Positions 1 to 64,000 of a DNA stretch of 64,000 nt are shown one piece after another. Source of the DNA: Xylanimonas ulmi. Its GTDB lineage: Bacteria; Actinomycetota; Actinomycetes; Actinomycetales; Cellulomonadaceae. The stretch's first letter is position 1; the number at the start of each line of letters is the position of its first letter. The position numbers and the translations under genes were made by a program. The DNA lies in the NCBI RefSeq assembly GCF_004216535.1, contig NZ_SGWX01000001.1, positions 868,001-932,000 of the forward strand, read 5' to 3'. The notes below the pieces were generated by a model. It saw nothing but the letters and a program-made list of their open reading frames with translations, was not told the DNA's origin and did not search any database.

Positions 1-661
1 CGAAGCCGTTCGAGGAGTCGATGTACACGTCGGTCTCGCCGAAGCTGCCGGTCAGATAGGCGAAGACGTCGCCCGGGCCGGTCGCCGCGGTGGCCGACAC
101 CAGCACCTGCGAGGCGCGCGTGGCCCCGAGGTGGGCGCCGTCGCCGTGCGCGCGCAGGCCCAGCCACACCGTGTCGAGGGTGACGTCCTCGACCAGCGGG
201 ATGAGCTCGGCCGCGTACTTGACGGACTCCTCGGCGAGCGAGACCGAGACGGCGTCGTCGCGCAGGTTGGCGTCGAGGGTCTTGATGACGCTGTGCTCCT
301 CCAACAGCGCGTAGTTGCTGAACGCCACGTCGGCGTACACGACGTTGCGGGCGTCGCGCAGCGAGGGCTCGTAGGTGTGTGGGTCGCCGCCGTCAGGCAC
401 CAGGGACACGACGTGGACGCGGTCGCCGCCGACGTGGCGCACGAGGTCGGCCAGCAGGCCGGTGGTCGTCACGACCTGGAGGCGGGCGTCGTCGGGTGAG
501 AGCGCCGGTCGGCCCGCACAGCCGGCGAGTGCGACGACGAGCGCGAGCGCCGCGGACAGGCGGGGCGTCCGCGCGCCCCGAGGCGGGCGCGGCGCGGCAA
601 CGGCGGCGCGGGCGGCGCGGGCCGGTGGGCTGGGGGCGTCGGGGGACGCGACATCGGGCAC
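1..661 (-). CDS. Metal ABC transporter substrate-binding lipoprotein, 3' end cut by window edge
   Basis: Extracytoplasmic binding protein of a zinc/manganese-type ABC importer. Reading leftward from a GTG at 661, an Arg/Pro-rich leader and a hydrophobic stretch end in the lipobox LAGC at about residue 48. The mature part begins with a cluster A-1 pattern (VVTTTGLLADLVRHVGGD, then GGDPHTYEPS with the metal-ligand-type His). The following segment (SNYALLEEHSVIKTLDANL, then EESVKYAAELIPLVED) resembles the subfamily that travels with surface-anchored-repeat proteins; that comparison is from memory. The C-terminal half lies outside the window. A Zur-like palindrome sits 64 bp upstream. No transport partner is visible. 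The family call is firm; the exact metal is inferred. Confidence 0.8.
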   Translation of the reverse strand, partial: MPDVASPDAPSPPARAARAAVAAPRPPRGARTPRLSAALALVVALAGCAGRPALSPDDARLQVVTTTGLLADLVRHVGGDRVHVVSLVPDGGDPHTYEPSLRDARNVVYADVAFSNYALLEEHSVIKTLDANLRDDAVSVSLAEESVKYAAELIPLVEDVTLDTVWLGLRAHGDGAHLGATRASQVLVSATAATGPGDVFAYLTGSFGETDVYIDSSNGF

Positions 662-724
662 GGGGGAGCTTTCGTCTTTGCGGGGGCGTGCGCGGGGCAC
701 GCGCTGGCAGGGTCCAGAGGACGA

Positions 725-745
725 GAATGAGAATGGTTATCATTC
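725..745. promoter_or_regulatory. Zur/Fur-type operator
   Basis: A 21-bp imperfect palindrome, GAATGA-N9-TCATTC, whose inner bases (GAATGGTTATCATTC) have the A/T-rich look of Zur boxes. It is an A/T island in very G+C-rich DNA and lies 64 bp upstream of the GTG start of the leftward metal-binding lipoprotein gene. Zinc-dependent repression is the natural reading; Fur-like control cannot be excluded. Confidence 0.65.
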
Positions 746-947
746 CGACGGGAGCGATCCTGACGGACCTGGACGTGCGATGTCAAGGGGCTGGAGATCG
801 AATGGTCGGCGTGACGCGGCGGCGCCGGGCGCTCGGAGCCGGACGGCCACGGACCGTCGCTCGGCCGAGGAGCGCGCGCGGACACGTCGGGTCTCACCTG
901 CGAGGACGTCGGACGTAACCGCTGACGGCCGTGGTATCGATAGGGGC

Positions 948-2648
948 GTGCCGCACCTGTACCCGTCCGAGCCGTGGTGGCGTGACGCCGACGCCGCGAC
1001 CAGCGCCGAGCGAGCGGTGTGGGAGGCGTTGGCCGCCCAGTTGCCCGACGACGCCGCGCTGTTCCATGGGCTGCGCCTGCAGGACGGCCCCCACGAGCAC
1101 GAGATCGACCTGCTCGTCGCCTGGCCCGGCTTCGGGCTCGCGGTGATCGAGGTCAAGGGTGGGCACGTCACGCACGACGGCGACGGCTGGTTCCAGTCGG
1201 GCCGCGACGGGGTCCGCCGCCGGATCGACCCGGTGGCGCAGGCGCAGGACGCGCGCCACGCGCTGTCGACGCTGCTGCGCGGGCGTGGCTTGGCCGCCGG
1301 CTACGCCCGCGCCGCGCATCTGGTCGCGCTGCCTTTCCAGGCCGTCTCGCCGCACTGGGACGCGCTTGACCTGCCGCGTGCGATGGTCGTCGACCGGGGT
1401 GACCTGGAGCGGAGCTTCGGCGCGGCCGACCGGGTGCGCGCGGCGATCACGCGGTTCGGCGCGGGGTCGGCGCCCCTGGACGAGCCAGGGCGCGAGGCGC
1501 TGGCCGCGGTGGCCAGCGCCCTGCTGCGACCCGAGGCCGACGCCATCACGGCCGCCGCCGAACACGAGGTCCGCCTGGAGCAGCTCACTCAGGACCAGGC
1601 CTCGATCCTCGACCTGCTGCGCCACCAACGTCGGGTCCGGATCGTCGGCGCGGCGGGGTCGGGCAAGACGTGGCTGGCGCTGGAGCAGGCCCGACGGCGC
1701 GCGAAGGCGGGGGAGCGGGTCGCCCTGCTGTGCTACTCGCGCGGCCTCGGCTACTCGTTCCAGCGCGTCGTGGCCGGCTGGCCGGTCCGGGAGCGGCCCG
1801 CCTACGTCGGGCTGTTCCACGACCTCGCGCTGGGCTGGGGCGCGCCCGAGCCGCCGTCGGACGACGCGCCCGCCGCGATCCGGCAGGCCTACTACGAGAC
1901 GGATCTGCCCGAGGCGCTCGGCGCCCTCGCGTGCCGCCGGGCGCCGTCGGACCTGTTCGACTCGGTCGTGGTGGACGAGGCGCAGGACTTCGGGCAGGTG
2001 TGGTGGCCGGCGCTCCTGCGGTGCCTGCGCGACCCCGACCACGGCGGCCTGTTCGTGTTCATGGACGACGACCAGGCGCTGTTTCCGCGTGACGGACGCC
2101 CCCCGATCGACCTGCCGCCGTTCGTGCTGGAGGAGAACCTCCGCTCGACCAAGCAGATCGCCCGGACGTTCGGCGCGCTCACCGACACCCAGGTGCAGCC
2201 GCGCGGGCTGAGCGGCGCGCCCGTGCGCGTCGTCGACGTGCCCTACGCCGGCGCCGTGGGCGGCGCCGACGACGCCGTCGACGCGCTGGTCGGCGAGGGG
2301 TGGGACCCCGGGCACGTCGCCCTCCTGACCACCGGGAGCAGGCACCCCGAGCAGCGCAACACCGTCGAGGTGGTGGGCTATGAGGCGTACTGGGCGGACT
2401 TCTTCGCCGCCACCGACGCCTTCTACGGCCACGTGTTGAACTTCAAGGGCTTGGAGCGGTCGGTCGTCGTCCTGGCGGTCAACGGCTTCCAGAACGCCGA
2501 CCGGGCTCGGTCGATGCTGTACACCGGCATGTCGCGCGCCAAGTCGCTGCTGGTCGTCGTCGGCCCGCGCGCCGAGGTCGAGCGGATCGGTGGGGAGGCG
2601 GTGCGCCGCCGACTGGCCAAGGCCGAGGTGTGGGCCCCTGGCGCGTGA
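948..2648 (+). CDS. NERD-domain nuclease/helicase (UvrD/Rep-like superfamily 1)
   Basis: A 566-residue cytoplasmic protein with an N-terminal NERD (nuclease-related) domain and a C-terminal UvrD-like helicase. In the NERD part (about residues 20-130) EIDLLVAWPG followed by AVIEVKGG gives the D...ExK pattern of PD-(D/E)XK enzymes. The helicase has Walker A GAAGSGKT near residue 235, Walker B VVVDEAQDFG near 340 and a late motif YTGMSRAK near 525. I chose the GTG at 948 because the open frame upstream is Arg/Pro-rich and overlaps the Zur-type operator region. Such proteins probably act in DNA repair or defence; the substrate is unknown. It stands alone, with no operon partner. Confidence 0.85.
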   Translation: MPHLYPSEPWWRDADAATSAERAVWEALAAQLPDDAALFHGLRLQDGPHEHEIDLLVAWPGFGLAVIEVKGGHVTHDGDGWFQSGRDGVRRRIDPVAQAQDARHALSTLLRGRGLAAGYARAAHLVALPFQAVSPHWDALDLPRAMVVDRGDLERSFGAADRVRAAITRFGAGSAPLDEPGREALAAVASALLRPEADAITAAAEHEVRLEQLTQDQASILDLLRHQRRVRIVGAAGSGKTWLALEQARRRAKAGERVALLCYSRGLGYSFQRVVAGWPVRERPAYVGLFHDLALGWGAPEPPSDDAPAAIRQAYYETDLPEALGALACRRAPSDLFDSVVVDEAQDFGQVWWPALLRCLRDPDHGGLFVFMDDDQALFPRDGRPPIDLPPFVLEENLRSTKQIARTFGALTDTQVQPRGLSGAPVRVVDVPYAGAVGGADDAVDALVGEGWDPGHVALLTTGSRHPEQRNTVEVVGYEAYWADFFAATDAFYGHVLNFKGLERSVVVLAVNGFQNADRARSMLYTGMSRAKSLLVVVGPRAEVERIGGEAVRRRLAKAEVWAPGA

Positions 2649-2949
2649 GCGCCGCCCAGGCGAGCGCGCGCCTGGTCCGTGGCTGTCGGCGCACCGGTAG
2701 CCGGGCTCATCGAGCAGGTCGGCGGGCTCGAGGAGGTCAGGGCGACCTTGTGCGGACGGTGTCGACATCGCCGTTCGAGGTGTAGGTTAGGCGAGCCTTG
2801 CCTAAGCGCACAGGCCGCCTTCTGTGACCCGGAGGAGGCGCCTGACCGCGCTGCCGCCGTGACAGGTCCGGCCACCGGATTGCCTGGAGCGACCGTTCGC
2901 CACGCCCGGCGCCGCGGCAAGGTCCGCAGGCCTCGAGAGGAGACTTCCC
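2649..2949. other. Intergenic region carrying the iron box
   Basis: About 300 bp between the helicase gene and the siderophore importer. Besides the DtxR/IdeR box at 2787-2805 and a GAGAGGAG ribosome binding site just before the GTG at 2950, I see no gene, repeat or clear terminator. Confidence 0.6.
2787..2805. promoter_or_regulatory. DtxR/IdeR iron box
   Basis: TTAGGCGAGCCTTGCCTAA is a 19-bp near-palindrome matching the DtxR/IdeR consensus form (TTAGG...CCTAA). It lies about 145 bp before the ATPase gene of the siderophore importer and implies Fe(II)-dependent repression of the three-gene operon that follows. Confidence 0.85.
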
Positions 2950-3780
2950 GTGACAGTCGCGCCCGCCCTGTGGGGCGAGAGCCTGGTGCTCGGCTACCAG
3001 CGCACCACCGTCGTCCACGGCGTCGCCGTGCGCCTGCGAGCCGGAGCGGTCACCGCGCTGGTCGGCCCCAACGGGTCGGGGAAGTCGACCGTGCTGCGCT
3101 CGCTCGCGCGCCTGCACCCGGTGGACCAGGGCGCTGTCCGGCTCGCTGGCGACGCCGACGCCGACGCCGACGCCGTCGACGCCGCGGCGCTGTCCGCGCG
3201 CGACTTCGCGCGCCGGGTCACGATGCTCGCCCAGTCGCGGCCGCACCCGTCCGGGCTCGACGTGCGCGATGTGGTCGCCTTCGGCCGCCACCCGCACCGG
3301 CGCCGGTTCGCCCCGCTGAGTGACGCGGACACGGCCGCGATCGACCGTGCGATGGCCATCACGGGCATCGGCGACATGGCGCGCCGCGCGGTCGACCAAC
3401 TCTCGGGCGGAGAGCTCCAACGCGTGTGGCTGGCCACCTGCCTCGCGCAGGAGACGGGCGTCGTCTTGCTCGACGAGCCGACCAACCACCTCGATCTGCG
3501 CTACCAGGTGGAGACGCTCGACCTCGTGCGCGACCTGGCCGAGGAGCACGGCACCGCCGTCGGCGTCGTGCTGCACGACCTCGACCACGCGGCGTCGGTC
3601 GCCGACGACGTCGTGCTGCTCCACCACGGGCGCGTGATCGCGGTCGGCGCACCGGCCGACGTGCTGACCAGCGACCACCTGTCGCGCGCCTATGGCCTGC
3701 CCATCGACGTCACCACCGACCCCGGCACGGGCCGCGTCCGCGTACACCCGCGCGGCCGCCACCACGGTCGGACCCGCTGA
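2950..3780 (+). CDS. Iron-siderophore ABC transporter, ATP-binding protein (FepC/FecE type)
   Basis: A 276-residue ATPase that powers uptake of ferric siderophores. Walker A GPNGSGKST is at residues 39-47, the signature LSGGELQR near 150, Walker B VVLLDEPTNHLD just after, and the H-loop VLHDLDHA. Length and motifs fit the FepC/FhuC group. The start is GTG, preceded by a strong GAGAGGAG. It is the first gene after the iron box and is followed by its lipoprotein and permease. A short Asp-Ala run from repeated GACGCC units (about 3151-3175) interrupts the segment after Walker A and looks like a small local expansion. The siderophore is not predictable. Confidence 0.9.
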   Translation: MTVAPALWGESLVLGYQRTTVVHGVAVRLRAGAVTALVGPNGSGKSTVLRSLARLHPVDQGAVRLAGDADADADAVDAAALSARDFARRVTMLAQSRPHPSGLDVRDVVAFGRHPHRRRFAPLSDADTAAIDRAMAITGIGDMARRAVDQLSGGELQRVWLATCLAQETGVVLLDEPTNHLDLRYQVETLDLVRDLAEEHGTAVGVVLHDLDHAASVADDVVLLHHGRVIAVGAPADVLTSDHLSRAYGLPIDVTTDPGTGRVRVHPRGRHHGRTR

Positions 3781-3855
3781 ATCGCCACGAACCCGCGCGC
3801 CGCCACGGTGCGCTCCGCCATGACGACCCCGTCACGACACTGCGAGGAAACCCCC

Positions 3856-4875
3856 ATGTCTCTGCGCAAGACCGCCTCCCTGGCCGGCGCCACGCTCCTG
3901 CTGCCCCTGGCCCTCGCGGCCTGCGGCACGACCGACGCCGGAGCCACCGCGGCGGCGCCGACCGGCGCCTCGACCGGCGAGTGCGCCGACGTGCCCACAT
4001 CCACCGGTCCCGTCTCCCTGACCGACTCGTTCGGCCGCTCCGTCACGCTCGACAAGCCCGCCGAGCGGGTCGCCGTGCTGGAGTGGCAGCAGGTCGAGGA
4101 CGCCCTCACGCTGTGCGTCGCGCCCGTCGCCGTCGCCGACGTCGCCGGCTACACCACGTGGGACGGGGCCGAGACCCTCCCCGCGGGGGTGACCGACGTC
4201 GGCACGCGGGGTGAGCCCAACCTGGACGCCCTGTTCGCGGCCGACCCGGACCTCATCATCGTCGAGGCCTACACGGCTGACGACGAGATCATCAAGAAGC
4301 TCGCGGAGTACGACGTCCCGGTGCTGGCGACCCAGGGCGCCGACGCCGCCGATCCCGTCGCGAACATGATCGACACGTTCGACCTCATCGCCCAGGCGAC
4401 CGGTCGGACCGAGCGTGCGGCGAGCGTCGTCGACGAGTTCGAGGCACACCTCGCCGACGCGAAGCGCAAGATCGCCGACGCCGCGCCCGCGCACACCGAC
4501 TTCGTCTACTTCGACGGGTGGATCGACGGCGGCAACGTCGCCCTGCGCCCCTTCGGCCAGGGATCGCTCGTGGGCGAGCTGGGCGAGGAGCTGGGCCTGA
4601 CGAACGCCTGGACCGGCCAGGTCGACCCCGTCTACGGGCTGGGGCAGTCGGATATCGAGGGCATGGCGCCCGTCGGCGCGTCGACGCTCCTGTACACCGG
4701 GACGAAGGACGAGGAGGACTGGACCGCCGGGCTGGCCAAGAACGCCGTGTGGGCGAACCTGCCCGCCGTCGTCGAGGGCCGCACCCACGCCTTCCCCGCG
4801 GCGATCTGGACCTTCGGTGGGCCGCGGTCGGCCGAGATGATCATCGACGCGTACGTCGACATCTTCGCCCAGTGA
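3856..4875 (+). CDS. Iron-siderophore substrate-binding lipoprotein (FecB/FepB type)
   Basis: A 339-residue extracytoplasmic receptor that delivers ferric siderophore to the permease. The signal peptide MSLRKTASLAGATLLLPLAL ends in lipobox LAAC. The mature protein follows the periplasmic-binding-protein class III layout: ERVAVLEWQQVEDAL after the first strand, then GEPNLDALFAADPDLIIVEA in the first lobe, a long linking helix, and a second lobe with RPFGQGSLVGELGEELGL. The ATG at 3856 is chosen for its signal peptide and the GAGGA upstream. It lies between the ATPase and permease genes, with the permease start 4 bp after its stop. The ligand cannot be told from the sequence. Confidence 0.88.
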   Translation: MSLRKTASLAGATLLLPLALAACGTTDAGATAAAPTGASTGECADVPTSTGPVSLTDSFGRSVTLDKPAERVAVLEWQQVEDALTLCVAPVAVADVAGYTTWDGAETLPAGVTDVGTRGEPNLDALFAADPDLIIVEAYTADDEIIKKLAEYDVPVLATQGADAADPVANMIDTFDLIAQATGRTERAASVVDEFEAHLADAKRKIADAAPAHTDFVYFDGWIDGGNVALRPFGQGSLVGELGEELGLTNAWTGQVDPVYGLGQSDIEGMAPVGASTLLYTGTKDEEDWTAGLAKNAVWANLPAVVEGRTHAFPAAIWTFGGPRSAEMIIDAYVDIFAQ

Positions 4876-4879
4876 CCCG

Positions 4880-7003
4880 ATGACCGTCACGAAGCCGCAC
4901 ACGGCAGCGTCACCACGCGCCCAGGTCCTCGCGCCGGCGACCCGCCCCCGCGTCTGGGCGCAGGGAGCGGGCGTGGTGCTCGCGCTCGTCGTCGCCGTCG
5001 TCCTGGTCGGCGCCTGGCACCTGACCCAGGGCACGTCGAACGTCGGTCCGCGCGAGCTGCTCGGTCTGCTGACCGGCGACGGCGACGCGGGCGTGCGCGA
5101 CATCCTCGTCGGCTCACGCCTGCCGCGCCTCGCGGCGGGCGTGGCCGTCGGGTTCGCGCTCGGGGTGGCCGGAGCCCTCTTCCAGTCCATCTCCCGCAAC
5201 CCGCTCGCCTCGCCCGACACGCTCGCCGTCACCGGTGGCTCCTACCTCGCGATCGTCGTCGTCGCCGCGTTCGGCCTCACGGTGCCGTTCTGGGCGTCAG
5301 GGATCGTCGCGTTCATCGGTGGGATCGCGGCCGCCGCGCTCGTGCTCGGCCTCGCGGGCGGGGCCGGGGCCGGCGGCAGTCGGCTCGTCCTGGCCGGCGC
5401 CGCCGTCGCCATGGCGCTCCAGGCCGGCGTCTCGACGTTGCTGATCCTGTTCCAGAACGAGACCACCGGGCTGTTCGCGTGGGGCAGCGGCACGCTGAGC
5501 CAGCTCGACCTGACCGCCTTCTGGCGGGCGCTGCCCGTCGTGGTGCTCGCCACCGCCGTCGGGCTGTCGCTCTCGCGCCGGCTCGACGTCCTCGGCTTGG
5601 GCGACGACACCGCCGCGGCGCTCGGAGTGCCCGTGCGAGCGACGCGCGCGGTCGGAGTCGTGCTCGCGGTCCTCCTGACCGCGGCGGCTGTCACCCTCGC
5701 GGGGCCGATCGGCTTCGTCGGGCTCGCCGCCCCGGTGATCACACGGCTGCTCGCGCGCGTCGTGCCCGCCCTGAGCCGACATGCGCTGTCGCTTCCGACG
5801 GCGGGACTGCTCGGCTCACTCGTCGTCGTGCTCGCCGACGCCGTCGTGCGCGCCCTGCTCGGTGCGGACGCCGCGCTCGCGGTGCCCACCGGCGTGGCGA
5901 CCACCGTGCTCGGCGCGCTCATCATGGTGGCGCTCGCTCGCCGGCTGCGCGACGCCGGGCCGACGACGCGGCCGCCCGCCGCCATCGGCGGGCCGCGCAG
6001 CGCGCGACGCTTCGTCATCGTGGTCGCGGCCGTGGCACTGCTCGCCGTGGCCGTCGTCGTGGTCGGGCTGCTCGCCGGGTCGACGTGGCTGCGCACGGGT
6101 GACATCGCGCTGTGGGCGCAGGGCGAGGGGCCCGCCGTCGTGCGGTTCGCTCTCGATGAGCGCGCCCCCCGCGTCGCGGCCGCGGTCGTCGCCGGAGCGG
6201 CGCTCGCGCTGTCCGGCACGATGGTGCAGGCGACCGCCCGCAACCCGCTCGCCGAGCCGGGCATCCTGGGCATCACGGGAGGCGCCGGGCTCGGCGCCGT
6301 GATCGTCGTGACCGCCGTCGCGGGCACCGCCTGGGGCAACGGGGTCGCGGCGAGCGCGAGCGCCACCCTCGCAGCAGCCGTCATCGGGGGCCTGGGCGCG
6401 TTCGCCCTCGTCTACCTCCTCGCCTGGCGCTCGGGGCTCCTGGCCGACCGCCTCGTGCTCGTCGGCATCGGCGTGCTGAACCTGACGGCGGCGCTGACGA
6501 CATTCCTCCTGCTGCGCGCCGACCCGTGGAACACCCCACGCATCTACACGTGGCTGTCCGGGACGACCTATGGACGCGGCTTCGGGGAGGTGGCGCCCGT
6601 TCTGGTCCTGCTCGCCCTCGCCGTGCCGCTCGCCGCCTCGATGCCGCGCGAGCTCGACCTGCTCGCGCTCGACGACGACACACCCCGGCTGGTCGGCGTC
6701 GGCCTGGAGCGCACCCGTCTCCTCGTGCTCGGCGTCGCGGCGGCGCTCGCGGCCACCAGCGTGACCGCCGTCGGCGTCGTCGGGTTCGTCGGCCTCGTGG
6801 CGCCGCACGCCGCACGCGCACTCGTCGGCGGGCGCCACGCCCGGGTGCTGCCCGTGGCGATGCTGATCGGAGCGGTGCTGCTCGGACTCGCGGACACCCT
6901 CGGGCGCACGGTGATCGCGCCCGCCCAACTACCGGCCGGCCTGGTCGTCGCGCTGTTGGGCGCGCCGTACTTCGTGTGGCTGCTGGGGCGGTCGCGGGCC
7001 TGA
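4880..7003 (+). CDS. Fused double FecCD-type iron-siderophore permease
   Basis: A 707-residue membrane protein holding two complete FecCD permease domains in one chain (roughly residues 25-350 and 370-707), where most systems use two proteins of about 340 residues. Each half has the family pattern of a basic RLPR or RAPR segment, then FQSISRNPLASPDTLAVTGG in the first half and VQATARNPLAEPGILGITGG in the second, and a late GFVGLAAP/GFVGLVAP motif contacting the ATPase. The fusion resembles FhuB in architecture. It follows the lipoprotein by 4 bp and presumably shares the iron-box promoter. One chain would form the whole channel with two copies of the upstream ATPase. Confidence 0.92.
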   Translation: MTVTKPHTAASPRAQVLAPATRPRVWAQGAGVVLALVVAVVLVGAWHLTQGTSNVGPRELLGLLTGDGDAGVRDILVGSRLPRLAAGVAVGFALGVAGALFQSISRNPLASPDTLAVTGGSYLAIVVVAAFGLTVPFWASGIVAFIGGIAAAALVLGLAGGAGAGGSRLVLAGAAVAMALQAGVSTLLILFQNETTGLFAWGSGTLSQLDLTAFWRALPVVVLATAVGLSLSRRLDVLGLGDDTAAALGVPVRATRAVGVVLAVLLTAAAVTLAGPIGFVGLAAPVITRLLARVVPALSRHALSLPTAGLLGSLVVVLADAVVRALLGADAALAVPTGVATTVLGALIMVALARRLRDAGPTTRPPAAIGGPRSARRFVIVVAAVALLAVAVVVVGLLAGSTWLRTGDIALWAQGEGPAVVRFALDERAPRVAAAVVAGAALALSGTMVQATARNPLAEPGILGITGGAGLGAVIVVTAVAGTAWGNGVAASASATLAAAVIGGLGAFALVYLLAWRSGLLADRLVLVGIGVLNLTAALTTFLLLRADPWNTPRIYTWLSGTTYGRGFGEVAPVLVLLALAVPLAASMPRELDLLALDDDTPRLVGVGLERTRLLVLGVAAALAATSVTAVGVVGFVGLVAPHAARALVGGRHARVLPVAMLIGAVLLGLADTLGRTVIAPAQLPAGLVVALLGAPYFVWLLGRSRA

Positions 7004-7017
7004 GGCTCGATCAGAGC

Positions 7018-9435
7018 TCACTCAAGCCCGAGCCGATGGAGCATGTCCTGGTCGATGTCGGCGCGGAACGCCGGCGGCAGGTACAGCGTCGAGATCCCCG
7101 ATAGGTCCTGCGCGTCGACCACGTCGAGGGTCGTCGACCTGATGGTGGGCGGCAGGTGCGGATAGGTGGACGCGTCGTAGATGACCACCGTGTGGTCGCT
7201 CGGGTACGTCTGCTGGAGGTACTCGATCAAGATCGGGAAGTTGTGCCGCTCATAGCCGGCGAAGTTGAAGCCGTCGTCTCCCACGCACTCGGCCTGCCAG
7301 ATCAGCACGTGCATGGTCGGGTTGAGCTGGCGCCGCCGGATCAGCAGATCGGTGGCGTCAACCGTCTGAAGGCCCGCGCTGGACGGGTCGATGCCCAGAT
7401 CGGCGAAGAGCGAGTCCTGGGACGAGATGGCTGGGGCCATCTCGGCTCGCAAGCCGGCTGCCCGCGCCTGGCGGATCGACTCGTGCGTCGCCCACGCGAA
7501 GATGCCGGGGTGGCCGTAGAAGACCGCGCACACGCGCTTTCCCTCACGCAACGGGGTCAGCATCGCCTCGACCATCTCCCGGTAGGTGTCGATCCTCGGC
7601 TTTCCGTTGCCGTACAGGCCGTAGAGGGAGTGCGCGTTCGGGTTCAGCTCGTGGATCTGGAGTTCGGTGATCGGATCGGCGACGCAGTAGACCACCACGT
7701 CTGCGGCGATGATCTGGTCGCGTGCGCCCAAGGTCAGATCGCTGATGGGACGGATGCCCGATCCGACGACGACGAGCCGTCCGGGGCTGTCCCAATCCGT
7801 CCGCTCGAAGTGGCGGATGGCGTCGTCGATGTTGAGTGTGAGGCGATCGCGCCAATCGCTGGAGTTGGTGGTCGTCGTGGTGGCGTCGGTCGTGGTGATG
7901 TGCGTGGTGTCGATCGTGGTCGAGTGGACGTCGACGTGTGTTTCGATCGTGATGGAGTTCGCGTTGAAGTTGTTTGTGTTGATCGTGATCGGATCGATCG
8001 CCACGACGTCGGGCGGCAACTGGTCGCTGACCTTGGCCGCCAGACCCGCGGCCTCAAGCTCCCTCAGCGACTGCAGCCGCAGCCAGCCTCGCAGGCCTTG
8101 GCGCACCGCGTGCTGCTCGGCGGGGCTCAGCGCGCTCGCGCGCAGGACGGCCTGCGGATCGCGTTCGTACGCGTCGAGGCTGTCGGCCGAGGTCAGCGAG
8201 AGCAGAAAGGCGGTGAGCGGGGCCGCCGTCGTGTCCCCACGCGCCTTCAGGAGCGTGCGCGGGGTTCGTCCGATCGGCTTGGACAGCGCGACCGTCTCGA
8301 TCGCCCGCTCCACCGGAAGCCGGTGAATGCGCTCGAGGACCGTGGCGGCTTGGCGCAGCACCTTCGCACCGCGCGCGCTCACATGGCCGTCGAGCGAGTC
8401 GATGACGGTCCGCGCGTTGTCCAGAAGGTCGGCGCTGAGCTCCGCGTCCGGGTGGCTCACCGTGCGGGCGGCCTCCTGGAGGACCACCGTGAGCGCGTCT
8501 TGCAGCCGAGGGTTGTCGGCGGCGACCTCGACAAGGGCGGGGGCGAGAGTCTGGAACTCGTCCCACCATGCGCCGAGGCCGGGGAGCGTGCGGAACGGAC
8601 CATCGCGGAACGCCCGCAGGTCGTCCATGGACGTTCCCGTGTCGGTCGCCGCGAAAGAGCTGAAGAGGCTCTCCAACGAGCACGTGATGTCTGGCAGGCC
8701 GCGGATTCGGCCCTGCAACTCCCAGTCGCCGTCGCCGGCCTCGTCATCGCCCCACCGTCGCGAGATCGGGATCGTCACGCTCGTCGCGAGTTCGTCGGAG
8801 TCGGTGGTGAACGCCTCACTGCCGATCTGGTCGTCGTTGTCGCCGAAGGTGCCGTACCAGATCAGCTGCCAGCCGCTCATCGCGTTCTTGACGGCGGCCT
8901 TGACAAGGGCGCCCACGGACGCCTTGACGGTGGCGATGGCCGCGTCGATCTGCTCTTTGGTCGGTTTGGACAGGGCGTGCTGGAAGCTTGCGGCCACCTT
9001 CGTCACGCCGAGGTAGACGCCGTCGACGAAGGCCTGATAGCCCGCCTCCGCCAGACTGTTCGGCCACCCGTCCTCCTCCATGGCGACCACGATCACGCCG
9101 ATGATGCCCGGAAGGTTCTCGCCGACGAGACCTCGCACGAAGGGATCATTGACGGGGATCGGCTTGAGCTTGGTGTGCCAGAACCCGATCCCCTCGGGGA
9201 TCGCCACGGCGTCGCCAGCGTCGACGTCGGTGTTCCCGAGGTTCCCGTGCCCGCCCGTGCGTGAGTCGATGAGCGGCGCGCCGATGAGTCCGGAGCCCGG
9301 CTGCACCGCGTAGTTGTCGCCGTCGACCTTGAAGTAGCACGCCCACAGATACGGCTCGGCCGTCCCCCAACCGTCGCCCTCGTCGTGACAGACCAGGTAC
9401 TCCAAGCTCACATCGACGTTCTGAGTTGTCGCCAT
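7018..9435 (-). CDS. Borosin-type alpha-N-methyltransferase fused to an N-terminal region of unknown function
   Basis: An 805-residue protein. Residues about 552-790 are a tetrapyrrole-methylase-fold domain of the borosin (OphMA/SonM) kind: LVVVGSGIRPISDLTL, VYCVADP, FYGHPGIF, DATDLLIRRRQLNP, IWQAECVG and STLYLPP. Tyr608, Arg614, Tyr618 and Tyr640 have exactly the spacing of OphMA Tyr66, Arg72, Tyr76 and Tyr98, which catalyse SAM-dependent methylation of peptide-bond nitrogens. Residues 405-447 (FLLSLTSADSLDAY, DPQAVLRASALSPAEQ) look like a borosin precursor binding helix bundle. Residues 477-524 are Thr/Asn/Ile-rich and could be a core or a linker. Residues 1-400 are unrecognised. The ATG at 9435 has GGAG 5 bases before it; an ATG at 9495 is less likely. 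No separate precursor gene was found. A corrin-biosynthesis role is unlikely because of the match to the N-methyltransferases. Confidence 0.8.
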   Translation of the reverse strand: MATTQNVDVSLEYLVCHDEGDGWGTAEPYLWACYFKVDGDNYAVQPGSGLIGAPLIDSRTGGHGNLGNTDVDAGDAVAIPEGIGFWHTKLKPIPVNDPFVRGLVGENLPGIIGVIVVAMEEDGWPNSLAEAGYQAFVDGVYLGVTKVAASFQHALSKPTKEQIDAAIATVKASVGALVKAAVKNAMSGWQLIWYGTFGDNDDQIGSEAFTTDSDELATSVTIPISRRWGDDEAGDGDWELQGRIRGLPDITCSLESLFSSFAATDTGTSMDDLRAFRDGPFRTLPGLGAWWDEFQTLAPALVEVAADNPRLQDALTVVLQEAARTVSHPDAELSADLLDNARTVIDSLDGHVSARGAKVLRQAATVLERIHRLPVERAIETVALSKPIGRTPRTLLKARGDTTAAPLTAFLLSLTSADSLDAYERDPQAVLRASALSPAEQHAVRQGLRGWLRLQSLRELEAAGLAAKVSDQLPPDVVAIDPITINTNNFNANSITIETHVDVHSTTIDTTHITTTDATTTTTNSSDWRDRLTLNIDDAIRHFERTDWDSPGRLVVVGSGIRPISDLTLGARDQIIAADVVVYCVADPITELQIHELNPNAHSLYGLYGNGKPRIDTYREMVEAMLTPLREGKRVCAVFYGHPGIFAWATHESIRQARAAGLRAEMAPAISSQDSLFADLGIDPSSAGLQTVDATDLLIRRRQLNPTMHVLIWQAECVGDDGFNFAGYERHNFPILIEYLQQTYPSDHTVVIYDASTYPHLPPTIRSTTLDVVDAQDLSGISTLYLPPAFRADIDQDMLHRLGLE
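7864..8007 (-). other. Thr/Asn/Ile-rich segment inside the borosin-like protein, candidate core or linker
   Basis: Residues 477-524 of the 805-residue protein: beta-branched and polar residues in loose alternation, for example ITINTNNFNANSITIETH followed by STTIDTTHITTTDATTTTTN. It lies between the precursor-like helical segment and the methyltransferase. Low-complexity linkers also look like this, so a substrate role is a hypothesis. Confidence 0.4.
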
Positions 9436-9620
9436 CTCGACTCCAGGTGGGTACTGAGCCTCAAGTTCGCCATGCGGCGTGAACGTCCGCCTCAACGTCG
9501 AGAGGCGGGCGGCCCCGCCGCTGATACACCGCGCCGGTCATCTCCACCGGCCGGTCATCGCGCGCCAGGCCAGCGCGTTCAGCCGTGGCTGCGCGCCCGC
9601 GACCCGGGAGGATGGCCACC

Positions 9621-10433
9621 ATGCAGACGGCGATCATCACCGGCGGCGCTGGCGGGATGGGCTTGGCGACCGCCGCAATCCTCGGACGCGACCACAAGGT
9701 GGTGATCGCCGACGTCGACCGCGAACGACTCGACGCGGCGGCGGACGGCCTGCGGGCGGCCGGTGTCGACGCGCAGGCGGAGGTCTGCGACATCACGGAC
9801 CGCGCGTCGGTGGACGCACTCTTCGCTGCGGCCGGCCCCGAACTGCGCGCCGTGGTGCACGCCGCCGGGGTCAGCCCACAGATGGGCTCGGGCGCGATGA
9901 TCGCGAGGATCAACGCCCTCGGGACGGTCCACATCGACACCGCGGCCCTTGAGGTCGCCGGCGACGGGTTCGCCGTGGTCAACGTGGCCTCCATCGCCGG
10001 CCATATGTTGCCCTCGGCGCTGGCGCCACGGCGCACCTATCGGCTCGCGCTGACCGATCCGGAGGCGTTCTCGGCCAAGTTGGAGTCCAAGGCGCGGCGC
10101 CCGGGTAGCGCGTACTCAGTCTCCAAGAACTTCGTGCTCTGGTACACGCGGAAGATGGCCGCCGCGTTCGGGGCGAAGGGGGCGCGAGTGCTGTCGGTGT
10201 CGCCCGGCACCTTCGACACCTCGATGGGGCGACTGGAGGAGAAGAGCGGCTCGGGGAAGTTGGTCGAGTTCGCCGCGCTCAAGCGGTTCGGCCGACCCGA
10301 GGAGGTTGCTGAGCTGCTGGCCTTCTGCGCGGGAGACAAGGCCGGCTACCTCACCGGGACTGACATCCTCATCGACGGCGGCGCCAAGGCCGGCCTTGGC
10401 CTGCGCGGTGTGATCGCCCTGGCGCGCGGCTGA
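9621..10433 (+). CDS. Short-chain dehydrogenase/reductase
   Basis: A 270-residue NAD(P)-dependent oxidoreductase of the classical SDR family. The cofactor motif is TGGAGGMG at the N terminus. An acidic residue after the second strand (VIADVDRERL) suggests NAD(H). Catalytic residues are the Ser in NVASIAGH and the pair in YSVSK. The end GYLTGTDILIDGGAKAG is the usual C-terminal dinucleotide-side loop. The ATG at 9621 follows GGGAGG by 9 bases; an ATG at 9612 lies too close to it. An insertion rich in Arg/Lys between the Ser and Tyr motifs resembles the 3-alpha-hydroxysteroid-dehydrogenase-like subgroup. It is divergent from the borosin-like gene; the substrate is unknown. Confidence 0.88.
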   Translation: MQTAIITGGAGGMGLATAAILGRDHKVVIADVDRERLDAAADGLRAAGVDAQAEVCDITDRASVDALFAAAGPELRAVVHAAGVSPQMGSGAMIARINALGTVHIDTAALEVAGDGFAVVNVASIAGHMLPSALAPRRTYRLALTDPEAFSAKLESKARRPGSAYSVSKNFVLWYTRKMAAAFGAKGARVLSVSPGTFDTSMGRLEEKSGSGKLVEFAALKRFGRPEEVAELLAFCAGDKAGYLTGTDILIDGGAKAGLGLRGVIALARG

Positions 10434-10445
10434 CGGCGGACTCTG

Positions 10446-11105
10446 TCAGCGACCGCTGGCGGCGGTCGGTCCGGAGGGGTCGTCGATGGCGGGGTAGTGG
10501 CTCGACTGGCTTGAGGGCGCCTGGAGCATCCCGGTGATCGCGTCGGCGAGGAACTGCCCCACGGCCTCCCAGCGCGGGTCCTCTCCGCCCTCGGCGGCGC
10601 GCTCGACGTCCGCGCAGGTGTCGATCATGATCCGGGTCATCAGCCGGGCGCGCCCGACGGCGATAGCCCGGTCCACGTGCGTCATCCGGCTCAGCAGCGA
10701 GGCGCCGATCTTCAGGGTGAGCGGTGTGGACTCGAGCACCTCGCGCCCGCGTGCCGCCGCGTTCGCGTCGCCGAGCGTGCGGGCCAGGAAGCGGGCTCGC
10801 CAACTGGGGGTGGGCAGCGCGGCGAACGTCTGCGTCATCGGCAGCACGAAACTGCGCACATCGCCCAGGAGGGAGTCGGACTGCGTGAAGAGGCGCTCTC
10901 TGGCCTCCTCGAACGAGGCGGTCTGCCGGTCCAGGAGTGCGCGCAGCAGTCCGTCGCGGCTGCCGAAGTAGTACGCCACGGCCGAGTGGTTCTTGTGGCC
11001 GGCGGCGTCGGCGACCTTGCGGTCGGAGACCTGGGGGATGCCCTGCTCGGCGAACAGGCGCTCGGCTGCGTCGAGCAGTGCGGTGCGGCCATCGGTTCTG
11101 GTCAT
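10446..11105 (-). CDS. TetR-family transcriptional repressor
   Basis: A 219-residue regulator with the TetR N-terminal DNA-binding domain (LLDAAERLFAEQGIPQVSDR, then ADAAGHKNHSAVAYYFGSRD with the typical YYFGSR helix end) and a variable ligand-binding C terminus. The ATG at 11105 gives the usual TetR N terminus; an in-frame ATG at 11168 abuts the palindrome at 11171-11186 and has no ribosome binding site. It is divergent from the duplicated exporter gene, the classic arrangement for a local repressor of an efflux gene. It probably also represses itself. The inducer is unknown. Confidence 0.9.
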   Translation of the reverse strand: MTRTDGRTALLDAAERLFAEQGIPQVSDRKVADAAGHKNHSAVAYYFGSRDGLLRALLDRQTASFEEARERLFTQSDSLLGDVRSFVLPMTQTFAALPTPSWRARFLARTLGDANAAARGREVLESTPLTLKIGASLLSRMTHVDRAIAVGRARLMTRIMIDTCADVERAAEGGEDPRWEAVGQFLADAITGMLQAPSSQSSHYPAIDDPSGPTAASGR

Positions 11106-11170
11106 CAGGCGTAAGGCTCCCGGGTCTGGCGAGGCGACCAGGCTATCGAGCGGAGGGGGGCTACTCATTT

Positions 11171-11186
11171 TAAGTCGGGTGACTTA
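11171..11186. promoter_or_regulatory. Palindromic operator TAAGTC-N4-GACTTA
   Basis: A perfect 6+6 inverted repeat with a GGGT centre, lying between the divergent TetR and exporter genes. It is more A/T-rich than its surroundings. The position and symmetry make it the likely binding site of the adjacent TetR repressor, controlling both directions. Confidence 0.65.
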
Positions 11187-11221
11187 TGCTTGCGATCGCA
11201 ACGACACGAACGGAGCCAGCC

Positions 11222-13399
11222 ATGGACTCGTCGACCACCATGATCGACACCCCCGAACCTCCCGACACGGACATCTCCGTCGCCGAGCTTGAGCAGGACC
11301 TGACACTGCCGTCCGCCAAGCGCTCCCGACGGACGGCCCGCGGCGCGGGCGGCGGCCGCGGCGCGCGGATCGGGATGCTCGTCGGGGTCCTGGTGTTCCC
11401 GTTCGTGATGGTCTCGATGATGTACTCGACCTACCTGGGCACGATGCACGCCCCGCAGGTCGTCGACCTGCCCGTCGCCGTCGTCGCGACCAGCGACCAG
11501 ACGGGCGCGGCGAGCGTCTTCGCAGCCCTCGACGCCGTGGCTGACGACCAGGTCGCGCCGCGCATGGTCGCGACCGTCGACGAGGCGCGCGGCCTGCTCT
11601 CCGAGCAGCAGATCGCCGCCGCGATCGTGCCCCCCGCCGCCGAGGGCCAGCCCGCCACGGTGTACGTCGCGGGCGCGGCCGGGGCCTCCAAGTCCCAGAC
11701 CGCGCAGAGTCTCGTGCTGCCCGCCGCCGCGGGACTCGGCTGGGCGACCCAGGTCGAGGACGTCGCACCCCTGCCCGACGGCGACGCCACCGGCACGGTC
11801 GTGCTGTTCGCCGCAATGGGCATGATGCTCGCCGGGTACGTGCCGTTGAGCATCATGATGATGGGCACCCCGCACCTGTTGCGCCTGCGCCGCTTCCTGC
11901 CCGTACTGGCAGGCTGGGCGGTGATCGTGCCCACCGTGATCTGGCTGCTGCTCGGCCCGCTCGTCGGGGGAGTGGACGGGCACTACCTGACGTTCCTCGG
12001 CATCGGAGCCCTCACCGTGGCCGCCGTGGGCTTGATGCAGCTCTTCCTCACCAAGGCTGTGGGCCCGCTCGGTGTGCTCCTCGGGATGCTCCTGCTCGTG
12101 GTCTTCGGCATGCCGGCGTCCAACCTGGCGCTGCCCGTCGAGTCCATGCCCGGGTTCTTCGGCGCGCTGCACCACGTCCTGCCGTTGTCCGCAGCCGGTG
12201 AGGCGCTGCGCTCGGCCCTGTACTTCGACGGCGTCGGACTGGCCCCGCACCTGATCACCCTCGCCGTCGGCCTGGTCGTCGGGCTCGCGCTGTCGGCCGT
12301 GCTCGACCGCAAGAACGGCGACGTCATCCCCGCCGCCTCCAAGTTCGAGAACTCCGACACCCCGCTGCCCGCGTTGCCCGGCGGGCCCCTGCGGTCCAAG
12401 CGGACCCGGTACATCGCCGCCGCGGCGTTCCCCGGCACGATGATGGTCCTGGTCGTCGGGCTCATGGGCTTCTCCATGCACGCCCCGGACGTGCACGACC
12501 TGCCCGTCGCCGTCGTCGGCGCCACCACCGAGGCGGCGGACCAGGCGGCCTCCGGACTGCAGGGGTCGCTCGGCGACCTAGTCGACCTGCGGACCTTCGA
12601 CTCGGTCGCACACGCCGACCAGGCGATCGAGAGCCAGGAGGTCGTCGCCACGTTCGTGCTGCCGGGCGTCGACGGCGCCCAGGGCGCGCAACTGCGGACC
12701 GCCTCCGGCGCAGGCAAGACCCAGCAGCAGGTCGTGAGCCAGATCTTCACGCAGATCACCGCCGCACAGGGGCTCGCGCTGGAGCAGGTTGACGTCGCGC
12801 CGCTGACCGACACCGACACCCAGGGCAGCGACAGCCTCTACGTCGCCATGGCCTGGGTCATGGCCGGGTTCCTCATCGCCGTCGTGCTGCGCGGCGGCAT
12901 GCCGCAGGTGCGCACCATGCGACGCCATCTGCCGATCCTGCTCGGCTGGGCGGTGGGCATGTCGGTGTGGCTGTGGTTCCTGTTCGCCGTCCTGATCGAC
13001 GCCGTTCACGGCAACGCGTGGTCGCTCATCGGCATCGGGGCGCTGACGATCTTCGCCGTCTCCCTGGTGACCTCCGTCTTCACGCGAAGCATCGGGATGG
13101 CCGCCGTGCCCGTCGTCGTGGTGGCGATGCTGCTCGCCGGCGTCCCCGCCTCGGGTGGCGGCATGTCGCTGTACATGGTCCCGGACGTGTTCCGCGCCCT
13201 GCACGACGTGCTCCCGCTCGCCGCGGGCGTCGACGCCGTCCGCTCGCTGACCTACCTCGGTGGGGCAGGGGTGACGCAGAACGTCCTGGTCATCCTCGCG
13301 TGGGGCGCGGCCGGCCTCCTGGCGAACGGGCTGATCGAGCGGCGCCTGCTCAGGCGGCCGGCGAACCAGGCGCCCGCCCGGTTCCTCGTGGACGCCTGA
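11222..13399 (+). CDS. Internally duplicated ABC-2-type (YhgE/Pip-like) membrane protein
   Basis: A 725-residue membrane protein made of two homologous halves. Each begins with a cytoplasmic tail and one membrane helix, followed by an extracellular domain opening with MHAPQVVDLPVAVV (from residue 75) or MHAPDVHDLPVAVV (near 419). A cluster of about five helices follows, with parallel motifs MAWVMAGFLIAVVLRGG / FAAMGMMLAGYVPLSIMMMG, LGWAVGMSV / LAGWAVIVP and FRALHDVLPLAAGVDAVRSL / FGALHHVLPLSAAGEALRSA. Single-copy relatives are ABC-2-like exporters without an obvious ATPase in the same gene. The ATG at 11222 has GGAG 7 bases before it. No ATPase gene is adjacent, so how it is energised is open. 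The TetR context suggests efflux. Confidence 0.72.
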   Translation: MDSSTTMIDTPEPPDTDISVAELEQDLTLPSAKRSRRTARGAGGGRGARIGMLVGVLVFPFVMVSMMYSTYLGTMHAPQVVDLPVAVVATSDQTGAASVFAALDAVADDQVAPRMVATVDEARGLLSEQQIAAAIVPPAAEGQPATVYVAGAAGASKSQTAQSLVLPAAAGLGWATQVEDVAPLPDGDATGTVVLFAAMGMMLAGYVPLSIMMMGTPHLLRLRRFLPVLAGWAVIVPTVIWLLLGPLVGGVDGHYLTFLGIGALTVAAVGLMQLFLTKAVGPLGVLLGMLLLVVFGMPASNLALPVESMPGFFGALHHVLPLSAAGEALRSALYFDGVGLAPHLITLAVGLVVGLALSAVLDRKNGDVIPAASKFENSDTPLPALPGGPLRSKRTRYIAAAAFPGTMMVLVVGLMGFSMHAPDVHDLPVAVVGATTEAADQAASGLQGSLGDLVDLRTFDSVAHADQAIESQEVVATFVLPGVDGAQGAQLRTASGAGKTQQQVVSQIFTQITAAQGLALEQVDVAPLTDTDTQGSDSLYVAMAWVMAGFLIAVVLRGGMPQVRTMRRHLPILLGWAVGMSVWLWFLFAVLIDAVHGNAWSLIGIGALTIFAVSLVTSVFTRSIGMAAVPVVVVAMLLAGVPASGGGMSLYMVPDVFRALHDVLPLAAGVDAVRSLTYLGGAGVTQNVLVILAWGAAGLLANGLIERRLLRRPANQAPARFLVDA

Positions 13400-13422
13400 C
13401 GGGGGGGGCGGGCTGACTTGGA

Positions 13423-13451
13423 CGCCGCGCCGCACAGCGGGTGGCGCGGCG
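13423..13451 (+). terminator. GC hairpin after the exporter gene
   Basis: CGCCGCGCC and GGCGCGGCG form a 9-bp perfect stem 20 bp after the stop codon at 13399. There is no clear T-tract, so this is a possible rather than a canonical intrinsic terminator. Confidence 0.4.
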
Positions 13452-13480
13452 CCCGCTAGGGATCCTTCCTTACCGGGGAA

Positions 13481-13819
13481 TCAGCGTGTCCAAGAACCGG
13501 GTTCGCCCGTCGGCCACGCGAGCGACGCACGGCGCCGGCGCGATCCCCGGGCGGCGAGCCACGCATGGGTGATCTCGTCGAACCGGGCGTGGTCAACCCT
13601 CTCCAGGACCCGGTTGACCGTGCGCGCCGACGTCCACCCCCGCGAGAACCCGAACCCCAGGCCGATGCCCGCGGGTTGGTCGTGCGCCCAGTCCAGCACC
13701 AGCGTGACCCGGGTCGCGCCAGCGATCCCCGCAGCGACAACCAGCGAGAGCACACTCGCCAACGGTTCACCTGTGAACCTCGAGCGCGGGTCCGGGACCT
13801 GTCCCAGCGCCGTCATCAC
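13481..13819 (-). pseudogene. 5' remnant of an ISAs1-type transposase
   Basis: A leftward frame starting at 13819 encodes about 90 residues that look like the N-terminal domain of H-repeat/ISAs1 transposases (ALGQVPDPRSRFTGEPLASVLSLVVAAGIAGATRV, then ARTVNRVLERVDHARFDEI). After that the frame turns Arg-rich and stops before any of the catalytic DDE residues. It differs in sequence from the intact ISAs1-type copy at 16194-17315, so it is the relic of another insertion. It marks the left side of the A/T-rich transferred segment. Confidence 0.6.
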
Positions 13820-13984
13820 TGCTTACGGTGCGCCACAGGTCCGACGCAACGATGTGCCGTGACTGTGCGAGCAGCGATCGGGGTGAACCTACGCTCCGTA
13901 TGAAGTTTCCGTCGCTGAAGTCGGGTACGCAGCCGCGTTGCTGGACGCTCGCCATGTAACCACACCACTTAAATTCGTTCATTC
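13820..13984. other. Gene-free junction left of the ABC exporter
   Basis: About 165 bp in which the base composition falls from high G+C to the A/T-richer composition of the exporter gene. No gene or inverted repeat was recognised; the exporter stop codon abuts its right end. Confidence 0.4.
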
Positions 13985-15676
13985 TTAATCACCTTCCATA
14001 TTTATGGTTTGGTCAGCTGCGTCGGCAAGCGTAGAGCGATGTGTGCTTAGAATTACCGTCATTTGCGAGGAGAGCTTCTTGAGGGCGGAAATCAGGCGGG
14101 CCTCATTCGCAGCGTCCACCTGAGCCGTCGGTTCGTCGAGGATCAGCATTCGGGGGCGCCGCAGTAGTGCCCTTGCAATGGAGATCCGCTGTCGCTCTCC
14201 TCCGGAGAGGCTTACGCCGTGATCGTCAACGTGAGAATCTAGTCCGTTGGGCAGACGGCTGATTGTCTCGCTCAATCCGAGAAGCGAAACTACGTCAATC
14301 AAGTCATCTTCATGCGGAATATGGTGAACACCATAAGTGAGATTTTCGCGAATGGTGCCCCAGAAAATCGGAGCTTCTTGTTGCACGAATGCTGTGAAGC
14401 TGTTCGTTTCCTTGACGGAGGCAGGGTTGAGTACTGCGCCGTCTATACGTACCTCTCCTGCTTCCGGGTCCTCAAGCCCGCAGAGAATGTGCAGGAGAGT
14501 CGTCTTCCCACTTCCTGATGACCCCAGTATCGCAGTGATGCCGCCCGGCGTGGCCTCCATGGAAAGGTCCTTAAGGACAGGATGTTCCGATCCTGGATAG
14601 CTAAAGCTAATGTTCTGCGCAGCTACTTTAGCTGGCCGGGCACGCGTGAAGGCGGGGTTGGGTCCTGAATCATCTTCGACGGCATCTGCCGCTGCGGGCT
14701 CGTCGAGAACCTCGTTGATACGGTGAAGAGATCCCAGTCCTCGCTGAATGGTAGTCATTGCTTGAAACCCGACGATCACGGGTGGAATGAGGACGCCGAA
14801 GTACAACACGAAGGAGACAAACTCTGGGAGTCCCAGTGCGCCGGATGCAACCCTAACGCCTCCAAGGCCGAAGACGACGAGAAGCGCAAGGTTTGCCCCG
14901 AAGAGGAGAACAGGGGTAGTCATTGCGTCCCAGGTTGCAGCGCGCAGTCCAGCTCGCCATGATTGCTCGGCTCTCGTTACAAGACGGTCTCGCTCTTTAG
15001 ATTGCATACCGGAGGTGATCACCGTGATGAAGCCGCCGAGGACCCGATCAAGATCTGCTGATAGTGCACCCACGTACTGGTTGGCTTCTTCGGCTTCTTT
15101 TGTGATCTTTGAGAGGAACGTCCAGGATATAATCCCGGCGACCGCGAAGATGGCAAGGCTTGTGGAGAACAGCACCGGATCAATTATTACCATCAACACA
15201 ATTGCCCCGAGGAGTGTGAGGACTGCTCCTGTGGCCTCAATCGTGCCATCGCTCAGAATTGATCGGAGATTGCTGGCATCGTTGCCGACTCGTGCTATGA
15301 GATCCCCGCGGCGAAACCTGCGATAGCTCGAAAGTCTCCAGAACAGGATGTTTCCCACAAGTCTTTTCCGCACATCCAGTACTACATGCTCACCGGCCCG
15401 CAGGAGCACCCACGATTGCACACCTGAGACGACTACGTCTGATAGGAGCAATGCGCCCAGGACGCTTAACGGGGTTGCGAATCCGCCACCTTGCAAGGCA
15501 GCGTTTATGATCTGCATCATGGCGATTGGTTGCGCCACAGATATGCCGGCTCCGATAGCAGAAAGCGCGACTCCGGCGAAAATCTTCAAACGATGCGGCT
15601 CCAGGAAGGACCATAGTTCACGGGCGCGAGCTTGGGGACCCAAGTCGGGGAACTGGCTATCAGTCAGTGTTTCCAC
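13985..15676 (-). CDS. ABC exporter, fused membrane and ATPase domains, horizontally acquired
   Basis: A 563-residue type IV ABC half-transporter. Membrane segments span about residues 25-310. The ATPase follows, with Walker A GSSGSGKTT, signature SLSGGERQRISIARAL, Walker B MLILDEPTAQVD and H-loop STHRS. The length and lack of a peptidase domain fit exporters of lipids, drugs or lantibiotic-like peptides. Its DNA is visibly richer in A and T than any neighbour, and its codons often end in A or T, so it came from elsewhere. The start is a GTG at 15676 with AGGAGGAGAAGGGA upstream. It follows a truncated CPBP protease gene on the same strand, a pairing common in bacteriocin clusters. Substrate unknown; a half-transporter should dimerise. 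Confidence 0.85.
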   Translation of the reverse strand: METLTDSQFPDLGPQARARELWSFLEPHRLKIFAGVALSAIGAGISVAQPIAMMQIINAALQGGGFATPLSVLGALLLSDVVVSGVQSWVLLRAGEHVVLDVRKRLVGNILFWRLSSYRRFRRGDLIARVGNDASNLRSILSDGTIEATGAVLTLLGAIVLMVIIDPVLFSTSLAIFAVAGIISWTFLSKITKEAEEANQYVGALSADLDRVLGGFITVITSGMQSKERDRLVTRAEQSWRAGLRAATWDAMTTPVLLFGANLALLVVFGLGGVRVASGALGLPEFVSFVLYFGVLIPPVIVGFQAMTTIQRGLGSLHRINEVLDEPAAADAVEDDSGPNPAFTRARPAKVAAQNISFSYPGSEHPVLKDLSMEATPGGITAILGSSGSGKTTLLHILCGLEDPEAGEVRIDGAVLNPASVKETNSFTAFVQQEAPIFWGTIRENLTYGVHHIPHEDDLIDVVSLLGLSETISRLPNGLDSHVDDHGVSLSGGERQRISIARALLRRPRMLILDEPTAQVDAANEARLISALKKLSSQMTVILSTHRSTLADAADQTINMEGD

Positions 15677-15707
15677 GGTAAGTCCCTTCTCCTCCTAGCC
15701 AAGGTGG

Positions 15708-15831
15708 TCAGGTCCTATCCTGATCATGCGAGATGGTAACAACGGTGTTATAAAGGAGATGTGCTATCAAGGGCGGAACAATTCCGTTCACTACAAAGAG
15801 TGCGCCCAGAAGCGTCCCTACACAAATACTA
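15708..15831 (-). pseudogene. C-terminal remnant of a CPBP (CAAX/Abi) intramembrane protease
   Basis: A leftward frame ending in TGA at 15708 encodes about 40 residues including GTLLGALFVVNGIVPPLIAH and LLYNTVV. This is the final membrane helix pattern of CPBP proteases, with the conserved His and Asn (P-x-x-x-H-x-x-x-N). The upstream part is cut off exactly at the inferred TA target of the IS630-type element. CPBP proteins often provide immunity or maturation in bacteriocin loci, so the exporter downstream may have come from such a locus. Too short to be functional. Confidence 0.65.
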
Positions 15832-15870
15832 ACAGGTGCGTTGATTGGGTAACTCCGGCATAATGGTCTG

Positions 15871-16145
15871 GTGCGTGAGAATGATGGCCGGAAGATGTCG
15901 AAGGCGACGAAGGAAGAGGTTCGCCTGAGGGCGGTGGCGGCGGTGCGCGAGGGGCATCATCCGGAGGATGTGGCCTTGTCGTTGGGGTTGCATCGTAAGT
16001 CGGTGTACCCGTGGTTGGCTGCTGAGCGGGCGGGTGGCCGTGAGGCGTTGATCGCCAGCGTGCCCCGGGGAAGGCGCCGAAGCTCACCGCGGAGCAGCAG
16101 GCGCGGGTGCGGGCGATCGTGGTGGGGAAGAGTCCGCGGCAGGAC
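15871..16145 (+). pseudogene. IS630-type transposase, 5' part (HTH region)
   Basis: The frame starting near 15871-15895 encodes the helix-turn-helix part (EEVRLRAVAAVREGHHPEDV, LGLHRKSVYPWLAAERAGG). Around 16056-16066 the family-like reading shifts by one base into APGKAPKLTAEQQARVRAIV and VVGKSPRQD, so a -1 frameshift is needed, either programmed or a mutation. The gene is then broken at 16145 by the inserted ISAs1-type element. The remaining part resumes at 17472. Confidence 0.7.
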
Positions 16146-17461
16146 CAGGGCTCCGGCATTGTCGGTTCTGTAGGGCTGCGACCTGCGGTGTTGTCATGCT
16201 GTGAGGATGGCTCGGATGGGTCTGTCGAGGTCGCGGGCGTGATGTCGTAGGGCGTGGGCGACGTTGGTCCATCCGGTGGTGCGCAGGATGGCGATGACGG
16301 TGTTCCTGATGGAGGCCATGACCTGCGGGGTCGCCCCGGCCGCGGCCGCGGAGCGGTCCTCGTCGAACGTCACGTCCCGTACCCAGTGCAACTTGTTCTC
16401 CACCGCCCAGTGGCCCTGGATCCACGCGGCCAGGGTGGCCGGGTCTGCGGCGGTGACGTCGGCGGAGGTGATGACGTAGACGACCTCGACGCTCTTCTTG
16501 CCCTTGACGGTGACGGTGCGGCGGAGTTGAGCGACCTGGACGGTGCCTTCGAACTCGATCCAGGCGGGTGCCTGGAGGACCTTGATCGTGCGGGTCGCGC
16601 GACGCCCGTGCCCGCGCTGGGTGGTGGTCCAGGCCGGGACGTCTTTCCAGGGCAGCGCTTTGAGCCGGGTGTGCAACGTCTTCTGGTTGCCCTTGACTGC
16701 CAAGACGAAGTCGGCTCCCGCGGCGCGGATCTTCGCGGCGGTCTCCCGCTGGGCGTGGAGGGCGTCCATGGTCACGACGGCGCCGTCCAGGTCCAACCGT
16801 TCGATCAGTGTGCGTGCCGCGGTGATCTCCGAACTCTTGTCGTCGATGCCGACCTGCCCGGCCACAACACCGGTGGTGTGCTCGAGTGCCGCGACGAGGA
16901 ACGAGACGGCCGCCCCGCGCTTGCGTGCACCGCGGACCGCCTTCCCGTCGATCGCGAGAACCCTGCGCCCGCCGACCGTCCGGACCCGGGTCACGGCCCA
17001 TGCACCGAGCGTCTGGTCCAACCCGTCGGCGTCCAGGCGGGCGAACACGCGCCGGAACGTCGACTCGTCCGCTACCTTGCGCATCCCGAGCACGGCCAGT
17101 CGGGCCGGGCCGGCGTCCTTGGCCCACTGCGCGATCGCGGTGAACCCGCGCGCCCCGGTCAGCACCGCCCCGACCGCGACCGCGAGGAGCGCCGCCACGG
17201 TGTGCCGACGCCCGCGCGGGTCACGAGGGTCGACCACCCCGGCGAGCATCTCCAACAGCAGCGCCTGCCGCGAGACATGCTTGGACGACGACGCTGGGAC
17301 AGGAGACGATGACATCGCGTGGGCGTGTTCCCTCGGTCGGACGGCTGTGTAGGAACTACCGATCCAACCCGGACGGGGCACGCCCACGCACCCACGTCCA
17401 CCTGCAAAGACGCAGGTCACACGCCCATCAGCCCGCTACCGGCGACTTTGCCGGGCCCCTG
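16146..17461 (-). mobile_element. ISAs1-type insertion sequence with 10-bp target duplication
   Basis: A 1316-bp element bounded by imperfect inverted repeats: left end CAGGGCTCCGGCATTGTCG and, on the opposite strand at the right end, CAGGGGCCCGGCAAAGTCG (15 of 19 match). It is flanked by a perfect duplication GCGGCAGGAC at 16136-16145 and 17462-17471. Removing it and one copy restores the IS630-type transposase frame. Length, repeats and duplication size all fit the ISAs1 family. Confidence 0.92.
16194..17315 (-). CDS. ISAs1-family transposase
   Basis: A 373-residue DDE transposase filling the ISAs1-type element. The N-terminal H-repeat-associated domain contains AGVVDPRDPRGRRHTVAALL and FRRVFARLDAD. 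The catalytic core has AIDGKAVRGARKRG, then VVTMDALHAQRETA, FVLAVKGNQKTLH and a late HWAVENKLHWVRDVTF carrying the Glu. The ATG at 17315 is preferred over longer in-frame starts because the upstream residues are unlike the family and it follows GAGGGAA. All expected catalytic residues are present and the frame is uninterrupted, so the element may be active. Confidence 0.9.
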   Translation of the reverse strand: MSSSPVPASSSKHVSRQALLLEMLAGVVDPRDPRGRRHTVAALLAVAVGAVLTGARGFTAIAQWAKDAGPARLAVLGMRKVADESTFRRVFARLDADGLDQTLGAWAVTRVRTVGGRRVLAIDGKAVRGARKRGAAVSFLVAALEHTTGVVAGQVGIDDKSSEITAARTLIERLDLDGAVVTMDALHAQRETAAKIRAAGADFVLAVKGNQKTLHTRLKALPWKDVPAWTTTQRGHGRRATRTIKVLQAPAWIEFEGTVQVAQLRRTVTVKGKKSVEVVYVITSADVTAADPATLAAWIQGHWAVENKLHWVRDVTFDEDRSAAAAGATPQVMASIRNTVIAILRTTGWTNVAHALRHHARDLDRPIRAILTA

Positions 17462-17471
17462 GCGGCAGGAC

Positions 17472-18242
17472 TACCGGTTCGATTTCGGGTTGTGGACCCG
17501 TGATCTGGTGCGTCAGGAGATCCGCAAGGAGTTCGGGATCAGGATGCACGTCACCACGGTGGGCAGTTTGTTGCGCCGGCTGGGGTTGAGCCCGCAGCGA
17601 CCCTTGTGGCGGTCGTGGAAGGCGGACCCTGAGGCGCAGGAGGCGTGGAAGACCACGATCTACCCGGCCATCGCCGCGGAGGCGAAGGCCAAGGGTGCGG
17701 TGGTCTACTTCGGTGACGAGGCCTCGATCCGCGCGGACCACCACGCGGGCACGACGTGGGCGCCGGTGGGCAAGACCCCGGTGGTCGGTGCATCCGGGGA
17801 CCGGTACTCGGTGAACATGATCTCCGCGATCACCGCCCAAGGGCTCCTGCGGTTCAAGATCATCGAAGGCACGATGGACTCGACCAAGTTCATCGAGTTC
17901 TGCAAGCAGCTGCTCGCCGACACCGACCGCCCCGTGGTGTTGATCGTCGACGGGCACCGCATCCACAAGTCCAAGGCCGTCCAAGCCTGGATAGAGACCA
18001 CGGACGGGCGGTTCACGATCTACACGCTGCCCGCCTACTCCCCGCACCTGAACCCCGACGAATGGGTCTGGCAGAACGTCAAGTCCGCCCGCATCGGCCG
18101 CGTCGCCGCCACCTCGAAGCACGACCTGCGCTCCATGGCCATCGGCGCAGTACGCCGCCTGCAGAAACTCCCCGCCACCGTCCGCGGCTTCTTCGCCGAC
18201 CCCGACCTCGCCTACATCACCGCCGCCGACAACCCCGCCTGA
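17472..18242 (+). pseudogene. IS630-type transposase, 3' part (DDE core)
   Basis: Continues the broken transposase after the ISAs1-type insertion, in the frame of the 5' KSPRQD segment. It carries FDFGLWTRDLVRQEI, LLRRLGLSPQRPLWR, the first Asp in VYFGDEASIRADHHAG, the second in LIVDGHRIHKSK and the Glu in YSPHLNPDEWVW. Together with 15871-16145 this is a complete IS630-type transposase once the insertion is removed. Alone it lacks the DNA-binding domain and any proper start, so it is inactive unless the insertion excises cleanly. Confidence 0.8.
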
Positions 18243-18312
18243 GTCGACAAACCAACGCACTGCTTAGTAGTGCCACGATCAACGCCGTCGCGGACCGCGT
18301 GCCGGCGAGCGA

Positions 18313-19203
18313 CTACCTGGCCTGACCTCGCTGTCCGTGGTCGACGCTGAGGGGAGCCGCCGCGGTGGTGGGCTCCGCCGCTGGGAGAACGGACAGGAGT
18401 CGTAGGCGGTCTTCGTGGCCCGGCCTGGGGGTCATCACGATCAGGTTGGCTCCGCCGGGGACGCCGTAGGCGTCCCACTCGACGTCGATGGCGCCGATGC
18501 GGGGGTGACGGATTGTCTTGCCGCCTTCGACGCGGTCGCGGACGTCGTGGCGTGCCCACAGGGTGCGGAACTCGGCGCTGCGGACCGACAGCGCACCGAC
18601 GACGGCGATGGCGCGAGGGTGTTCGGGGTCGTCGGCGATTGCGGACCGGAGCATCCCGACGTACTCGATCGCCATGGCGCGGCAGTCGGCGAAGCGCAGC
18701 TGCGCGTCGTCCGCAAAGAGCGTGAGCAGGACGTTTCGCTGCGCGGGCGGCACGTCCGCGGGGTCGCCGAGCAGCTCGGCGGCCAGGGAGTTCCACGCGA
18801 GGACGTCCAGGTGCGGGCTGATGATGAACGCGGGGAGCCGGGTCGCTTCCAGCAGGGCGCGGGCGTTCCTCGGGACGTGGGTGTGGCGCCGGCGCGGCGT
18901 GGCCGGCGGGTGGCGCGCAGCCTGGGCGAGGCGCATCAGGTGTGAGCGCTCGGCGTCGTCGAGGTCGAGGGCTTCGGCGATCGAGTCGAGGATCGCGTCC
19001 GAGGGGCGGGCGTTGCGGCCCTGCTCCAGCCGCTGGTAGTAGTCGGCGCTCAAGCCGGCGAGGGCGGCCACCTCCTCGCGCCGCAGCCCGGCGACCCGGC
19101 GTCTCCCGCCGGGTTCGAGCCCGATCTGCGCCGGAGTCGTCCGCTCACGGCGAGACCGCAGAAAGAGGCCGAGCTCGCGGGCGGGCCACGATGTGGTGGT
19201 CAT
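18313..19203 (-). CDS. XRE-type regulator with MmyB-like ligand-binding domain
   Basis: A 296-residue transcriptional regulator. The N-terminal helix-turn-helix (residues about 10-90) has RRVAGLRREEVAALAGLSAD and YYQRLEQGRNARPSDAIL, typical of the MmyB group. The C-terminal PAS-like domain (about 110-275) has LEATRLPAFIISPHLDVLAW and DAQLRFADCRAMAIEYVGML. It is transcribed divergently from an SDR gene, the standard genomic setting for this regulator type. A perfect 13-bp dyad in the shared promoter region is its likely operator. The ligand is unknown. Confidence 0.92.
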   Translation of the reverse strand: MTTTSWPARELGLFLRSRRERTTPAQIGLEPGGRRRVAGLRREEVAALAGLSADYYQRLEQGRNARPSDAILDSIAEALDLDDAERSHLMRLAQAARHPPATPRRRHTHVPRNARALLEATRLPAFIISPHLDVLAWNSLAAELLGDPADVPPAQRNVLLTLFADDAQLRFADCRAMAIEYVGMLRSAIADDPEHPRAIAVVGALSVRSAEFRTLWARHDVRDRVEGGKTIRHPRIGAIDVEWDAYGVPGGANLIVMTPRPGHEDRLRLLSVLPAAEPTTAAAPLSVDHGQRGQAR

Positions 19204-19233
19204 GTCCCCAGTGTCGCGCGCCGAGACCGAACC

Positions 19234-19273
19234 TGGGTCGTCCTGGCAGACCGGGGAAAACCAGGACGACCCA
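19234..19273. promoter_or_regulatory. 13-bp perfect dyad between the MmyB-type regulator and SDR genes
   Basis: TGGGTCGTCCTGG at 19234-19246 and its exact reverse complement CCAGGACGACCCA at 19261-19273 are separated by 14 bp. The dyad lies 31 bp before both the regulator start (19203) and the SDR start (19305), so one bound complex could control both genes. Confidence 0.75.
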
Positions 19274-19304
19274 GATGGCGCGGGTTCTTCGTAGCGTGCC
19301 GCAC

Positions 19305-20228
19305 ATGACCCACTGGACCTCGTCAGACATTCCGGACCAGGGCGGACGCACCGCCATCGTGACGGGCGCGAGCTCGGGACTCGGTCTCGTCACGGCCACC
19401 GAGCTCGCCCGGCATGGCGCCCACGTGATCCTCGCCGTCCGCAGGCCCGCCTCCGGCGAGGCCGCCGCCACAGAGATTCGCGCACAGGTCCCCGGGGCGC
19501 GGCTCACCGTGCGGGCTTTGGACGTCGCCTCGCTCGCCTCGGTCCGAGTCTTCGCGTCGCAGATCACCTCCGAGCACGACGCCGTCGACCTGCTCGTGAA
19601 CAACGCGGGCGCGGAGAACCTCGCCGGTCGCCGGAGCACCGTCGACGGCTTCGAGTTCCACCTCGGCACCAACATGCTCGGCCACTTCGCGCTCACCGGG
19701 CTGCTGCTCGACGCGATCACCCGAGGTCGCGCGCCGCGCGTCGTCTCGCTCAGCTCGATCATGCACCGGCGCGCGCACCTCGACTTCGACGACCTCCAGT
19801 CGGAGAGACGCTTCGACGCGATCCGGGCGTACGGGGCGTCCAAGCTCGCCACGACGGCCTTCGGCATCGAGCTCGACCGTCGCCTTCGCGCGGCCGGCTC
19901 CCCGGTCATCAGCACGATCGCTCACCCCGGGATCTCGCGCTCCCGCTTCATCGAGCATGCGTGGCAGGACCGCGCTCCGGCGGCACGCCTCCTGGGCCGG
20001 ATCTTCTCCGCGGTCGCGACGCAGCCGACCGAGCAGGGCGCCCTGAACCAGTTGCACGCGGCGACGGCGTCTGGCGTCAGCGGAGGCGACTTCTTCGGGC
20101 CGGGCGGCCGCGGCGAACGCCGGGGCCAGGTCACCCGCGTGAACGCCTCGCAGGAGGCGCAGGATCCCGGCGTCGGGCGACGGCTCTGGCGCGTTGCGGA
20201 AGCGTTGACCGGCGTCGTCTACCTGTGA
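19305..20228 (+). CDS. Short-chain dehydrogenase/reductase (retinol-dehydrogenase-like)
   Basis: A 307-residue SDR oxidoreductase. The cofactor motif TGASSGLG is at the N terminus. A basic VRRPASGEAAA after the second strand suggests NADP(H). LLVNNAGAENLAG is the structural NAG motif. Catalytic Ser lies in VVSLSSIMHRRA and the Tyr/Lys pair in YGASKLA. The C-terminal HPGISRSRFIEHA follows the light-dependent protochlorophyllide-reductase/retinol-dehydrogenase branch. It is paired with the divergent MmyB-type regulator, which probably represses it until its substrate or product appears. The start follows no strong ribosome binding site. Substrate unknown. Confidence 0.9.
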   Translation: MTHWTSSDIPDQGGRTAIVTGASSGLGLVTATELARHGAHVILAVRRPASGEAAATEIRAQVPGARLTVRALDVASLASVRVFASQITSEHDAVDLLVNNAGAENLAGRRSTVDGFEFHLGTNMLGHFALTGLLLDAITRGRAPRVVSLSSIMHRRAHLDFDDLQSERRFDAIRAYGASKLATTAFGIELDRRLRAAGSPVISTIAHPGISRSRFIEHAWQDRAPAARLLGRIFSAVATQPTEQGALNQLHAATASGVSGGDFFGPGGRGERRGQVTRVNASQEAQDPGVGRRLWRVAEALTGVVYL

Positions 20229-20479
20229 CGGACGAGGCCGACACGGAGAATCCGTCCCGAGGTACGGGGAGGCAGGTGGCGCGGGAGACGACGGCGTCGA
20301 GATGACGCTCGACGGCGCACGGGCCGGCGCCGGAGGTCTCCTAGACCGCCGGGCTCGACCTGCTGCTCGCGGGCCTGCGGCTTCAGGCCGACCCGTCCCG
20401 GCAGACCGGGGCCGAGGATCACCCGCCCGAGATAGCCCGCACGTGATCCGTCCAGCCTCCGAAGCGCGACAGTGTGAGC

Positions 20480-21061
20480 ATGGACACACCCGCGCCGAGC
20501 GACGCCGACCTGCTGGCGCAGGTCGCGGCCGGCGACGAGCGCGCGCTGCGTGAGCTAGTCGAGCGGCACTGGGCCTGGCTTGCGCTGCGCCTGAGGCGCC
20601 GCACCTCGGACGAGGAGCTCGCGGCCAGCGCGCTGCAGGACACGTTCGTGGCCGTCTGGCGCTCCGCCGGCCGGTACCGGGGCGACGGCGACGTGGGCGC
20701 GTGGTTGTGGGGCATCGCGATCCGCCGCCTCGTGTCTCGCCTGCGGGTGCGCGGCGGCCCGCCGCCCGTGAGCGACGCCATCGCCGCGGCGTTGGCCCCT
20801 GCGGTGCTCAGCGCCGAGGACGAGCTGCTGCTCGCCGTCGAGCACGGCGATGTCGGCGCCGCCCTGCGCGGCCTGTCGCCCGAGCTGCGGCAGGCGATTC
20901 AGGCGACCGTCGTCGACGGGCTCACCACCCGGGAGGCGGCCCGCCTGTTGGGGATCCCGGCGGGCACCGTCAAGAGCCGGGTTCGGCTCGCCAAGGTACG
21001 GATGCGGGCCCAGTTGCTGGCCGGCGCCGCAGCGGACCGCGCGACGGAGGGATGGACATGA
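20480..21061 (+). CDS. ECF-type RNA polymerase sigma factor
   Basis: A 193-residue group 4 sigma factor. Region 2 spans about residues 10-80 (LLAQVAAGDERALRELVERH, ASALQDTFVAVWRSAGRYRG, GAWLWGIAIRRLVSRL). Region 4 spans about 120-175 (LRGLSPELRQAIQATVVDGL, REAARLLGIPAGTVKSRVRL). The start could be the ATG at 20480 or the GTG at 20474. Its stop overlaps the start of the anti-sigma-like gene, and three exporter genes follow with overlapping codons, so it probably drives its own operon. The target promoter is not recognisable here. Confidence 0.92.
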   Translation: MDTPAPSDADLLAQVAAGDERALRELVERHWAWLALRLRRRTSDEELAASALQDTFVAVWRSAGRYRGDGDVGAWLWGIAIRRLVSRLRVRGGPPPVSDAIAAALAPAVLSAEDELLLAVEHGDVGAALRGLSPELRQAIQATVVDGLTTREAARLLGIPAGTVKSRVRLAKVRMRAQLLAGAAADRATEGWT

Positions 21062-21903
21062 GCACGTGGCACGTGGACCGCGCGACCTGGCAGGCGTACG
21101 CCGCAGGCCGCCTCGACCTCGCGGCCCAGGCCGCCGTCGAGACGCATGTGATCGCCTGCGCCGGGTGCCGAGACACCGCGCGCACCGTCGCGCTCGGCGT
21201 CGGCGACCCGACGACCGACGACTCGATGACGGGCGGCTACGCCCGGGTCTGGGAGGCGGTCCACGCCCGGATCAGCGCGCCCCGCCCGCCCGCGCACCTG
21301 CGCTGGCTGCGCCGCCTGGGCGTGCCGGACGACGCGGCCGTCGTCCTCGCGGCCGCAGGCGACCTGCGGCTGCCGTGGGCGCTGGCGGTCGGCGGCGCGG
21401 TGCTCAGCGCGGTCGCCGCCGCGCACGTCGCCCGCACGGAGCTCGCGTACCTGCTGCTGGCGCCGCTCGTGCCCCTGCTGGCCGTGGCCGCCGCGTTCGA
21501 AGCGACCGACCCGCTGCGCGAGCTGACCGGCCCCACGCCGTTCTCCAAGCTCCGGCTCGCCCTGCTGCGCACCACGGCGACGCTCGCGATCGCGATCCCG
21601 GCCACTGTCGTCGTCGGCGTCGTCGTCCCCGCCCTGCACGCGCTCGCCTGGGTGTGGCTGCTGCCTGCGCTGTGCCTTTCCGGGGCCGCGCTGGTGCTGC
21701 TGACACGACTGCCGGCGAGGTGGGCCTGCGGCGTCGTCGCGGCGGGCTGGGCGGTGGCTGTCACCGCCGTCGACGGGGCTGGGCGCCTCGGCGCCGTCTC
21801 CAGCGCGTCCGCGCAGGCGGGGTTCGCCCTCGCCGCGCTCGCACTCGGCGCCGTCCTCGTCCGCGCCACCACCACCCTGCGAGCGATGGGAGCACCCCGA
21901 TGA
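21058..21903 (+). CDS. Zinc-finger anti-sigma-like membrane protein
   Basis: A 281-residue protein starting inside the sigma-factor stop (ATGA overlap) after GGAGGG. Residues about 1-60 carry a zf-HC2-type motif, ETHVIACAGCRD, giving the His-x3-Cys-x2-Cys pattern of anti-sigma factors. The rest has about six hydrophobic segments, far more than the single membrane helix of ordinary anti-sigma factors. It presumably sequesters the upstream sigma factor at the membrane and may also form part of the encoded transporter. The following ABC ATPase start overlaps its stop. Confidence 0.78.
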   Translation: MSTWHVDRATWQAYAAGRLDLAAQAAVETHVIACAGCRDTARTVALGVGDPTTDDSMTGGYARVWEAVHARISAPRPPAHLRWLRRLGVPDDAAVVLAAAGDLRLPWALAVGGAVLSAVAAAHVARTELAYLLLAPLVPLLAVAAAFEATDPLRELTGPTPFSKLRLALLRTTATLAIAIPATVVVGVVVPALHALAWVWLLPALCLSGAALVLLTRLPARWACGVVAAGWAVAVTAVDGAGRLGAVSSASAQAGFALAALALGAVLVRATTTLRAMGAPR

Positions 21904-22769
21904 CCGCTACCCTGCGTGACGTCTCCAAGAGGTACGGGCGCACCATGGCCCTCCACCCGACGACGTTGACCCTTGGCACGGGCGTGATCGGGTTGCTCGG
22001 CCCGAACGGCGCCGGCAAGACGACCATGCTGCGGCTGCTGTCGAGCGCACTGGCGCCGACGAGCGGGACCATCACCGTCGCCGGTCACGACGTCACCGGC
22101 TCCCACGCCGAGCGCACCGCCGCCCGTCGCGTGATCGGCTACCTGCCGCAGGAGGTCGTCTTCCCGCGCGGCATGACGGCGGCCGGGTTCGTCGACTACA
22201 TCGCCGTGCTCAAGGAGTGGCGGGACACCGCCGTCCGGCACCGGGAGGTGCGGCGCGTGCTCGACCTGGTCGGGCTCGGCGAGCGCGCCACCACGCGGAT
22301 CCGCGCGCTGTCCGGCGGGCAGCGGCGCCGACTCGCGATCGCGCAGGCGCTCGTCGGCGACCCGGACCTGCTCATCCTCGACGAGCCGACCACCGGACTC
22401 GACCCCGAGCAGCGGGCTTCCCTGCGCGGCATCCTCTCCGCCCTGCGCTGCACCGTCCTGATCTCCACGCACCAGACCGAGGACGTCTCGGCCTTGTGCG
22501 ACCGCGTCATCGTGCTCGACGCCGGGCGCGCGCAGTTCGACGGCACCGTCGCCGAGCTGCTCGCCGTCGCGACCGGCCGCGTCCACCAGGGCCCGACGCC
22601 GAGCGCGGGAGCCGCCGGCGCCTGGAAGACCGGGACCGGGCTGGTCCGCTCCGTCGGGGGCACGCCAGACACCACCGCCACCGCCGTCGACCCGACGGTT
22701 GAGGACGCCTACCTGCTGCTGCGCGCCGCGAGAGCGCACCGTGGCGCGAGCGAAGGAGCCAACGCATGA
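21900..22769 (+). CDS. ABC transporter ATP-binding protein
   Basis: A 289-residue ATPase of an ABC-2 export system. Walker A GPNGAGKTT is near residue 39, the signature ALSGGQRRRLAIAQAL near 135, Walker B LLILDEPTTGLD near 160, and the H-loop VLISTHQTEDV. A 60-residue C-terminal tail rich in Gly/Thr/Ala follows. Start and stop overlap the neighbouring genes by 4 bp (ATGA), so it is translationally coupled to the anti-sigma-like protein before it and the permease after it. It should energise export by the next one or two membrane proteins. Substrate unknown. Confidence 0.9.
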   Translation: MTATLRDVSKRYGRTMALHPTTLTLGTGVIGLLGPNGAGKTTMLRLLSSALAPTSGTITVAGHDVTGSHAERTAARRVIGYLPQEVVFPRGMTAAGFVDYIAVLKEWRDTAVRHREVRRVLDLVGLGERATTRIRALSGGQRRRLAIAQALVGDPDLLILDEPTTGLDPEQRASLRGILSALRCTVLISTHQTEDVSALCDRVIVLDAGRAQFDGTVAELLAVATGRVHQGPTPSAGAAGAWKTGTGLVRSVGGTPDTTATAVDPTVEDAYLLLRAARAHRGASEGANA

Positions 22770-23650
22770 GCACCACGCTCACCAGCACCCCGGTCCTCGG
22801 CACGCTGGCCCGCCGGGAGATTCGGCACTACGCCACCTCGTGGCTGTTCCTCGCGGGCCTCGCGCTCGCCGCCGCGTCCACTGTGCAGTCCTTCTTCACC
22901 GACGACGGGACCTCGTCGACGATGACCGTGATCGTGCCCGCCGCGCTGCTCGGCGTGGTCGGGATGATCGTCATGGCGGGGCTCGTGCGACGCTCCGACC
23001 GTGCCGCCGCGGCCGCCGGCGCGGTGGCCGTGCCCGAGCGCACGCGGACGCTCGCGCTCGCGGCCGCCGTCGTCGTGCCGCTCGCCGCCGCGCTGGCGTG
23101 GTTCGCGGCCGCGATGGTCATGCTCGCCGTGCGCCCGCCCAGCGCGGCCGCCGTGCCGTTCGGGCCGGTGAGCACCGCGCACGTGGTCGCCGTCATGGCC
23201 GCCCTCGGGGTCGTGCCCGCGATCGGCGGGCCGCTGCTCGGGCTCGTGGTCACGCGCTGGCTGCCGCAGCGGGGCGTCACGGCGATCGCCGCCGTCGCCG
23301 TCGTGCTGGTCACGATCCTGCTGCAGGGCAACTTCGAGGCGACCTGGCGCTGGCACGTGGTCTGGCCCTGGGTGTACTGGTACGGGCCGCTGAGCTGGGG
23401 CTCCACGGGAACCGGCTCGACGTCGTGGGTCGCCCTGCCGGGCTCGCCGTTCGCGTGGATCGTCTACCAGCTCGCGCTGTGCGCGCTGTGCGTGGTGGTG
23501 GCCATGTGGCACGACGCCGAGAGCGACCGGTCGCGGTTGCGGCCGGTGCTGCTCGCGACGGTCGCCGTCGCGGTGGTCGCGCTGGTCGCGACCATGGCGC
23601 TCGGTCTGCCCGAGGCCGTGCACAACCCGGTGTCGGGGCTGTCGTTCTGA
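22766..23650 (+). CDS. ABC-2-type permease, hypothetical
   Basis: A 294-residue integral membrane protein with about six hydrophobic segments, starting with a soluble tail and LARREIRHYATSWLFLAG, the amphipathic-helix-plus-first-helix opening typical of ABC-2 permeases. It overlaps the ATPase stop by 4 bp and the next gene by one base. Its role as the channel of the exporter follows from position and topology; sequence identity to named families was not recognised. Loops contain Trp-rich stretches (TWRWHVVWPWVYWYG) predicted on the outer face. Confidence 0.72.
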   Translation: MSTTLTSTPVLGTLARREIRHYATSWLFLAGLALAAASTVQSFFTDDGTSSTMTVIVPAALLGVVGMIVMAGLVRRSDRAAAAAGAVAVPERTRTLALAAAVVVPLAAALAWFAAAMVMLAVRPPSAAAVPFGPVSTAHVVAVMAALGVVPAIGGPLLGLVVTRWLPQRGVTAIAAVAVVLVTILLQGNFEATWRWHVVWPWVYWYGPLSWGSTGTGSTSWVALPGSPFAWIVYQLALCALCVVVAMWHDAESDRSRLRPVLLATVAVAVVALVATMALGLPEAVHNPVSGLSF

Positions 23651-24243
23651 TGCTGCGCCATGCCGGGCGGGCCGTGCCGTGGGTGCTCGTCGCGGTAGCC
23701 GCGGTGGGCGTGGCCGGCCTGCTCGCACTGGTGCGGTGGCGGCCGTGGACGTTGTGGCCGCTCGAGGGCGTAGCGGTCGGGCTGCTGGCGGCCGCCGTGG
23801 GCTGGTGCCTCGACGAGCCTGCCGCCGCCGTCGTCGACGTGACGCCGCGGGGGATCGCGTGGCGCACCGCGGCGCGGTCGGCGGGGGTCGCGGTGCTGCT
23901 CGCGGCCTGGGCCACGGGCGTGTGGTTTGCCCGGGACGGGCTGTTCGGGCACCCGGGGTACGTGCTGCTGCAGGGCGGCGGCGCCGCAGCGGTCGCGGTC
24001 GCGTGGACGACGTGGCGGCGCGTCGGCGGCGAGGCGACGCCGGGCGGGCGCTGGGCGGTCGTCGTCGTGCCTCTCACCTCGGCCTGGGCGCTGGTGCGGC
24101 CCTTCGAGGCGTCGGCGCCCGTGTTCCCGTTCGCCGACCAGGGCTGGGCAGCGTCCGCGGCCGGGTGGGTGGCCGCTGGCCTCGGGGCCGCGACTGTGCT
24201 GGCGGTGGTGCTGGTCCGGGACGGGCGGGGCTCAGTCAGGTAG
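23650..24243 (+). CDS. Small multi-span membrane protein of the sigma-factor/ABC operon
   Basis: A 197-residue protein with about six hydrophobic segments and no recognised domain. Its start codon shares one base with the stop of the upstream permease gene (TGATG), so the two are co-translated. It is the last gene of the five-gene operon that begins with the sigma factor. It could be a second channel subunit or an accessory protein; nothing in the sequence settles this. Confidence 0.65.
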   Translation: MLRHAGRAVPWVLVAVAAVGVAGLLALVRWRPWTLWPLEGVAVGLLAAAVGWCLDEPAAAVVDVTPRGIAWRTAARSAGVAVLLAAWATGVWFARDGLFGHPGYVLLQGGGAAAVAVAWTTWRRVGGEATPGGRWAVVVVPLTSAWALVRPFEASAPVFPFADQGWAASAAGWVAAGLGAATVLAVVLVRDGRGSVR

Positions 24244-24349
24244 CGGCTCGAACGCCCCGCCGGCGGCTGGGGTCCAGGCGGCCGGTGGGTCCTGCGCGGA
24301 CTGTGGCGCCTGCGATGGCGGCGCGGCCCGCCCGGGATTGAGAGAATGG

Positions 24350-24640
24350 ATGGGGCCGCTCGCGATCCAGTACAACCACAACAACGGCACGATCTGGGTC
24401 ACCACCGGCATTGACGACACCCGCGCGTTCATCGAGGTCGCGAACACGGGAGAAATCCTCGAACAGGCGCGAGTCTCAACCTTCACCGAGCCGTTCATGC
24501 GCGCTCGGGGACGGACTCGCTCAGAGGATCTGGGCAACCGTGGCTTGGGCCTCGCGATCGTAGCCTCCATCACCGCGGCACACGAGGCCGACCTGATCCT
24601 GACCGCCCGAGAAGGTGGCGTGCGAGTCCAGGCGCGCTAG
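24350..24640 (+). pseudogene. C-terminal remnant of a two-component sensor histidine kinase
   Basis: About 96 residues matching the end of the HATPase domain: AIQYNHNNGTIWVTT carries the N-box Asn pair region, VANTGEIL the G1 box, and NRGLGLAIVASITAAH the G2 box. The membrane, HAMP and dimerisation domains are absent, and the frame upstream of the ATG is unrelated. The nearest partner-like sequence is the half receiver domain at 26833-26991. Both look like debris of one lost two-component system. Confidence 0.7.
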
Positions 24641-24817
24641 CCAGTGCCCGGATGCACGCTCGTCGCAGCGTGCCCGCCGCGCGCCGCGCCGATCTGTGTC
24701 GCCGTGGCGGCCGGACACCGTGGGGGCGGTTGGTTAGCGGTTGACGCTCACACCGGCCGGAGGACCAGGTGATGGCCTCTTGAGGTGGCGGTTGGCGCCG
24801 CAACTGCGGCGCCTGGG
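24641..24817. other. Gene-free gap
   Basis: About 180 bp between the kinase remnant and the next leftward gene. No gene, repeat or terminator was recognised. Confidence 0.4.
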
Positions 24818-25855
24818 CTAGCTTCCAGTCGCCTTGCGGTAGCTGTCGCCGGTCGCGTCGCCGATCCGCGTCCAGCCGTCCGTTGCCTCGCTTGCAGCGG
24901 GCTCGCGGAGGTCTAGTGACGCCCGCCAGCGGTACGTCGTCGGCCACCGGCGGAAGAGGGGGACGACGGTGGTCACGAGCCGCATGAGAAGGGGTAGGCC
25001 GCGCGGCCGCCACTGCTCCGTGACGTCAAGCCCGGCCTGCACGTGGTCGCCGTCGCGCCCGGCGAACCAGCGTCCGCCGGTCAGCCGCTGGCCGGAGGCG
25101 GTGATGGACCATGAGCCATCTTGCCGGTCGCCGTCCGGCAGTGCGGCGAGGTCCGGGAGCGGCGGGTCGAACGCGAGTCGCGCGGTGGCACCGGCGGCAG
25201 TCGTCTCGACGACGCCCTCCCGCGGGCTGGAGAACGGCGGTAGGGCACCTGGTCGGGCGTCGGGAAGAACCTCGATCGTCACGATGGGCGCCGCGTACTT
25301 GATCAGGTGACGACCGTGCAGCCGCTCGCCCGGGAGTTTGCCCACCGTCACGTCGGCGCCGTCGACGCGCAGCACGGGCGGGCGCCCGCTGGTGCGGACC
25401 AGGTCGAAGCTGGGCAGCCACACGATGAACAAGGACTTGGGGTCCTTGATCGCGGAGCTCACGGGTGCCAGCAGCCCGGCGCGCCGTCGACGGCGGCCGT
25501 TGCGGTCGTCGACCAGCACCTCGATGGCCCGGCCGTCGACATCGGTGAACCGGGCTGATGCCCGTACGCCGTCGTCGGCGATCTCGAGGAACGCATCGGC
25601 GAACTCCGTCTCGATCCACGCGCCCATGCCCGCACCGATCTGGTAGCCAGCCCGGTCGAGCCGCAGCCCGGGCTGGACGTAGTAGTCGATCAGGTGGGTA
25701 TCGCTGCGGCCGAGGAAGACGAGCATCCCCGTGCCGTGGACGTCGTCGTCGAACCACTGCAACTCGATGCCGTCGTAGACCGGGTGGTCCGCAATCTCGA
25801 AGTTGAGCATCGCGGCGAACGCGTCGGCACGCAGGAGCGTGGGCCAGGAGGGCAT
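24818..25855 (-). CDS. Hypothetical protein, family not recognised
   Basis: A 345-residue, apparently soluble protein without a signal peptide or membrane segment. It is rich in Asp, Gly and Trp and seems mostly beta-strand: YDGIELQWFDDDVHGTGMLV near the N terminus, LFIVWLPSFDLVRTSGRPPV in the middle, and GSWSITASGQRLTGGRWFAG with VQAGLDVTEQWRPRG late. Codon use matches the surrounding chromosome. It starts with an ATG at 25855 and stands alone. The absence of stop codons and the even composition argue that it is real. I cannot assign a function. Confidence 0.7.
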   Translation of the reverse strand: MPSWPTLLRADAFAAMLNFEIADHPVYDGIELQWFDDDVHGTGMLVFLGRSDTHLIDYYVQPGLRLDRAGYQIGAGMGAWIETEFADAFLEIADDGVRASARFTDVDGRAIEVLVDDRNGRRRRRAGLLAPVSSAIKDPKSLFIVWLPSFDLVRTSGRPPVLRVDGADVTVGKLPGERLHGRHLIKYAAPIVTIEVLPDARPGALPPFSSPREGVVETTAAGATARLAFDPPLPDLAALPDGDRQDGSWSITASGQRLTGGRWFAGRDGDHVQAGLDVTEQWRPRGLPLLMRLVTTVVPLFRRWPTTYRWRASLDLREPAASEATDGWTRIGDATGDSYRKATGS

Positions 25856-26179
25856 GCCGTCGAGGATAAGCGGCGGTCGCCAGGCAGTCCGTCGGGGTGT
25901 CGCATTCCCTGCGCGAGCGGCGCCCGACGGCTCGCGCAGGCGGAACCATGTGGCTGTGCGGGCAGGCCGTTTGGCGGGCCGGCCGGCCGGCTGGCGGAGT
26001 GGATCCGCTGCTCGGAGACCCGAGGCTGTCGCGCGGACGACTTGCCCGGGAAAGGCGTACCCCCGGCGATGTGGCCGAGGCCAGTGATCGTTCCGGGGTC
26101 TTCATGGACGAGTCTACGTGGGAGGTCGTGGGTGTGAACCACGGGGCGCGCTGTCGAGCATCGCTGGAGTGACGAGACG

Positions 26180-26812
26180 TTGCGCGACCTCCTGACTACG
26201 GAGCGGATTCGGTCATACCTTGCGGCCAACGACGGCGACGCTTCGGCGGCGCTGCGTCTGTATGACTGGAACGTCGACGCTGCGGGAGCGGTCCTCGTGA
26301 CGTCGGGCACGGTCGAGGTCATCGTCCGCAACGCGATGGACGCCGGCCTCGTGGCCTGGGCACGAGGCCGTTCGCAGGGACCGTGATTGACGCCGCCGTC
26401 ATCCGACGCCCGTGGGGCGCGAGACATCTCGAAGGCCCGAGAGCGAGCGACGTCATACGGCCGCGTCCCGGAGGTGCACGGCAAGGTGGTCGCCGAGCTG
26501 ACGCTCGGGTTCTGGCGCGATCTCGCTGCCCAGCGGTGCCTGACCACGCTGTGGGTCCGCGCGCTGGCGGCCGCGTTCCAGTACGGGCCGGCAGACCTGG
26601 GCGTCCGTCGGCGTGAGGTCGAGCGACGGCTCGTCTCGCTCCATCTGGTCCGCAACCGTGCTGCGCACCATGAGCCGATTCACGGCCGCGACCTGACGAA
26701 CGACTGGAAGGTCGCCGTCGAACTTGCCGCCTGGGTCTACCCCGGCGCCGGTGCCTGGGTCGCGGCTCGCTCGACGCTCAACGCCGTGATGGCGTCGCGA
26801 CCCAATCGCTGA
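26180..26812 (+). pseudogene. Abi-like protein gene with frameshift
   Basis: Two overlapping frames together read as one Abi-like (abortive infection, Abi_2-type) protein. The first (TTG at 26180) gives TERIRSYLAANDGDASAALR, LYDWNVDAAGAVLVTSGTVE and VIVRNAMDAGLVAWA and stops at 26386. The next frame continues with ARDISKARERATSYGR, FWRDLAAQRCLTTLWVRAL and the conserved-looking HLVRNRAAHHEPIHGRDL, ending at 26812. A single-base change near 26375-26390 would join them. Family members are linked to phage exclusion. As it stands the gene is broken, unless this is a sequencing error. Confidence 0.65.
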
Positions 26813-26832
26813 TTTCGACTGGCAACTCAGGG

Positions 26833-26991
26833 TCAGTCCGGTGCCGCTGCGGCCCCTCGCTCCAGGGCCTGCTCGGCCGAACGGACCGCCCTGACCGCCA
26901 GGCCGTGACGAGCCAGCCCGTCGCGGAGCACCGAACGGACGGCGGGGTCGTCATCAACCACGAGGACGGCAGGAGGGGAGGTTGGGCGCAT
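26833..26991 (-). pseudogene. Half receiver domain, response-regulator remnant
   Basis: About 52 residues from an ATG at 26991: PPAVLVVDDDPAVRSVLRDG then HGLAVRAVRSAEQALERG. This is the start of a CheY-type receiver domain with the acidic triad, but the frame stops right after AAAAPD, at the strand that should carry the phospho-accepting Asp. There is no output domain. With the kinase remnant at 24350-24640 it suggests loss of a two-component system. Confidence 0.65.
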
Positions 26992-27095
26992 CGCGTCCGT
27001 TGTTGAGGTCGCCAGTGCGGCCCTCTGCCCGGACGCTCGAATCCTTAGCGAAGTCTCAGAGTTCACGCCACGGCGCGTGAGAACGTGGATAGCCT

Positions 27096-27329
27096 CTACG
27101 GCCCGCCGCGGATCTCGAGCAGGTCGCCGACGGTGCAGTCGAGCGCGTCGCAGATCGCCGTCAGGGTGGAGAACCGGATCGCCTTGGCGCGGTCGTTCTT
27201 GAGCACCGAGAGGTTGACCACGCTCAGGCCGACCTTCTCTGACAGGTCGACCAGTGTCATCCCGCGCTCGGCCAGGAGCACGTCGAGCCGTGCGTGGACG
27301 CGGTGCGCGGCGTCGTCTCCCACCGTCAC
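27096..27329 (-). CDS. Small Cro/CI-type helix-turn-helix regulator
   Basis: A 77-residue protein that is almost entirely an HTH_3/HTH_26 domain: LDVLLAERGMTLVDLSEKVG, LSVVNLSVLKNDRAKAIRFS, then TLTAICDALDCTVGDLLEI. Its GTG start overlaps the stop of the upstream DUF2975 gene (GTGA), so the two are coupled. This HTH/membrane-protein pair is a widespread small module (YozG-like regulator). It probably binds the inverted repeat in front of the pair. The signal is unknown. Confidence 0.88.
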   Translation of the reverse strand: MTVGDDAAHRVHARLDVLLAERGMTLVDLSEKVGLSVVNLSVLKNDRAKAIRFSTLTAICDALDCTVGDLLEIRGGP

Positions 27330-28108
27330 ACCAGCCCGGCGACGTCGTCGCGCAGCAGCACGCCTTGACGGAACACCTCGGCCAGCGTGAGGAACACGAA
27401 ACCGACCCACAGGGGCATGAGCGAGAAGCTGAACGTGGCTTGCAGAATCCCATTGGCCGCCGAGCGCGCGACGATCCCGGCGTCGAGCCAGAACTCCCCG
27501 AGTTGGAGCACGCTCCCGCCGGCCGCCACGAGCACACCGATGAGGGCGACCCGGCGCACGTTGGCTCGCGTGAAGACGTCGTCGGTGGCGACCGAGCCCA
27601 CCAGGCGCCACAGCAGCCACAGGACCACGAGAGCCAGCACGCCCCACGCGAAGACGGGCGCCGCGAGACTGGCCTGGTCGATGCCGCGTGGTCCCCACAA
27701 GGTCATCCGCGGGTCTGCGAACCCCCACTCGACCGGCGGCCGGCCGGTGAAGGCGTCGGTGGTGCCGGTCGCAGAGTCGTCGGACCAGGGGAACAGGTTC
27801 AGGCCGGTTCCGCCGTGGCGCTCCTGATCCGCCTGCTGCGCGGGGTCCGCCTGGACGGCCGCGACCCGGTCGCCCAGGCCGGGGCCTGGGACGACCTGCA
27901 CCGAGGCGACGGGGGAGTTCCACGGCACGCGCACGACGTCGGCGTAGGACGGACCCAGCGAACCCCAGAGATTGAACGCCAGCACCCAGACCGTCGCGGC
28001 GAGCAGCAGGCCGTGCAGCGCGGTCACGCTGATCCAGGCCGAGCGTCGGACCGGTCGCGACTCCTCGATCTGCTCCCGCACCATCGCCGTCTCCCAATCG
28101 ATTGTCAT
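27326..28108 (-). CDS. DUF2975-family membrane protein
   Basis: A 260-residue protein with four predicted membrane helices: one at residues about 28-48, then, after an 85-residue extracellular loop, three more from about 150 on. The C-terminal part (RANVRRVALIGVLVAAGG, then PLWVGFVFLTLAEVFRQGVL and LLRDDVAGLV) is the DUF2975 hallmark. It is coupled by a GTGA overlap to the small HTH regulator downstream. Such pairs are thought to form a membrane-plus-regulator signalling unit, but the biochemical role is unknown. The ATG at 28108 sits inside the left arm of an inverted repeat. Confidence 0.85.
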   Translation of the reverse strand: MTIDWETAMVREQIEESRPVRRSAWISVTALHGLLLAATVWVLAFNLWGSLGPSYADVVRVPWNSPVASVQVVPGPGLGDRVAAVQADPAQQADQERHGGTGLNLFPWSDDSATGTTDAFTGRPPVEWGFADPRMTLWGPRGIDQASLAAPVFAWGVLALVVLWLLWRLVGSVATDDVFTRANVRRVALIGVLVAAGGSVLQLGEFWLDAGIVARSAANGILQATFSFSLMPLWVGFVFLTLAEVFRQGVLLRDDVAGLV

Positions 28109-28145
28109 TGTGCTCTGCCGGGAGCATGACACAACGACAATCGAT
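28097..28145. promoter_or_regulatory. Inverted repeat at the start of the DUF2975/HTH pair
   Basis: ATCGATTGTCATTGTG at 28097-28112 and CACAACGACAATCGAT at 28130-28145 are inverted copies matching at 15 of 16 positions, with a 17-bp spacer. The left arm covers the DUF2975 start codon. The A/T-rich symmetry stands out from the surrounding DNA and suits an autoregulatory operator for the small HTH protein. Confidence 0.6.
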
Positions 28146-28182
28146 ATGAAAGAGGGGGCGGCGAGCCGAGGCTTCGGCGACC

Positions 28183-28521
28183 TCAGGCGTGCGAGTGAGC
28201 GCCCGCGTACTTGAAGGCGAGGCGGCCGTGCGCGAACGCGCCGCCAGCCCGCAGCATCGAGGCGACCCACGCCGCCTCGGCGAGCTCGTTGCTGGTCGCA
28301 CCGGCGTCGGTAGCGGCGTTGCTGTGGTGGTCGATGCAGGGCTCGCACTGGCTGGCGATCGCGACCCCGACGGCGATGAGCTCGCGGTACCTCAACGGGA
28401 TGGCGCGTCCCTCCGGGGCGAAGACAGTCGCACCGAACGCGGAGAACGCCTGGAGGATGTCAGGTGTCTCGTCCTGGTAGACCTTCGCGTAGGTGGCGTC
28501 GACCTCGGGCTCGTACGACAT
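28183..28521 (-). CDS. AhpD-like carboxymuconolactone decarboxylase family protein
   Basis: A 112-residue all-helical protein of the CMD/AhpD family. The redox motif SQCEPCIDHHSNAA gives the Cys-x2-Cys-x3-His arrangement used by AhpD-like peroxidases and reductases. PLRYRELIAVGVAIA precedes it and AAWVASMLRAGGAFAHG follows, both typical. The ATG at 28521 has AAGGAG 6 bases upstream. Small proteins of this kind usually form trimers or hexamers and act in peroxide or thiol metabolism. No partner gene is adjacent, so the exact substrate remains open. Confidence 0.88.
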   Translation of the reverse strand: MSYEPEVDATYAKVYQDETPDILQAFSAFGATVFAPEGRAIPLRYRELIAVGVAIASQCEPCIDHHSNAATDAGATSNELAEAAWVASMLRAGGAFAHGRLAFKYAGAHSHA

Positions 28522-28726
28522 GGTGCTCCTTCGACAGTGGCCGGACCGGCGCCCGGGCTGGTCGCACCGTAGCCCCGGGCATTCGGCCGTCCTGGCCCGC
28601 GGGTGGCCGTGTCTCGAATTGCAAGACATGAGGCGGAGGCCGTCGCTCGGCCCGTCCGGCGCGCTGGCTGCATCGCCCTGCTGGGCCGGGCTTCACCGGG
28701 CTTGAAAGGAGCGTGCGCGGCTGGGC

Positions 28727-28813
28727 GCACGTTCTTGCTGTGCTTTGACGGCACGAGCAGCGAGCCGCAGACCAGCGCGACCAACGTCGCGCGACTGTCC
28801 AGGCAGTGGCATG
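28727..28813 (+). pseudogene. DUF2235 fragment
   Basis: A short stretch reading RTFLLCFDGTSSEPQTSATN then VARLSRQ matches the opening strand and nucleophile-proximal loop of DUF2235 alpha/beta-hydrolase-like proteins (FDGT...TNVARL). The frame then dissolves into unrelated sequence. Only this scrap is visible, so it is a decayed gene. Confidence 0.5.
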
Positions 28814-28893
28814 CGGGTTGGCCGTCAAGAGTCGAGCGACTATGTAGACGCCGGGAAGGCGAGTCCAGTTGCGGACCTCTGGGGGTCCGCGAC

Positions 28894-29160
28894 CGATCCC
28901 GTGTCCGTGCGATCGACGGAAGTCAACGCTGTCGCGAACGCCTCGACGATGATCGCGCGGTTGATCGGGGCGACGCGGAGTGGTTCTCGCTCCGGCTCGG
29001 CAAGTCGCTGGACTGGTGCCGCAAGAACCGCCACGAGTTCCCGCACCACATCGTCGGCGCCTCGCCCCGCTACGACGACCACCGCGTCGACCTGTCCCGC
29101 GAGCAGACCTTCAAACCCGTCGACGCAGCCGTCGTCGTGCCGGGGAGCGGGATCGACCTG
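28894..29160 (+). pseudogene. Frameshifted gene fragment, family unknown
   Basis: Protein-like sequence spans two frames: SVRSTEVNAVANASTMIARL, then after a shift near 28975 EWFSLRLGKSLDWCRKNRHE and FPHHIVGASPRYDDHRVDLS. Composition is unlike random translation of high-G+C DNA. I do not recognise the family. It sits in the decayed stretch just before the tRNA gene. Confidence 0.35.
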
Positions 29161-29242
29161 AGTTCTGTCGGCCCCTGCGCCGCACCGGACGGTCACAGCG
29201 GCGCCGGGTGCGCGGCCGGTAGGCGCGTTCCGCAAACAGAAA

Positions 29243-29278
29243 GCGCACCTCTTCGCTTCGAGCGAGGAGGTGCGTTTT
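29243..29278. terminator. Hairpin terminator near tRNA-Leu
   Basis: GCGCACCTC pairs with GAGGTGCG around a short inner stem and loop, followed by TTTT on the plus strand and by a T-rich stretch on the minus strand. Reading leftward it lies about 80 bp after the 3' end of the tRNA gene and probably terminates it. It may act in both directions. Confidence 0.65.
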
Positions 29279-29358
29279 GCCTGGTTCGTGAACCCTCTTG
29301 TTTCCCGCGGCGTGTTCCCGCAGGATCCGAAATCCAGCGTTTCCGCTGGTCAAAGCGG

Positions 29359-29442
29359 TGTCCGGAGGGGGACTTGAACCCCCACGCCCTATACGGGCAC
29401 TAGCACCTCAAGCTAGCGCGTCTGCCATTCCGCCACCCGGAC
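29359..29442 (-). tRNA. tRNA-Leu (anticodon GAG)
   Basis: An 84-nt class II tRNA on the minus strand. Acceptor strands GTCCGGG and TCCGGAC pair fully, allowing one G-U. The anticodon loop CTTGAGG presents GAG (reads CUC/CUU Leu codons) between TAG and CTA stem bases. A long variable arm (GTGCCCGTATAGGGCGT) and the T-loop GGGTTCAAGTCCC follow. The discriminator base is A and CCA is not encoded. The gene marks the edge of the decayed region, a usual integration site, though no attachment repeat was seen. Confidence 0.95.
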
Positions 29443-29611
29443 AGGTGACCCGATCGGGCGTTCCCGCCGTCTCGGTGCGGGGAGAAACATAGCACGGTCG
29501 CGGCGAGGCCCCGAAATCGCGCGCCCGGTCCGTGCCCGCGTGGGACGAAAGGAGCAGACTGGGCGCACGACGGCGGCGCCGTGCCGCCGGCGCCACACGG
29601 AGGGAGCGGCG

Positions 29612-30730
29612 TTGACGCACGACCGGCCGACCGAGAACGTCCCTCAGTGGCTGTTGACCACCGCGGGATGGTCGTGGCGGTTCGTCGCGCTCGTCGTGGC
29701 GGTCTCGCTCCTGGTCTACGCGGTGGTGCACGTGCGGCTGGTGTTCGTCGCCGTGTTCCTGGCGCTGGTGCTGACCTCGGTGCTCAAGCCGCTCGCCGAC
29801 TTCTACGGCAGGGTCATGCCGCGCGCGCTCGCCGTCGGCCTCGCGTTCCTGAGCGCGATCGTCTTCTTCGGCGGACTGGTCACCTATGTCGTGGCGTCAG
29901 TCGCCGGTCAGTGGCAGACGCTCGTGGTGCAGTTCACCAACGGCATCGATCAGATCATCGACTGGGCGCAGCACGGTCCGCTGCCCATCAACGTGTCGTG
30001 GGACCACATCAACGACGCGATCGACTCCGGGCGCGAGTGGGTCGCCGACAACAGCGACGACCTCGCCTCGACGGCGGTGGCGAGCGTGGGCACGGTCGCC
30101 GAGGGCTTCGCGGTCATCGCCCTGTCGGTCTTCTGCACCGTCTTCTTCCTCATGTCGGGCGGCGCGATGTGGCGCTGGTTCCTCACGCAGGTGCCCGCCG
30201 GGCACCGCGAGCGGTGGGCCAAGGCGGCCGACGCCGGCTGGTACAGCTTCTCGGGGTACGCGCGCGGCACCGTCATCATCGCCGTCACCGACGGCATCAT
30301 GGCGGGCATCCTGCTCGCCGCCCTGGGCATTCCGCTCGCGGCGCCACTCGCCGTGCTCGTGTTCATCGGCGCGTTCATCCCGCTCATCGGCGCGCCCGCC
30401 GCGATGGTCATCGCGGGCGTCGTGGCGCTCGCGGCCGAGGGCCCGGTCAAGGCGCTCATCGTGATCATCGGGGTGGCGCTCATCGGCCAGATCGAGGGGC
30501 ATCTGCTGCAGCCGCTCATCATGGGCAAGCAGGTCGCGCTGCATCCGGTGGTCATCGCGCTCGGCGTCACGGCGGGCACCGTGCTCGCGGGCATCCTCGG
30601 CGCCGTCGTCGCCGTGCCGGTGCTGGCCGTGACGTGGACCGTCTACAGCACGCTGCGGCCGCGGCGCGCCGACGAGGTCGATCCGGGCCAGGAGGAGGGC
30701 GAGGGCGAGGGCGCCGACGAAAGCGTGTGA
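29612..30730 (+). CDS. AI-2E family transporter-like membrane protein
   Basis: A 372-residue membrane protein of the AI-2E (TqsA/PerM/YdiK) family. Paired N-terminal helices (FVALVVAVSLLVYAVVHVRL) precede a soluble helical segment near residues 100-170, then helices with GYARGTVIIAVTDGIMAGI, FIGAFIPLIGAPAAMV and IGQIEGHLLQPLIMGKQVAL, the family's best-conserved stretch. An acidic tail of Glu/Gly ends the chain. The start is a TTG at 29612 after GGAGGGAG. Despite the family name, members range from signal-molecule exporters to Na+/H+ antiporters, so the transported species is not certain. Confidence 0.85.
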   Translation: MTHDRPTENVPQWLLTTAGWSWRFVALVVAVSLLVYAVVHVRLVFVAVFLALVLTSVLKPLADFYGRVMPRALAVGLAFLSAIVFFGGLVTYVVASVAGQWQTLVVQFTNGIDQIIDWAQHGPLPINVSWDHINDAIDSGREWVADNSDDLASTAVASVGTVAEGFAVIALSVFCTVFFLMSGGAMWRWFLTQVPAGHRERWAKAADAGWYSFSGYARGTVIIAVTDGIMAGILLAALGIPLAAPLAVLVFIGAFIPLIGAPAAMVIAGVVALAAEGPVKALIVIIGVALIGQIEGHLLQPLIMGKQVALHPVVIALGVTAGTVLAGILGAVVAVPVLAVTWTVYSTLRPRRADEVDPGQEEGEGEGADESV

Positions 30731-30762
30731 CGGCCGCCCTGGGCAAATGGCATGCTGCCCCG

Positions 30763-31368
30763 ATGCGACCGTTCGTGCTGGCAGGTGACCATGTCCGGCT
30801 CTCGACGCCCACCACGGCCGACGTCGACCGCATCCACGCGATCTGTCAGGACCCGGACATCCAACGGTGGACGACGGTGCCGAGCCCGTACCGGCGCGAG
30901 CACGCCGAGAGCTTCGTCACCTCGATCGTTCCGGCGGGCTGGGAGGCCGAGACGGCGTTCACCTGGGCGGTGCGCGCCCCGGGCGACGTTCTGCCCGGCG
31001 ATCCCGAGCCGCCCGTGCTGGGCATGGTCGACCTTCGGCTCGACGACGGCGCGCCCGGCGCGCGGTCGGGCGAGTTCGGGTTCTGGACGGCGCCCGAGGC
31101 GCGCGGCCGCGGCCTCATGACGCAGGCGGCGCGCCTCGTCGTCGACTTCGGTCTGGACCCCGAGGGCCTGGGCCTGGCGCGCGCGGTGTGGCGCGCCGAG
31201 GTCGGCAACTGGGCGTCGCGCCGCGTCGCGTGGAGGCTCGGCGTGCGCGTCGAGGGTCAGGTGCGGGGGATGCTGACGCACCGCGGTCGCCTCGTCGAGG
31301 GATGGATCGGAACGCTGCTTCCCGCCGATCCGCGCGAGCCGAACGAGCCGTGGCCCGAGGCGCGCTGA
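30763..31368 (+). CDS. GNAT-family N-acetyltransferase (RimJ/RimL type)
   Basis: A 201-residue acetyl-CoA-dependent acetyltransferase. The N-terminal LAGDHVRLSTPTTADVDRIH is the usual RimJ/RimL opening. The acetyl-CoA loop reads APEARGRGLMTQAAR (R/Q-x2-G-x-G/A pattern) and the end has VGNWASRRVAWRLGVRVEGQ, where the conserved Asn-x2-S and the Gly of GF/GV fit N-terminal acetylases. The acceptor may be a protein N terminus or a small amine. It follows the AI-2E gene by 32 bp on the same strand. Confidence 0.88.
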   Translation: MRPFVLAGDHVRLSTPTTADVDRIHAICQDPDIQRWTTVPSPYRREHAESFVTSIVPAGWEAETAFTWAVRAPGDVLPGDPEPPVLGMVDLRLDDGAPGARSGEFGFWTAPEARGRGLMTQAARLVVDFGLDPEGLGLARAVWRAEVGNWASRRVAWRLGVRVEGQVRGMLTHRGRLVEGWIGTLLPADPREPNEPWPEAR

Positions 31369-31495
31369 GCATGGGTGGCCCGCCGCGCTGAGCGGGCCGT
31401 TTGCGCGACCGCGCCCGAGCGTGGGAGCCTCGATGCCGTCCCTGCGGCTCCCGCCGCGCGTGAGAGGGGACGCCCAGCGGACGAGGGACTGAGGA

Positions 31496-31522
31496 ATGAC
31501 GGGTCTGCGCACCGACGCCTGA
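31496..31522 (+). CDS. Leader peptide MTGLRTDA, candidate attenuator ORF
   Basis: An eight-codon reading frame with GAGGGA 7 bases upstream, ending 62 bp before the ABC-F gene. A strong hairpin begins 3 bases after its stop. Short leader ORFs followed by alternative hairpins precede many antibiotic-resistance ABC-F genes, so ribosome stalling here may control the downstream gene. Confidence 0.45.
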   Translation: MTGLRTDA

Positions 31523-31525
31523 CCG

Positions 31526-31558
31526 GCGCCGCCCCTGCCACGGCAGGGCTGTCGGCGC
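31526..31558 (+). promoter_or_regulatory. Two-part hairpin between leader ORF and ABC-F gene
   Basis: Outer arms GCGCCG/CGGCGC enclose inner arms CCCTGCC/GGCAGGG with a tiny loop. Leader bases GCACCGAC can alternatively pair with the downstream GTCGGCGC (7 of 8), which would break the outer stem. The two exclusive folds are what an attenuator needs. No U-tract was seen, so control could be at translation. Confidence 0.45.
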
Positions 31559-31584
31559 ACCAGCCGACCTCGGAGACCCCTCAC

Positions 31585-33141
31585 ATGCCTTCCCCCACGC
31601 CCAGCGTCGTCTTGCGCGACCTCACCTTCTCCTGGCCCGACGGCGCCACCCCCATCGACCACGTCTCGGGCGCGTTCGGCGCCGGGCGCACCGGACTGGT
31701 CGGGCTCAACGGCGCCGGCAAGTCCACGCTGCTGCGCCTGGTCGCGGGCCTGCTGCGCCCGACGTCCGGCTCCATCCAGGTCACCGGCGTCGCCGACTAC
31801 CTGCCGCAACGCCTCACGCTCGACACGCACCTGACGGTCGCCGACCTGCTCGGCGTGCGCGACGTCGTCGACGCCGTGCGCGCCATCGAGGCGGGCGACG
31901 TGCGGCCCGAGCGGTTCGACGCCGTCGGCGACGCCTGGGACGCCGAGGACCGCGCCCGCGCCGAGCTCGCGGCGCTCGGCCTGCCCGCCGACGTCGACCG
32001 CCAGGTGGGGACGCTGTCGGGCGGGGAGGCCGTGCTGACCGCCGTCGTCGGCGTCCGGCTGCGCCGCGCCGACGTCGCGCTGCTCGACGAGCCGACCAAC
32101 AACCTCGACGGCGCCGCGCGCGAGCGGCTGCACGAACTGGTGCGCTCGTGGCGCGGCGCGCTCGTGGTGGTCTCGCACGACCGCGCGCTGCTCGAGCTGG
32201 TCGACGAGACCGCCGAGCTGCGCGCGGGCGCTCTCGAGACGTTCGGCGGAGCCTATTCGGCCTACGAGGAGCAGCTCGCGGCGCGGCAGGAGGCCGCCCG
32301 CCGAGCCCTGCGCGACGCCGAGGCCGTGCTGCGCCGCGAGCGAGCCGAGCGCATCAAGGCCGCCGAGCGCATCGCGCACTCCGAGCGGCGCGGGCGCAAG
32401 GACGTCGCCGAGGCGCGCTACGTCAAGGCGGCCATCAACGACCGGCGCAACTCGGCCGAGAAGTCCCAGGCGGCGCGACGCGCTCAGGCGAACGCCAAGG
32501 AGGACGCCGCGCGCGCCGCGGTCGAGGCCGCCGAGCGCGCGGTGCGCGACGACGTCCGCATCGTCGTCGACCTGCCCGACCCGGGCGTCGCGCCCGGACG
32601 GCGGCTCGCCGAGCTGCCCGGCGGCGTCGTCATCCAGGGCCCCGAGCGCGTCGCGCTGACCGGCCCCAACGGCTCCGGCAAGACGACGCTCCTGGAGCGG
32701 CTGGTCGGCGGCGAGGGCCTGGCGACGGACCGCGTCGGGTACCTGCCGCAGCGCCTCGACCGGCTCGACGACGACGACACGGTGCTGGAGGCGGTGCGGG
32801 CCGGCGCGCCGCACGTGCCGCCCGGAGAGCTGCGCGGGCGGCTGGCCCGGTTCCTCGTGCGCGGCGACGCCGTCGAGCGGCCCGTGGCGAGCCTGTCGGG
32901 CGGCGAGCGGTTCCGGGTCGCGCTGGCCCGCCTGCTGCTGGCCGACCCGCCCGCGCAGCTGCTGGTGCTCGACGAGCCGACCAACAACCTCGACATCGCG
33001 AGCGCGGACCGGCTGGTCGAGGCGCTCGCCGCCTACCGCGGCGCGCTGCTGGTGGTCAGCCACGACCGCGCCTTCCTCGACCGGCTGTCGCTCGACGCCG
33101 AGCTGTCGCTCGACGGCGGCACGCTGCGGCGTGTCCGGTGA
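31585..33141 (+). CDS. ABC-F family ATPase, probable ribosome protection/translation factor
   Basis: A 518-residue soluble protein with two ABC domains and no membrane part. Domain 1 has Walker A GLNGAGKST, signature TLSGGEAV (variant) and VALLDEPTNNLD; domain 2 has GPNGSGKTT, SLSGGERFRVALARLL and LLVLDEPTNNLD. The linker (about residues 210-315) is a long charged helix pair (EEQLAARQEAARRAL, RERAERIKAAERIAHSERRG), the P-site tRNA interaction motif region. ABC-F proteins rescue or protect ribosomes, and many give resistance to lincosamides, pleuromutilins or macrolides. The upstream leader ORF and hairpin support drug-responsive control. A housekeeping role cannot be excluded. Confidence 0.88.
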   Translation: MPSPTPSVVLRDLTFSWPDGATPIDHVSGAFGAGRTGLVGLNGAGKSTLLRLVAGLLRPTSGSIQVTGVADYLPQRLTLDTHLTVADLLGVRDVVDAVRAIEAGDVRPERFDAVGDAWDAEDRARAELAALGLPADVDRQVGTLSGGEAVLTAVVGVRLRRADVALLDEPTNNLDGAARERLHELVRSWRGALVVVSHDRALLELVDETAELRAGALETFGGAYSAYEEQLAARQEAARRALRDAEAVLRRERAERIKAAERIAHSERRGRKDVAEARYVKAAINDRRNSAEKSQAARRAQANAKEDAARAAVEAAERAVRDDVRIVVDLPDPGVAPGRRLAELPGGVVIQGPERVALTGPNGSGKTTLLERLVGGEGLATDRVGYLPQRLDRLDDDDTVLEAVRAGAPHVPPGELRGRLARFLVRGDAVERPVASLSGGERFRVALARLLLADPPAQLLVLDEPTNNLDIASADRLVEALAAYRGALLVVSHDRAFLDRLSLDAELSLDGGTLRRVR

Positions 33142-33175
33142 GCGCGAGGCGCCCGGCGCCGTGTTGGATGGGCGC

Positions 33176-35230
33176 GTGACACCCTTCGACGAGCGTTCCG
33201 CCCTGCCCTACGAGCTGCCCGACTACGCGGCGATCCGGCCCGAGCACTACGAGCCCGCGATCGGCGCCGGCATGGCGGCCCAGCGCGACGAGGTCGCGGC
33301 GATCATCGCCAACCCCGCCGCGCCCACGGTCGAGAACACGCTCGAGGCGCTCGAGCGCTCGGGCGGACTGCTCGGCCGGGCGCTGACGGCGTTCCACAAC
33401 CAGATCGCCTCCGACGCCAGCGCGTTCCTCGAGGACGTCGAGGAGCGCCTGGCGCCGCAGCTGGCCGCGCACCGCGACGCCATCCTCATGGACCGCGCGC
33501 TGTACGAGCGGCTCGAGCTGCTCGAGCGGAGCGCGGGCGACCTGGCCCCCGACGACGCATGGCTGCTGCGCCGTCGCCTGATCGACGCGCGGCGCGCCGG
33601 CGTCGCGCTCGACGACCAGGCGCAGGCCGCGCTGCGCGACCTCAACGCGCGGCTGACCACGCTCGAGGCGCAGTTCGGGCGCAAGCTCCTGGCGGGCGCC
33701 AACGCGGCGTCGGTCCTGGTGACCGACGAGGCCGAGCTCGACGGGCTCGCGCTCGACGCCAAGGCGGGCGCCCGTGCGGCCGCCGCGTCGCGCGGCCTGG
33801 AGGGCTGGTTGCTCGAGGCGCAGCTGCCGACGCACCAGAGCGTCGTCGGGGTCCTGACCGACCGCGGGCTGCGCGAGCGGGTGCAGCGCGCGTCGGAGGC
33901 CCGCGGAGGCGACGGGTCCGAGCACGACACGCGGGCGGTGCTGCTGGAGATCGTCCGCCTGCGCGCCGAGCGCGCCCGCCTGCTCGGCTACCCGCACCAC
34001 GCGGCGTACGTGGCCGAGGACGCCACGGCGGGCACCGCTGAGGCGGTGGCCGCGATGCTCGAACGGCTCGCGCCGCCGGCCGCCGCCAACGCGCGCGCCG
34101 AGGCCGCCGACCTCACGGCCGCACTGCGCGCCGACGCCGGACCTGACGCCGAGCTGCGCGCGAGCGACTGGGCGTTCTACGCCGAGCGCGTGCGCAAGGA
34201 GCGGTACGCGCTCGACGACGCCGCGCTGCGCCCCTACCTCGAGCTCGAGCGCGTGCTGCGCGACGGCGTGTTTGAGGCGGCGCACCGGCTCTTCGGGCTG
34301 TCGTTCGCCGAGCGCGACGACCTGGTCGGCTACCACCCGGACGTGCGTGTGTTCGAGGTCTTCGACGCCCCCGAGCCGGGAGCGCGCGACCAGGGCCTCG
34401 GGCTCTTCCTCGCCGACCTGTACACGCGCGAGTCCAAGCGCGGCGGCGCCTGGATGAACAACCTCGTCGACCAGAACCACCTGCTCGGCCAGCGGCCCGT
34501 CGTGGTCAACAACCTCAACATCGTCAAGCCGCCGGCCGGGCAGCCCACGCTGCTGGTGTGGGACGAGGTCATCACGCTGTTCCACGAGTTCGGCCACGCG
34601 TTGCACGGCCTGCTGTCCGACGTGCGTCACCCCTCGCAGTCGGGCACCGAGGTGCCGCGCGACTTCGTCGAGTACCCGAGCCAGGTCAACGAGATGTGGG
34701 CGTGGGACCCGGCGATCCTCGAGCGGTTCGCCGTGCACCACGCCACCGGCGAGCCCATGCCGCGGCGCTGGGTCGAGACGATGCTGGCCTCGCGGCAGTT
34801 CGGTGAGGGCTTCGCCACGACCGAGTACCTCGCGGCGGCGCTGCTCGACCAGGCCTGGCACCGGCTCGCGCCACAGGACGTGCCCACCTCGCCCGACGAC
34901 GTCGCGGCCTTCGAGGCGAACGCGCTCGCCGCCGCCGGGCTCGACCTGCCCGCCATCCCGCCGCGCTACCGCACCACCTACTTCAACCACATCTTCGGCT
35001 CGGGCTACGCGGCCGCGTACTACTCCTACATCTCGTCCGAAGTCCTCGACGCCGACACCGTGCGCTGGTACGAAGAGCATGGCGGGCTCACCCGCGAGAA
35101 CGGGGAGGCGTTCCGCCGCCTGTTGCTGGCGCGCGGCGGCTCGCAGGACCCGCTGGCCTCGTTCCGCGAGCTGCGCGGACGCGACGCCGACATCACACCG
35201 CTGCTGGAGCGACGGGGGCTGGGAGCATGA
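33176..35230 (+). CDS. M3-family zinc metallopeptidase (Dcp/oligopeptidase A type)
   Basis: A 684-residue cytoplasmic thimet-type peptidase. The zinc motif FHEFGHALHG is near residue 469, with the third ligand downstream in PSQVNEMWAW. Conserved late motifs include YFNHIFGSGYAAAYYSY, which contains the substrate-binding Tyr/His. The N terminus TPFDERSALPYELPDYAAIR matches the family when the GTG at 33176 is used; a GTG at 33131 overlaps the ABC-F gene and adds nonconserved residues. The enzyme trims oligopeptides and probably works downstream of the cell's large proteases. The next peptidase gene overlaps its stop by 4 bp. Confidence 0.92.
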   Translation: MTPFDERSALPYELPDYAAIRPEHYEPAIGAGMAAQRDEVAAIIANPAAPTVENTLEALERSGGLLGRALTAFHNQIASDASAFLEDVEERLAPQLAAHRDAILMDRALYERLELLERSAGDLAPDDAWLLRRRLIDARRAGVALDDQAQAALRDLNARLTTLEAQFGRKLLAGANAASVLVTDEAELDGLALDAKAGARAAAASRGLEGWLLEAQLPTHQSVVGVLTDRGLRERVQRASEARGGDGSEHDTRAVLLEIVRLRAERARLLGYPHHAAYVAEDATAGTAEAVAAMLERLAPPAAANARAEAADLTAALRADAGPDAELRASDWAFYAERVRKERYALDDAALRPYLELERVLRDGVFEAAHRLFGLSFAERDDLVGYHPDVRVFEVFDAPEPGARDQGLGLFLADLYTRESKRGGAWMNNLVDQNHLLGQRPVVVNNLNIVKPPAGQPTLLVWDEVITLFHEFGHALHGLLSDVRHPSQSGTEVPRDFVEYPSQVNEMWAWDPAILERFAVHHATGEPMPRRWVETMLASRQFGEGFATTEYLAAALLDQAWHRLAPQDVPTSPDDVAAFEANALAAAGLDLPAIPPRYRTTYFNHIFGSGYAAAYYSYISSEVLDADTVRWYEEHGGLTRENGEAFRRLLLARGGSQDPLASFRELRGRDADITPLLERRGLGA

Positions 35231-36585
35231 CGGAACCGCACACCACACCGAGCGTCGGGCTGGGCGAGCCTGGCGGCGCGGTCACCGCGCAGGACGAGGT
35301 CGCCCGCATCTGCCAGGACCTGCTGCGCATCGACACCTCCAACTACGGCGACGACTCGGGGCCGGGGGAGCGCGCCGCGGCCGAGCACGTCGCGGCGCTG
35401 CTGACCGAGGTGGGCCTCGACGTCGAGGTCTTCGAGTCGCGGCCTGGGCGCACGTCGGTGGTCACACGGCTGGAGGGCGCCGACCCGGCCCGGCCGGCGC
35501 TCGTGCTGCACGGGCACACCGACGTCGTGCCCGCGCGCGCCGAGGACTGGAGCGTGGACCCGTTCGCGGGCGAGGAGCGCGACGGGCTGCTGTGGGGGCG
35601 CGGCGCCGTCGACATGAAGGACATGGACGCGATGATCCTGGCCGTGGTGCGCCAGTACGTGCGCGAGGGGCGCCGCCCCGCGCGCGACGTGGTCGTCGCG
35701 ATGTTCGCCGACGAGGAGGCGGGCGGCGTCCACGGCGCCCAGTGGGCCGTCGCCCACCGCCCCGAGCTGTTCGAGGGCGCCACCGAGGCGATCAGCGAGG
35801 TCGGGGGCTTCTCGGTCGAGGTGGGCGGCACGCGCGCCTACCTGCTGCAAACCGCGGAGAAGGGCTTGGCCTGGCTGCGCCTGGTCGCCGACGGGCGGGC
35901 GGGCCACGGCTCGGCGGTCAACCACGACAACGCGGTCACCGCGCTCGCCGAGGCAGTCGCGCGCGTCGGACGGCACGCCTGGCCCTACACGCTCACGCCC
36001 ACCGTCGAGCGCCTGCTGCGGGGCGTCGCCGACCTGACGGGCCTGCCGTTCGACGGTGAGGACCCCGCCGCGGTCGACGCGCTCGTGCGGGCGCTGGGAC
36101 CCGCGGCGCCGTTCGTGGGCGCCACGGTGCGGCACACCGCCAACCCGACGCAGCTCGCCGCCGGGTACAAGGCCAATGTCATCCCGGGGCGGGCCGAGGC
36201 GTCGCTCGACGTGCGGCTGCTGCCCGGCTACGAGCAGGAGGGCATGGCGACGGTGCGCGAGCTCGTCGGGCCGGGGGTGCGCGTCGAGCCCATCCACCAG
36301 GACGTCGCGCTCGAGGCGCCGTTCTCCGGATCGCTCGTGGACGCCATGGTCGACGCGGTGACGGGAGAGGACCCCGGCTCGGTGGTGTTGCCGTACACGC
36401 TCTCGGGCGGCACCGACAACAAGTCGCTGTCGCGCCTGGGGATCACCGGCTACGGGTTCGCGCCGCTGCGGCTGCCCGCCGACCTCGACTTCGTGGGCAT
36501 GTTCCACGGCGTCGACGAGCGCGTGCCCATCGACGCGTTGCGCTTCGGCACACGGGTGCTGGACCGGCTGCTGGCGACCTGCTGA
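35227..36585 (+). CDS. M20/M25/M40 family zinc peptidase
   Basis: A 452-residue di-zinc hydrolase of the ArgE/DapE/CPG2 group. Metal ligands lie in LHGHTDVVP (His, Asp), WGRGAVDMKD (bridging Asp) and ADEEAGG (Glu pair). The dimerisation domain includes GRAGHGSAVNHDNAV, and the last ligand His is in VGMFHGVDERVP. Length fits the actinobacterial dipeptidase-like branch. The ATG overlaps the M3 peptidase stop (ATGA), so the two form a peptide-degrading pair. The exact substrate cannot be predicted. Confidence 0.92.
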   Translation: MTEPHTTPSVGLGEPGGAVTAQDEVARICQDLLRIDTSNYGDDSGPGERAAAEHVAALLTEVGLDVEVFESRPGRTSVVTRLEGADPARPALVLHGHTDVVPARAEDWSVDPFAGEERDGLLWGRGAVDMKDMDAMILAVVRQYVREGRRPARDVVVAMFADEEAGGVHGAQWAVAHRPELFEGATEAISEVGGFSVEVGGTRAYLLQTAEKGLAWLRLVADGRAGHGSAVNHDNAVTALAEAVARVGRHAWPYTLTPTVERLLRGVADLTGLPFDGEDPAAVDALVRALGPAAPFVGATVRHTANPTQLAAGYKANVIPGRAEASLDVRLLPGYEQEGMATVRELVGPGVRVEPIHQDVALEAPFSGSLVDAMVDAVTGEDPGSVVLPYTLSGGTDNKSLSRLGITGYGFAPLRLPADLDFVGMFHGVDERVPIDALRFGTRVLDRLLATC

Positions 36586-36595
36586 CCCGCGCGCC

Positions 36596-36799
36596 TCACA
36601 AGGTCGAGGAGACCTTGATGATGGCGCGGCGCAGCCACACCTTGCGGTGGCCGCCCTGATACAGGCGTGTGCGCGCCAGCTCCCAGCGCCCGTACTCCGC
36701 CTCGTCGGTCAAGAGCCGTCGAGCCTGCGGCACACTCGTGCCTCGGTCGATGGTCAGGACTCGGTACTCATAGTGCTTGTGGGGAGTGCTGGGCGTCAT
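36596..36799 (-). CDS. DUF5703 family protein
   Basis: A 67-residue protein: HYEYRVLTIDRGTSVPQARR, LLTDEAEYGRWELARTRLYQ and KVWLRRAIIKV, a pattern common to small actinobacterial DUF5703 proteins. The ATG at 36799 is chosen because the extra 14 residues from an in-frame ATG at 36841 are unlike the family. No function is known. It is convergent with the M20 peptidase gene and divergent from the acidic protein gene that starts at 36871. Confidence 0.8.
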   Translation of the reverse strand: MTPSTPHKHYEYRVLTIDRGTSVPQARRLLTDEAEYGRWELARTRLYQGGHRKVWLRRAIIKVSSTL

Positions 36800-36870
36800 C
36801 TCACCGTCCCAAGAGGGTCCTTCGATGCCTTCGCCTGCCATTGTGCCCCGACCGGCGGTAGCGTTCGGAC

Positions 36871-37164
36871 ATGACCGCAGACCCGCGCGCCGCGTTGGAC
36901 CGTCTTGTCGCTGCGCTGGAGGCCCACTTCGACGCCATCTCGACGCGCCGCAGTGACGACGACCCGCGCGTGGACGACGCCTACGACGTCCTGGCCGACG
37001 CCTTCGAGGTGTACGACGACGCGCTGGCCCAGGTATACGGCGAGGTCACGCCCTTCGTCCTTGAGGAGGAGGAGGACGACGACGGCGACGATGACGCCGA
37101 CGACGAGGACGACCTGGACGAGGACGACGACCTCGACGTCGAGCTGGAGGACTCGCGGCCCTGA
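36871..37164 (+). CDS. Acidic hypothetical protein
   Basis: A 97-residue protein with a helical N-terminal part (AALDRLVAALEAHFDAISTR, DDAYDVLADAFEVYDDALAQ) and a C-terminal tail of almost only Asp and Glu (from about residue 66). Similar proteins in actinobacteria have been labelled primosomal protein without experimental support. No motif suggests an enzyme. The composition is consistent with a nucleic-acid-mimic or chaperone-like role, but that is speculation. Confidence 0.72.
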   Translation: MTADPRAALDRLVAALEAHFDAISTRRSDDDPRVDDAYDVLADAFEVYDDALAQVYGEVTPFVLEEEEDDDGDDDADDEDDLDEDDDLDVELEDSRP

Positions 37165-37183
37165 AGCGCCCGGCGTGCGGGGG

Positions 37184-38116
37184 TCACCACCTCTCGGGGT
37201 AGCCCGCGTCGATCGCGGACACGTCGTCGAGCGCCGCGCGCACCTGCGCGGGCAGGGCGAGGTCGACGGCCGCGAGCGACTGGCGCAGCTGCCCGGGCGT
37301 GCGCGCCCCGACGATCGCTGAGGCGACCTGGTCGCGCGCGAGCACCCACGCGAGCGCGACCTCGGCCGGGGTGCGGCCCAGGCCCTGTGCGGCGGTCACC
37401 ACGGCCTCGACCACCGCCGCGGCGCGCTCGGTCAGGTAGGGCTCGACGAACCCCGCCAGGTGCGGCGACGCGGCCCGTGAGTCGGCGGGAACGGTGTGGC
37501 GGTACTTGCCCGTCAGCACGCCGCGTCCCAGCGGTGACCACGCGAGCAGGCCCAGGCCGAGCGCGTGGGCCGCCGGGCGCACCTCGCGCTCGACGCCGCG
37601 CTGCAGCAGCGAGTACTCGACCTCCAGCGCCGTGAGCCCGACGTCGTCGAGCAGCGTGGCCGCGTGCGCGCTCGCCCAGCCGGGATGGTTCGACAGCCCG
37701 ACGTAGCGGGCACGGCCCGAGGTGACGGCCAGGCGCAGCGCGGTGGCGGTCTCGGCGAGCGGTGTCGCCGGGTCGGGGCACGCCACCAGGAACAGGTCGA
37801 CGCACTCGACGCCGAGGCGCGCCAGCGAGCCGTCGAGGTCGGCCAGGAGCGCGCGCCGTGACGCGTTCCGCCCACCCTTGGTGCACAGCACGACGTCGTC
37901 GCGCGCGGCCGTCGTGCGCAGCAGGTCGCCGATCAGGCGCTCGGCGTCGCCGTCCGCATAGGACGCGGAGGTGTCCAGCAGCGTCCCGCCCGCGTCGAGG
38001 AAGTCGCGCAACTGCTCGGCGGCGCTGTCGGGACCGGTGTCCCGCCCCCAGGTCATCGTGCCCAGTCCCAGGGGGGACACGCGCAGACCTGATCCGCCGA
38101 CCGTTCGATCCCTCAC
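37184..38116 (-). CDS. Aldo/keto reductase with substituted catalytic His
   Basis: A 310-residue (beta/alpha)8 NADPH-dependent reductase. Asp48 and Tyr53 ([12 protein letters not shown]) and Lys80 (LCTKGG) of the catalytic tetrad are present. The usual His in the V-H-x-P-D-P segment is replaced: the protein reads VACPDP with Ala112 there. The nucleotide site [17 protein letters not shown] is conserved. The enzyme should still bind NADPH, but substrate polarisation may differ from the standard type. It is divergent from uppP and starts with a GTG 73 bp from it. Confidence 0.88.
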
Positions 38117-38189
38117 GGGCGCAGGCTATCGGCGCGGATCGACTGTCAGTGTCGGTGCCACGCAAGAACACCAGATATGGTCGGCCATC

Positions 38190-39062
38190 GTGAGTGCGTG
38201 GGAGTCGATCGTTCTAGGCCTGGTGCAGGGGCTCACCGAGTTCCTGCCGATCTCGTCGAGCGCGCACCTGCGCATCATCGGCAGTCTGATCGGCTCAGGC
38301 GACCCGGGCGCGGCGTTCACCGCCATCACCCAGATCGGCACCGAGACCGCGGTGATCCTGTACTACCGGCGCACCATCCGCGACATCCTCGTCGACTGGT
38401 GGAAGGCGTTGCGCGGCGACGACGGCGCCGATCGCGCGGCCCGGTTCGGCGCGCACCGCGAGAACGCCCGCATGGCCTGGTACATCGTGCTGGGCTCGAT
38501 CCCGATCGTGATCCTGGGCCTGGCGCTGCAGGACTGGATCGAGACGTCGTTCCGCAACCTGTGGATCACCGCCACGACGCTCGCCGTGTTCGCCCTGCTG
38601 CTGGGCTGGGCCGACAAGATCGGGGAGCGGCGTCGCACGATGCGCGAGATGACGCCACGCCGGGCGCTCGCCTTCGGCCTGGCGCAGTCGCTGGCGCTCG
38701 TGCCCGGCGTCTCGCGCTCGGGCGGCACCATCACCGCGGGCCTCCTGATGGGCTTCACCCGCAAGGCCGCCGCCGACTACGCGTTCCTCCTGGCGATCCC
38801 CGCGGTCATGGGCTCCGGGTTCTTCCAGCTCTTCCGGTCGCTGGGAGACAACCCTCAGCCGGGCGCGCCCGGCGCGCTCGCGACGCTCATCGCGACGGTC
38901 ATCGCGTTCGCCGTCGGATACGTCGTGATCATCGGGTTCCTCAAGCTCATCTCGACGCACTCCTACAGTGGGTTCGTGGTCTACCGCCTGATCCTCGCCG
39001 TCGTCGTCGTGGTCTTGCTGGTCGTCGGAGTGCTCACGCCGCTGTCTGGGTACTACGCCTGA
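38190..39062 (+). CDS. uppP: Undecaprenyl-diphosphatase
   Basis: A 290-residue membrane enzyme that dephosphorylates undecaprenyl diphosphate, recycling the carrier lipid for peptidoglycan synthesis (bacitracin resistance protein BacA). Signature motifs are [14 protein letters not shown] (catalytic Glu and Ser cluster) near residue 15 and [11 protein letters not shown] (catalytic Arg region) near 175. Eight or so hydrophobic segments fit the family. The start is a GTG at 38190. The stop shares one base with the mshC start (TGATG), and the same order is common in related actinobacteria. Confidence 0.95.
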
Positions 39063-40288
39063 TGCGCGCCTGGACGGCGCCCACGGCGCCCGCGCTGCCG
39101 CGCCCGGACGGACCGCCGCGCCCCGTGATGGTGTACGACTCGACGACGCGCCGCCTGGTCGAGGCCGCGCCCGGGCCGACCGCGCGGCTGTACGCGTGCG
39201 GCATCACCCCCTACGACGCCACACACCTGGGCCACGCCAACACCTACCTGGCGTTCGACCTGCTGCAGCGCGCATGGCTCGACGCCGGCAAGAGCGTCCT
39301 GTACGCGTCCAACGTGACCGACGTCGACGACCCCCTGCTGGAGCGCGCCGCCGCGACCGGCGTCGACTGGCGCGCCCTGGCGGCCGAGCAGATCGAGCTG
39401 TACCGCACGGACATGACGGCGCTGCGCATGCTGGCACCCGCGACCTGGACCGGCGTCGTGGAGTCCGTGCCGGTCATCGTCGAGACGGTCGAGCGGCTGT
39501 TGGAGGCGGGCGCGGCCTACCGCGTGGACCGTGACGTGTACGCCAACCTGTCGGCCGACCCCGAGTTCGGGTCGGTCTCGGGGCTCGACGGGGCCACCAT
39601 GCTCACCCTGTTCGCCGAGCGCGGCGGAGACCCCGAGCGCGACGGCAAGAAGCACCCGCTCGACCCCCTGCTGTGGCGCGGAGAGCGCCCCGGCGACCCG
39701 TCGTGGGACGGCGGCGCGCTCGGCCGAGGGCGCCCGGGCTGGCACATCGAGTGCGCGTGCATCGCGCGCGACGGGCTCGGCCTGCCCTTCGACGTCCAGG
39801 GCGGTGGCGCCGACCTGCTCTTCCCGCACCACGAGATGTCAGCCTCGCACGACCGCCTGCTCGGGGGAGCGCCGCGCACGCACATGCACGCGGGCCTGCT
39901 CGCCTACCAGGGCGAGAAGATGAGCAAGTCGCGCGGCAACCTCGTGTTCGTCTCGCGGCTGCGCGCCGACGGCGTCGACCCGATGGCGATCCGGCTCGCG
40001 CTGCTCGCGCACCACTACCGCCAGGAGTGGGAGTGGGTCGACGGCGAGCTCGACGCCGCGACGGCGCGGCTCGGCGCGTGGCGCGCCGCGCTCGCCGCCC
40101 CCCACGCCGCCCCCCATGCCGCCGGGACGGGCACGGCCGTGCTGGACGCCCTGCGGGCGGCGCTCGCCGACGACCTCGACGCCCCCGCGGCGCTCGCGGC
40201 GGTCGACGCGTGGGCCGCCGACCCGTCCGGGCAGGACCCGGCGCTCGTCGCCGCCGCGGTGGACTCGCTGCTCGGCGTCGCGCTGTAG
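39062..40288 (+). CDS. mshC: L-cysteine:1D-myo-inositol 2-amino-2-deoxy-alpha-D-glucopyranoside ligase (mycothiol synthesis)
   Basis: A 408-residue class I aminoacyl-tRNA-synthetase-like ligase that joins cysteine to GlcN-Ins in mycothiol biosynthesis. It has the HIGH-like THLGHANTY, the zinc-ligand Cys in YACGITPYD and [10 protein letters not shown], the active-site loop [11 protein letters not shown] and the KMSKS motif [10 protein letters not shown]. It is shorter than cysteinyl-tRNA synthetase and lacks the tRNA-binding domain, as MshC should. Coupled to uppP by a one-base overlap. Presence of mycothiol synthesis confirms an actinobacterial host. Confidence 0.95.
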
Positions 40289-40314
40289 CGGCGCGCCGCG
40301 GGCTCCCGCCGCGG

Positions 40315-41178
40315 TCAGCTCTCGCGGCCCGAGTCGCGGCGCTTGAGCCAGCGCTCGAACTCACGGGCGATGGCCTCTCCCGACGCCTCGGGCAGGTCGG
40401 CCGTGTCCTTGGCCTCCTCGAGCTGCTTGACGTACTCGGCGATCTCGGCGTCCTCGCCCGCCAGCTCGTCGACGCCGTGCTGCCACGCCTCGGCGTCGTC
40501 GGGCAGGTCGCGCAGCGGGACGGGCTCGCCGAGCAGCTCCTCGACGCGCGCCAGGATCGCCAGCGTCGCCTTGGGCGAGGGCGGGTTGGCGACGTAGTGC
40601 GGCACCGCGGCCCACAGCGAGACGGACTGCATGCCGCGCTCGGCCGCCTCGTGCTGGAGCACCCCGACGATGCCCGTCGGGCCCTCGTAGGTGTTGGGCT
40701 CGATGTCGGGCAGCACCGCGCGCAGGCCCTCGCTGTCGCTCGTGGCGGTCATCGGGATGGGGCGTGTGTGCGGCACGTCGGCGAGCAGGGCCCCGAGCGT
40801 GACGACGGTGCGCACATCGCGCTCGACGGCCTGGCCGAGCAGCTCGGCGCAGTAGCGCCGCCACCGCATCGACGGCTCGATGCCGTGCACCAGCACGACC
40901 GTGCGCCGGGGCAGCTCGGCGACCCAGAACGACGTCGTCGGCCAGGTGATCTGGCGCCTGCCGTCGGGACCGGGCGCCACCGTCGGCCGGTTGACCTGGA
41001 AGTCGTGGTACTCCTCGGGGTCCAGCTCGTGCACCTTGCGGGCGTCCCACACCTCGCCGAGGTGCGCCAGGGCCGCGGTCGCCGCGCCGCCGGCGTCGTT
41101 CCAGCCCTCGAAGGCGGCGAGAAGAACGGTGTTGCGCGCGGAGTGGCGGCCCGCAGGCTCGATCTCGGGCGAGGTCAT
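40315..41178 (-). CDS. PAC2 family protein
   Basis: A 287-residue protein of the PAC2 family: VLLAAFEGWNDAGGAATAAL at the N terminus, VVLVHGIEPSMRWRRYCAEL in the middle, then TLGALLADVPHTRPIPMTAT and YEGPTGIVGVLQHEAAERGM. The family is named for a eukaryotic proteasome-assembly chaperone, but actinobacterial members occur widely and their function is undetermined. It lies about 4 kb upstream of the proteasome operon on the opposite strand. The C-terminal 60 residues are charged and helical. Convergent with mshC. Confidence 0.88.
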   Translation of the reverse strand: MTSPEIEPAGRHSARNTVLLAAFEGWNDAGGAATAALAHLGEVWDARKVHELDPEEYHDFQVNRPTVAPGPDGRRQITWPTTSFWVAELPRRTVVLVHGIEPSMRWRRYCAELLGQAVERDVRTVVTLGALLADVPHTRPIPMTATSDSEGLRAVLPDIEPNTYEGPTGIVGVLQHEAAERGMQSVSLWAAVPHYVANPPSPKATLAILARVEELLGEPVPLRDLPDDAEAWQHGVDELAGEDAEIAEYVKQLEEAKDTADLPEASGEAIAREFERWLKRRDSGRES

Positions 41179-41239
41179 TCGCCCAGCCTAGGGCGTTAGG
41201 CTCGACGCCGTCGCCGTCACGTCGAGCCTGGAGTCAGCC

Positions 41240-41908
41240 CTGAGCGCACTACCCGCCGCCGTCCTGTGGGACATGGACGGCACCCTCGTGGACACCGAGC
41301 CGTACTGGATCGCCGCGGAGCACGCGCTGGTCGACGCCCACGGCGGGCAGTGGTCGCACGAGCAGGCGCTGCAGCTCGTCGGCAACTCGCTGCTCGCCTC
41401 GGCGCGCATCCTCCAGGACGCGGGCGTGCGTCTGGAGGCCGAGGCGATCGTCGACTGGCTGCTCGACCGCGTCGTGGACGACGTGCGGCGGCACACACCA
41501 TGGCAGCCGGGCGCGCGTGAGCTGCTCGCCGCGCTCGCCGAGGCGGGCGTGCCGTGCGCGCTCGTGACGATGTCCTACCGGCGGTTGGCGAACGTGGTCG
41601 CCGAGCAGACGGCCGGGGCGCTGAGGGTCGTGGTGGCGGGTGACGACGTGAGGCTCGGCAAGCCGCACCCTGAGTCCTACCTCACGGCCGCCGAGTTGCT
41701 GGGCGTGCCGATCGAGCGCTGCGTGGCCATCGAGGACTCACCCACGGGCATCGCCTCGGCGTCCGCCTCGGGCGCCCGCGTGCTCGGCGTCGAGGCCATG
41801 GTGCCCGTGCCCCGCGCGCCGGGGCTCAGCCGCGCGACGTCGCTGCGGGCCGTCGGGCTGCGCGAGGTCGCCCGGATCCACGCGGGGGCCGTGCTCGACC
41901 TCGGCTGA
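41240..41908 (+). CDS. HAD-family hydrolase/phosphatase, probable CTG start
   Basis: A 222-residue HAD phosphatase: DMDGTLVDTE (nucleophile Asp and general acid Asp), CALVTMSYRR (Thr motif II), GKPHPESYLTAAELLG (Lys motif III) and CVAIEDSPTGIASASASG (acidic motif IV). The protein needs a few residues before DMDG to form the first strand. The ATG at 41273 lies inside this motif, and upstream in frame there is no ATG, GTG or TTG. A CTG at 41240 with GGAG 6 bases before it gives LSALPAAVLWDMDG, so CTG is the likely start. Substrate unknown; sugar phosphates are usual for this subgroup. Confidence 0.82.
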   Translation: MSALPAAVLWDMDGTLVDTEPYWIAAEHALVDAHGGQWSHEQALQLVGNSLLASARILQDAGVRLEAEAIVDWLLDRVVDDVRRHTPWQPGARELLAALAEAGVPCALVTMSYRRLANVVAEQTAGALRVVVAGDDVRLGKPHPESYLTAAELLGVPIERCVAIEDSPTGIASASASGARVLGVEAMVPVPRAPGLSRATSLRAVGLREVARIHAGAVLDLG

Positions 41909-41911
41909 CGC

Positions 41912-42763
41912 TCAGACGTCGACGCCGAGGCGCTGACGGGCCAGCGCCGGGTCGAACTCAGGCGGCGTCCCGCCGAACTGTGGGCACACCGCCTGGTGCG
42001 CGCACCACCCGCACAGCGCGGAGCGGCGCGGGCGGAAGTCGCCCGCCCCCGCCGCCTGCTCGATCGCGGCCCACAACGCTCGCACCTTGCGCTCGGTCAC
42101 CTCGAGCTCGCTCGGGCGAGGCTGGGCGCGCAGCACCTGGCCGTCGCCCAGGTAGACGAGCTGGAGCATCGCGGGCAACACGCCCCGCTCGCGCCACAGC
42201 ACCAGCCCGTAGAAGCGCATCTGGAACAGCGCCGAGGCCTCATACCCGGCGCGCGGCGAGCGGCCCGTCTTGTAGTCGACGACACGCAGCGCGCCGTCGG
42301 GCGCCACGTCGAGCCGGTCGACGATGCCGCGCAGGAGCGGGCCGCCGTCGGCGAGCTGGTGCTCGACGCGCAGCTCGCGCGCCTGCGGCTCCAGGCGGTT
42401 GGGGTCCTCCAGGGTGAAGTAGGTCCCCAGCAGGCGCCCGGCGCCGTCGAGCCACTGCTCGACGCCCGCGGCGTCGTCCGGCGCGAACAGCTGCGTGTAA
42501 CGCGGCTCGGCCTCGCGCAGCCGCTCCCATTCGCGCGGCAGCAGCGCGAGCGCCGCCTCGCGGGTGCGCTGGCCCAGGGGCGCGTCGTAGAGCCGCTCCA
42601 GCACCGCGTGCACCAGGGTGCCGCGGGCGGCGGCCGACGACGGCGGCTCGGGCAGGCGGTCGACGACCCGGTAGCGGAACAGCAGCGGGCACTGCATGAA
42701 GTCGCCCGCGCGCGACGGCGAGAGCGCCGGGGGGCGCGGGGGAGCCTGCGGTGCTGACGTCAC
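41912..42763 (-). CDS. RecB-family PD-(D/E)XK exonuclease domain protein with Fe-S-type cysteines
   Basis: A 283-residue nuclease of the Cas4/AddB/RecB type. ALSPSRAGDFMQCPLLFRYR carries the first Cys, GIVDRLDVAP and VVDYKTGRSPRAG the catalytic D...D-x-K residues, and CGWCAHQAVCPQFGG the three C-terminal cysteines that would complete a 4Fe-4S cluster. The GTG at 42763 is chosen because upstream residues overlap the promoter region of the divergent protease gene. Single-domain proteins of this kind are common in actinobacteria and probably act in DNA repair; no cas genes are near. Confidence 0.88.
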   Translation of the reverse strand: MTSAPQAPPRPPALSPSRAGDFMQCPLLFRYRVVDRLPEPPSSAAARGTLVHAVLERLYDAPLGQRTREAALALLPREWERLREAEPRYTQLFAPDDAAGVEQWLDGAGRLLGTYFTLEDPNRLEPQARELRVEHQLADGGPLLRGIVDRLDVAPDGALRVVDYKTGRSPRAGYEASALFQMRFYGLVLWRERGVLPAMLQLVYLGDGQVLRAQPRPSELEVTERKVRALWAAIEQAAGAGDFRPRRSALCGWCAHQAVCPQFGGTPPEFDPALARQRLGVDV

Positions 42764-42833
42764 GCGGCCAGCGTAGGGCGCGGCGCCCACACGGGGGCCC
42801 GGCCGTCCCAGGCGGCGCCGTTAGGCTGCGCGA

Positions 42834-43970
42834 ATGCCAACCCCTGCGACACGCACGCGCGGCTGGGTCATCGGGCGCGTCGCCGGCGCCCCGGTGATCG
42901 TGACCCCGTCCTGGTTCCTGGCCGCCGTGGTGCTCACGCTCGTGTTCGCCCCGACGGTGCGCAGTTTCGCGCCCAGGCTGTCCGACGGCGGTGTGGTGGT
43001 CGTGGCGTTCGCGTTCGTGCTGCTGCTGTTTGCGAGCGTGTTCTGCCACGAGGCGGCGCACGCGCTCGTCGCGCGCAGCCGTGGGCACCGGGTCACCGAG
43101 CTCGCGATGACGCTGTGGGGCGGGCACACGGCCTACACCGGCGCCCAACGCCGCCCGCTCGACGGCGCCCTGGTCGCGGTCGTTGGCCCCCTCACCAACC
43201 TGCTGCTCGCCGGGGTGTTCTGGGCGGCGTTCGGGGCGGCGCCCGCGGCCTCGGTCCCGGCGATGCTGCTGTACGCGGCGTTCTTCTCCAATGTCTTCGT
43301 CGGCCTGTTCAACCTGCTGCCGGGGCTTCCGCTCGATGGCGGGCAGTTGCTCGAGGCTCTGGTGTGGCGGGTGACGGGCTCGCGCATGCGCGGGACGGTC
43401 GCCGCGGGCTGGGTCGGTCGGGCCGTCGCCGTCGGCGTGCTCGCCTGGGCGCTGCTGTGGCCGGTGGCCCGTGGTCTCGCGCCCTCGGTGACCACCGTGA
43501 TCTGGTCGGCGGTCGTCGGCGCGTTCCTCTGGTCGGGCGCGGGGGAGGCGATCACCACGGCGCGGCGCCGCGCGGTCGTCGACTCCATCGCCACGGCGAG
43601 CCTCGCGGGCCGCGCGGTCGTGGTGGCCACCGGGACGCGGTTGGGCGACGCGGCGCGCGCGGTGGCCGGCGTCCCGGACGCGGCCGTCGTCGTCACCGAC
43701 GCGTGGGGCGCCCCGCTCGGGTGGGTCGACCCCGCCGCGGCGGCCGCGGTGCCGCCCGGAGCCGTGGGTGTGACGCCGGTCGACGCGGCCGTCGTGCCGT
43801 TCCCGCCCGGCTCAGCCGTCGACGACTCCCTCGGCGGCGCCGCGCTGCTCGAGCATCTGGCGGCGACGTCGGCGGGCGCCCGCATCGTGCCCGTCGTCAG
43901 GGGCGGGCGGGTGACCGGGGTGCTCGACGTCGCACGCGTGGCCGCGGCGGTGCGCGGACCGGCCCGGTAG
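42834..43970 (+). CDS. Site-2-protease-like intramembrane metalloprotease (M50) with CBS-like C terminus
   Basis: A 378-residue membrane protease. The zinc site HEAAH is near residue 72, and the third ligand is in LFNLLPGLPLDGGQLLEALV near 165 (N-x-x-P-x-x-P-L-D-G-G). About six hydrophobic segments fill residues 1-230. The C-terminal 130 residues form two weak CBS-like repeats (RAVVVATGTRLGDAARAVAG, RIVPVVRGGRVTGVLDVARV). Such enzymes cut membrane-bound regulators or remnant signal peptides. It precedes trmI by 11 bp and may share its transcript. Confidence 0.9.
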   Translation: MPTPATRTRGWVIGRVAGAPVIVTPSWFLAAVVLTLVFAPTVRSFAPRLSDGGVVVVAFAFVLLLFASVFCHEAAHALVARSRGHRVTELAMTLWGGHTAYTGAQRRPLDGALVAVVGPLTNLLLAGVFWAAFGAAPAASVPAMLLYAAFFSNVFVGLFNLLPGLPLDGGQLLEALVWRVTGSRMRGTVAAGWVGRAVAVGVLAWALLWPVARGLAPSVTTVIWSAVVGAFLWSGAGEAITTARRRAVVDSIATASLAGRAVVVATGTRLGDAARAVAGVPDAAVVVTDAWGAPLGWVDPAAAAAVPPGAVGVTPVDAAVVPFPPGSAVDDSLGGAALLEHLAATSAGARIVPVVRGGRVTGVLDVARVAAAVRGPAR

Positions 43971-43981
43971 GCTCGTCGGCC

Positions 43982-45064
43982 GTGACCTCCACTCCTGTCG
44001 GCGACCCCGCTCCCGAGCACGCCCCCGAGCCCACCGGCGCCGCGCTGCGCCGCGGCCGCCTGCGCGAGGGCGACAAGGTGCAGTTGACCGACCCGCGCGG
44101 TCGCATGCACACGATTCAGCTCAAGCCCGGTGGGACGTTCCACACCCACAAGGGCTTCTTCCGCCACGAGGAGCTCATCGGCCGGCCCGAGGGTTGGGTC
44201 GTCACCAACACCGCGGGGGTCGAGTACCTGGCGCTGCGGCCGCTGCTGAGCGACTACGTCCTGTCGATGCCGCGCGGCGCCGCGGTCGTCTACCCCAAGG
44301 ACGCCGGACAGATCGTGCAGATGGCCGACATCTTCCCGGGCGCCGTGGTGGTCGAGGCGGGCGTCGGGTCGGGCGCGCTGACCATGTCGCTGCTGCGCGC
44401 TGTGGGTGACGGCGGCACGCTGCACTCGATCGAGCGCCGCGAGGACTTCGCGGCCGTCGCCCGCGGCAATGTCGAGGCGTTCTTCGGCGCCTCGCACCCC
44501 GCCTGGCGCCTGCACCTGGGCGACTTCGCCGACGTCGTCGGGCAGGTCGCGAGCCCGGGAGCCGTCGACCGCGTGGTGCTCGACATGCTCGCGCCCTGGG
44601 AGAACCTCGACGCCGCGGCTACCGCGCTCGTGCCCGGCGGCGTCTTCCTCGCCTACGTCGCCACGACGACGCAGCTGTCGCGTCTGGCGGAGGACCTGCG
44701 CGTCGACGGACGGTTCGCCGAGCCGGTCGCCTGGGAGTCGATGGTGCGCGGCTGGCACCTGGAGGGCCTCGCGGTGCGCCCGGAGCACCGCATGATCGGG
44801 CACACCGGCTTTCTGCTGACCGCACGCCGCCTGGCGGACGGCGTCGTCCCGCCCGAGCGCAAGCGTCGGCCCGCCAAGGGCAGCTACCCGGCCGCCGAGG
44901 CCGAGTGGACCGAGGAGGACCTGGGCGAGCGTCCGGTGTCCGACAAGAAGGTCCGCAAGGTCGTGCGCGTGCTCGGTCAGGAGCCCGGTCCGGCGTCCGG
45001 CTCGGGGACCGGCCCGCACACCGCCGCGGACGGTGAGCAGACCGGTGAGCAGTCCGCCATCTGA
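43982..45064 (+). CDS. trmI: tRNA (adenine-58-N1)-methyltransferase
   Basis: A 360-residue SAM-dependent enzyme that makes m1A58 in tRNA, TrmI type. A small N-terminal beta domain (LREGDKVQLTDPRGRMHTIQ, FFRHEELIGRPEG) is followed by the Rossmann domain with SAM motif VVEAGVGSGALTMSLLRAVG and DRVVLDMLAPWENL. A basic linker and Ser/Gly tail end the chain. The GTG at 43982 gives the usual N terminus. trmI directly upstream of mpa is a conserved arrangement in actinobacteria. Confidence 0.92.
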   Translation: MTSTPVGDPAPEHAPEPTGAALRRGRLREGDKVQLTDPRGRMHTIQLKPGGTFHTHKGFFRHEELIGRPEGWVVTNTAGVEYLALRPLLSDYVLSMPRGAAVVYPKDAGQIVQMADIFPGAVVVEAGVGSGALTMSLLRAVGDGGTLHSIERREDFAAVARGNVEAFFGASHPAWRLHLGDFADVVGQVASPGAVDRVVLDMLAPWENLDAAATALVPGGVFLAYVATTTQLSRLAEDLRVDGRFAEPVAWESMVRGWHLEGLAVRPEHRMIGHTGFLLTARRLADGVVPPERKRRPAKGSYPAAEAEWTEEDLGERPVSDKKVRKVVRVLGQEPGPASGSGTGPHTAADGEQTGEQSAI

Positions 45065-45184
45065 GAACCTGATTTCGGCGTCGGGCGAAACGCGCGGAAT
45101 CTCCTACCCGGTCATCGGCGTTCCTGCGTAGGGTGCTGTCTCCGGGGGGTCGGTCCTCCCGGGCCTGCACGAGAGGGGACCAGC

Positions 45185-46807
45185 ATGACCGAGAACCCCG
45201 GTGTCTCCCGCGACGCCCAGCTCGCCCTGCTCGCCGCCAAGAACGAGCGTCTGGCCGAGGCCCTGCGCGCCTCACGCGACCAGATCGTCGAGTTGCGCAA
45301 GCAGATCGACGAGCTCGCCAAACCCCCCGGCACCTACGCGACGTTCCTCGCCGCGCACGATGACGGCACGGTCGACATCTCCTCGGCCGGCCGCAAGATG
45401 CACGTGGGCGCCAGCCCCAGCCTCGACGTCACGGCCCTCGCGCCGGGCCAGGAGGTCAAGCTCAACGAGGCGATGACGGTGGTCGAGGCGGGCGGCTTCG
45501 AACGCGTCGGCGAACTCGTGACGGTCAAGGAGGTGCTCGACGACGAGCGGGTGCTCGTGGTCGGGCGCGCGGACGAGGAGCGCGTGGTGCGACTCGCCGG
45601 CCCTGTGCGCAACCGCCCGCTGCGGGTCGGCGACTCGCTGACGGTCGACGTGCGCTCGGGATTCGTGTTCGAGATCGTGCCCAAGTCCGAGGTCGAGGAG
45701 CTGGTCCTCGAAGAGGTCCCCAACATCAGCTACGAGGACATCGGCGGCCTGGGACGCCAGATCGAGGCGATCCGCGACGCCGTCGAGCTGCCCTTCGCCC
45801 ACCCCGACCTGTTCCGCGAGCACGGCCTGCGCCCGCCCAAGGGCGTGCTGCTGTACGGACCGCCGGGCTGCGGCAAGACGCTCATCGCCAAGGCCGTCGC
45901 GGCCTCGCTCGCGACCATGGTCGCCGGCGGAGCGGACGACCCGAACGTGCGCTCGTACTTCCTCAACGTCAAGGGCCCCGAGCTGCTCAACAAGTACGTC
46001 GGCGAGACCGAGCGGCACATCCGGCTGATCTTCGCCCGCGCCCGCGAGAAGGCGTCCCAGGGGATGCCCGTCGTGGTGTTCTTCGACGAGATGGAGTCGC
46101 TGTTCCGCACGCGCGGCACGGGCCTGTCCTCCGACGTCGAGACCACGATCGTGCCCCAGCTGCTCGCCGAGATCGACGGCGTCGAGCGCCTCGACAACGT
46201 CATCGTCATCGGGGCCTCCAACCGCGAGGACATGATCGACCCCGCGATCCTGCGGCCCGGCCGCCTCGACGTGAAGATCAAGATCGAGCGGCCCGACGCC
46301 GAGGGCGCCCAGGAGATCTTCGGCAAGTACCTCACGCCCGATCTGCCGATCCACGCCGACGACCTCGCGGTGCACGGCGAGGACCGCGCCGAGGCCGTGG
46401 CGGCAATGATCCGCTCGGTCGTCGAGCGCATGTACGCCGAGGACGAGGAGAACCAGTTCCTTGAGGTCACCTACGCCTCGGGCGACAAGGAGATCTTGTA
46501 CTTCAAGGACTTCAACTCGGGGGCGATGATCCAGAACGTCGTCGACCGCGCCAAGAAGATGGCCATCAAGGACTTCCTGGCGACGGGCCAGCGCGGCATC
46601 CGGGTCGACCACCTGCTGGGCGCCTGCGTCGACGAGTTTCGGGAGAACGAGGACCTGCCCAACACCACCAACCCCGACGACTGGGCGCGCATCAGCGGCA
46701 AGAAGGGCGAGCGGATCGTGTTCATCCGCTCGATCGTCCAGAAGAAGGGCGAGACCGGCACACCGCGCTCGATCGAACAGGTCACCAGCACGGGGCAGTA
46801 CCTGTGA
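45185..46807 (+). CDS. mpa: Proteasome-activating AAA+ ATPase (Mpa/ARC)
   Basis: A 540-residue hexameric unfoldase that recognises pupylated proteins and feeds them to the 20S core. An N-terminal coiled coil (about residues 8-47) binds Pup. Two OB-fold regions follow (about 50-170). The AAA domain has Walker A GPPGCGKT near 225, Walker [11 protein letters not shown] near 297 and arginine-finger-type [14 protein letters not shown]. The C terminus STGQYL carries the penultimate Tyr needed to open the PrcA gate. Start ATG 45185 follows GAGAGGGGA. It opens the proteasome operon; the dop start overlaps its stop by 4 bp. Confidence 0.97.
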
Positions 46808-48489
46808 CGCAGCCGTTCGACGACCACGGGACCCGGCGCACTCCGGTGCGCCGGGTCATGGGCGTCGAGACCGAGTACGGGGTGCTCGCCCCCGGGCGGC
46901 CCGCCGCGAACCCGATGCTGTTGTCGAGCCAAGTGGTCACGACCTACCGGGCGCTGGTGGCGCGCGCGGGCGCGCGGCCCGCGGCCCGCTGGGACTACGA
47001 CGACGAGGACCCGCTCGCGGACGCGCGCGGGTTCCACCTCCACCGCGCCGCCGCCCACCCCTCACAGCTCACCGACGACCCGTCACGCCCCGCGCCCGCA
47101 GGCCCGTCCGGTCCGGCGCCGGGCGCCGCTGCGGCGCGCGCCGACGTCGACGAGGTCGACGACCCGTCGGCGGCCAACTGCATCCTGACCAACGGCGCGC
47201 GCCTCTACGTCGACCACGCGCACCCCGAGTACTCCTCACCCGAGGTCACCGGGCCGCGCGACGCCGTGCTGTGGGACGTGGCGGGTGAGCGCATCATGCT
47301 CGCGGCCGCGCGCGAGCTGGCCCTCGTGCCCGGTGAGGGCCAGGGCGTCACGCTCTACAAGAACAACGTCGACGGCAAGGGCGCGAGCTACGGCACGCAC
47401 GAGAACTACCTCGTCGACCGCGCCCTGCCGTTCGGCCTGCTCGCCGAGCTCATCACCCCATTCCTGGTGACCCGCCAGGTCTTCGCGGGCTCGGGGCGTG
47501 TGGGGCTCGGGCCCACGGGGAGCCGGGCGGGCTTCCAGATGTCGCAGCGCGCCGACTACATCGAGGCCGAGGTCGGCCTGGAGACGACGCTGCGCCGGCC
47601 CATCGTCAACACGCGCGACGAGCCGCACGCCGACCGCGGCCGTTGGCGGCGGCTGCACCTCATCCTCGGCGACGCGAACCTGTTCGAGGTCGCGACCTAC
47701 CTCAAGCTCGGCACGACCTCGCTGGTGCTGTGGGTGCTGGAACGCCTCGACGAGCTCGCGGCGGCCGGGGTGCCCGCACGGGCGGACCTGGCGGCGCTGC
47801 GGCTGGCCGATCCGGTCGCCGAGGTCCAGCGCGTCTCACGCGACCTCGACCTGGTGGCCAAGCTCGACCTGGCCGACGGGCGCACCATGACGGCGCTCGA
47901 GGTGCAGGAGGCCTATGCCGGCGTCGTCTCGCGCGCGCTGCGGGCGATCGGGCCCGAACCCGACGCCGACGAGGCGACGTACGCGGTGCTCGACCGGTGG
48001 CGGTCAGTGCTGGCGCGCCTGGACGCCGATCCGGGCTCGTGCGCGCGCGAGGTCGAGTGGGTCGCCAAACGGCGGCTGCTGGAGGGGCTGCGCCGGCGCG
48101 ACGGGTTGGAGTGGGATCATCCGCGGCTGCGCGCGCTCGACCTGCAGTGGTCGGACGTGCGACCCGAGCGCAGCGTCTACCACCGGCTGCTCGGTGCGGG
48201 CGCCGTCGAGCGCCTGGTCGACGAGCGCGCCGTGGCCGACGCGGTGCACCATCCGCCGTCCGACACCCGCGCGTACTTCCGCGGCGAGGTCATGGCGCGC
48301 TACACCGACCAGATCGCGGCGGCGAGCTGGGACTCGGTGATCTTCGACGTCCCGGGCGCCGCGGCGCTCCAACGCGTGCCCATGCTGGACCCGCTGCGTG
48401 GCACGCGGACCCACATCGGCGCGCTGCTGGACGCGAGCGCCGACGCGGCGAGCCTGCTGCGGGGCCTACGCGGCGACGGTTCGGCATAG
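46804..48489 (+). CDS. dop: Deamidase/depupylase of Pup
   Basis: A 561-residue enzyme of the carboxylate-amine ligase (glutamine-synthetase-like) fold that converts the C-terminal Gln of Pup to Glu and removes Pup from substrates. [11 protein letters not shown] near residue 20 holds the ATP/Mg Glu residues, [13 protein letters not shown] and [20 protein letters not shown] the core site, and NTRDEPHAD a conserved basic patch. The Dop loop region (about residues 75-120) is extended and rich in Pro/Ala/Gly, a lineage feature. The GTG start overlaps the mpa stop (GTGA). Related to PafA but with the Dop-specific loop, so the two are not confused. Confidence 0.96.
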
Positions 48490-48527
48490 GGTGACGGTGG
48501 AGCACGACCCGGGAGAGGGAGGCAGTG

Positions 48528-48728
48528 ATGGCAGGTCAGGAACGCATCAACCCCCAGCACGAGGACGGCACGCCCGACGACGACGGCGCTGACGTCCCTG
48601 TCCCGGCCGCGCCCGCGGCGCAGGACCGCGACGCGGAGGTGGACGCGCTGCTCGACGAGATCGACGAGGTGTTGGAGTCCAACGCCGAGCAGTTCGTGCG
48701 CGGCTTCGTCCAGAAGGGCGGTCAGTGA
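48528..48728 (+). CDS. pup: Prokaryotic ubiquitin-like protein
   Basis: A 66-residue, mostly disordered modifier. The C-terminal half [20 protein letters not shown] contains the helix that folds on the Mpa coiled coil, and the chain ends in GGQ, which Dop must deamidate to GGE before PafA attaches it to lysines. Acidic, Ala/Pro-rich N-terminal part. GAGAGGGAGG precedes the start; the GTG at 48525 is an alternative start. The prcB start overlaps its stop. Confidence 0.97.
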
Positions 48729-49537
48729 GGGACGCCGGACGGCTCGGGGACGCGTTCCTGCGCCCCGGGTCGTCGTCGTTCCTCGACTTCCTCGGCGAGC
48801 ACGCGCCCGGGCTGCTGCCCTCGCCCGGCGCGGCCCTCGACGGCGCCGGGCTCGCCCCGCACGCCACCACGATCGTCGCGCTGGTGTTCGACGGCGGCGT
48901 GGTGATGGCGGGCGACCGCCGCGCGACCGCGGGCACGATGATCGCCAGCCGTGAGATCGAGAAGGTGTTCCCGGCCGACGAGTACTCCGCGATCGGCATC
49001 TCGGGCTCGGCGGGCGTCGGCGTCGACCTGGCCAAGCTGTTCCAATTGGAGTTGGAGCACTACGAGAAGATCGAGGGCTCGCTGCTCTCGCTCGACGGCA
49101 AGGCGAACCGGCTCGCGACGCTGCTGCGCGCGAACCTGCCGCTCGCCCTGCAGGGCTTCGTCGTCGTCCCGCTGTTCGCGGGCTACGACCTGGACCGCGG
49201 CATCGGGCGCATCTTCTCCTACGACCCGACCGGGGGGCGCTACGAGGAGCACGAGCACCACGGCACGGGCTCGGGCTCGGTCTTCGCCCGCGGCGCGCTC
49301 AAGAAGCTGTGGCAGCCGGGGATGAGCGCCGACGACGCCGTGCGCGTCGCCGTCGAGTCGCTCTACGACGCCGCCGACGACGACTCGGCGACAGGCGGGC
49401 CGGATCCGGTCCGGCGCATCTGGCCGGTCGTCGCGACGGTGACGGCCGACGGCTACCGGCGTGTTCCGGACGCCGAGTTGGAGTCCGTGGTCGCGGCGCT
49501 CGTCGCGGCCCGCAGCGAGCGGGGCAGACGCGCATGA
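48725..49537 (+). CDS. prcB: 20S proteasome beta subunit
   Basis: A 270-residue catalytic subunit. A propeptide of 47 residues ends at [10 protein letters not shown], so autocleavage would expose Thr48 as the N-terminal nucleophile. Downstream motifs include [20 protein letters not shown] (Asp and Lys of the catalytic site) and [16 protein letters not shown]. The GTG start overlaps the pup stop. The C-terminal region [20 protein letters not shown] is the usual actinobacterial loop. It is followed by prcA 43 bp later. Confidence 0.96.
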
Positions 49538-49580
49538 CCGCGCCTGTCATCGGCGCACGAGAGTCTCAGGGGGCACACGC

Positions 49581-50303
49581 ATGACCATGCCGTTCTACGT
49601 CTCGCCCGAGCAGCTCATGAAGGACCGGGCGGACTTCGCGCGCAAGGGCATCGCGCGCGGCCGCTCCGTCGTCGTGCTGGCCTACGACGGCGGGATCCTG
49701 TTCGCGACCGAGAACCCCTCGCGCGCGCTGCACAAGATCTCGGAGATCTACGACCGCATCGCGTTCGCCGCGGTGGGCAAGTACAACGAGTTCGAGAACC
49801 TGCGGGTGGCGGGGGTGCGCTACGCCGACCTGCGGGGGTACTCCTACGATCGCAAGGACGTCACGGCCCGCGGCCTGGCCAACGCCTACGCGCAGACGCT
49901 CGGCACGGTCTTCACGACCGAGTCGAAGCCGCTCGAGGTCGAGCTGGTGGTGGCCGAGGTCGGGCAGGACCCCGACGGCGACCAGGTCTACCGCCTGTCC
50001 TACGACGGCTCGGTCGCCGACGAGCGCGGCCACGTGGTCATGGGCGGCCAGGCCGAGCAGCTCGGCGCGCGGCTCGCCGAGGGCTGGAGCGCCGGGCTCG
50101 CGCTCGGCGACGCGCTGCGGCTGGCGACCGCGACGCTCGGGGCGGTGGGCGCCGACGGGGCGCTGGCGGCCGCCGGGAGCGAGCGGGCGATCGAGCCGGC
50201 GCAGCTTGAGGTGGCCGTGCTCGAGCGCGCGCGGCCCCGGCGGGCGTTCCGCCGTCTTCAGGGCGCGGCGCTTGCCGCGGCGCTCGACCAGGCGGCCGAC
50301 TGA
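49581..50303 (+). CDS. prcA: 20S proteasome alpha subunit
   Basis: A 240-residue structural ring subunit without a catalytic Thr. The N-terminal gate peptide [20 protein letters not shown] matches the family. Pocket residues for the Tyr of Mpa are expected around [20 protein letters not shown] and [20 protein letters not shown]. Start ATG 49581. The pafA start shares one base with its stop (TGATG). PrcA and PrcB form the alpha7-beta7-beta7-alpha7 barrel. Confidence 0.96.
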
Positions 50304-51664
50304 TGGACCGGCGCATCTTCGGGCTGGAGACCGAGTACGGCGTCACGTGCGCGGCGCCCGACGGGCGCGGGCTGTCGGCCGACGAGGTCGCGCGCTACCT
50401 GTTCCGCAAGGTGGTCGCCTGGGGCCGGTCCTCCAACGTGTTCCTGCGCAACGGCTCACGGCTCTACCTCGATGTGGGCTCGCACCCCGAGTACGCGACC
50501 GCCGAGTGCGACGACGTGCGCCAGCTGGTCACCTACGACAAGGGCGGCGAGCGCATCCTCGAGGGCCTGGTCGCCGACGCGCAGCAGCGCCTGCGGCACG
50601 AGGGCCTGCCCGGCGTCGTGCACCTGTTCAAGAACAACACCGACTCGGCGGGCAACTCCTACGGCTGCCATGAGAACTACCTGGTGCGCCGCCAGGGCGA
50701 CTTCTCGCGCCTGAGCGAGATCCTGGTCCCCTTCCTCATCACCCGCCAGGCGCTCGTGGGCGCAGGCAAGGTGCTGGCGACCCCGCGCGGCGCGGTGTAC
50801 TGCCTGTCGCAGCGCGCCGACCACATCTGGGAGGCGGTCTCGTCGGCGACGACACGCAGCCGGCCCATCATCAACACCCGCGACGAGCCGCACGCCGACG
50901 CCGAGTACTTCCGGCGTCTGCACGTCATCGTGGGCGACTCGTCGATGGCCGAGCCGACGACGATGCTCAAGGTCGGCTCGACCGACCTGGTGCTGCGGCT
51001 GGTCGAGGCGGGCGTCCTCATGCGCGACCTGACGCTGGAGAGCCCGATCCGCGCCATCCGCGAGATCAGCCACGACCGCACGGGCAAGCACCCGGTGCAG
51101 CTCGCCGACGGACGCACGATCAGCGCGATCGACATCCAGGCCGAGTACTTCCGCAGGGCGCGCGAGTACGTCGACGCCCACCTGGACCCGTCACCGACCA
51201 CCAAGGCGGTGCTCGACCTGTGGGAGCGCGGGCTGCGCGCGCTGGAGTCGGGCGACCTGAGGCTGGTCGAGCGCGAGCTCGACTGGGTCATCAAGCTGCG
51301 CCTGATCGAGCGCTACCAGGCCAAGCACGGACTCTCGCTCGACGATCCGCGCATCGCCCGGCTCGACCTGGCCTACCACGACATCTCGCGCACCGAGGGC
51401 CTGTACAACCTGCTGGCGGCGCGCGGGCTCGTCGAGCGTGTGACGACCGACCTGGAGATCTTCGAGTCCACGGCCGTGCCGCCGCCTACGACCCGGGCAC
51501 GGCTGCGGGGGGAGTTCGTGCGCGCCGCGCAGGAGGCGCGTCGCGACTACACGGTCGACTGGGTGCACCTCAAGCTCAACGACCAGGCGCAGCGCACGGT
51601 GCTGTGCAAAGACCCGTTCCGGTCGGTCGACGAGCGTGTCGACCGCCTCATCGAGTCGATGTGA
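50303..51664 (+). CDS. pafA: Pup--protein ligase
   Basis: A 453-residue ligase of the carboxylate-amine ligase fold that uses ATP to join the C-terminal Glu of Pup to substrate lysines. Motifs: [13 protein letters not shown] at the N terminus, [40 protein letters not shown] and [20 protein letters not shown]. The length and VTCA after the ETEYG motif separate it from Dop. It ends the proteasome operon proper; the FKBP lipoprotein gene follows 62 bp later, an order shared with many relatives. Confidence 0.97.
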
Positions 51665-51726
51665 CCGCGCGGCAGTGAGGGTCAGCGAGCCTGGGACGAC
51701 GAGCCGGGTGTGGTTCACTCGACCGC

Positions 51727-52673
51727 GTGCTGTGTCCAGACGCCGCTAAGCCCGCCCGTGCTCGCATCGTCCTGGCCGTGGCGACGGTCGCGGCGCTCCT
51801 CGTCGTCGGGGGCTGCGGCGGCGTCGGCGACGCCGTCCCGACCGCGTCGAGCGCGCAGACGAGTGTCGAGGTCACGGGTGGTGCGGGGCAAGAGCCGTCG
51901 CTGCGCTACGACAAGCCGCTGACGATCACCGAGCCCGGCTCGCGTGTCGTGTGGCCCGGCACGGGCGACGCGCTGCGCGAGGGCGGTCCGGTCATGCTCA
52001 ACCTCTACGCCGAGGACGGGCGCGACGGCACAGTCGTGCAGACCACGTTCGTCGACGCCCCGGCGTGGCACACCATGAGCGTCGACTCGCTCGGCGAGAA
52101 CCTCCACCAAGCGCTCCTGGGCCAGCGCGTCGGCGCGCGCCTGCTGTATCAGGAGCAGCAGGGCGACGTCCCGCTCGTGCTCGTCGTCGACGTCCTGCCC
52201 ACACGCGCCTCGGGCACGCCGGTCGAGCCGGCCGCGGGTCTGCCGACCGTGACGCTCGACGCCGATGGCGCGCCCACGGTGACCGTGCCGGCGGGCGTCG
52301 CGCCGCCGTCCGACCTCGTGGTGCAGCCGCTCCTGCGGGGCGACGGCCCTCAGGTCGAGGCGGGCGAGGTCGTCACGGTGCGGTTCACGGGGGTGCGGTG
52401 GGACGACGGGACGGTGTTCGGCGCCACCTGGGACAAGCCCGACGGACCTGAGGCGGTCCAGTCGATCATGATCGGGATCGGGCAGGTCATCGACGGTTGG
52501 GACGAGGGCCTCATCGAGCAGACGGTCGGCTCCCAGGTCCTGCTCGTGGTGCCTCCGGCGCTCGGTTACGGTGGGACGTCCGATCCGCTCGCCGACCAGA
52601 CCCTGGTCTACGTCGTCGACATCCTCGACGCCCACGTCCAGGTCAACGGCGAGGGCACTGAAGAAGGAGCCCC

Positions 52674-52677
<4 letters not shown>
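51727..52677 (+). CDS. FKBP-type peptidyl-prolyl isomerase lipoprotein
   Basis: A 316-residue secreted lipoprotein with lipobox VGGC after a short signal peptide. Two FKBP-like halves follow: a degenerate one (about residues 70-160: [38 protein letters not shown]) and a better conserved one (about 215-305: [48 protein letters not shown]). The second carries the usual aromatic core (Trp, Tyr) and is probably active. Start GTG 51727; the hisF start overlaps its stop. Likely helps fold exported proteins. Confidence 0.9.
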
Positions 52678-53459
<782 letters not shown>

Positions 53460-53464
53460 CGCCC

Positions 53465-55336
53465 GTGGCCGACCGCTCCGTCGCGCTCTCCGGGTCGCGG
53501 CTGCGCCGCTCGCTGCAGCTCATCGCGCGCGGCATGGCCACCTCGCCGCGCACCTACACGCTCGCCGTCCTCGCCTCCGCGCTGTTCGGCGCGGCCACCG
53601 TGGGCGTCAGCCGCGCGGTGGGCTGGGCGACCGACGCCGTCGTGGTGCCCGCCATCGCCGGCGACACGGACGCGCGCGGGCGGATCTGGCAGGCCGGACT
53701 GGTGCTCGTCGTCGCCGCGATCACGCTCACGGCCGGCGTGTGGGGCCGGCGCGTGTGGGCCGGCTGGGGCTATGTCGACGTCGGCGCCACACACCGCCGC
53801 CGCCTGTCGGCCGCCTACCTGCGCCTGCCGCTGTCGTGGCACCGCTCGCATCCGGCCGGCCAGCTGCTGGCGCACGCGAGCGCCGACGTCGAGGCGGCCA
53901 CCGGCGTGTTCAACCCGCTGCCGTTCGCGCTCGGCGTCGTGGTGATGATCGTCGTGGCCACGGTCATGCTGCTGCTCATCGACCCGTGGCTCGCCGCCGC
54001 GGCGCTCGTGGTCATTCCGCTGACCCTCGTCGCGAACCTGGTGTTCCAGCGCTATATGACGCCCGCGGTCATGCGCGCCCAGCGGCTGCGCGCCGAGGTC
54101 GCCGACGTCGCGCACGAGTCCTTCGAGGCCGCGCTCCTGGTCAAGTCGCTCGGCGCCGCCGACCGCGAGGAGGCCCGGTTCGCCGAGCGGGCCGACACGC
54201 TGCGCGCCGCCAACGCGCGCGTCGGCGCGGTGCGCGCGATGTTCGACCCCGTCATCGACCTGCTGCCGAGCCTCGGCACGCTGTTGGTGCTCGGGGTGGG
54301 CGCGTGGCGCGCCGCGCACGGCGCGGTCGGCGCCGGCGACGTCGTGTCCGCGGGCTACCTGCTGACCGTCATGTCGGTGCCGGTGCGCGCCTTCGGATGG
54401 GTGCTGGGAGAGCTGCCGCGCAGCCTCGTGGGGTACGAGCGCATCGCCGCCGTCGTGGCCCGGCCCGAGACGCTCGCGCCCGGTCGCGCCGGGTTGCCGC
54501 GTGCCGAGCGCGGTCTGTCAGTGCGGCTCGAGGGCGTCGGGCTTGACGTGTCGACGCCGGCGGGCGGTGAGGTCACGCTGCTCGACGACGTCACCCTCGA
54601 CGTCGCGCCGGGCGCCACGGTCGCCGTGGTGGGTGTGACGGGCGCGGGCAAGACGACGCTGGTCTCGCTGCTGGCCCGGCTCTCGGACGCGACGCGCGGG
54701 CGGGTGCTGCTCGACGGCGTCGACGTGCGCGATCTGGCCGACGGCGAGCTGCCCGCACAGGTGGCGCTCGTCGCGCAGGCCACGTTCGTCTTCGAGGACA
54801 CCGTGCGCGGCAACGTCACGCTCGCCGAGCCCGGCGAGTCGCCGCACACCGACGAGGAGGTCTGGCGGGCGCTGCGCCTCGCGCGGCTCGACGATGTCGT
54901 GGCCGCGTTGCCCGCCGGCCTCGACGCCCCGCTCGGCGAGCGCGGCGCGAACCTCTCGGGCGGGCAGCGCCAGCGCCTGGCCATCGCCCGCGCGCTCGTG
55001 CGCCGCCCACGCCTGCTCGTGCTCGACGACGCCACCAGCGCCGTCGACCCGCGCGTCGAGCAGGAGATCCTGCGCGGGCTGTCAGGCGCCGCCGGGTCGG
55101 GAGGGGGCGCCACCGTGGTCATGGTGGCCTACCGCATGTCCTCGGTCGCGCTCGCCGACGCCGTCGTGCACCTCGACGCCGGGCGCGTCGTCGACGTCGG
55201 CACGCATGCGCAACTGCTCGCGCGTGACCCGGGATACCGCGAGATCGCGACCGCCTACGAGACCGAGGCGCGCCGGCGCGCCACGGCCGCCGCCGACGCC
55301 GTCGAGCACGGCCTGGCGCGCGAGGAGTCGGCGTGA
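53465..55336 (+). CDS. ABC exporter half with degenerate ATP site
   Basis: A 623-residue type IV ABC half-transporter, membrane part about residues 15-330, ATPase after that. Walker A GVTGAGKTT and signature NLSGGQRQRLAIARAL are standard, but the Walker B reads LLVLDDATSAVD with Asp instead of the catalytic Glu, and the H-loop reads VMVAYRMSS with Tyr instead of His. This is the pattern of the degenerate subunit in heterodimeric exporters such as TM287/288. The start GTG follows hisF by 5 bp and the partner gene overlaps its stop. Confidence 0.9.
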   Translation: MADRSVALSGSRLRRSLQLIARGMATSPRTYTLAVLASALFGAATVGVSRAVGWATDAVVVPAIAGDTDARGRIWQAGLVLVVAAITLTAGVWGRRVWAGWGYVDVGATHRRRLSAAYLRLPLSWHRSHPAGQLLAHASADVEAATGVFNPLPFALGVVVMIVVATVMLLLIDPWLAAAALVVIPLTLVANLVFQRYMTPAVMRAQRLRAEVADVAHESFEAALLVKSLGAADREEARFAERADTLRAANARVGAVRAMFDPVIDLLPSLGTLLVLGVGAWRAAHGAVGAGDVVSAGYLLTVMSVPVRAFGWVLGELPRSLVGYERIAAVVARPETLAPGRAGLPRAERGLSVRLEGVGLDVSTPAGGEVTLLDDVTLDVAPGATVAVVGVTGAGKTTLVSLLARLSDATRGRVLLDGVDVRDLADGELPAQVALVAQATFVFEDTVRGNVTLAEPGESPHTDEEVWRALRLARLDDVVAALPAGLDAPLGERGANLSGGQRQRLAIARALVRRPRLLVLDDATSAVDPRVEQEILRGLSGAAGSGGGATVVMVAYRMSSVALADAVVHLDAGRVVDVGTHAQLLARDPGYREIATAYETEARRRATAAADAVEHGLAREESA

Positions 55337-57165
55337 GCGCCCGCATCGAGTCCACCTCGGGCCTCGGGGTTCTGGCGACGTTGCGCCGCGGCGCGCAGAT
55401 CAGCCCGCAGATCGTCGAGGGCCTCGGCTGGACGCTCCTGCTGGCCGTGCTCGCGGCCGGCGGGCGCGTGGTGGTGCCGCTCGCCGTCCAGGCCACGATC
55501 GACGACGGCATCCTCGCCGAGGGCGGGCCCGACGGCGGCCGGGTGGCCGCGCTCCTGGGCCTGGCCGCACTGGCGCTGCTGGTCGCCGGATGCTGCGCCG
55601 CGCTCGTCAACATCCGCCTCGTGCGGCGCACCGAGGCCGGGCTGGCGGCGCTGCGCGTGCGCGCGTTCCGGCACGTGCACGACCTGGCGACGCTCACACA
55701 GAGCACCGAGCGGCGCGGCTCGCTCGTCTCGCGCGTGACCAGCGACGTCGACACCATCTCGCTGTTCGTGCAGTGGGGCGGCATCATGCTGCTCGTCTCG
55801 ACACTGCAGATCGCCGTCGCGACCGCCCTCATGCTCACGTTCTCCTGGCAGCTCACGCTGGTCGTGTGGGCGTGCTTCGTCCCGCTCTTCCTCGTGCTGC
55901 GCTTCGGGCAGCGCCAGGTCAACGCCCGGTTCACGCGGGTGCGCGAGCGTGTGGGGGCGATGCTCGGCGCGATCTCCGAGGCCGTCGTCGGCGCCGAGAC
56001 GGTGCGCGCCTACGGCGTCGGCGCGCGCACCGAGCGGCGCATCGAGGACGCGATCGAGACCACCCGCCTCGCGCAGGGGCGCGCCCAGCGGCTCGTGGCC
56101 ACGACGTTCTCCAGCGGCACGCTCATGTCCACGCTGGCGCTCGCGGCCGTGGTGGTCGTGGGCGCGCGCCTGGGCGTCGACGGCGAGCTGACCGCGGGCC
56201 AGGTGGTCGCGTTCCTCTTCCTCGTCCAGCTGTTCACCGGGCCCGTCCAGATGGCCACCGAGATCCTCAACGAGCTGCAGAACGCCGTCGCCGGCTGGCG
56301 GCGCGTGCTGGCCGTCATCGGGACGCCCGTCGAGGTGGGCGAGGCGCCCGACGCGGTCGCCTCGCCGCGCGGCCCCGCACACGTCGAACTGCGCGGCGTG
56401 CGCTTCGCCTACCCGGACGGCCCCGAGGTGCTGCACGGCGTCGACCTCGACCTGCCCGCGCGCGCCAAGGTCGCCGTCGTCGGGCAGACCGGGTCGGGCA
56501 AGACCACGGTCGCCAAGCTGGTCGCGCGCCTCATGGACCCGACCGCGGGCGCCGTGCTGCTCGACGGCGTCGACCTGCGCGACCTGACGCTCGCGTCGCT
56601 GCGCGAGCGCGTGGTGCTGGTGCCGCAGGAGGGATTCCTGTTCGACGGGACGGTGCTCGACAACGCCGCCTACGGTCTGCGCACCGCGCGCACCGCGTCG
56701 GTCGAGCCGCCCTCGTCGGTCGAGCCCGTCGAGACCACGCCCGCCGTCGAGGCCCGCGTGCTGGCGGCCTTCGACGCCCTCGGACTGACCGACTGGCTGA
56801 CCGACCTGCCGCAGGGCGTGCGCACGCCCGTCGGCCAGCGCGGTGAGGCGCTCAGCGCGGGGGAGCGGCAGCTCGTGGCCATCGCGCGCGCCTACCTCGC
56901 CCAGCCAGACCTGCTGCTGCTCGACGAGGCGACGTCCGCGGTCGACCCCGCCACCGAGGTGCGCATCGCCCGCGCGCTCGACTCGCTCACGGCGGGGCGC
57001 TCGACCCTGACGATCGCACATCGCCTCTCGACCGCCGAGGCCAGCGACCTCGTCGTCGTGGTCGACGCGGGCCACATCGTCGAGGTGGGGACGCACGCCG
57101 CGCTGGCCGCGGCGGGCGGCGTGTACGCGCGCATGCACGCCGCGTGGGTGGCCCAGACGCGCTGA
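55333..57165 (+). CDS. ABC exporter half with catalytic ATP site
   Basis: A 610-residue partner of the preceding half-transporter. Walker [10 protein letters not shown], Walker [13 protein letters not shown] with the catalytic Glu and H-loop TIAHRLST are all intact, but the signature is [16 protein letters not shown], so it lacks LSGGQ. Together with the degenerate partner this gives one active and one inactive ATP site. A short insertion near residue 456-470 ([15 protein letters not shown]) comes from a repeat-like DNA segment at 56698-56736. The start overlaps the upstream stop (GTGA). Substrate unknown; drugs or lipids are usual. Confidence 0.9.
56698..56736. repeat. Repeat-like GTCGAGCC segment inside the ABC gene
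   Basis: TCGGTCGAGCC occurs at 56698-56708 and again at 56716-56726, the second copy continuing into CGTCGAGACC. On the minus strand this reads GGTCTCGACGGGCTCGACC, resembling the short dispersed element GGTTTCGACAGGCTCGACC that I recall from Micrococcales genomes. Here it encodes [15 protein letters not shown] in frame. Confidence 0.45.
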
Positions 57166-57170
57166 GGCCC

Positions 57171-57236
57171 GCGCCGCACTGTGCCGCGCCGCACTGTGCC
57201 GTGCCGTGCCGCAACGCACTGGGCCGCACCGCGCTG
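57171..57236. repeat. 15-bp tandem repeat between the ABC exporter and hisI
   Basis: GCGCCGCACTGTGCC is present twice in tandem (57171-57185 and 57186-57200) and is followed by degenerate copies of GTGCC and GCACTGGGCCGCAC to about 57236. It fills most of the gap between the two genes. Function unknown; it could be simple slippage. Confidence 0.7.
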
Positions 57237-57292
57237 GGTCGCGCGGTGAGACGGCGTCGGGAGGCGCCGCCCCGGCGTGGAAAGATGAGTCT

Positions 57293-57727
57293 GTGCCTGA
57301 CACTCACGACACGGCCTGCGACGTCCTCGACGCGGCGGTCGCAGGCCGCCTCAAGCGCGACGAGCATGGGCTGGTCGCCGCCATCGTCCAGCAGCACGAC
57401 ACCGGCGAGGTGCTGATGCTCGGCTGGATGGACGACGAGGCGCTGCGCCGCACGCTCACGACCGGTCGCGTGACCTTCTGGTCGCGCTCGCGGAGTGAGT
57501 ACTGGCGCAAGGGCGACACGTCGGGCCACCGCCAGTACGTCAAGTCCGTCGCGATCGACTGCGACGGGGACGCGCTGCTGGTCCGAGTCGACCAGGTGGG
57601 CGCCGCGTGCCACACCGGCGCCCGCACCTGCTTCGAGGCGGGCGGACCGCTGCCCGCCGTCGTCGGACGCCGCGAGGACGACGAGGCCGACGCGCCCGCC
57701 GCCGCGGGCGGGGCGGTGGGCGCGTGA
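57293..57727 (+). CDS. hisI: Phosphoribosyl-AMP cyclohydrolase
   Basis: A 144-residue zinc/magnesium hydrolase of histidine synthesis. Motifs: [60 protein letters not shown] and [12 protein letters not shown], with the ligand cysteines CDGD...C...C and metal-binding Asp residues. A 30-residue acidic/Ala tail follows the core. Only the cyclohydrolase domain is present, so the pyrophosphohydrolase HisE must be separate. Start GTG 57293; trpE overlaps its stop by 4 bp, coupling his and trp genes. Confidence 0.95.
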
Positions 57728-59280
57728 CGGCGCTGACCGCGGCGCCCGCGTGGGGCGAGACCTGGCCGACGCTCGACGGCTTCCGCGAGCTGGCGGCCAT
57801 GCGCCGGCGCGTGATCCCAGTCGTGCGCCGCGTGCTGGCCGACGACGCGACGCCCGTGGGCCTGTACCGCTCGCTGGCGCACGGACGGCCCGGCTCGTTC
57901 ATCCTGGAGTCCGCCGAGTCCTCGGGCGCGTGGTCCCGCTGGTCGTTCGTGGGCGTCGCCTCGCGCGCGCAACTCGTCTCGGACGGCGGCCAGGCGCGGT
58001 GGACCGGTGACGTGCCCGCGGGCATCCCGACGTCGGGCGACGTCGTGGACGTGCTCGAGCGGACGCTCGACACGCTCGCGACCGAGCCGGTCGCGGGACT
58101 GCCGCCCTTCACCGGCGGCATGGCGGGCGCGCTGGGGTGGGACATCGTGCGGCACTGGGAGCCCACGCTGCCCGCCACCGCGCCCGACGAGCTCGGCGCG
58201 CCCGAGCTCGCACTGTGCCTGGCCACCGACCTGCTCGCCGTCGACCACCACACCGGGGCGGTGTGGCTCGTGGCCAACGCCATCAACATGGATGCGACCG
58301 ACGAGCGGGTCGACGAGGCGTACGCCGACGCGATCGCGCGCCTCGACGCGCTCGAGGCGCGGCTGGCCGCCCCCGGGCCGCGCGTGGCCACCGTGCTCGA
58401 CCCCGACGCCAAGGAGCCCGAGCTGGAGTTCCGCTCGACGCGTGCGCAGTTCGAGGCCGCCGTCGAGGCGGGCAAGGCGGCGGTGCGCGACGGCGAGGTC
58501 TTCCAGGTGGTGCTCTCGCAGCGTCTCGACCTGGACTGCCCGGCCGACCCGCTCGACGTCTACCGGGCGCTGCGGACCATCAACCCGAGCCCCTACATGT
58601 ACTACTTCCACCTCACCGACGTGCGCGGCCGCGACTTCCAGGTGGTGGGGTCGAGCCCCGAGACACTGGTCAAGGTCGACGCGGGGCACGTGACCACCTA
58701 CCCGATCGCCGGCTCACGCCCCCGCGGCGCCACGGTCGAGGAGGACGTCGCGCTCGGCGAGGAGCTGCTGGCCGACCCCAAGGAGCTGGCCGAGCACGTC
58801 ATGCTCGTCGACCTCTCGCGCAACGACCTCGTCAAGGTCTGCGAGCCGACGTCGGTCGAGGTCGTCGAGTTCATGCGGCTGCGCCGGTTCAGCCACATCA
58901 TGCACCTGTGCTCGACCGTCGTGGGGCGGCTGCGTCCGGGGCGCACCGCGGTCGAGACCTTCAAGGCGGCCTTCCCGGCGGGCACGCTGTCCGGGGCGCC
59001 CAAGCCGCGCGCGATCGCCCTGATCGACGAGCTCGAGCCCACCTCGCGCGGCGTCTACGGAGGCACGGTCGGCTACTTCGACTTCGGCGGCAACCTCGAC
59101 ATGGCGATCGCGATCCGCACGGCCCTCGTGCGTGACGGGCGCGCGTCGGTGCAGGCGGGCGCCGGGATCGTGGCCGACTCCCAGCCCGCGCGCGAGTACG
59201 CCGAGTCACGCGACAAGGCCGCCGCCGCCGTGCGCGCCGTGCAACTGGCCGCCCGGTTCCGCCCGGTGGGCCGCACATGA
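57724..59280 (+). CDS. trpE: Anthranilate synthase component I
   Basis: A 518-residue chorismate-utilising enzyme. The feedback-Trp site lies in the N-terminal domain, with [17 protein letters not shown] carrying the usual LLES-like Ser. The catalytic domain has [65 protein letters not shown] and [19 protein letters not shown]. Start GTG 57724 overlaps hisI. No leader peptide or attenuator was seen before it. The glutamine amidotransferase TrpG is not in the window. Confidence 0.96.
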
Positions 59281-59888
59281 GCCTCACGCGCGCTCGCGCC
59301 GTCGTGCTCGTCGTCGCGCTCGGCGCGCTCGCGCTCGCGGCGGCCGGTCCCGCCTGGGTGCGGGCCGAGACGACGACGGCGCTCGACCCGCACGTCGCGG
59401 TGGCCGTCAGCGGCGGTGACGCCGCGCCCGCGGTCAACGCCGCCGGACTGGTGCTGGTCGCGGCCGGACTCGCCCTGGCGCTCGGCGGTCGACTCGCGCG
59501 CGCCATCGTGCTCGCGGTGGTCGCCGCCGCGGGCGTCCTGGTCGCCTGGTCGGCCGTCGCGGTCGCCGTGAGCCCGCAGGAGGCCGCCACGGCGGGCGCC
59601 GTGGCGGTGGCGGGCGTCACCGACCTGACCGCCCCCGCGAGCGTGACCGCCTGGCCGTGGCTGTGCGCCGCGGTCGGAGCGCTCGCGGTCGCGGCCGCGG
59701 CGGGCGTCGGCGTCGCCGCGCGCCGCTGGCCGTCGTCGTCGGCGCGGCACGAGCGCACCGGGGCGAGCGCGCCAGGACGCGCCGACGCTCCCGAGGCCGC
59801 CGCCGCGGCCGACGCCCAGGTCGACCCGCATGACGCCTGGGACACCTTGACCCGCGGGGCGGATCCGACCGCCCCGGCAGACCGCTAG
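59277..59888 (+). CDS. Trp-operon-associated membrane protein
   Basis: A 203-residue protein with four predicted membrane helices and an Ala/Pro-rich cytoplasmic tail, of the conserved family found inside actinobacterial trp operons. [20 protein letters not shown] is the last helix, and the first includes an Ala/Leu/Val-rich stretch followed by AGPAWVRAE. The ATG overlaps the trpE stop. Function unknown. Confidence 0.85.
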
Positions 59889-59935
59889 GCTGGCACCTGC
59901 CGAGCCGCACCATCATGAGAGGCACCATCACCGCC

Positions 59936-60199
59936 ATGGCCGAGAACACCAACGCCGAGAACCTCTACCTGCCGGACGCGGCCCCGTTCCACAACGAGGG
60001 CAAGACCGTCGCCGCGTGGGTCGCGATGATCGGCGTGACGCTCGGCGCGATCATCGCCTCGGCCGGATTCCTGGCCCCGACCACCTGGGTCATCGTCGCC
60101 GGCGCCGTGGTCATCGTCGCCTCGCTCGTCGCGGGCGCGGTGCTGCGCGCGATGGGCCACGGCCAGCCGCTCGCGACCTCGCGGGAGCCCCGCGCATGA
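59936..60199 (+). CDS. Small two-helix membrane protein of the trp operon
   Basis: An 87-residue protein with a short N-terminal acidic part, then [20 protein letters not shown] opening the first of two hydrophobic segments. Similar small proteins with a HGxT-AAW-type opening sit before trpC in many actinobacteria (DUF6704-like). The ATG at 59936 is preferred to one at 59915 because it gives the family-like N terminus. The trpC start overlaps its stop by 4 bp. Function unknown. Confidence 0.78.
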
Positions 60200-61020
60200 C
60201 GGTCCTGGAGGGCATCGTCGCGGGCGTGCGCGAGGACCTCGCCGTCCGGCAGGCGGCCACGAGCCTCGACGTGCTCAAGGAGCGCGCGTCGCGCGCGCCG
60301 GGCGCCCTCGAGGTGGTCAGCCGGCTGCACCAGCAGGACTCCATCGCGGTCATCGCCGAGGTCAAGCGCTCAAGCCCGTCCAAGGGCGAGCTCGCCACCA
60401 TCACCGACCCGGCCGCGCTCGCGGCCGAGTACGCGACGGGCGGCGCCAGCGTCATCTCGGTGCTCACCGAGGAGCGCCGCTTCGGAGGCAGCCTCGCCGA
60501 CCTCGACGCGGTGCGCGCCAACGTCGACGTGCCGGTGCTGCGCAAGGACTTCGTCGTCACGCCGTACCAGGTGTGGGAGGCACGGGCGCACGGGGCGGAC
60601 CTCGTGCTGCTCATCGTCGCGGCTCTGGAGCAGACGGTGCTGGAGTCGCTCGTCGAGCGGGTGCACTCGCTCGGCATGACGGCGCTGGTCGAGGCCCACA
60701 CGGCCGATGAGGTCAAGCGCGCGCTCGACGCGGGCGCCCGGCTCGTGGGCGTCAACGCCCGCGACCTCAAGACGCTCTCGGTCGACCGCTCGGTCTTCGC
60801 CCGCCTGGCGCCGCTCATCCCCGACGACGTGGTCCGCGTGGCCGAGTCCGGCGTGCGCGGTCCGCACGACGTCATGGACTACGCCCGCGCCGGAGCGCAC
60901 GCCGTCCTGGTGGGCGAGGCGCTCGTCACCGGCGCCGCGCCGCGCCGCTCGGTCGCCGACCTCGTGGCGGCGGGCCAGCACCCGTCGCTGTGGTCGGTGC
61001 GTCCGGCCGCGCAGTCCTGA
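60196..61020 (+). CDS. trpC: Indole-3-glycerol phosphate synthase
   Basis: A 274-residue (beta/alpha)8 enzyme that closes the indole ring. Catalytic residues lie in [14 protein letters not shown] (Glu, Lys), [20 protein letters not shown] (Lys-Asp) and [20 protein letters not shown] (Glu). The [11 protein letters not shown] strand and AESGVRG phosphate loop are standard. It is monofunctional; the isomerase (TrpF/PriA) domain is absent. The ATG overlaps the small membrane protein gene. trpB follows after 25 bp. Confidence 0.96.
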
Positions 61021-61045
61021 CCACCGAGCCGAGGAGACCCCTTCC

Positions 61046-62383
61046 GTGTCGCACGACCCCGCGAGCGACTCGGCGCACTCTGTGAGTGACGCCCTGTCCG
61101 GCACACTCGCCCACCAGGTGCTCGGTCGCCTGTCCGAGCAGCCCGGCCCGTACTTCGGCGAGTTCGGCGGCCGGTTCGTGCCCGAGGCGCTCATCGCGGC
61201 GCTCGACGAGCTTGAGACCGAGTACCGCAAGGCCATCGACGACCCCGCGTTCCGCGACGAGCTCGCCCGCCTGCACCGTGAGTACGTCGGACGCCCGTCG
61301 CCGCTGACCGAGGTGTCGCGCTTCGCGCAGCACTGCGGCGGCGAGGCCGGCAACCGGGTGTTCCTCAAGCGCGAGGACCTCAACCACACCGGCTCGCACA
61401 AGATCAACAACGTGCTCGGCCAGGCGTTGCTGGTCAAGCGCATGGGCAAGACGCGCGTGATCGCCGAGACCGGCGCGGGCCAGCACGGTGTGGCCACCGC
61501 GACGGCGGCCGCGCTGCTCGACCTCGAGTGCGTCGTGTACATGGGCGAGGAGGACACGCGCCGTCAGGCGCTCAACGTGGCCCGCATGCGGCTGCTCGGC
61601 GCCACGGTGGTCCCGGTCCAGATCGGCTCGCGCACGCTCAAGGACGCCATCAACGAGGCGCTGCGCGACTGGGTCGCCAATGTCGAGACCACGCACTACC
61701 TGCTCGGCACCGTGACGGGCCCGCACCCCTTCCCCGAGATGGTGCGCGAGTTCCACCGCGTCATCGGCCAGGAGGCGCGCGCGCAGATCCTCGAGCGCAC
61801 GGGCCGCCTGCCCGACGCCGTGGCCGCGTGCGTGGGCGGCGGCTCCAACGCGCTGGGCATCTTCAACGCGTTCCTCGACGACCCCGATGTCGCGCTGTAC
61901 GGGTTCGAGGCCGGCGGCGAGGGCGTCGACTCCGGTCGGCACGCCGCGCGGTTCAGCGGCGGCGCCCCGGGCGTGCTGCACGGCGCGCGCTCCTACCTGC
62001 TGCAGGACGACGACGGCCAGACCCTGCCGAGCCATTCGGTCTCCGCGGGCCTGGACTACCCGAGCGTCGGCCCGGCGCACTCGTGGCTGCACGACCTGGG
62101 CCGCGCGACCTACCGGCCCGTGACCGACACCGAGGCCATGGACGCCTTCCGCGTGCTGTGCCGCACGGAGGGCATCATCCCGGCGATCGAGTCGGCGCAC
62201 GCCCTCGCGGGCGCCATCCAGGTCGGCACGGAGTTGGCCGCAGCGGGCGCGCGGGACCAGATCATCGTGGTCAATCTGTCCGGCCGCGGGGACAAGGACG
62301 TGGCGACCGCCGCCCGGTGGTTCGGCCTGCTCGACGACGAGGCCGCGGGCGCCAGCCTGTCGGGCCCGGAGGGGGATCAGTGA
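61046..62383 (+). CDS. trpB: Tryptophan synthase beta chain
   Basis: A 445-residue PLP enzyme that joins indole with serine. Lys119 in HTGSHKINN binds [13 protein letters not shown], the phosphate loop [12 protein letters not shown] and the serine site EDLNHTGSH are conserved, as is the C-terminal ESAHAL...[10 protein letters not shown] 30-residue N-terminal extension rich in Ser/Asp precedes the usual start [20 protein letters not shown] start with GAGGAG 9 bases before it. The trpA start overlaps its stop. Confidence 0.97.
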
Positions 62384-63210
62384 GCACCATCGTGGCCTCG
62401 CAGACGGCCGCACGGCTCGACGCGACCGCGGCCCAGGGGCGGCCCGCACTGGTGGGCTACCTGCCGGTGGGCTTCCCCACGGTCGATCGCTCGGTCGAAG
62501 CGGCCACGGCGCTGGTCGACGCGGGCGCCGACATCGTCGAGCTGGGCGTGCCCTACACCGACCCGGTCATGGACGGCCCCGTGATCCAACGGGCCGCGGA
62601 GACCGCGCTGGCGGCAGGCGCCCACGTGCGCGACGTGCTGAGCGTCGTCGAGCGGCTGCGCGCGCACGCGCCGGCCGTGCCCGTCCTGGTGATGACCTAC
62701 TGGAACCCGGTGTTGCGCTACGGCGTCGACGCCTTCGCGCGTGACCTCGCCGCGGTGGGGGGAGCCGGGCTCATCACGCCCGACCTCATCCCCGACGAGG
62801 GCGCCGACTGGCTCGCCGCGTCCGACGCGCACAGACTCGACCGGGTGTTCCTGGTCGCGCCGAGCTCGACTCCCGAGCGGCTGCGCCTGACGGCGAACGC
62901 CTCGCGCGGCTTCGTCTACGCCGCCTCGACCATGGGCGTCACAGGGGCGCGAGCCCAGGTGGGCGACCGCGCCGAGCAACTGGTGGCCGACACGAGGGCC
63001 GCGGGCGCCGCGCACGTGTGCGTCGGTCTCGGCGTCTCGACGGGTGACCAGGCGGCCCAGGTCGGCGCCTACGCCGACGGCGTCATCGTCGGCTCCGCCT
63101 TCGTCAAGGCGCTCCAGGGCGCGGGCTCCTGGGCCGAGCGCCTCGACGCGCTGCAGACCACGACGGCCGAGCTCGCCGCGGGCGTCGCCCGCGCCCGGAA
63201 GGACGCCTGA
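62380..63210 (+). CDS. trpA: Tryptophan synthase alpha chain
   Basis: A 276-residue (beta/alpha)8 subunit that cleaves indole-glycerol phosphate. Catalytic Glu and Asp lie in [18 protein letters not shown]; the phosphate is held by [12 protein letters not shown] and [10 protein letters not shown]. Pairs with TrpB to channel indole. The Tyr of the usual F/YSDP motif is followed by Thr (YTDP), a common variant. The GTG overlaps the trpB stop, and lgt overlaps its own stop by one base. Confidence 0.96.
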
Positions 63211-64000
63211 TGCTCACGCTTCCCCTCGCCGCGGCGCCGCTGGCGGCGCTGCCCGGATCGCTCGTCGCCTCGATCCCCAGCCCGCCGCAGGGCGTCTGGC
63301 ACCTCGGGGCGTTCCCCGTGCGCGCCTACGCGCTCGCGATCCTGGCGGGCATCGTCTTGGCCGTGTGGGTGGCGACGCGTCGCCTGACGACCAGGACGGC
63401 CGGCGGCACGTTCGACGACGTGTTGGAGATCACGTTCTGGGCGGTGCCGTTCGGCATCGTCGGCGGGCGGATCTACCACGTCATCACGACGCCGGGGCCG
63501 TACTTCGGCGAGGGCGGCGACCCGATCCGGGCGCTGTTCATCTGGGAGGGGGGCCTGGGCATCTGGGGCGCCATCGCGCTCGGCGGCCTCGGCGCGTGGA
63601 TCGGCGCGCGGCGCCAGAACATCCGCCTGCCCGTGTTCGCGGACGCGCTCGCCCCCGGCCTGCTCGTCGCGCAGGCCGTCGGACGCCTGGGCAACTGGTT
63701 CAACCAGGAGCTGTACGGGCGGCCCACCGACCTGCCGTGGGGGCTGCGGATCGACCCGGCGCACCTGGTCGTCGACCCGGCCACGGGAGCGCGCTTCGCC
63801 GAGGGCACGCTGTTCCATCCGACGTTCCTGTACGAGCTGGTGTGGAACCTCGCGGTGGCGGCCGTCCTGATCTGGCTCGACCGTCGCCTTCGGCTCGGTC
63901 ATGGGCGCGTATTCTGGGCTTATGTCGCCCTGTACACGCTGGGGCGTGTCTGGATCGAGGCCTTGCGCATCGACACCGCCCATCACCTGAATATCCTCGG
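63210..64000 (+). CDS. lgt: Prolipoprotein diacylglyceryl transferase, 3' end beyond the window
   Basis: The first 263 residues of Lgt, the membrane enzyme that adds diacylglycerol to the lipobox Cys of prolipoproteins such as the three encoded here. Motifs: GRIYHVITTPGPYFGEGG, GGLGIWGAIALGG and the Lgt signature GRLGNWFNQELYGRPT. About six hydrophobic segments are present, and the frame runs to the end of the window without a stop. The ATG shares one base with the trpA stop (TGATG). trpA-lgt linkage is typical of actinobacteria. Confidence 0.96.
   Translation, partial: MLTLPLAAAPLAALPGSLVASIPSPPQGVWHLGAFPVRAYALAILAGIVLAVWVATRRLTTRTAGGTFDDVLEITFWAVPFGIVGGRIYHVITTPGPYFGEGGDPIRALFIWEGGLGIWGAIALGGLGAWIGARRQNIRLPVFADALAPGLLVAQAVGRLGNWFNQELYGRPTDLPWGLRIDPAHLVVDPATGARFAEGTLFHPTFLYELVWNLAVAAVLIWLDRRLRLGHGRVFWAYVALYTLGRVWIEALRIDTAHHLNIL

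What the first reader, a model, noticed from the sequence alone, without database searches (positions are those of the whole stretch)
7018..7782. Borosin-type alpha-N-methyltransferase domain in an actinobacterial multidomain protein
Seen: residues 552-790 carry every core motif of the OphMA/SonM methylase, and Tyr608, Arg614, Tyr618 and Tyr640 keep the exact 6/4/22 spacing of the four catalytic residues of OphMA. Known: these enzymes methylate backbone amides of ribosomally made peptides; characterised ones are fungal fusions or bacterial split systems. Inference: this 805-residue protein with the methylase at the C terminus and no C-terminal core peptide is a different architecture.
Basis: partly seen in the sequence, partly recalled or inferred. 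Interest (0 to 1): 0.9.

Follow-up and report, generated by a model that had tools for sequence, protein, structure and literature searches.

The report
Self-methylating peptide enzyme, fused backwards
This bacterial protein carries an enzyme of the kind that methylates peptide backbones, with its probable peptide substrate built in just ahead of the enzyme instead of behind it; the general layout was reported in 2024, but the peptide's make-up and the large front domain are unexplained.

Summary
Residues 550-805 of an 805-aa minus-strand protein (7018-9435) are a borosin alpha-N-methyltransferase: dbOphM E 8e-66, OphMA 3e-59, SonM 9e-48, against 1e-3 for the best corrin methylase. Tyr608, Arg614, Tyr618 and Tyr640 align with OphMA without gaps.

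The interpretation needs correcting. The substrate parts lie in front of the enzyme: a SonA-type borosin binding domain (residues ~406-455; SonA chains are the best PDB hits, E 8e-4, or 2e-8 with two split precursors added to the profile), then a Thr/Asn-rich segment (479-526), then the methylase. Between Arthrobacter ISL-48 and G929 that segment has 14 synonymous and no amino-acid changes in 51 codons, while its flanks diverge; in the window's own clade it is less tightly kept.

C-terminal-methylase borosins are in print: 'type 0', and 'type XI' with an unknown N-terminal domain (XulAM; Xu 2024, PMC11395268). The window protein fits type XI and may even be XulAM (untested).

Not seen in the sections I read: the SonA-like domain and hydrophilic core in this layout, and the N-terminal domain occurring alone (4 of 7 carriers in the genus of ISL-48) beside a conserved 139-aa gene. 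Methylation itself is untested.

The parts
7018..9435 (-). Whole gene, 805-aa fused borosin-type protein, ATG start
   Evidence: 100% at G000:C1:875021-877435
8686..9435 (-). Residues 1-250: N-terminal domain of unknown function (low-confidence secondary structure: beta strands with a helical insert)
   Evidence: no significant Pfam, NCBIfam, PHROG or PDB sequence match; AF2 mean pLDDT 44; found without the borosin part in 4 loci
8242..8685 (-). Residues 251-398: helical region, the least conserved of the long segments
   Evidence: AF2 block pLDDT 51-77 at residues 281-390, lower before; 35-41% identity of the window to the seven Micrococcaceae-type copies
8002..8226 (-). Residues 404-478: borosin binding domain (SonA-like part ~406-455) and following helix
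   Evidence: profile hits to SonA chains E 8e-4 and 2e-8 with two split-precursor domains added; LigA Pfam in 5 of 5 members at E up to 1, below gathering score in the window member
7858..8001 (-). Residues 479-526: Thr/Asn/Ser-rich candidate core peptide
   Evidence: position after the BBD as in SonA
7789..7857 (-). Residues 527-549: variable linker between core and methylase
   Evidence: 39-44% identity of the window to the three fused Micrococcaceae-type copies
7021..7788 (-). Residues 550-805: alpha-N-methyltransferase domain
   Evidence: Pfam TP_methylase E 3.5e-18
7612..7614 (-). Tyr608 (aligned with the OphMA tyrosine recalled as Y66)
7594..7596 (-). Arg614 (OphMA R72, recalled numbering)
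7582..7584 (-). Tyr618 (OphMA Y76, recalled numbering)
7516..7518 (-). Tyr640 (OphMA Y98, recalled numbering)

Best explanation
A self-modifying ('fused') borosin of the recently named type XI. Order: unknown N-terminal domain, helical region, SonA-like borosin binding domain, Thr/Asn-rich core, short linker, methylase. Most likely the binding domain docks on the methylase of the same or the partner subunit of a homodimer and feeds the core through the active site, where Tyr608, Tyr618 and Arg614 polarise the amide, Tyr640 helps to hold SAM, and backbone amides of the core are methylated iteratively. Shown by sequence: the methylase, its active-site residues, the binding domain, the order of parts, and the protein-level conservation of the core in one clade. 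Inferred: dimer, docking, which amides are methylated, whether a peptide is later cut out.
For: Methylase to OphM/SonM at E 1e-65 to 1e-47 with all four active-site residues. A five-row profile of the segment in front has SonA chains as its seven best PDB hits (E 8e-4 to 9e-4); with two split-precursor domains added, SonA rises to 2e-8, followed by gallate dioxygenase (0.016), an unrelated-looking membrane protein (0.1) and the dbOphMA fusion protein (0.14). The binding-domain profile picked small ORFs beside the methylase in 2 of 5 plasmid loci scanned (L031 E 1e-8, L032 E 8e-6; none in L028-L030). Segment 479-526 has the lowest pN/pS of six segments in two of three Micrococcaceae-type pairings (ISL-48 v. 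G929: 51/51 residues, 0 nonsynonymous and 14 synonymous changes; UBA6021 v. G929: 49/51, 0.05) and the second lowest in the third (ISL-48 v. UBA6021: 49/51, 0.07, against 0.04 for residues 1-250). No second binding domain found in the genome (next hit E 0.42), so no separate precursor is apparent. Hydrophilic cores have precedent: KchMA methylates some acidic residues (PMC11395268).
Against: No methylation data. The candidate core is hydrophilic (GRAVY -0.33 in the window, to -1.06), whereas a review calls the cores tested in one large study primarily hydrophobic (PMC11285071, passages). In the window clade it is not more conserved than the methylase or residues 1-250: window v. ISL-48 29/48, pN/pS 0.41 against 0.35 and 0.36; window v. 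G051 39/48, 0.27 against 0.16 and 0.22. No protease among ten neighbouring ORFs scanned. AF2 models too poor to test docking. The binding-domain profile also gave one unrelated hit (E 7e-5) among 609 control ORFs, so the L032 hit is only modestly better than chance.
Confidence: 0.8

Rival explanations
1. The Thr/Asn-rich segment is only a tether; the methylase acts in trans on another protein or peptide, for instance a separate precursor.
For: The segment is hydrophilic and looks like a linker by composition; borosin methylases acting in trans are widespread in bacteria (PMC8429565; PMC11285071); in the window clade the segment is not more conserved than the folded domains.
Against: A SonA-like binding domain sits directly before it; no other such domain found in the genome below E 0.4; 0 amino-acid changes against 14 synonymous ones in 51 codons between ISL-48 and G929 is unlike a free linker, and the true linker (527-549) is variable.
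Confidence: 0.12
2. A degenerate or repurposed borosin: the methylase is kept as a scaffold and no longer methylates.
For: Patchy distribution; four of seven carriers in one genus lack the module; two assemblies (G051, UBA6021) show frame breaks.
Against: Active-site residues kept in the five fused copies; methylase pN/pS 0.09 in all three Micrococcaceae-type pairings, 0.16 for window v. G051 and 0.35 for window v. ISL-48.
Confidence: 0.06
3. An ordinary corrin/siroheme-type tetrapyrrole methylase fused to other domains.
For: Pfam TP_methylase E 3.5e-18 and weak NCBIfam hits to YabN and CysG.
Against: PDB matches to borosin enzymes are over 40 to 60 orders of magnitude better than to CbiF; binding domain in front; the genome has two other TP_methylase loci.
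Confidence: 0.02

Closest known systems
Type XI borosins (XulAM, WP_130412518.1; Xu et al. 2024, PMC11395268)
   Same: Methylase at the C terminus, N-terminal domain of unknown function, one polypeptide, bacterial.
   Different: Sequence of XulAM not available here, so identity or distance untested; no biochemistry of XulAM in the sections read. Binding domain and core were located here by sequence.
Type 0 borosins (Lee et al. 2024, as described in PMC11395268; original not held)
   Same: Core N-terminal to the methylase in one chain.
   Different: As described by Xu et al., the N-terminal unknown domain sets type XI apart from type 0.
Split borosin SonM/SonA (type IV; PMC8429565)
   Same: SonA-like binding domain followed by core; methylase matches SonM, whose catalytic set is Y58, R67, Y71, Y93.
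   Different: Two proteins there; here they are joined in the order SonA-SonM behind 400 more residues. Candidate core here is 48 residues and Thr/Asn-rich, against ten in SonA.
Fungal OphMA/dbOphMA (type I)
   Same: Best sequence match of the methylase; fused substrate.
   Different: OphMA order is methylase-clasp-core; here it is binding domain-core-methylase.

Membership tests
Borosin | OphM/SonM-type alpha-N-methyltransferase domain | tested here: met
   E 8e-66 to 9e-48 against 1e-3 for corrin methylases
Borosin | Catalytic Tyr/Arg/Tyr and SAM-side Tyr | tested here: met
   Tyr608, Arg614, Tyr618, Tyr640 in gap-free alignment with OphMA
Borosin | Borosin binding domain in cis or in a precursor | tested here: met
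   SonA chains are the best PDB hits
Borosin | Core peptide presented to the methylase | tested here: inconclusive
   Segment 479-526 by position and constraint in one clade; use as substrate not shown
Borosin | Backbone N-methylation of the core | not testable with these tools
   needs mass spectrometry
Borosin | Active homodimer | not testable with these tools
   single-chain AF2 models already too poor
Type XI borosin (Xu 2024) | C-terminal methylase plus N-terminal domain of unknown function | tested here: met
Type XI borosin (Xu 2024) | Sequence kinship with XulAM | not tested
   I had no means to fetch WP_130412518.1 by accession
OphMA-type (type I) borosin | Core at the C terminus after the methylase and clasp | tested here: not met
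   the chain ends with the methylase
Corrin/siroheme methylase | Best match to CbiF/CobA/CysG | tested here: not met

The most novel reading that the evidence does not exclude
The methylated stretch is never released. It lies between two large domains, has no Lys or Arg in any of the five fused copies, and is kept almost letter for letter in the Micrococcaceae-type copies, so it could be a permanent backbone-methylated, protease-resistant joint of a working protein: a borosin used to modify a protein rather than to make a natural product. The N-terminal domain, which also exists without the borosin part, would be the functional partner.
Probability: 0.2. Interest if true: 0.85.

Novelty: new member of a known kind. 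Interest (0 to 1): 0.48.

Why it matters
In the sections read, type XI borosins were defined by sequence; the biochemistry there was on KchMA. This case gives a testable anatomy (where the binding domain and core are), a natural comparison (the same N-terminal domain with and without the borosin module), and a core unlike the primarily hydrophobic ones of the earlier study, so it can widen the known substrate range of backbone N-methylation or show a use other than a released peptide.

Tried and rejected
Structure prediction: full length with five rows gave mean pLDDT 40; residues 1-255 gave 44. A Foldseek search with the latter found nothing at E below 0.001 (183 matches up to E 10) and was discarded. 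So the fold of the N-terminal domain is unknown here; a C2-like sandwich was only my impression from the sequence. Searches of Pfam, NCBIfam, PHROGs and PDB for it also gave nothing significant. Viral contigs gave no relatives of the borosin module or of the N-terminal domain; phages none. Plasmids gave matches to the methylase part only, in 13 records; five of the 13 were opened. A phylum sample with the borosin module gave the window's genome and one weak match (E 8.5e-4), 2 of 396.

A tree of nine N-terminal domains could not settle whether the borosin module was lost or gained: the tree needs two changes, its well-supported branches force only one. I considered that the 139-aa neighbour gene of the Micrococcaceae-type copies might be a general part of the system, but it was not found in the window's genome or G051.

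Papers: Lee 2024 and Imani 2022 are not held. Type 0 is therefore taken from Xu 2024; my memory of the Lee abstract (core N-terminal to the methylase, tested by experiment) is recall. OphMA residue numbers are recalled; SonM numbers are from PMC8429565 (outline, results part 1 of 4 and passages). PMC11285071 was seen as passages only. 'Xul' = Xylanimonas ulmi is my inference; the organism of the window was not established. The library was searched for print on this protein or layout only.

Full report
Observation. The minus-strand ORF 9435-7018 codes for 805 residues; a search of its 3.97-Mb genome with the whole protein finds no second copy. Residues 546-805 match borosin enzymes in the PDB at E 8e-66 (dbOphM), 3e-59 (OphMA) and 9e-48 (SonM); the best corrin methylase is at 1e-3. 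The alignment with OphMA shows no gap before residue 770, and Tyr608, Arg614, Tyr618 and Tyr640 face the same residues. Their roles are inferred from SonM, where Y58, R67 and Y71 are said to stabilise the deprotonated amide and Y93 affects SAM binding (PMC8429565, passages).

In front of the methylase lies a borosin binding domain. A profile from five fused copies has SonA chains as its seven best PDB hits (E 8e-4 to 9e-4). Adding the binding domains of two plasmid split precursors brings SonA to 2e-8; next come gallate dioxygenase (0.016), a hypothetical membrane protein (0.1) and the dbOphMA fusion protein (0.14). This fits the statement that the BBD is homologous to part of the OphMA clasp and has structural homologues capping dioxygenases (PMC8429565, results part 1 of 4). 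Pfam LigA is found in 5 of 5 members at E up to 1; in the window member it scores 20.4 bits, below the gathering score of 25.3. The five-row profile found small ORFs next to methylases in L031 (E 1e-8) and L032 (8e-6), 2 of 5 plasmid loci, among 575 ORFs. In 609 control ORFs it found the related copy in L044 and one unrelated hit at 7e-5, so the L032 hit is only modestly better than chance and the L031 hit is sound.

The candidate core. Between the binding domain and the methylase lie 48 residues that are 54% Thr/Asn/Ser in the window and G051 (69-73% in the three Micrococcaceae-type copies), without Lys, Arg or Cys and with one Pro, in all five fused copies. The best 55-residue window of the protein has 17 Thr; the highest of 2000 shuffles has 15. 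Conservation by segment: ISL-48 v. G929, 51 of 51 residues identical with 14 synonymous and no nonsynonymous changes, while the BBD is 58 of 75, the linker 19 of 23 and the methylase 232 of 257. The other two Micrococcaceae-type pairs give 49 of 51. In window v. G051 (39 of 48) and window v. ISL-48 (29 of 48) the core is better kept than BBD and linker by pN/pS, but less well than the methylase and residues 1-250. The strong constraint is thus seen in one clade only. It is what a substrate would show and is against a plain tether there, but it does not prove methylation.

The N-terminal part. Residues 1-250 and 251-398 have no significant family or PDB match, and structure prediction failed. 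The domain is rare. In samples of the window's phylum and order only the window's own genome has it (1 of 396, 1 of 396). In its family, 13 of 150 genomes had any match to the whole protein: the window's genome and G051 (same genus, in pieces) along its length, and eleven others with partial matches, ten of them to the methylase. The GTDB contig scan gave 4 loci. In a sample of the genus of Arthrobacter sp. ISL-48, 7 of 198 genomes have it: three with the borosin module (ISL-48; G929; G1057, which I take for UBA6021 from its coordinates, frame-broken) and four ending after 411-417 residues. tblastn finds no remnant of the module in the four short-form loci, though L043 ends at the contig edge about 50 bases after the gene, so only three of the four are informative. 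All seven Micrococcaceae-type loci read (L002-L005, L041-L043) have a conserved 139-aa gene just upstream; it was not found in the window's genome or G051. So the borosin module is an optional part of this protein family; whether it was lost or gained is unsettled.

Surroundings. The gene ends 14 bases from a convergent FecCD transporter gene and starts about 150 bases from a divergent short-chain dehydrogenase ORF; a TetR regulator, an ABC-2 transporter, an ABC exporter and transposase pieces follow. No protease or separate precursor was recognised among the ten neighbouring ORFs scanned, and no second binding domain in the genome (next hit E 0.42). The genome has three TP_methylase loci, of which this is one.

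Comparison with the known. Xu et al. 2024 (PMC11395268; sections read) list types 0-X, with type 0 having the core N-terminal and the methylase C-terminal, and add type XI for proteins with an N-terminal domain of unknown function, naming XulAM. The window protein meets that definition. I could not obtain XulAM's sequence; the window may hold the same or a close protein. What I add, and did not see in those sections, is the location of a SonA-like binding domain and a Thr/Asn-rich core, and the free-standing form of the N-terminal domain.

Mechanism. Most likely autocatalytic methylation of the internal core within a homodimer, as in OphMA, with the SonA-like order. Whether the product is released (needing an unlinked protease) or stays as a methylated joint is open; I give the second 0.2.

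Noticed in passing
L003:7577-7993, also L002, L004, L005, L041, L042, L043: A Trp/Cys-rich 139-aa gene sits a few bases upstream of the N-terminal-domain gene in seven of seven Micrococcaceae-type loci read; no significant Pfam match in the two members scanned.
   Followed up: partly
L006/L044 (G051) and L002 (UBA6021): Both copies show a frame break near residue 80 of the protein, and G051 another near residue 760; sequencing error or decay, not told apart. Intact copies exist.
   Followed up: no
13481-17420: A low-GC stretch with an ABC exporter gene (13985-15676, GC3 0.58) between transposase pieces, likely a horizontally acquired patch.
   Followed up: partly
L007 (G017): A 261-aa TP-methylase-type frame (26% identity to the borosin domain) lies beside frames that look to me like a TfuA-type protein and a dioxygenase (recalled labels); possibly another RiPP cluster.
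   Followed up: no
L028 and L030: Azospirillum and Mycetohabitans megaplasmids carry 798- and 738-aa borosin-type proteins with the methylase near the N terminus, each next to large hypothetical genes and a gene annotated StrG.
   Followed up: no
375-2648: NERD-domain protein with UvrD-like helicase C-terminus.
   Followed up: no
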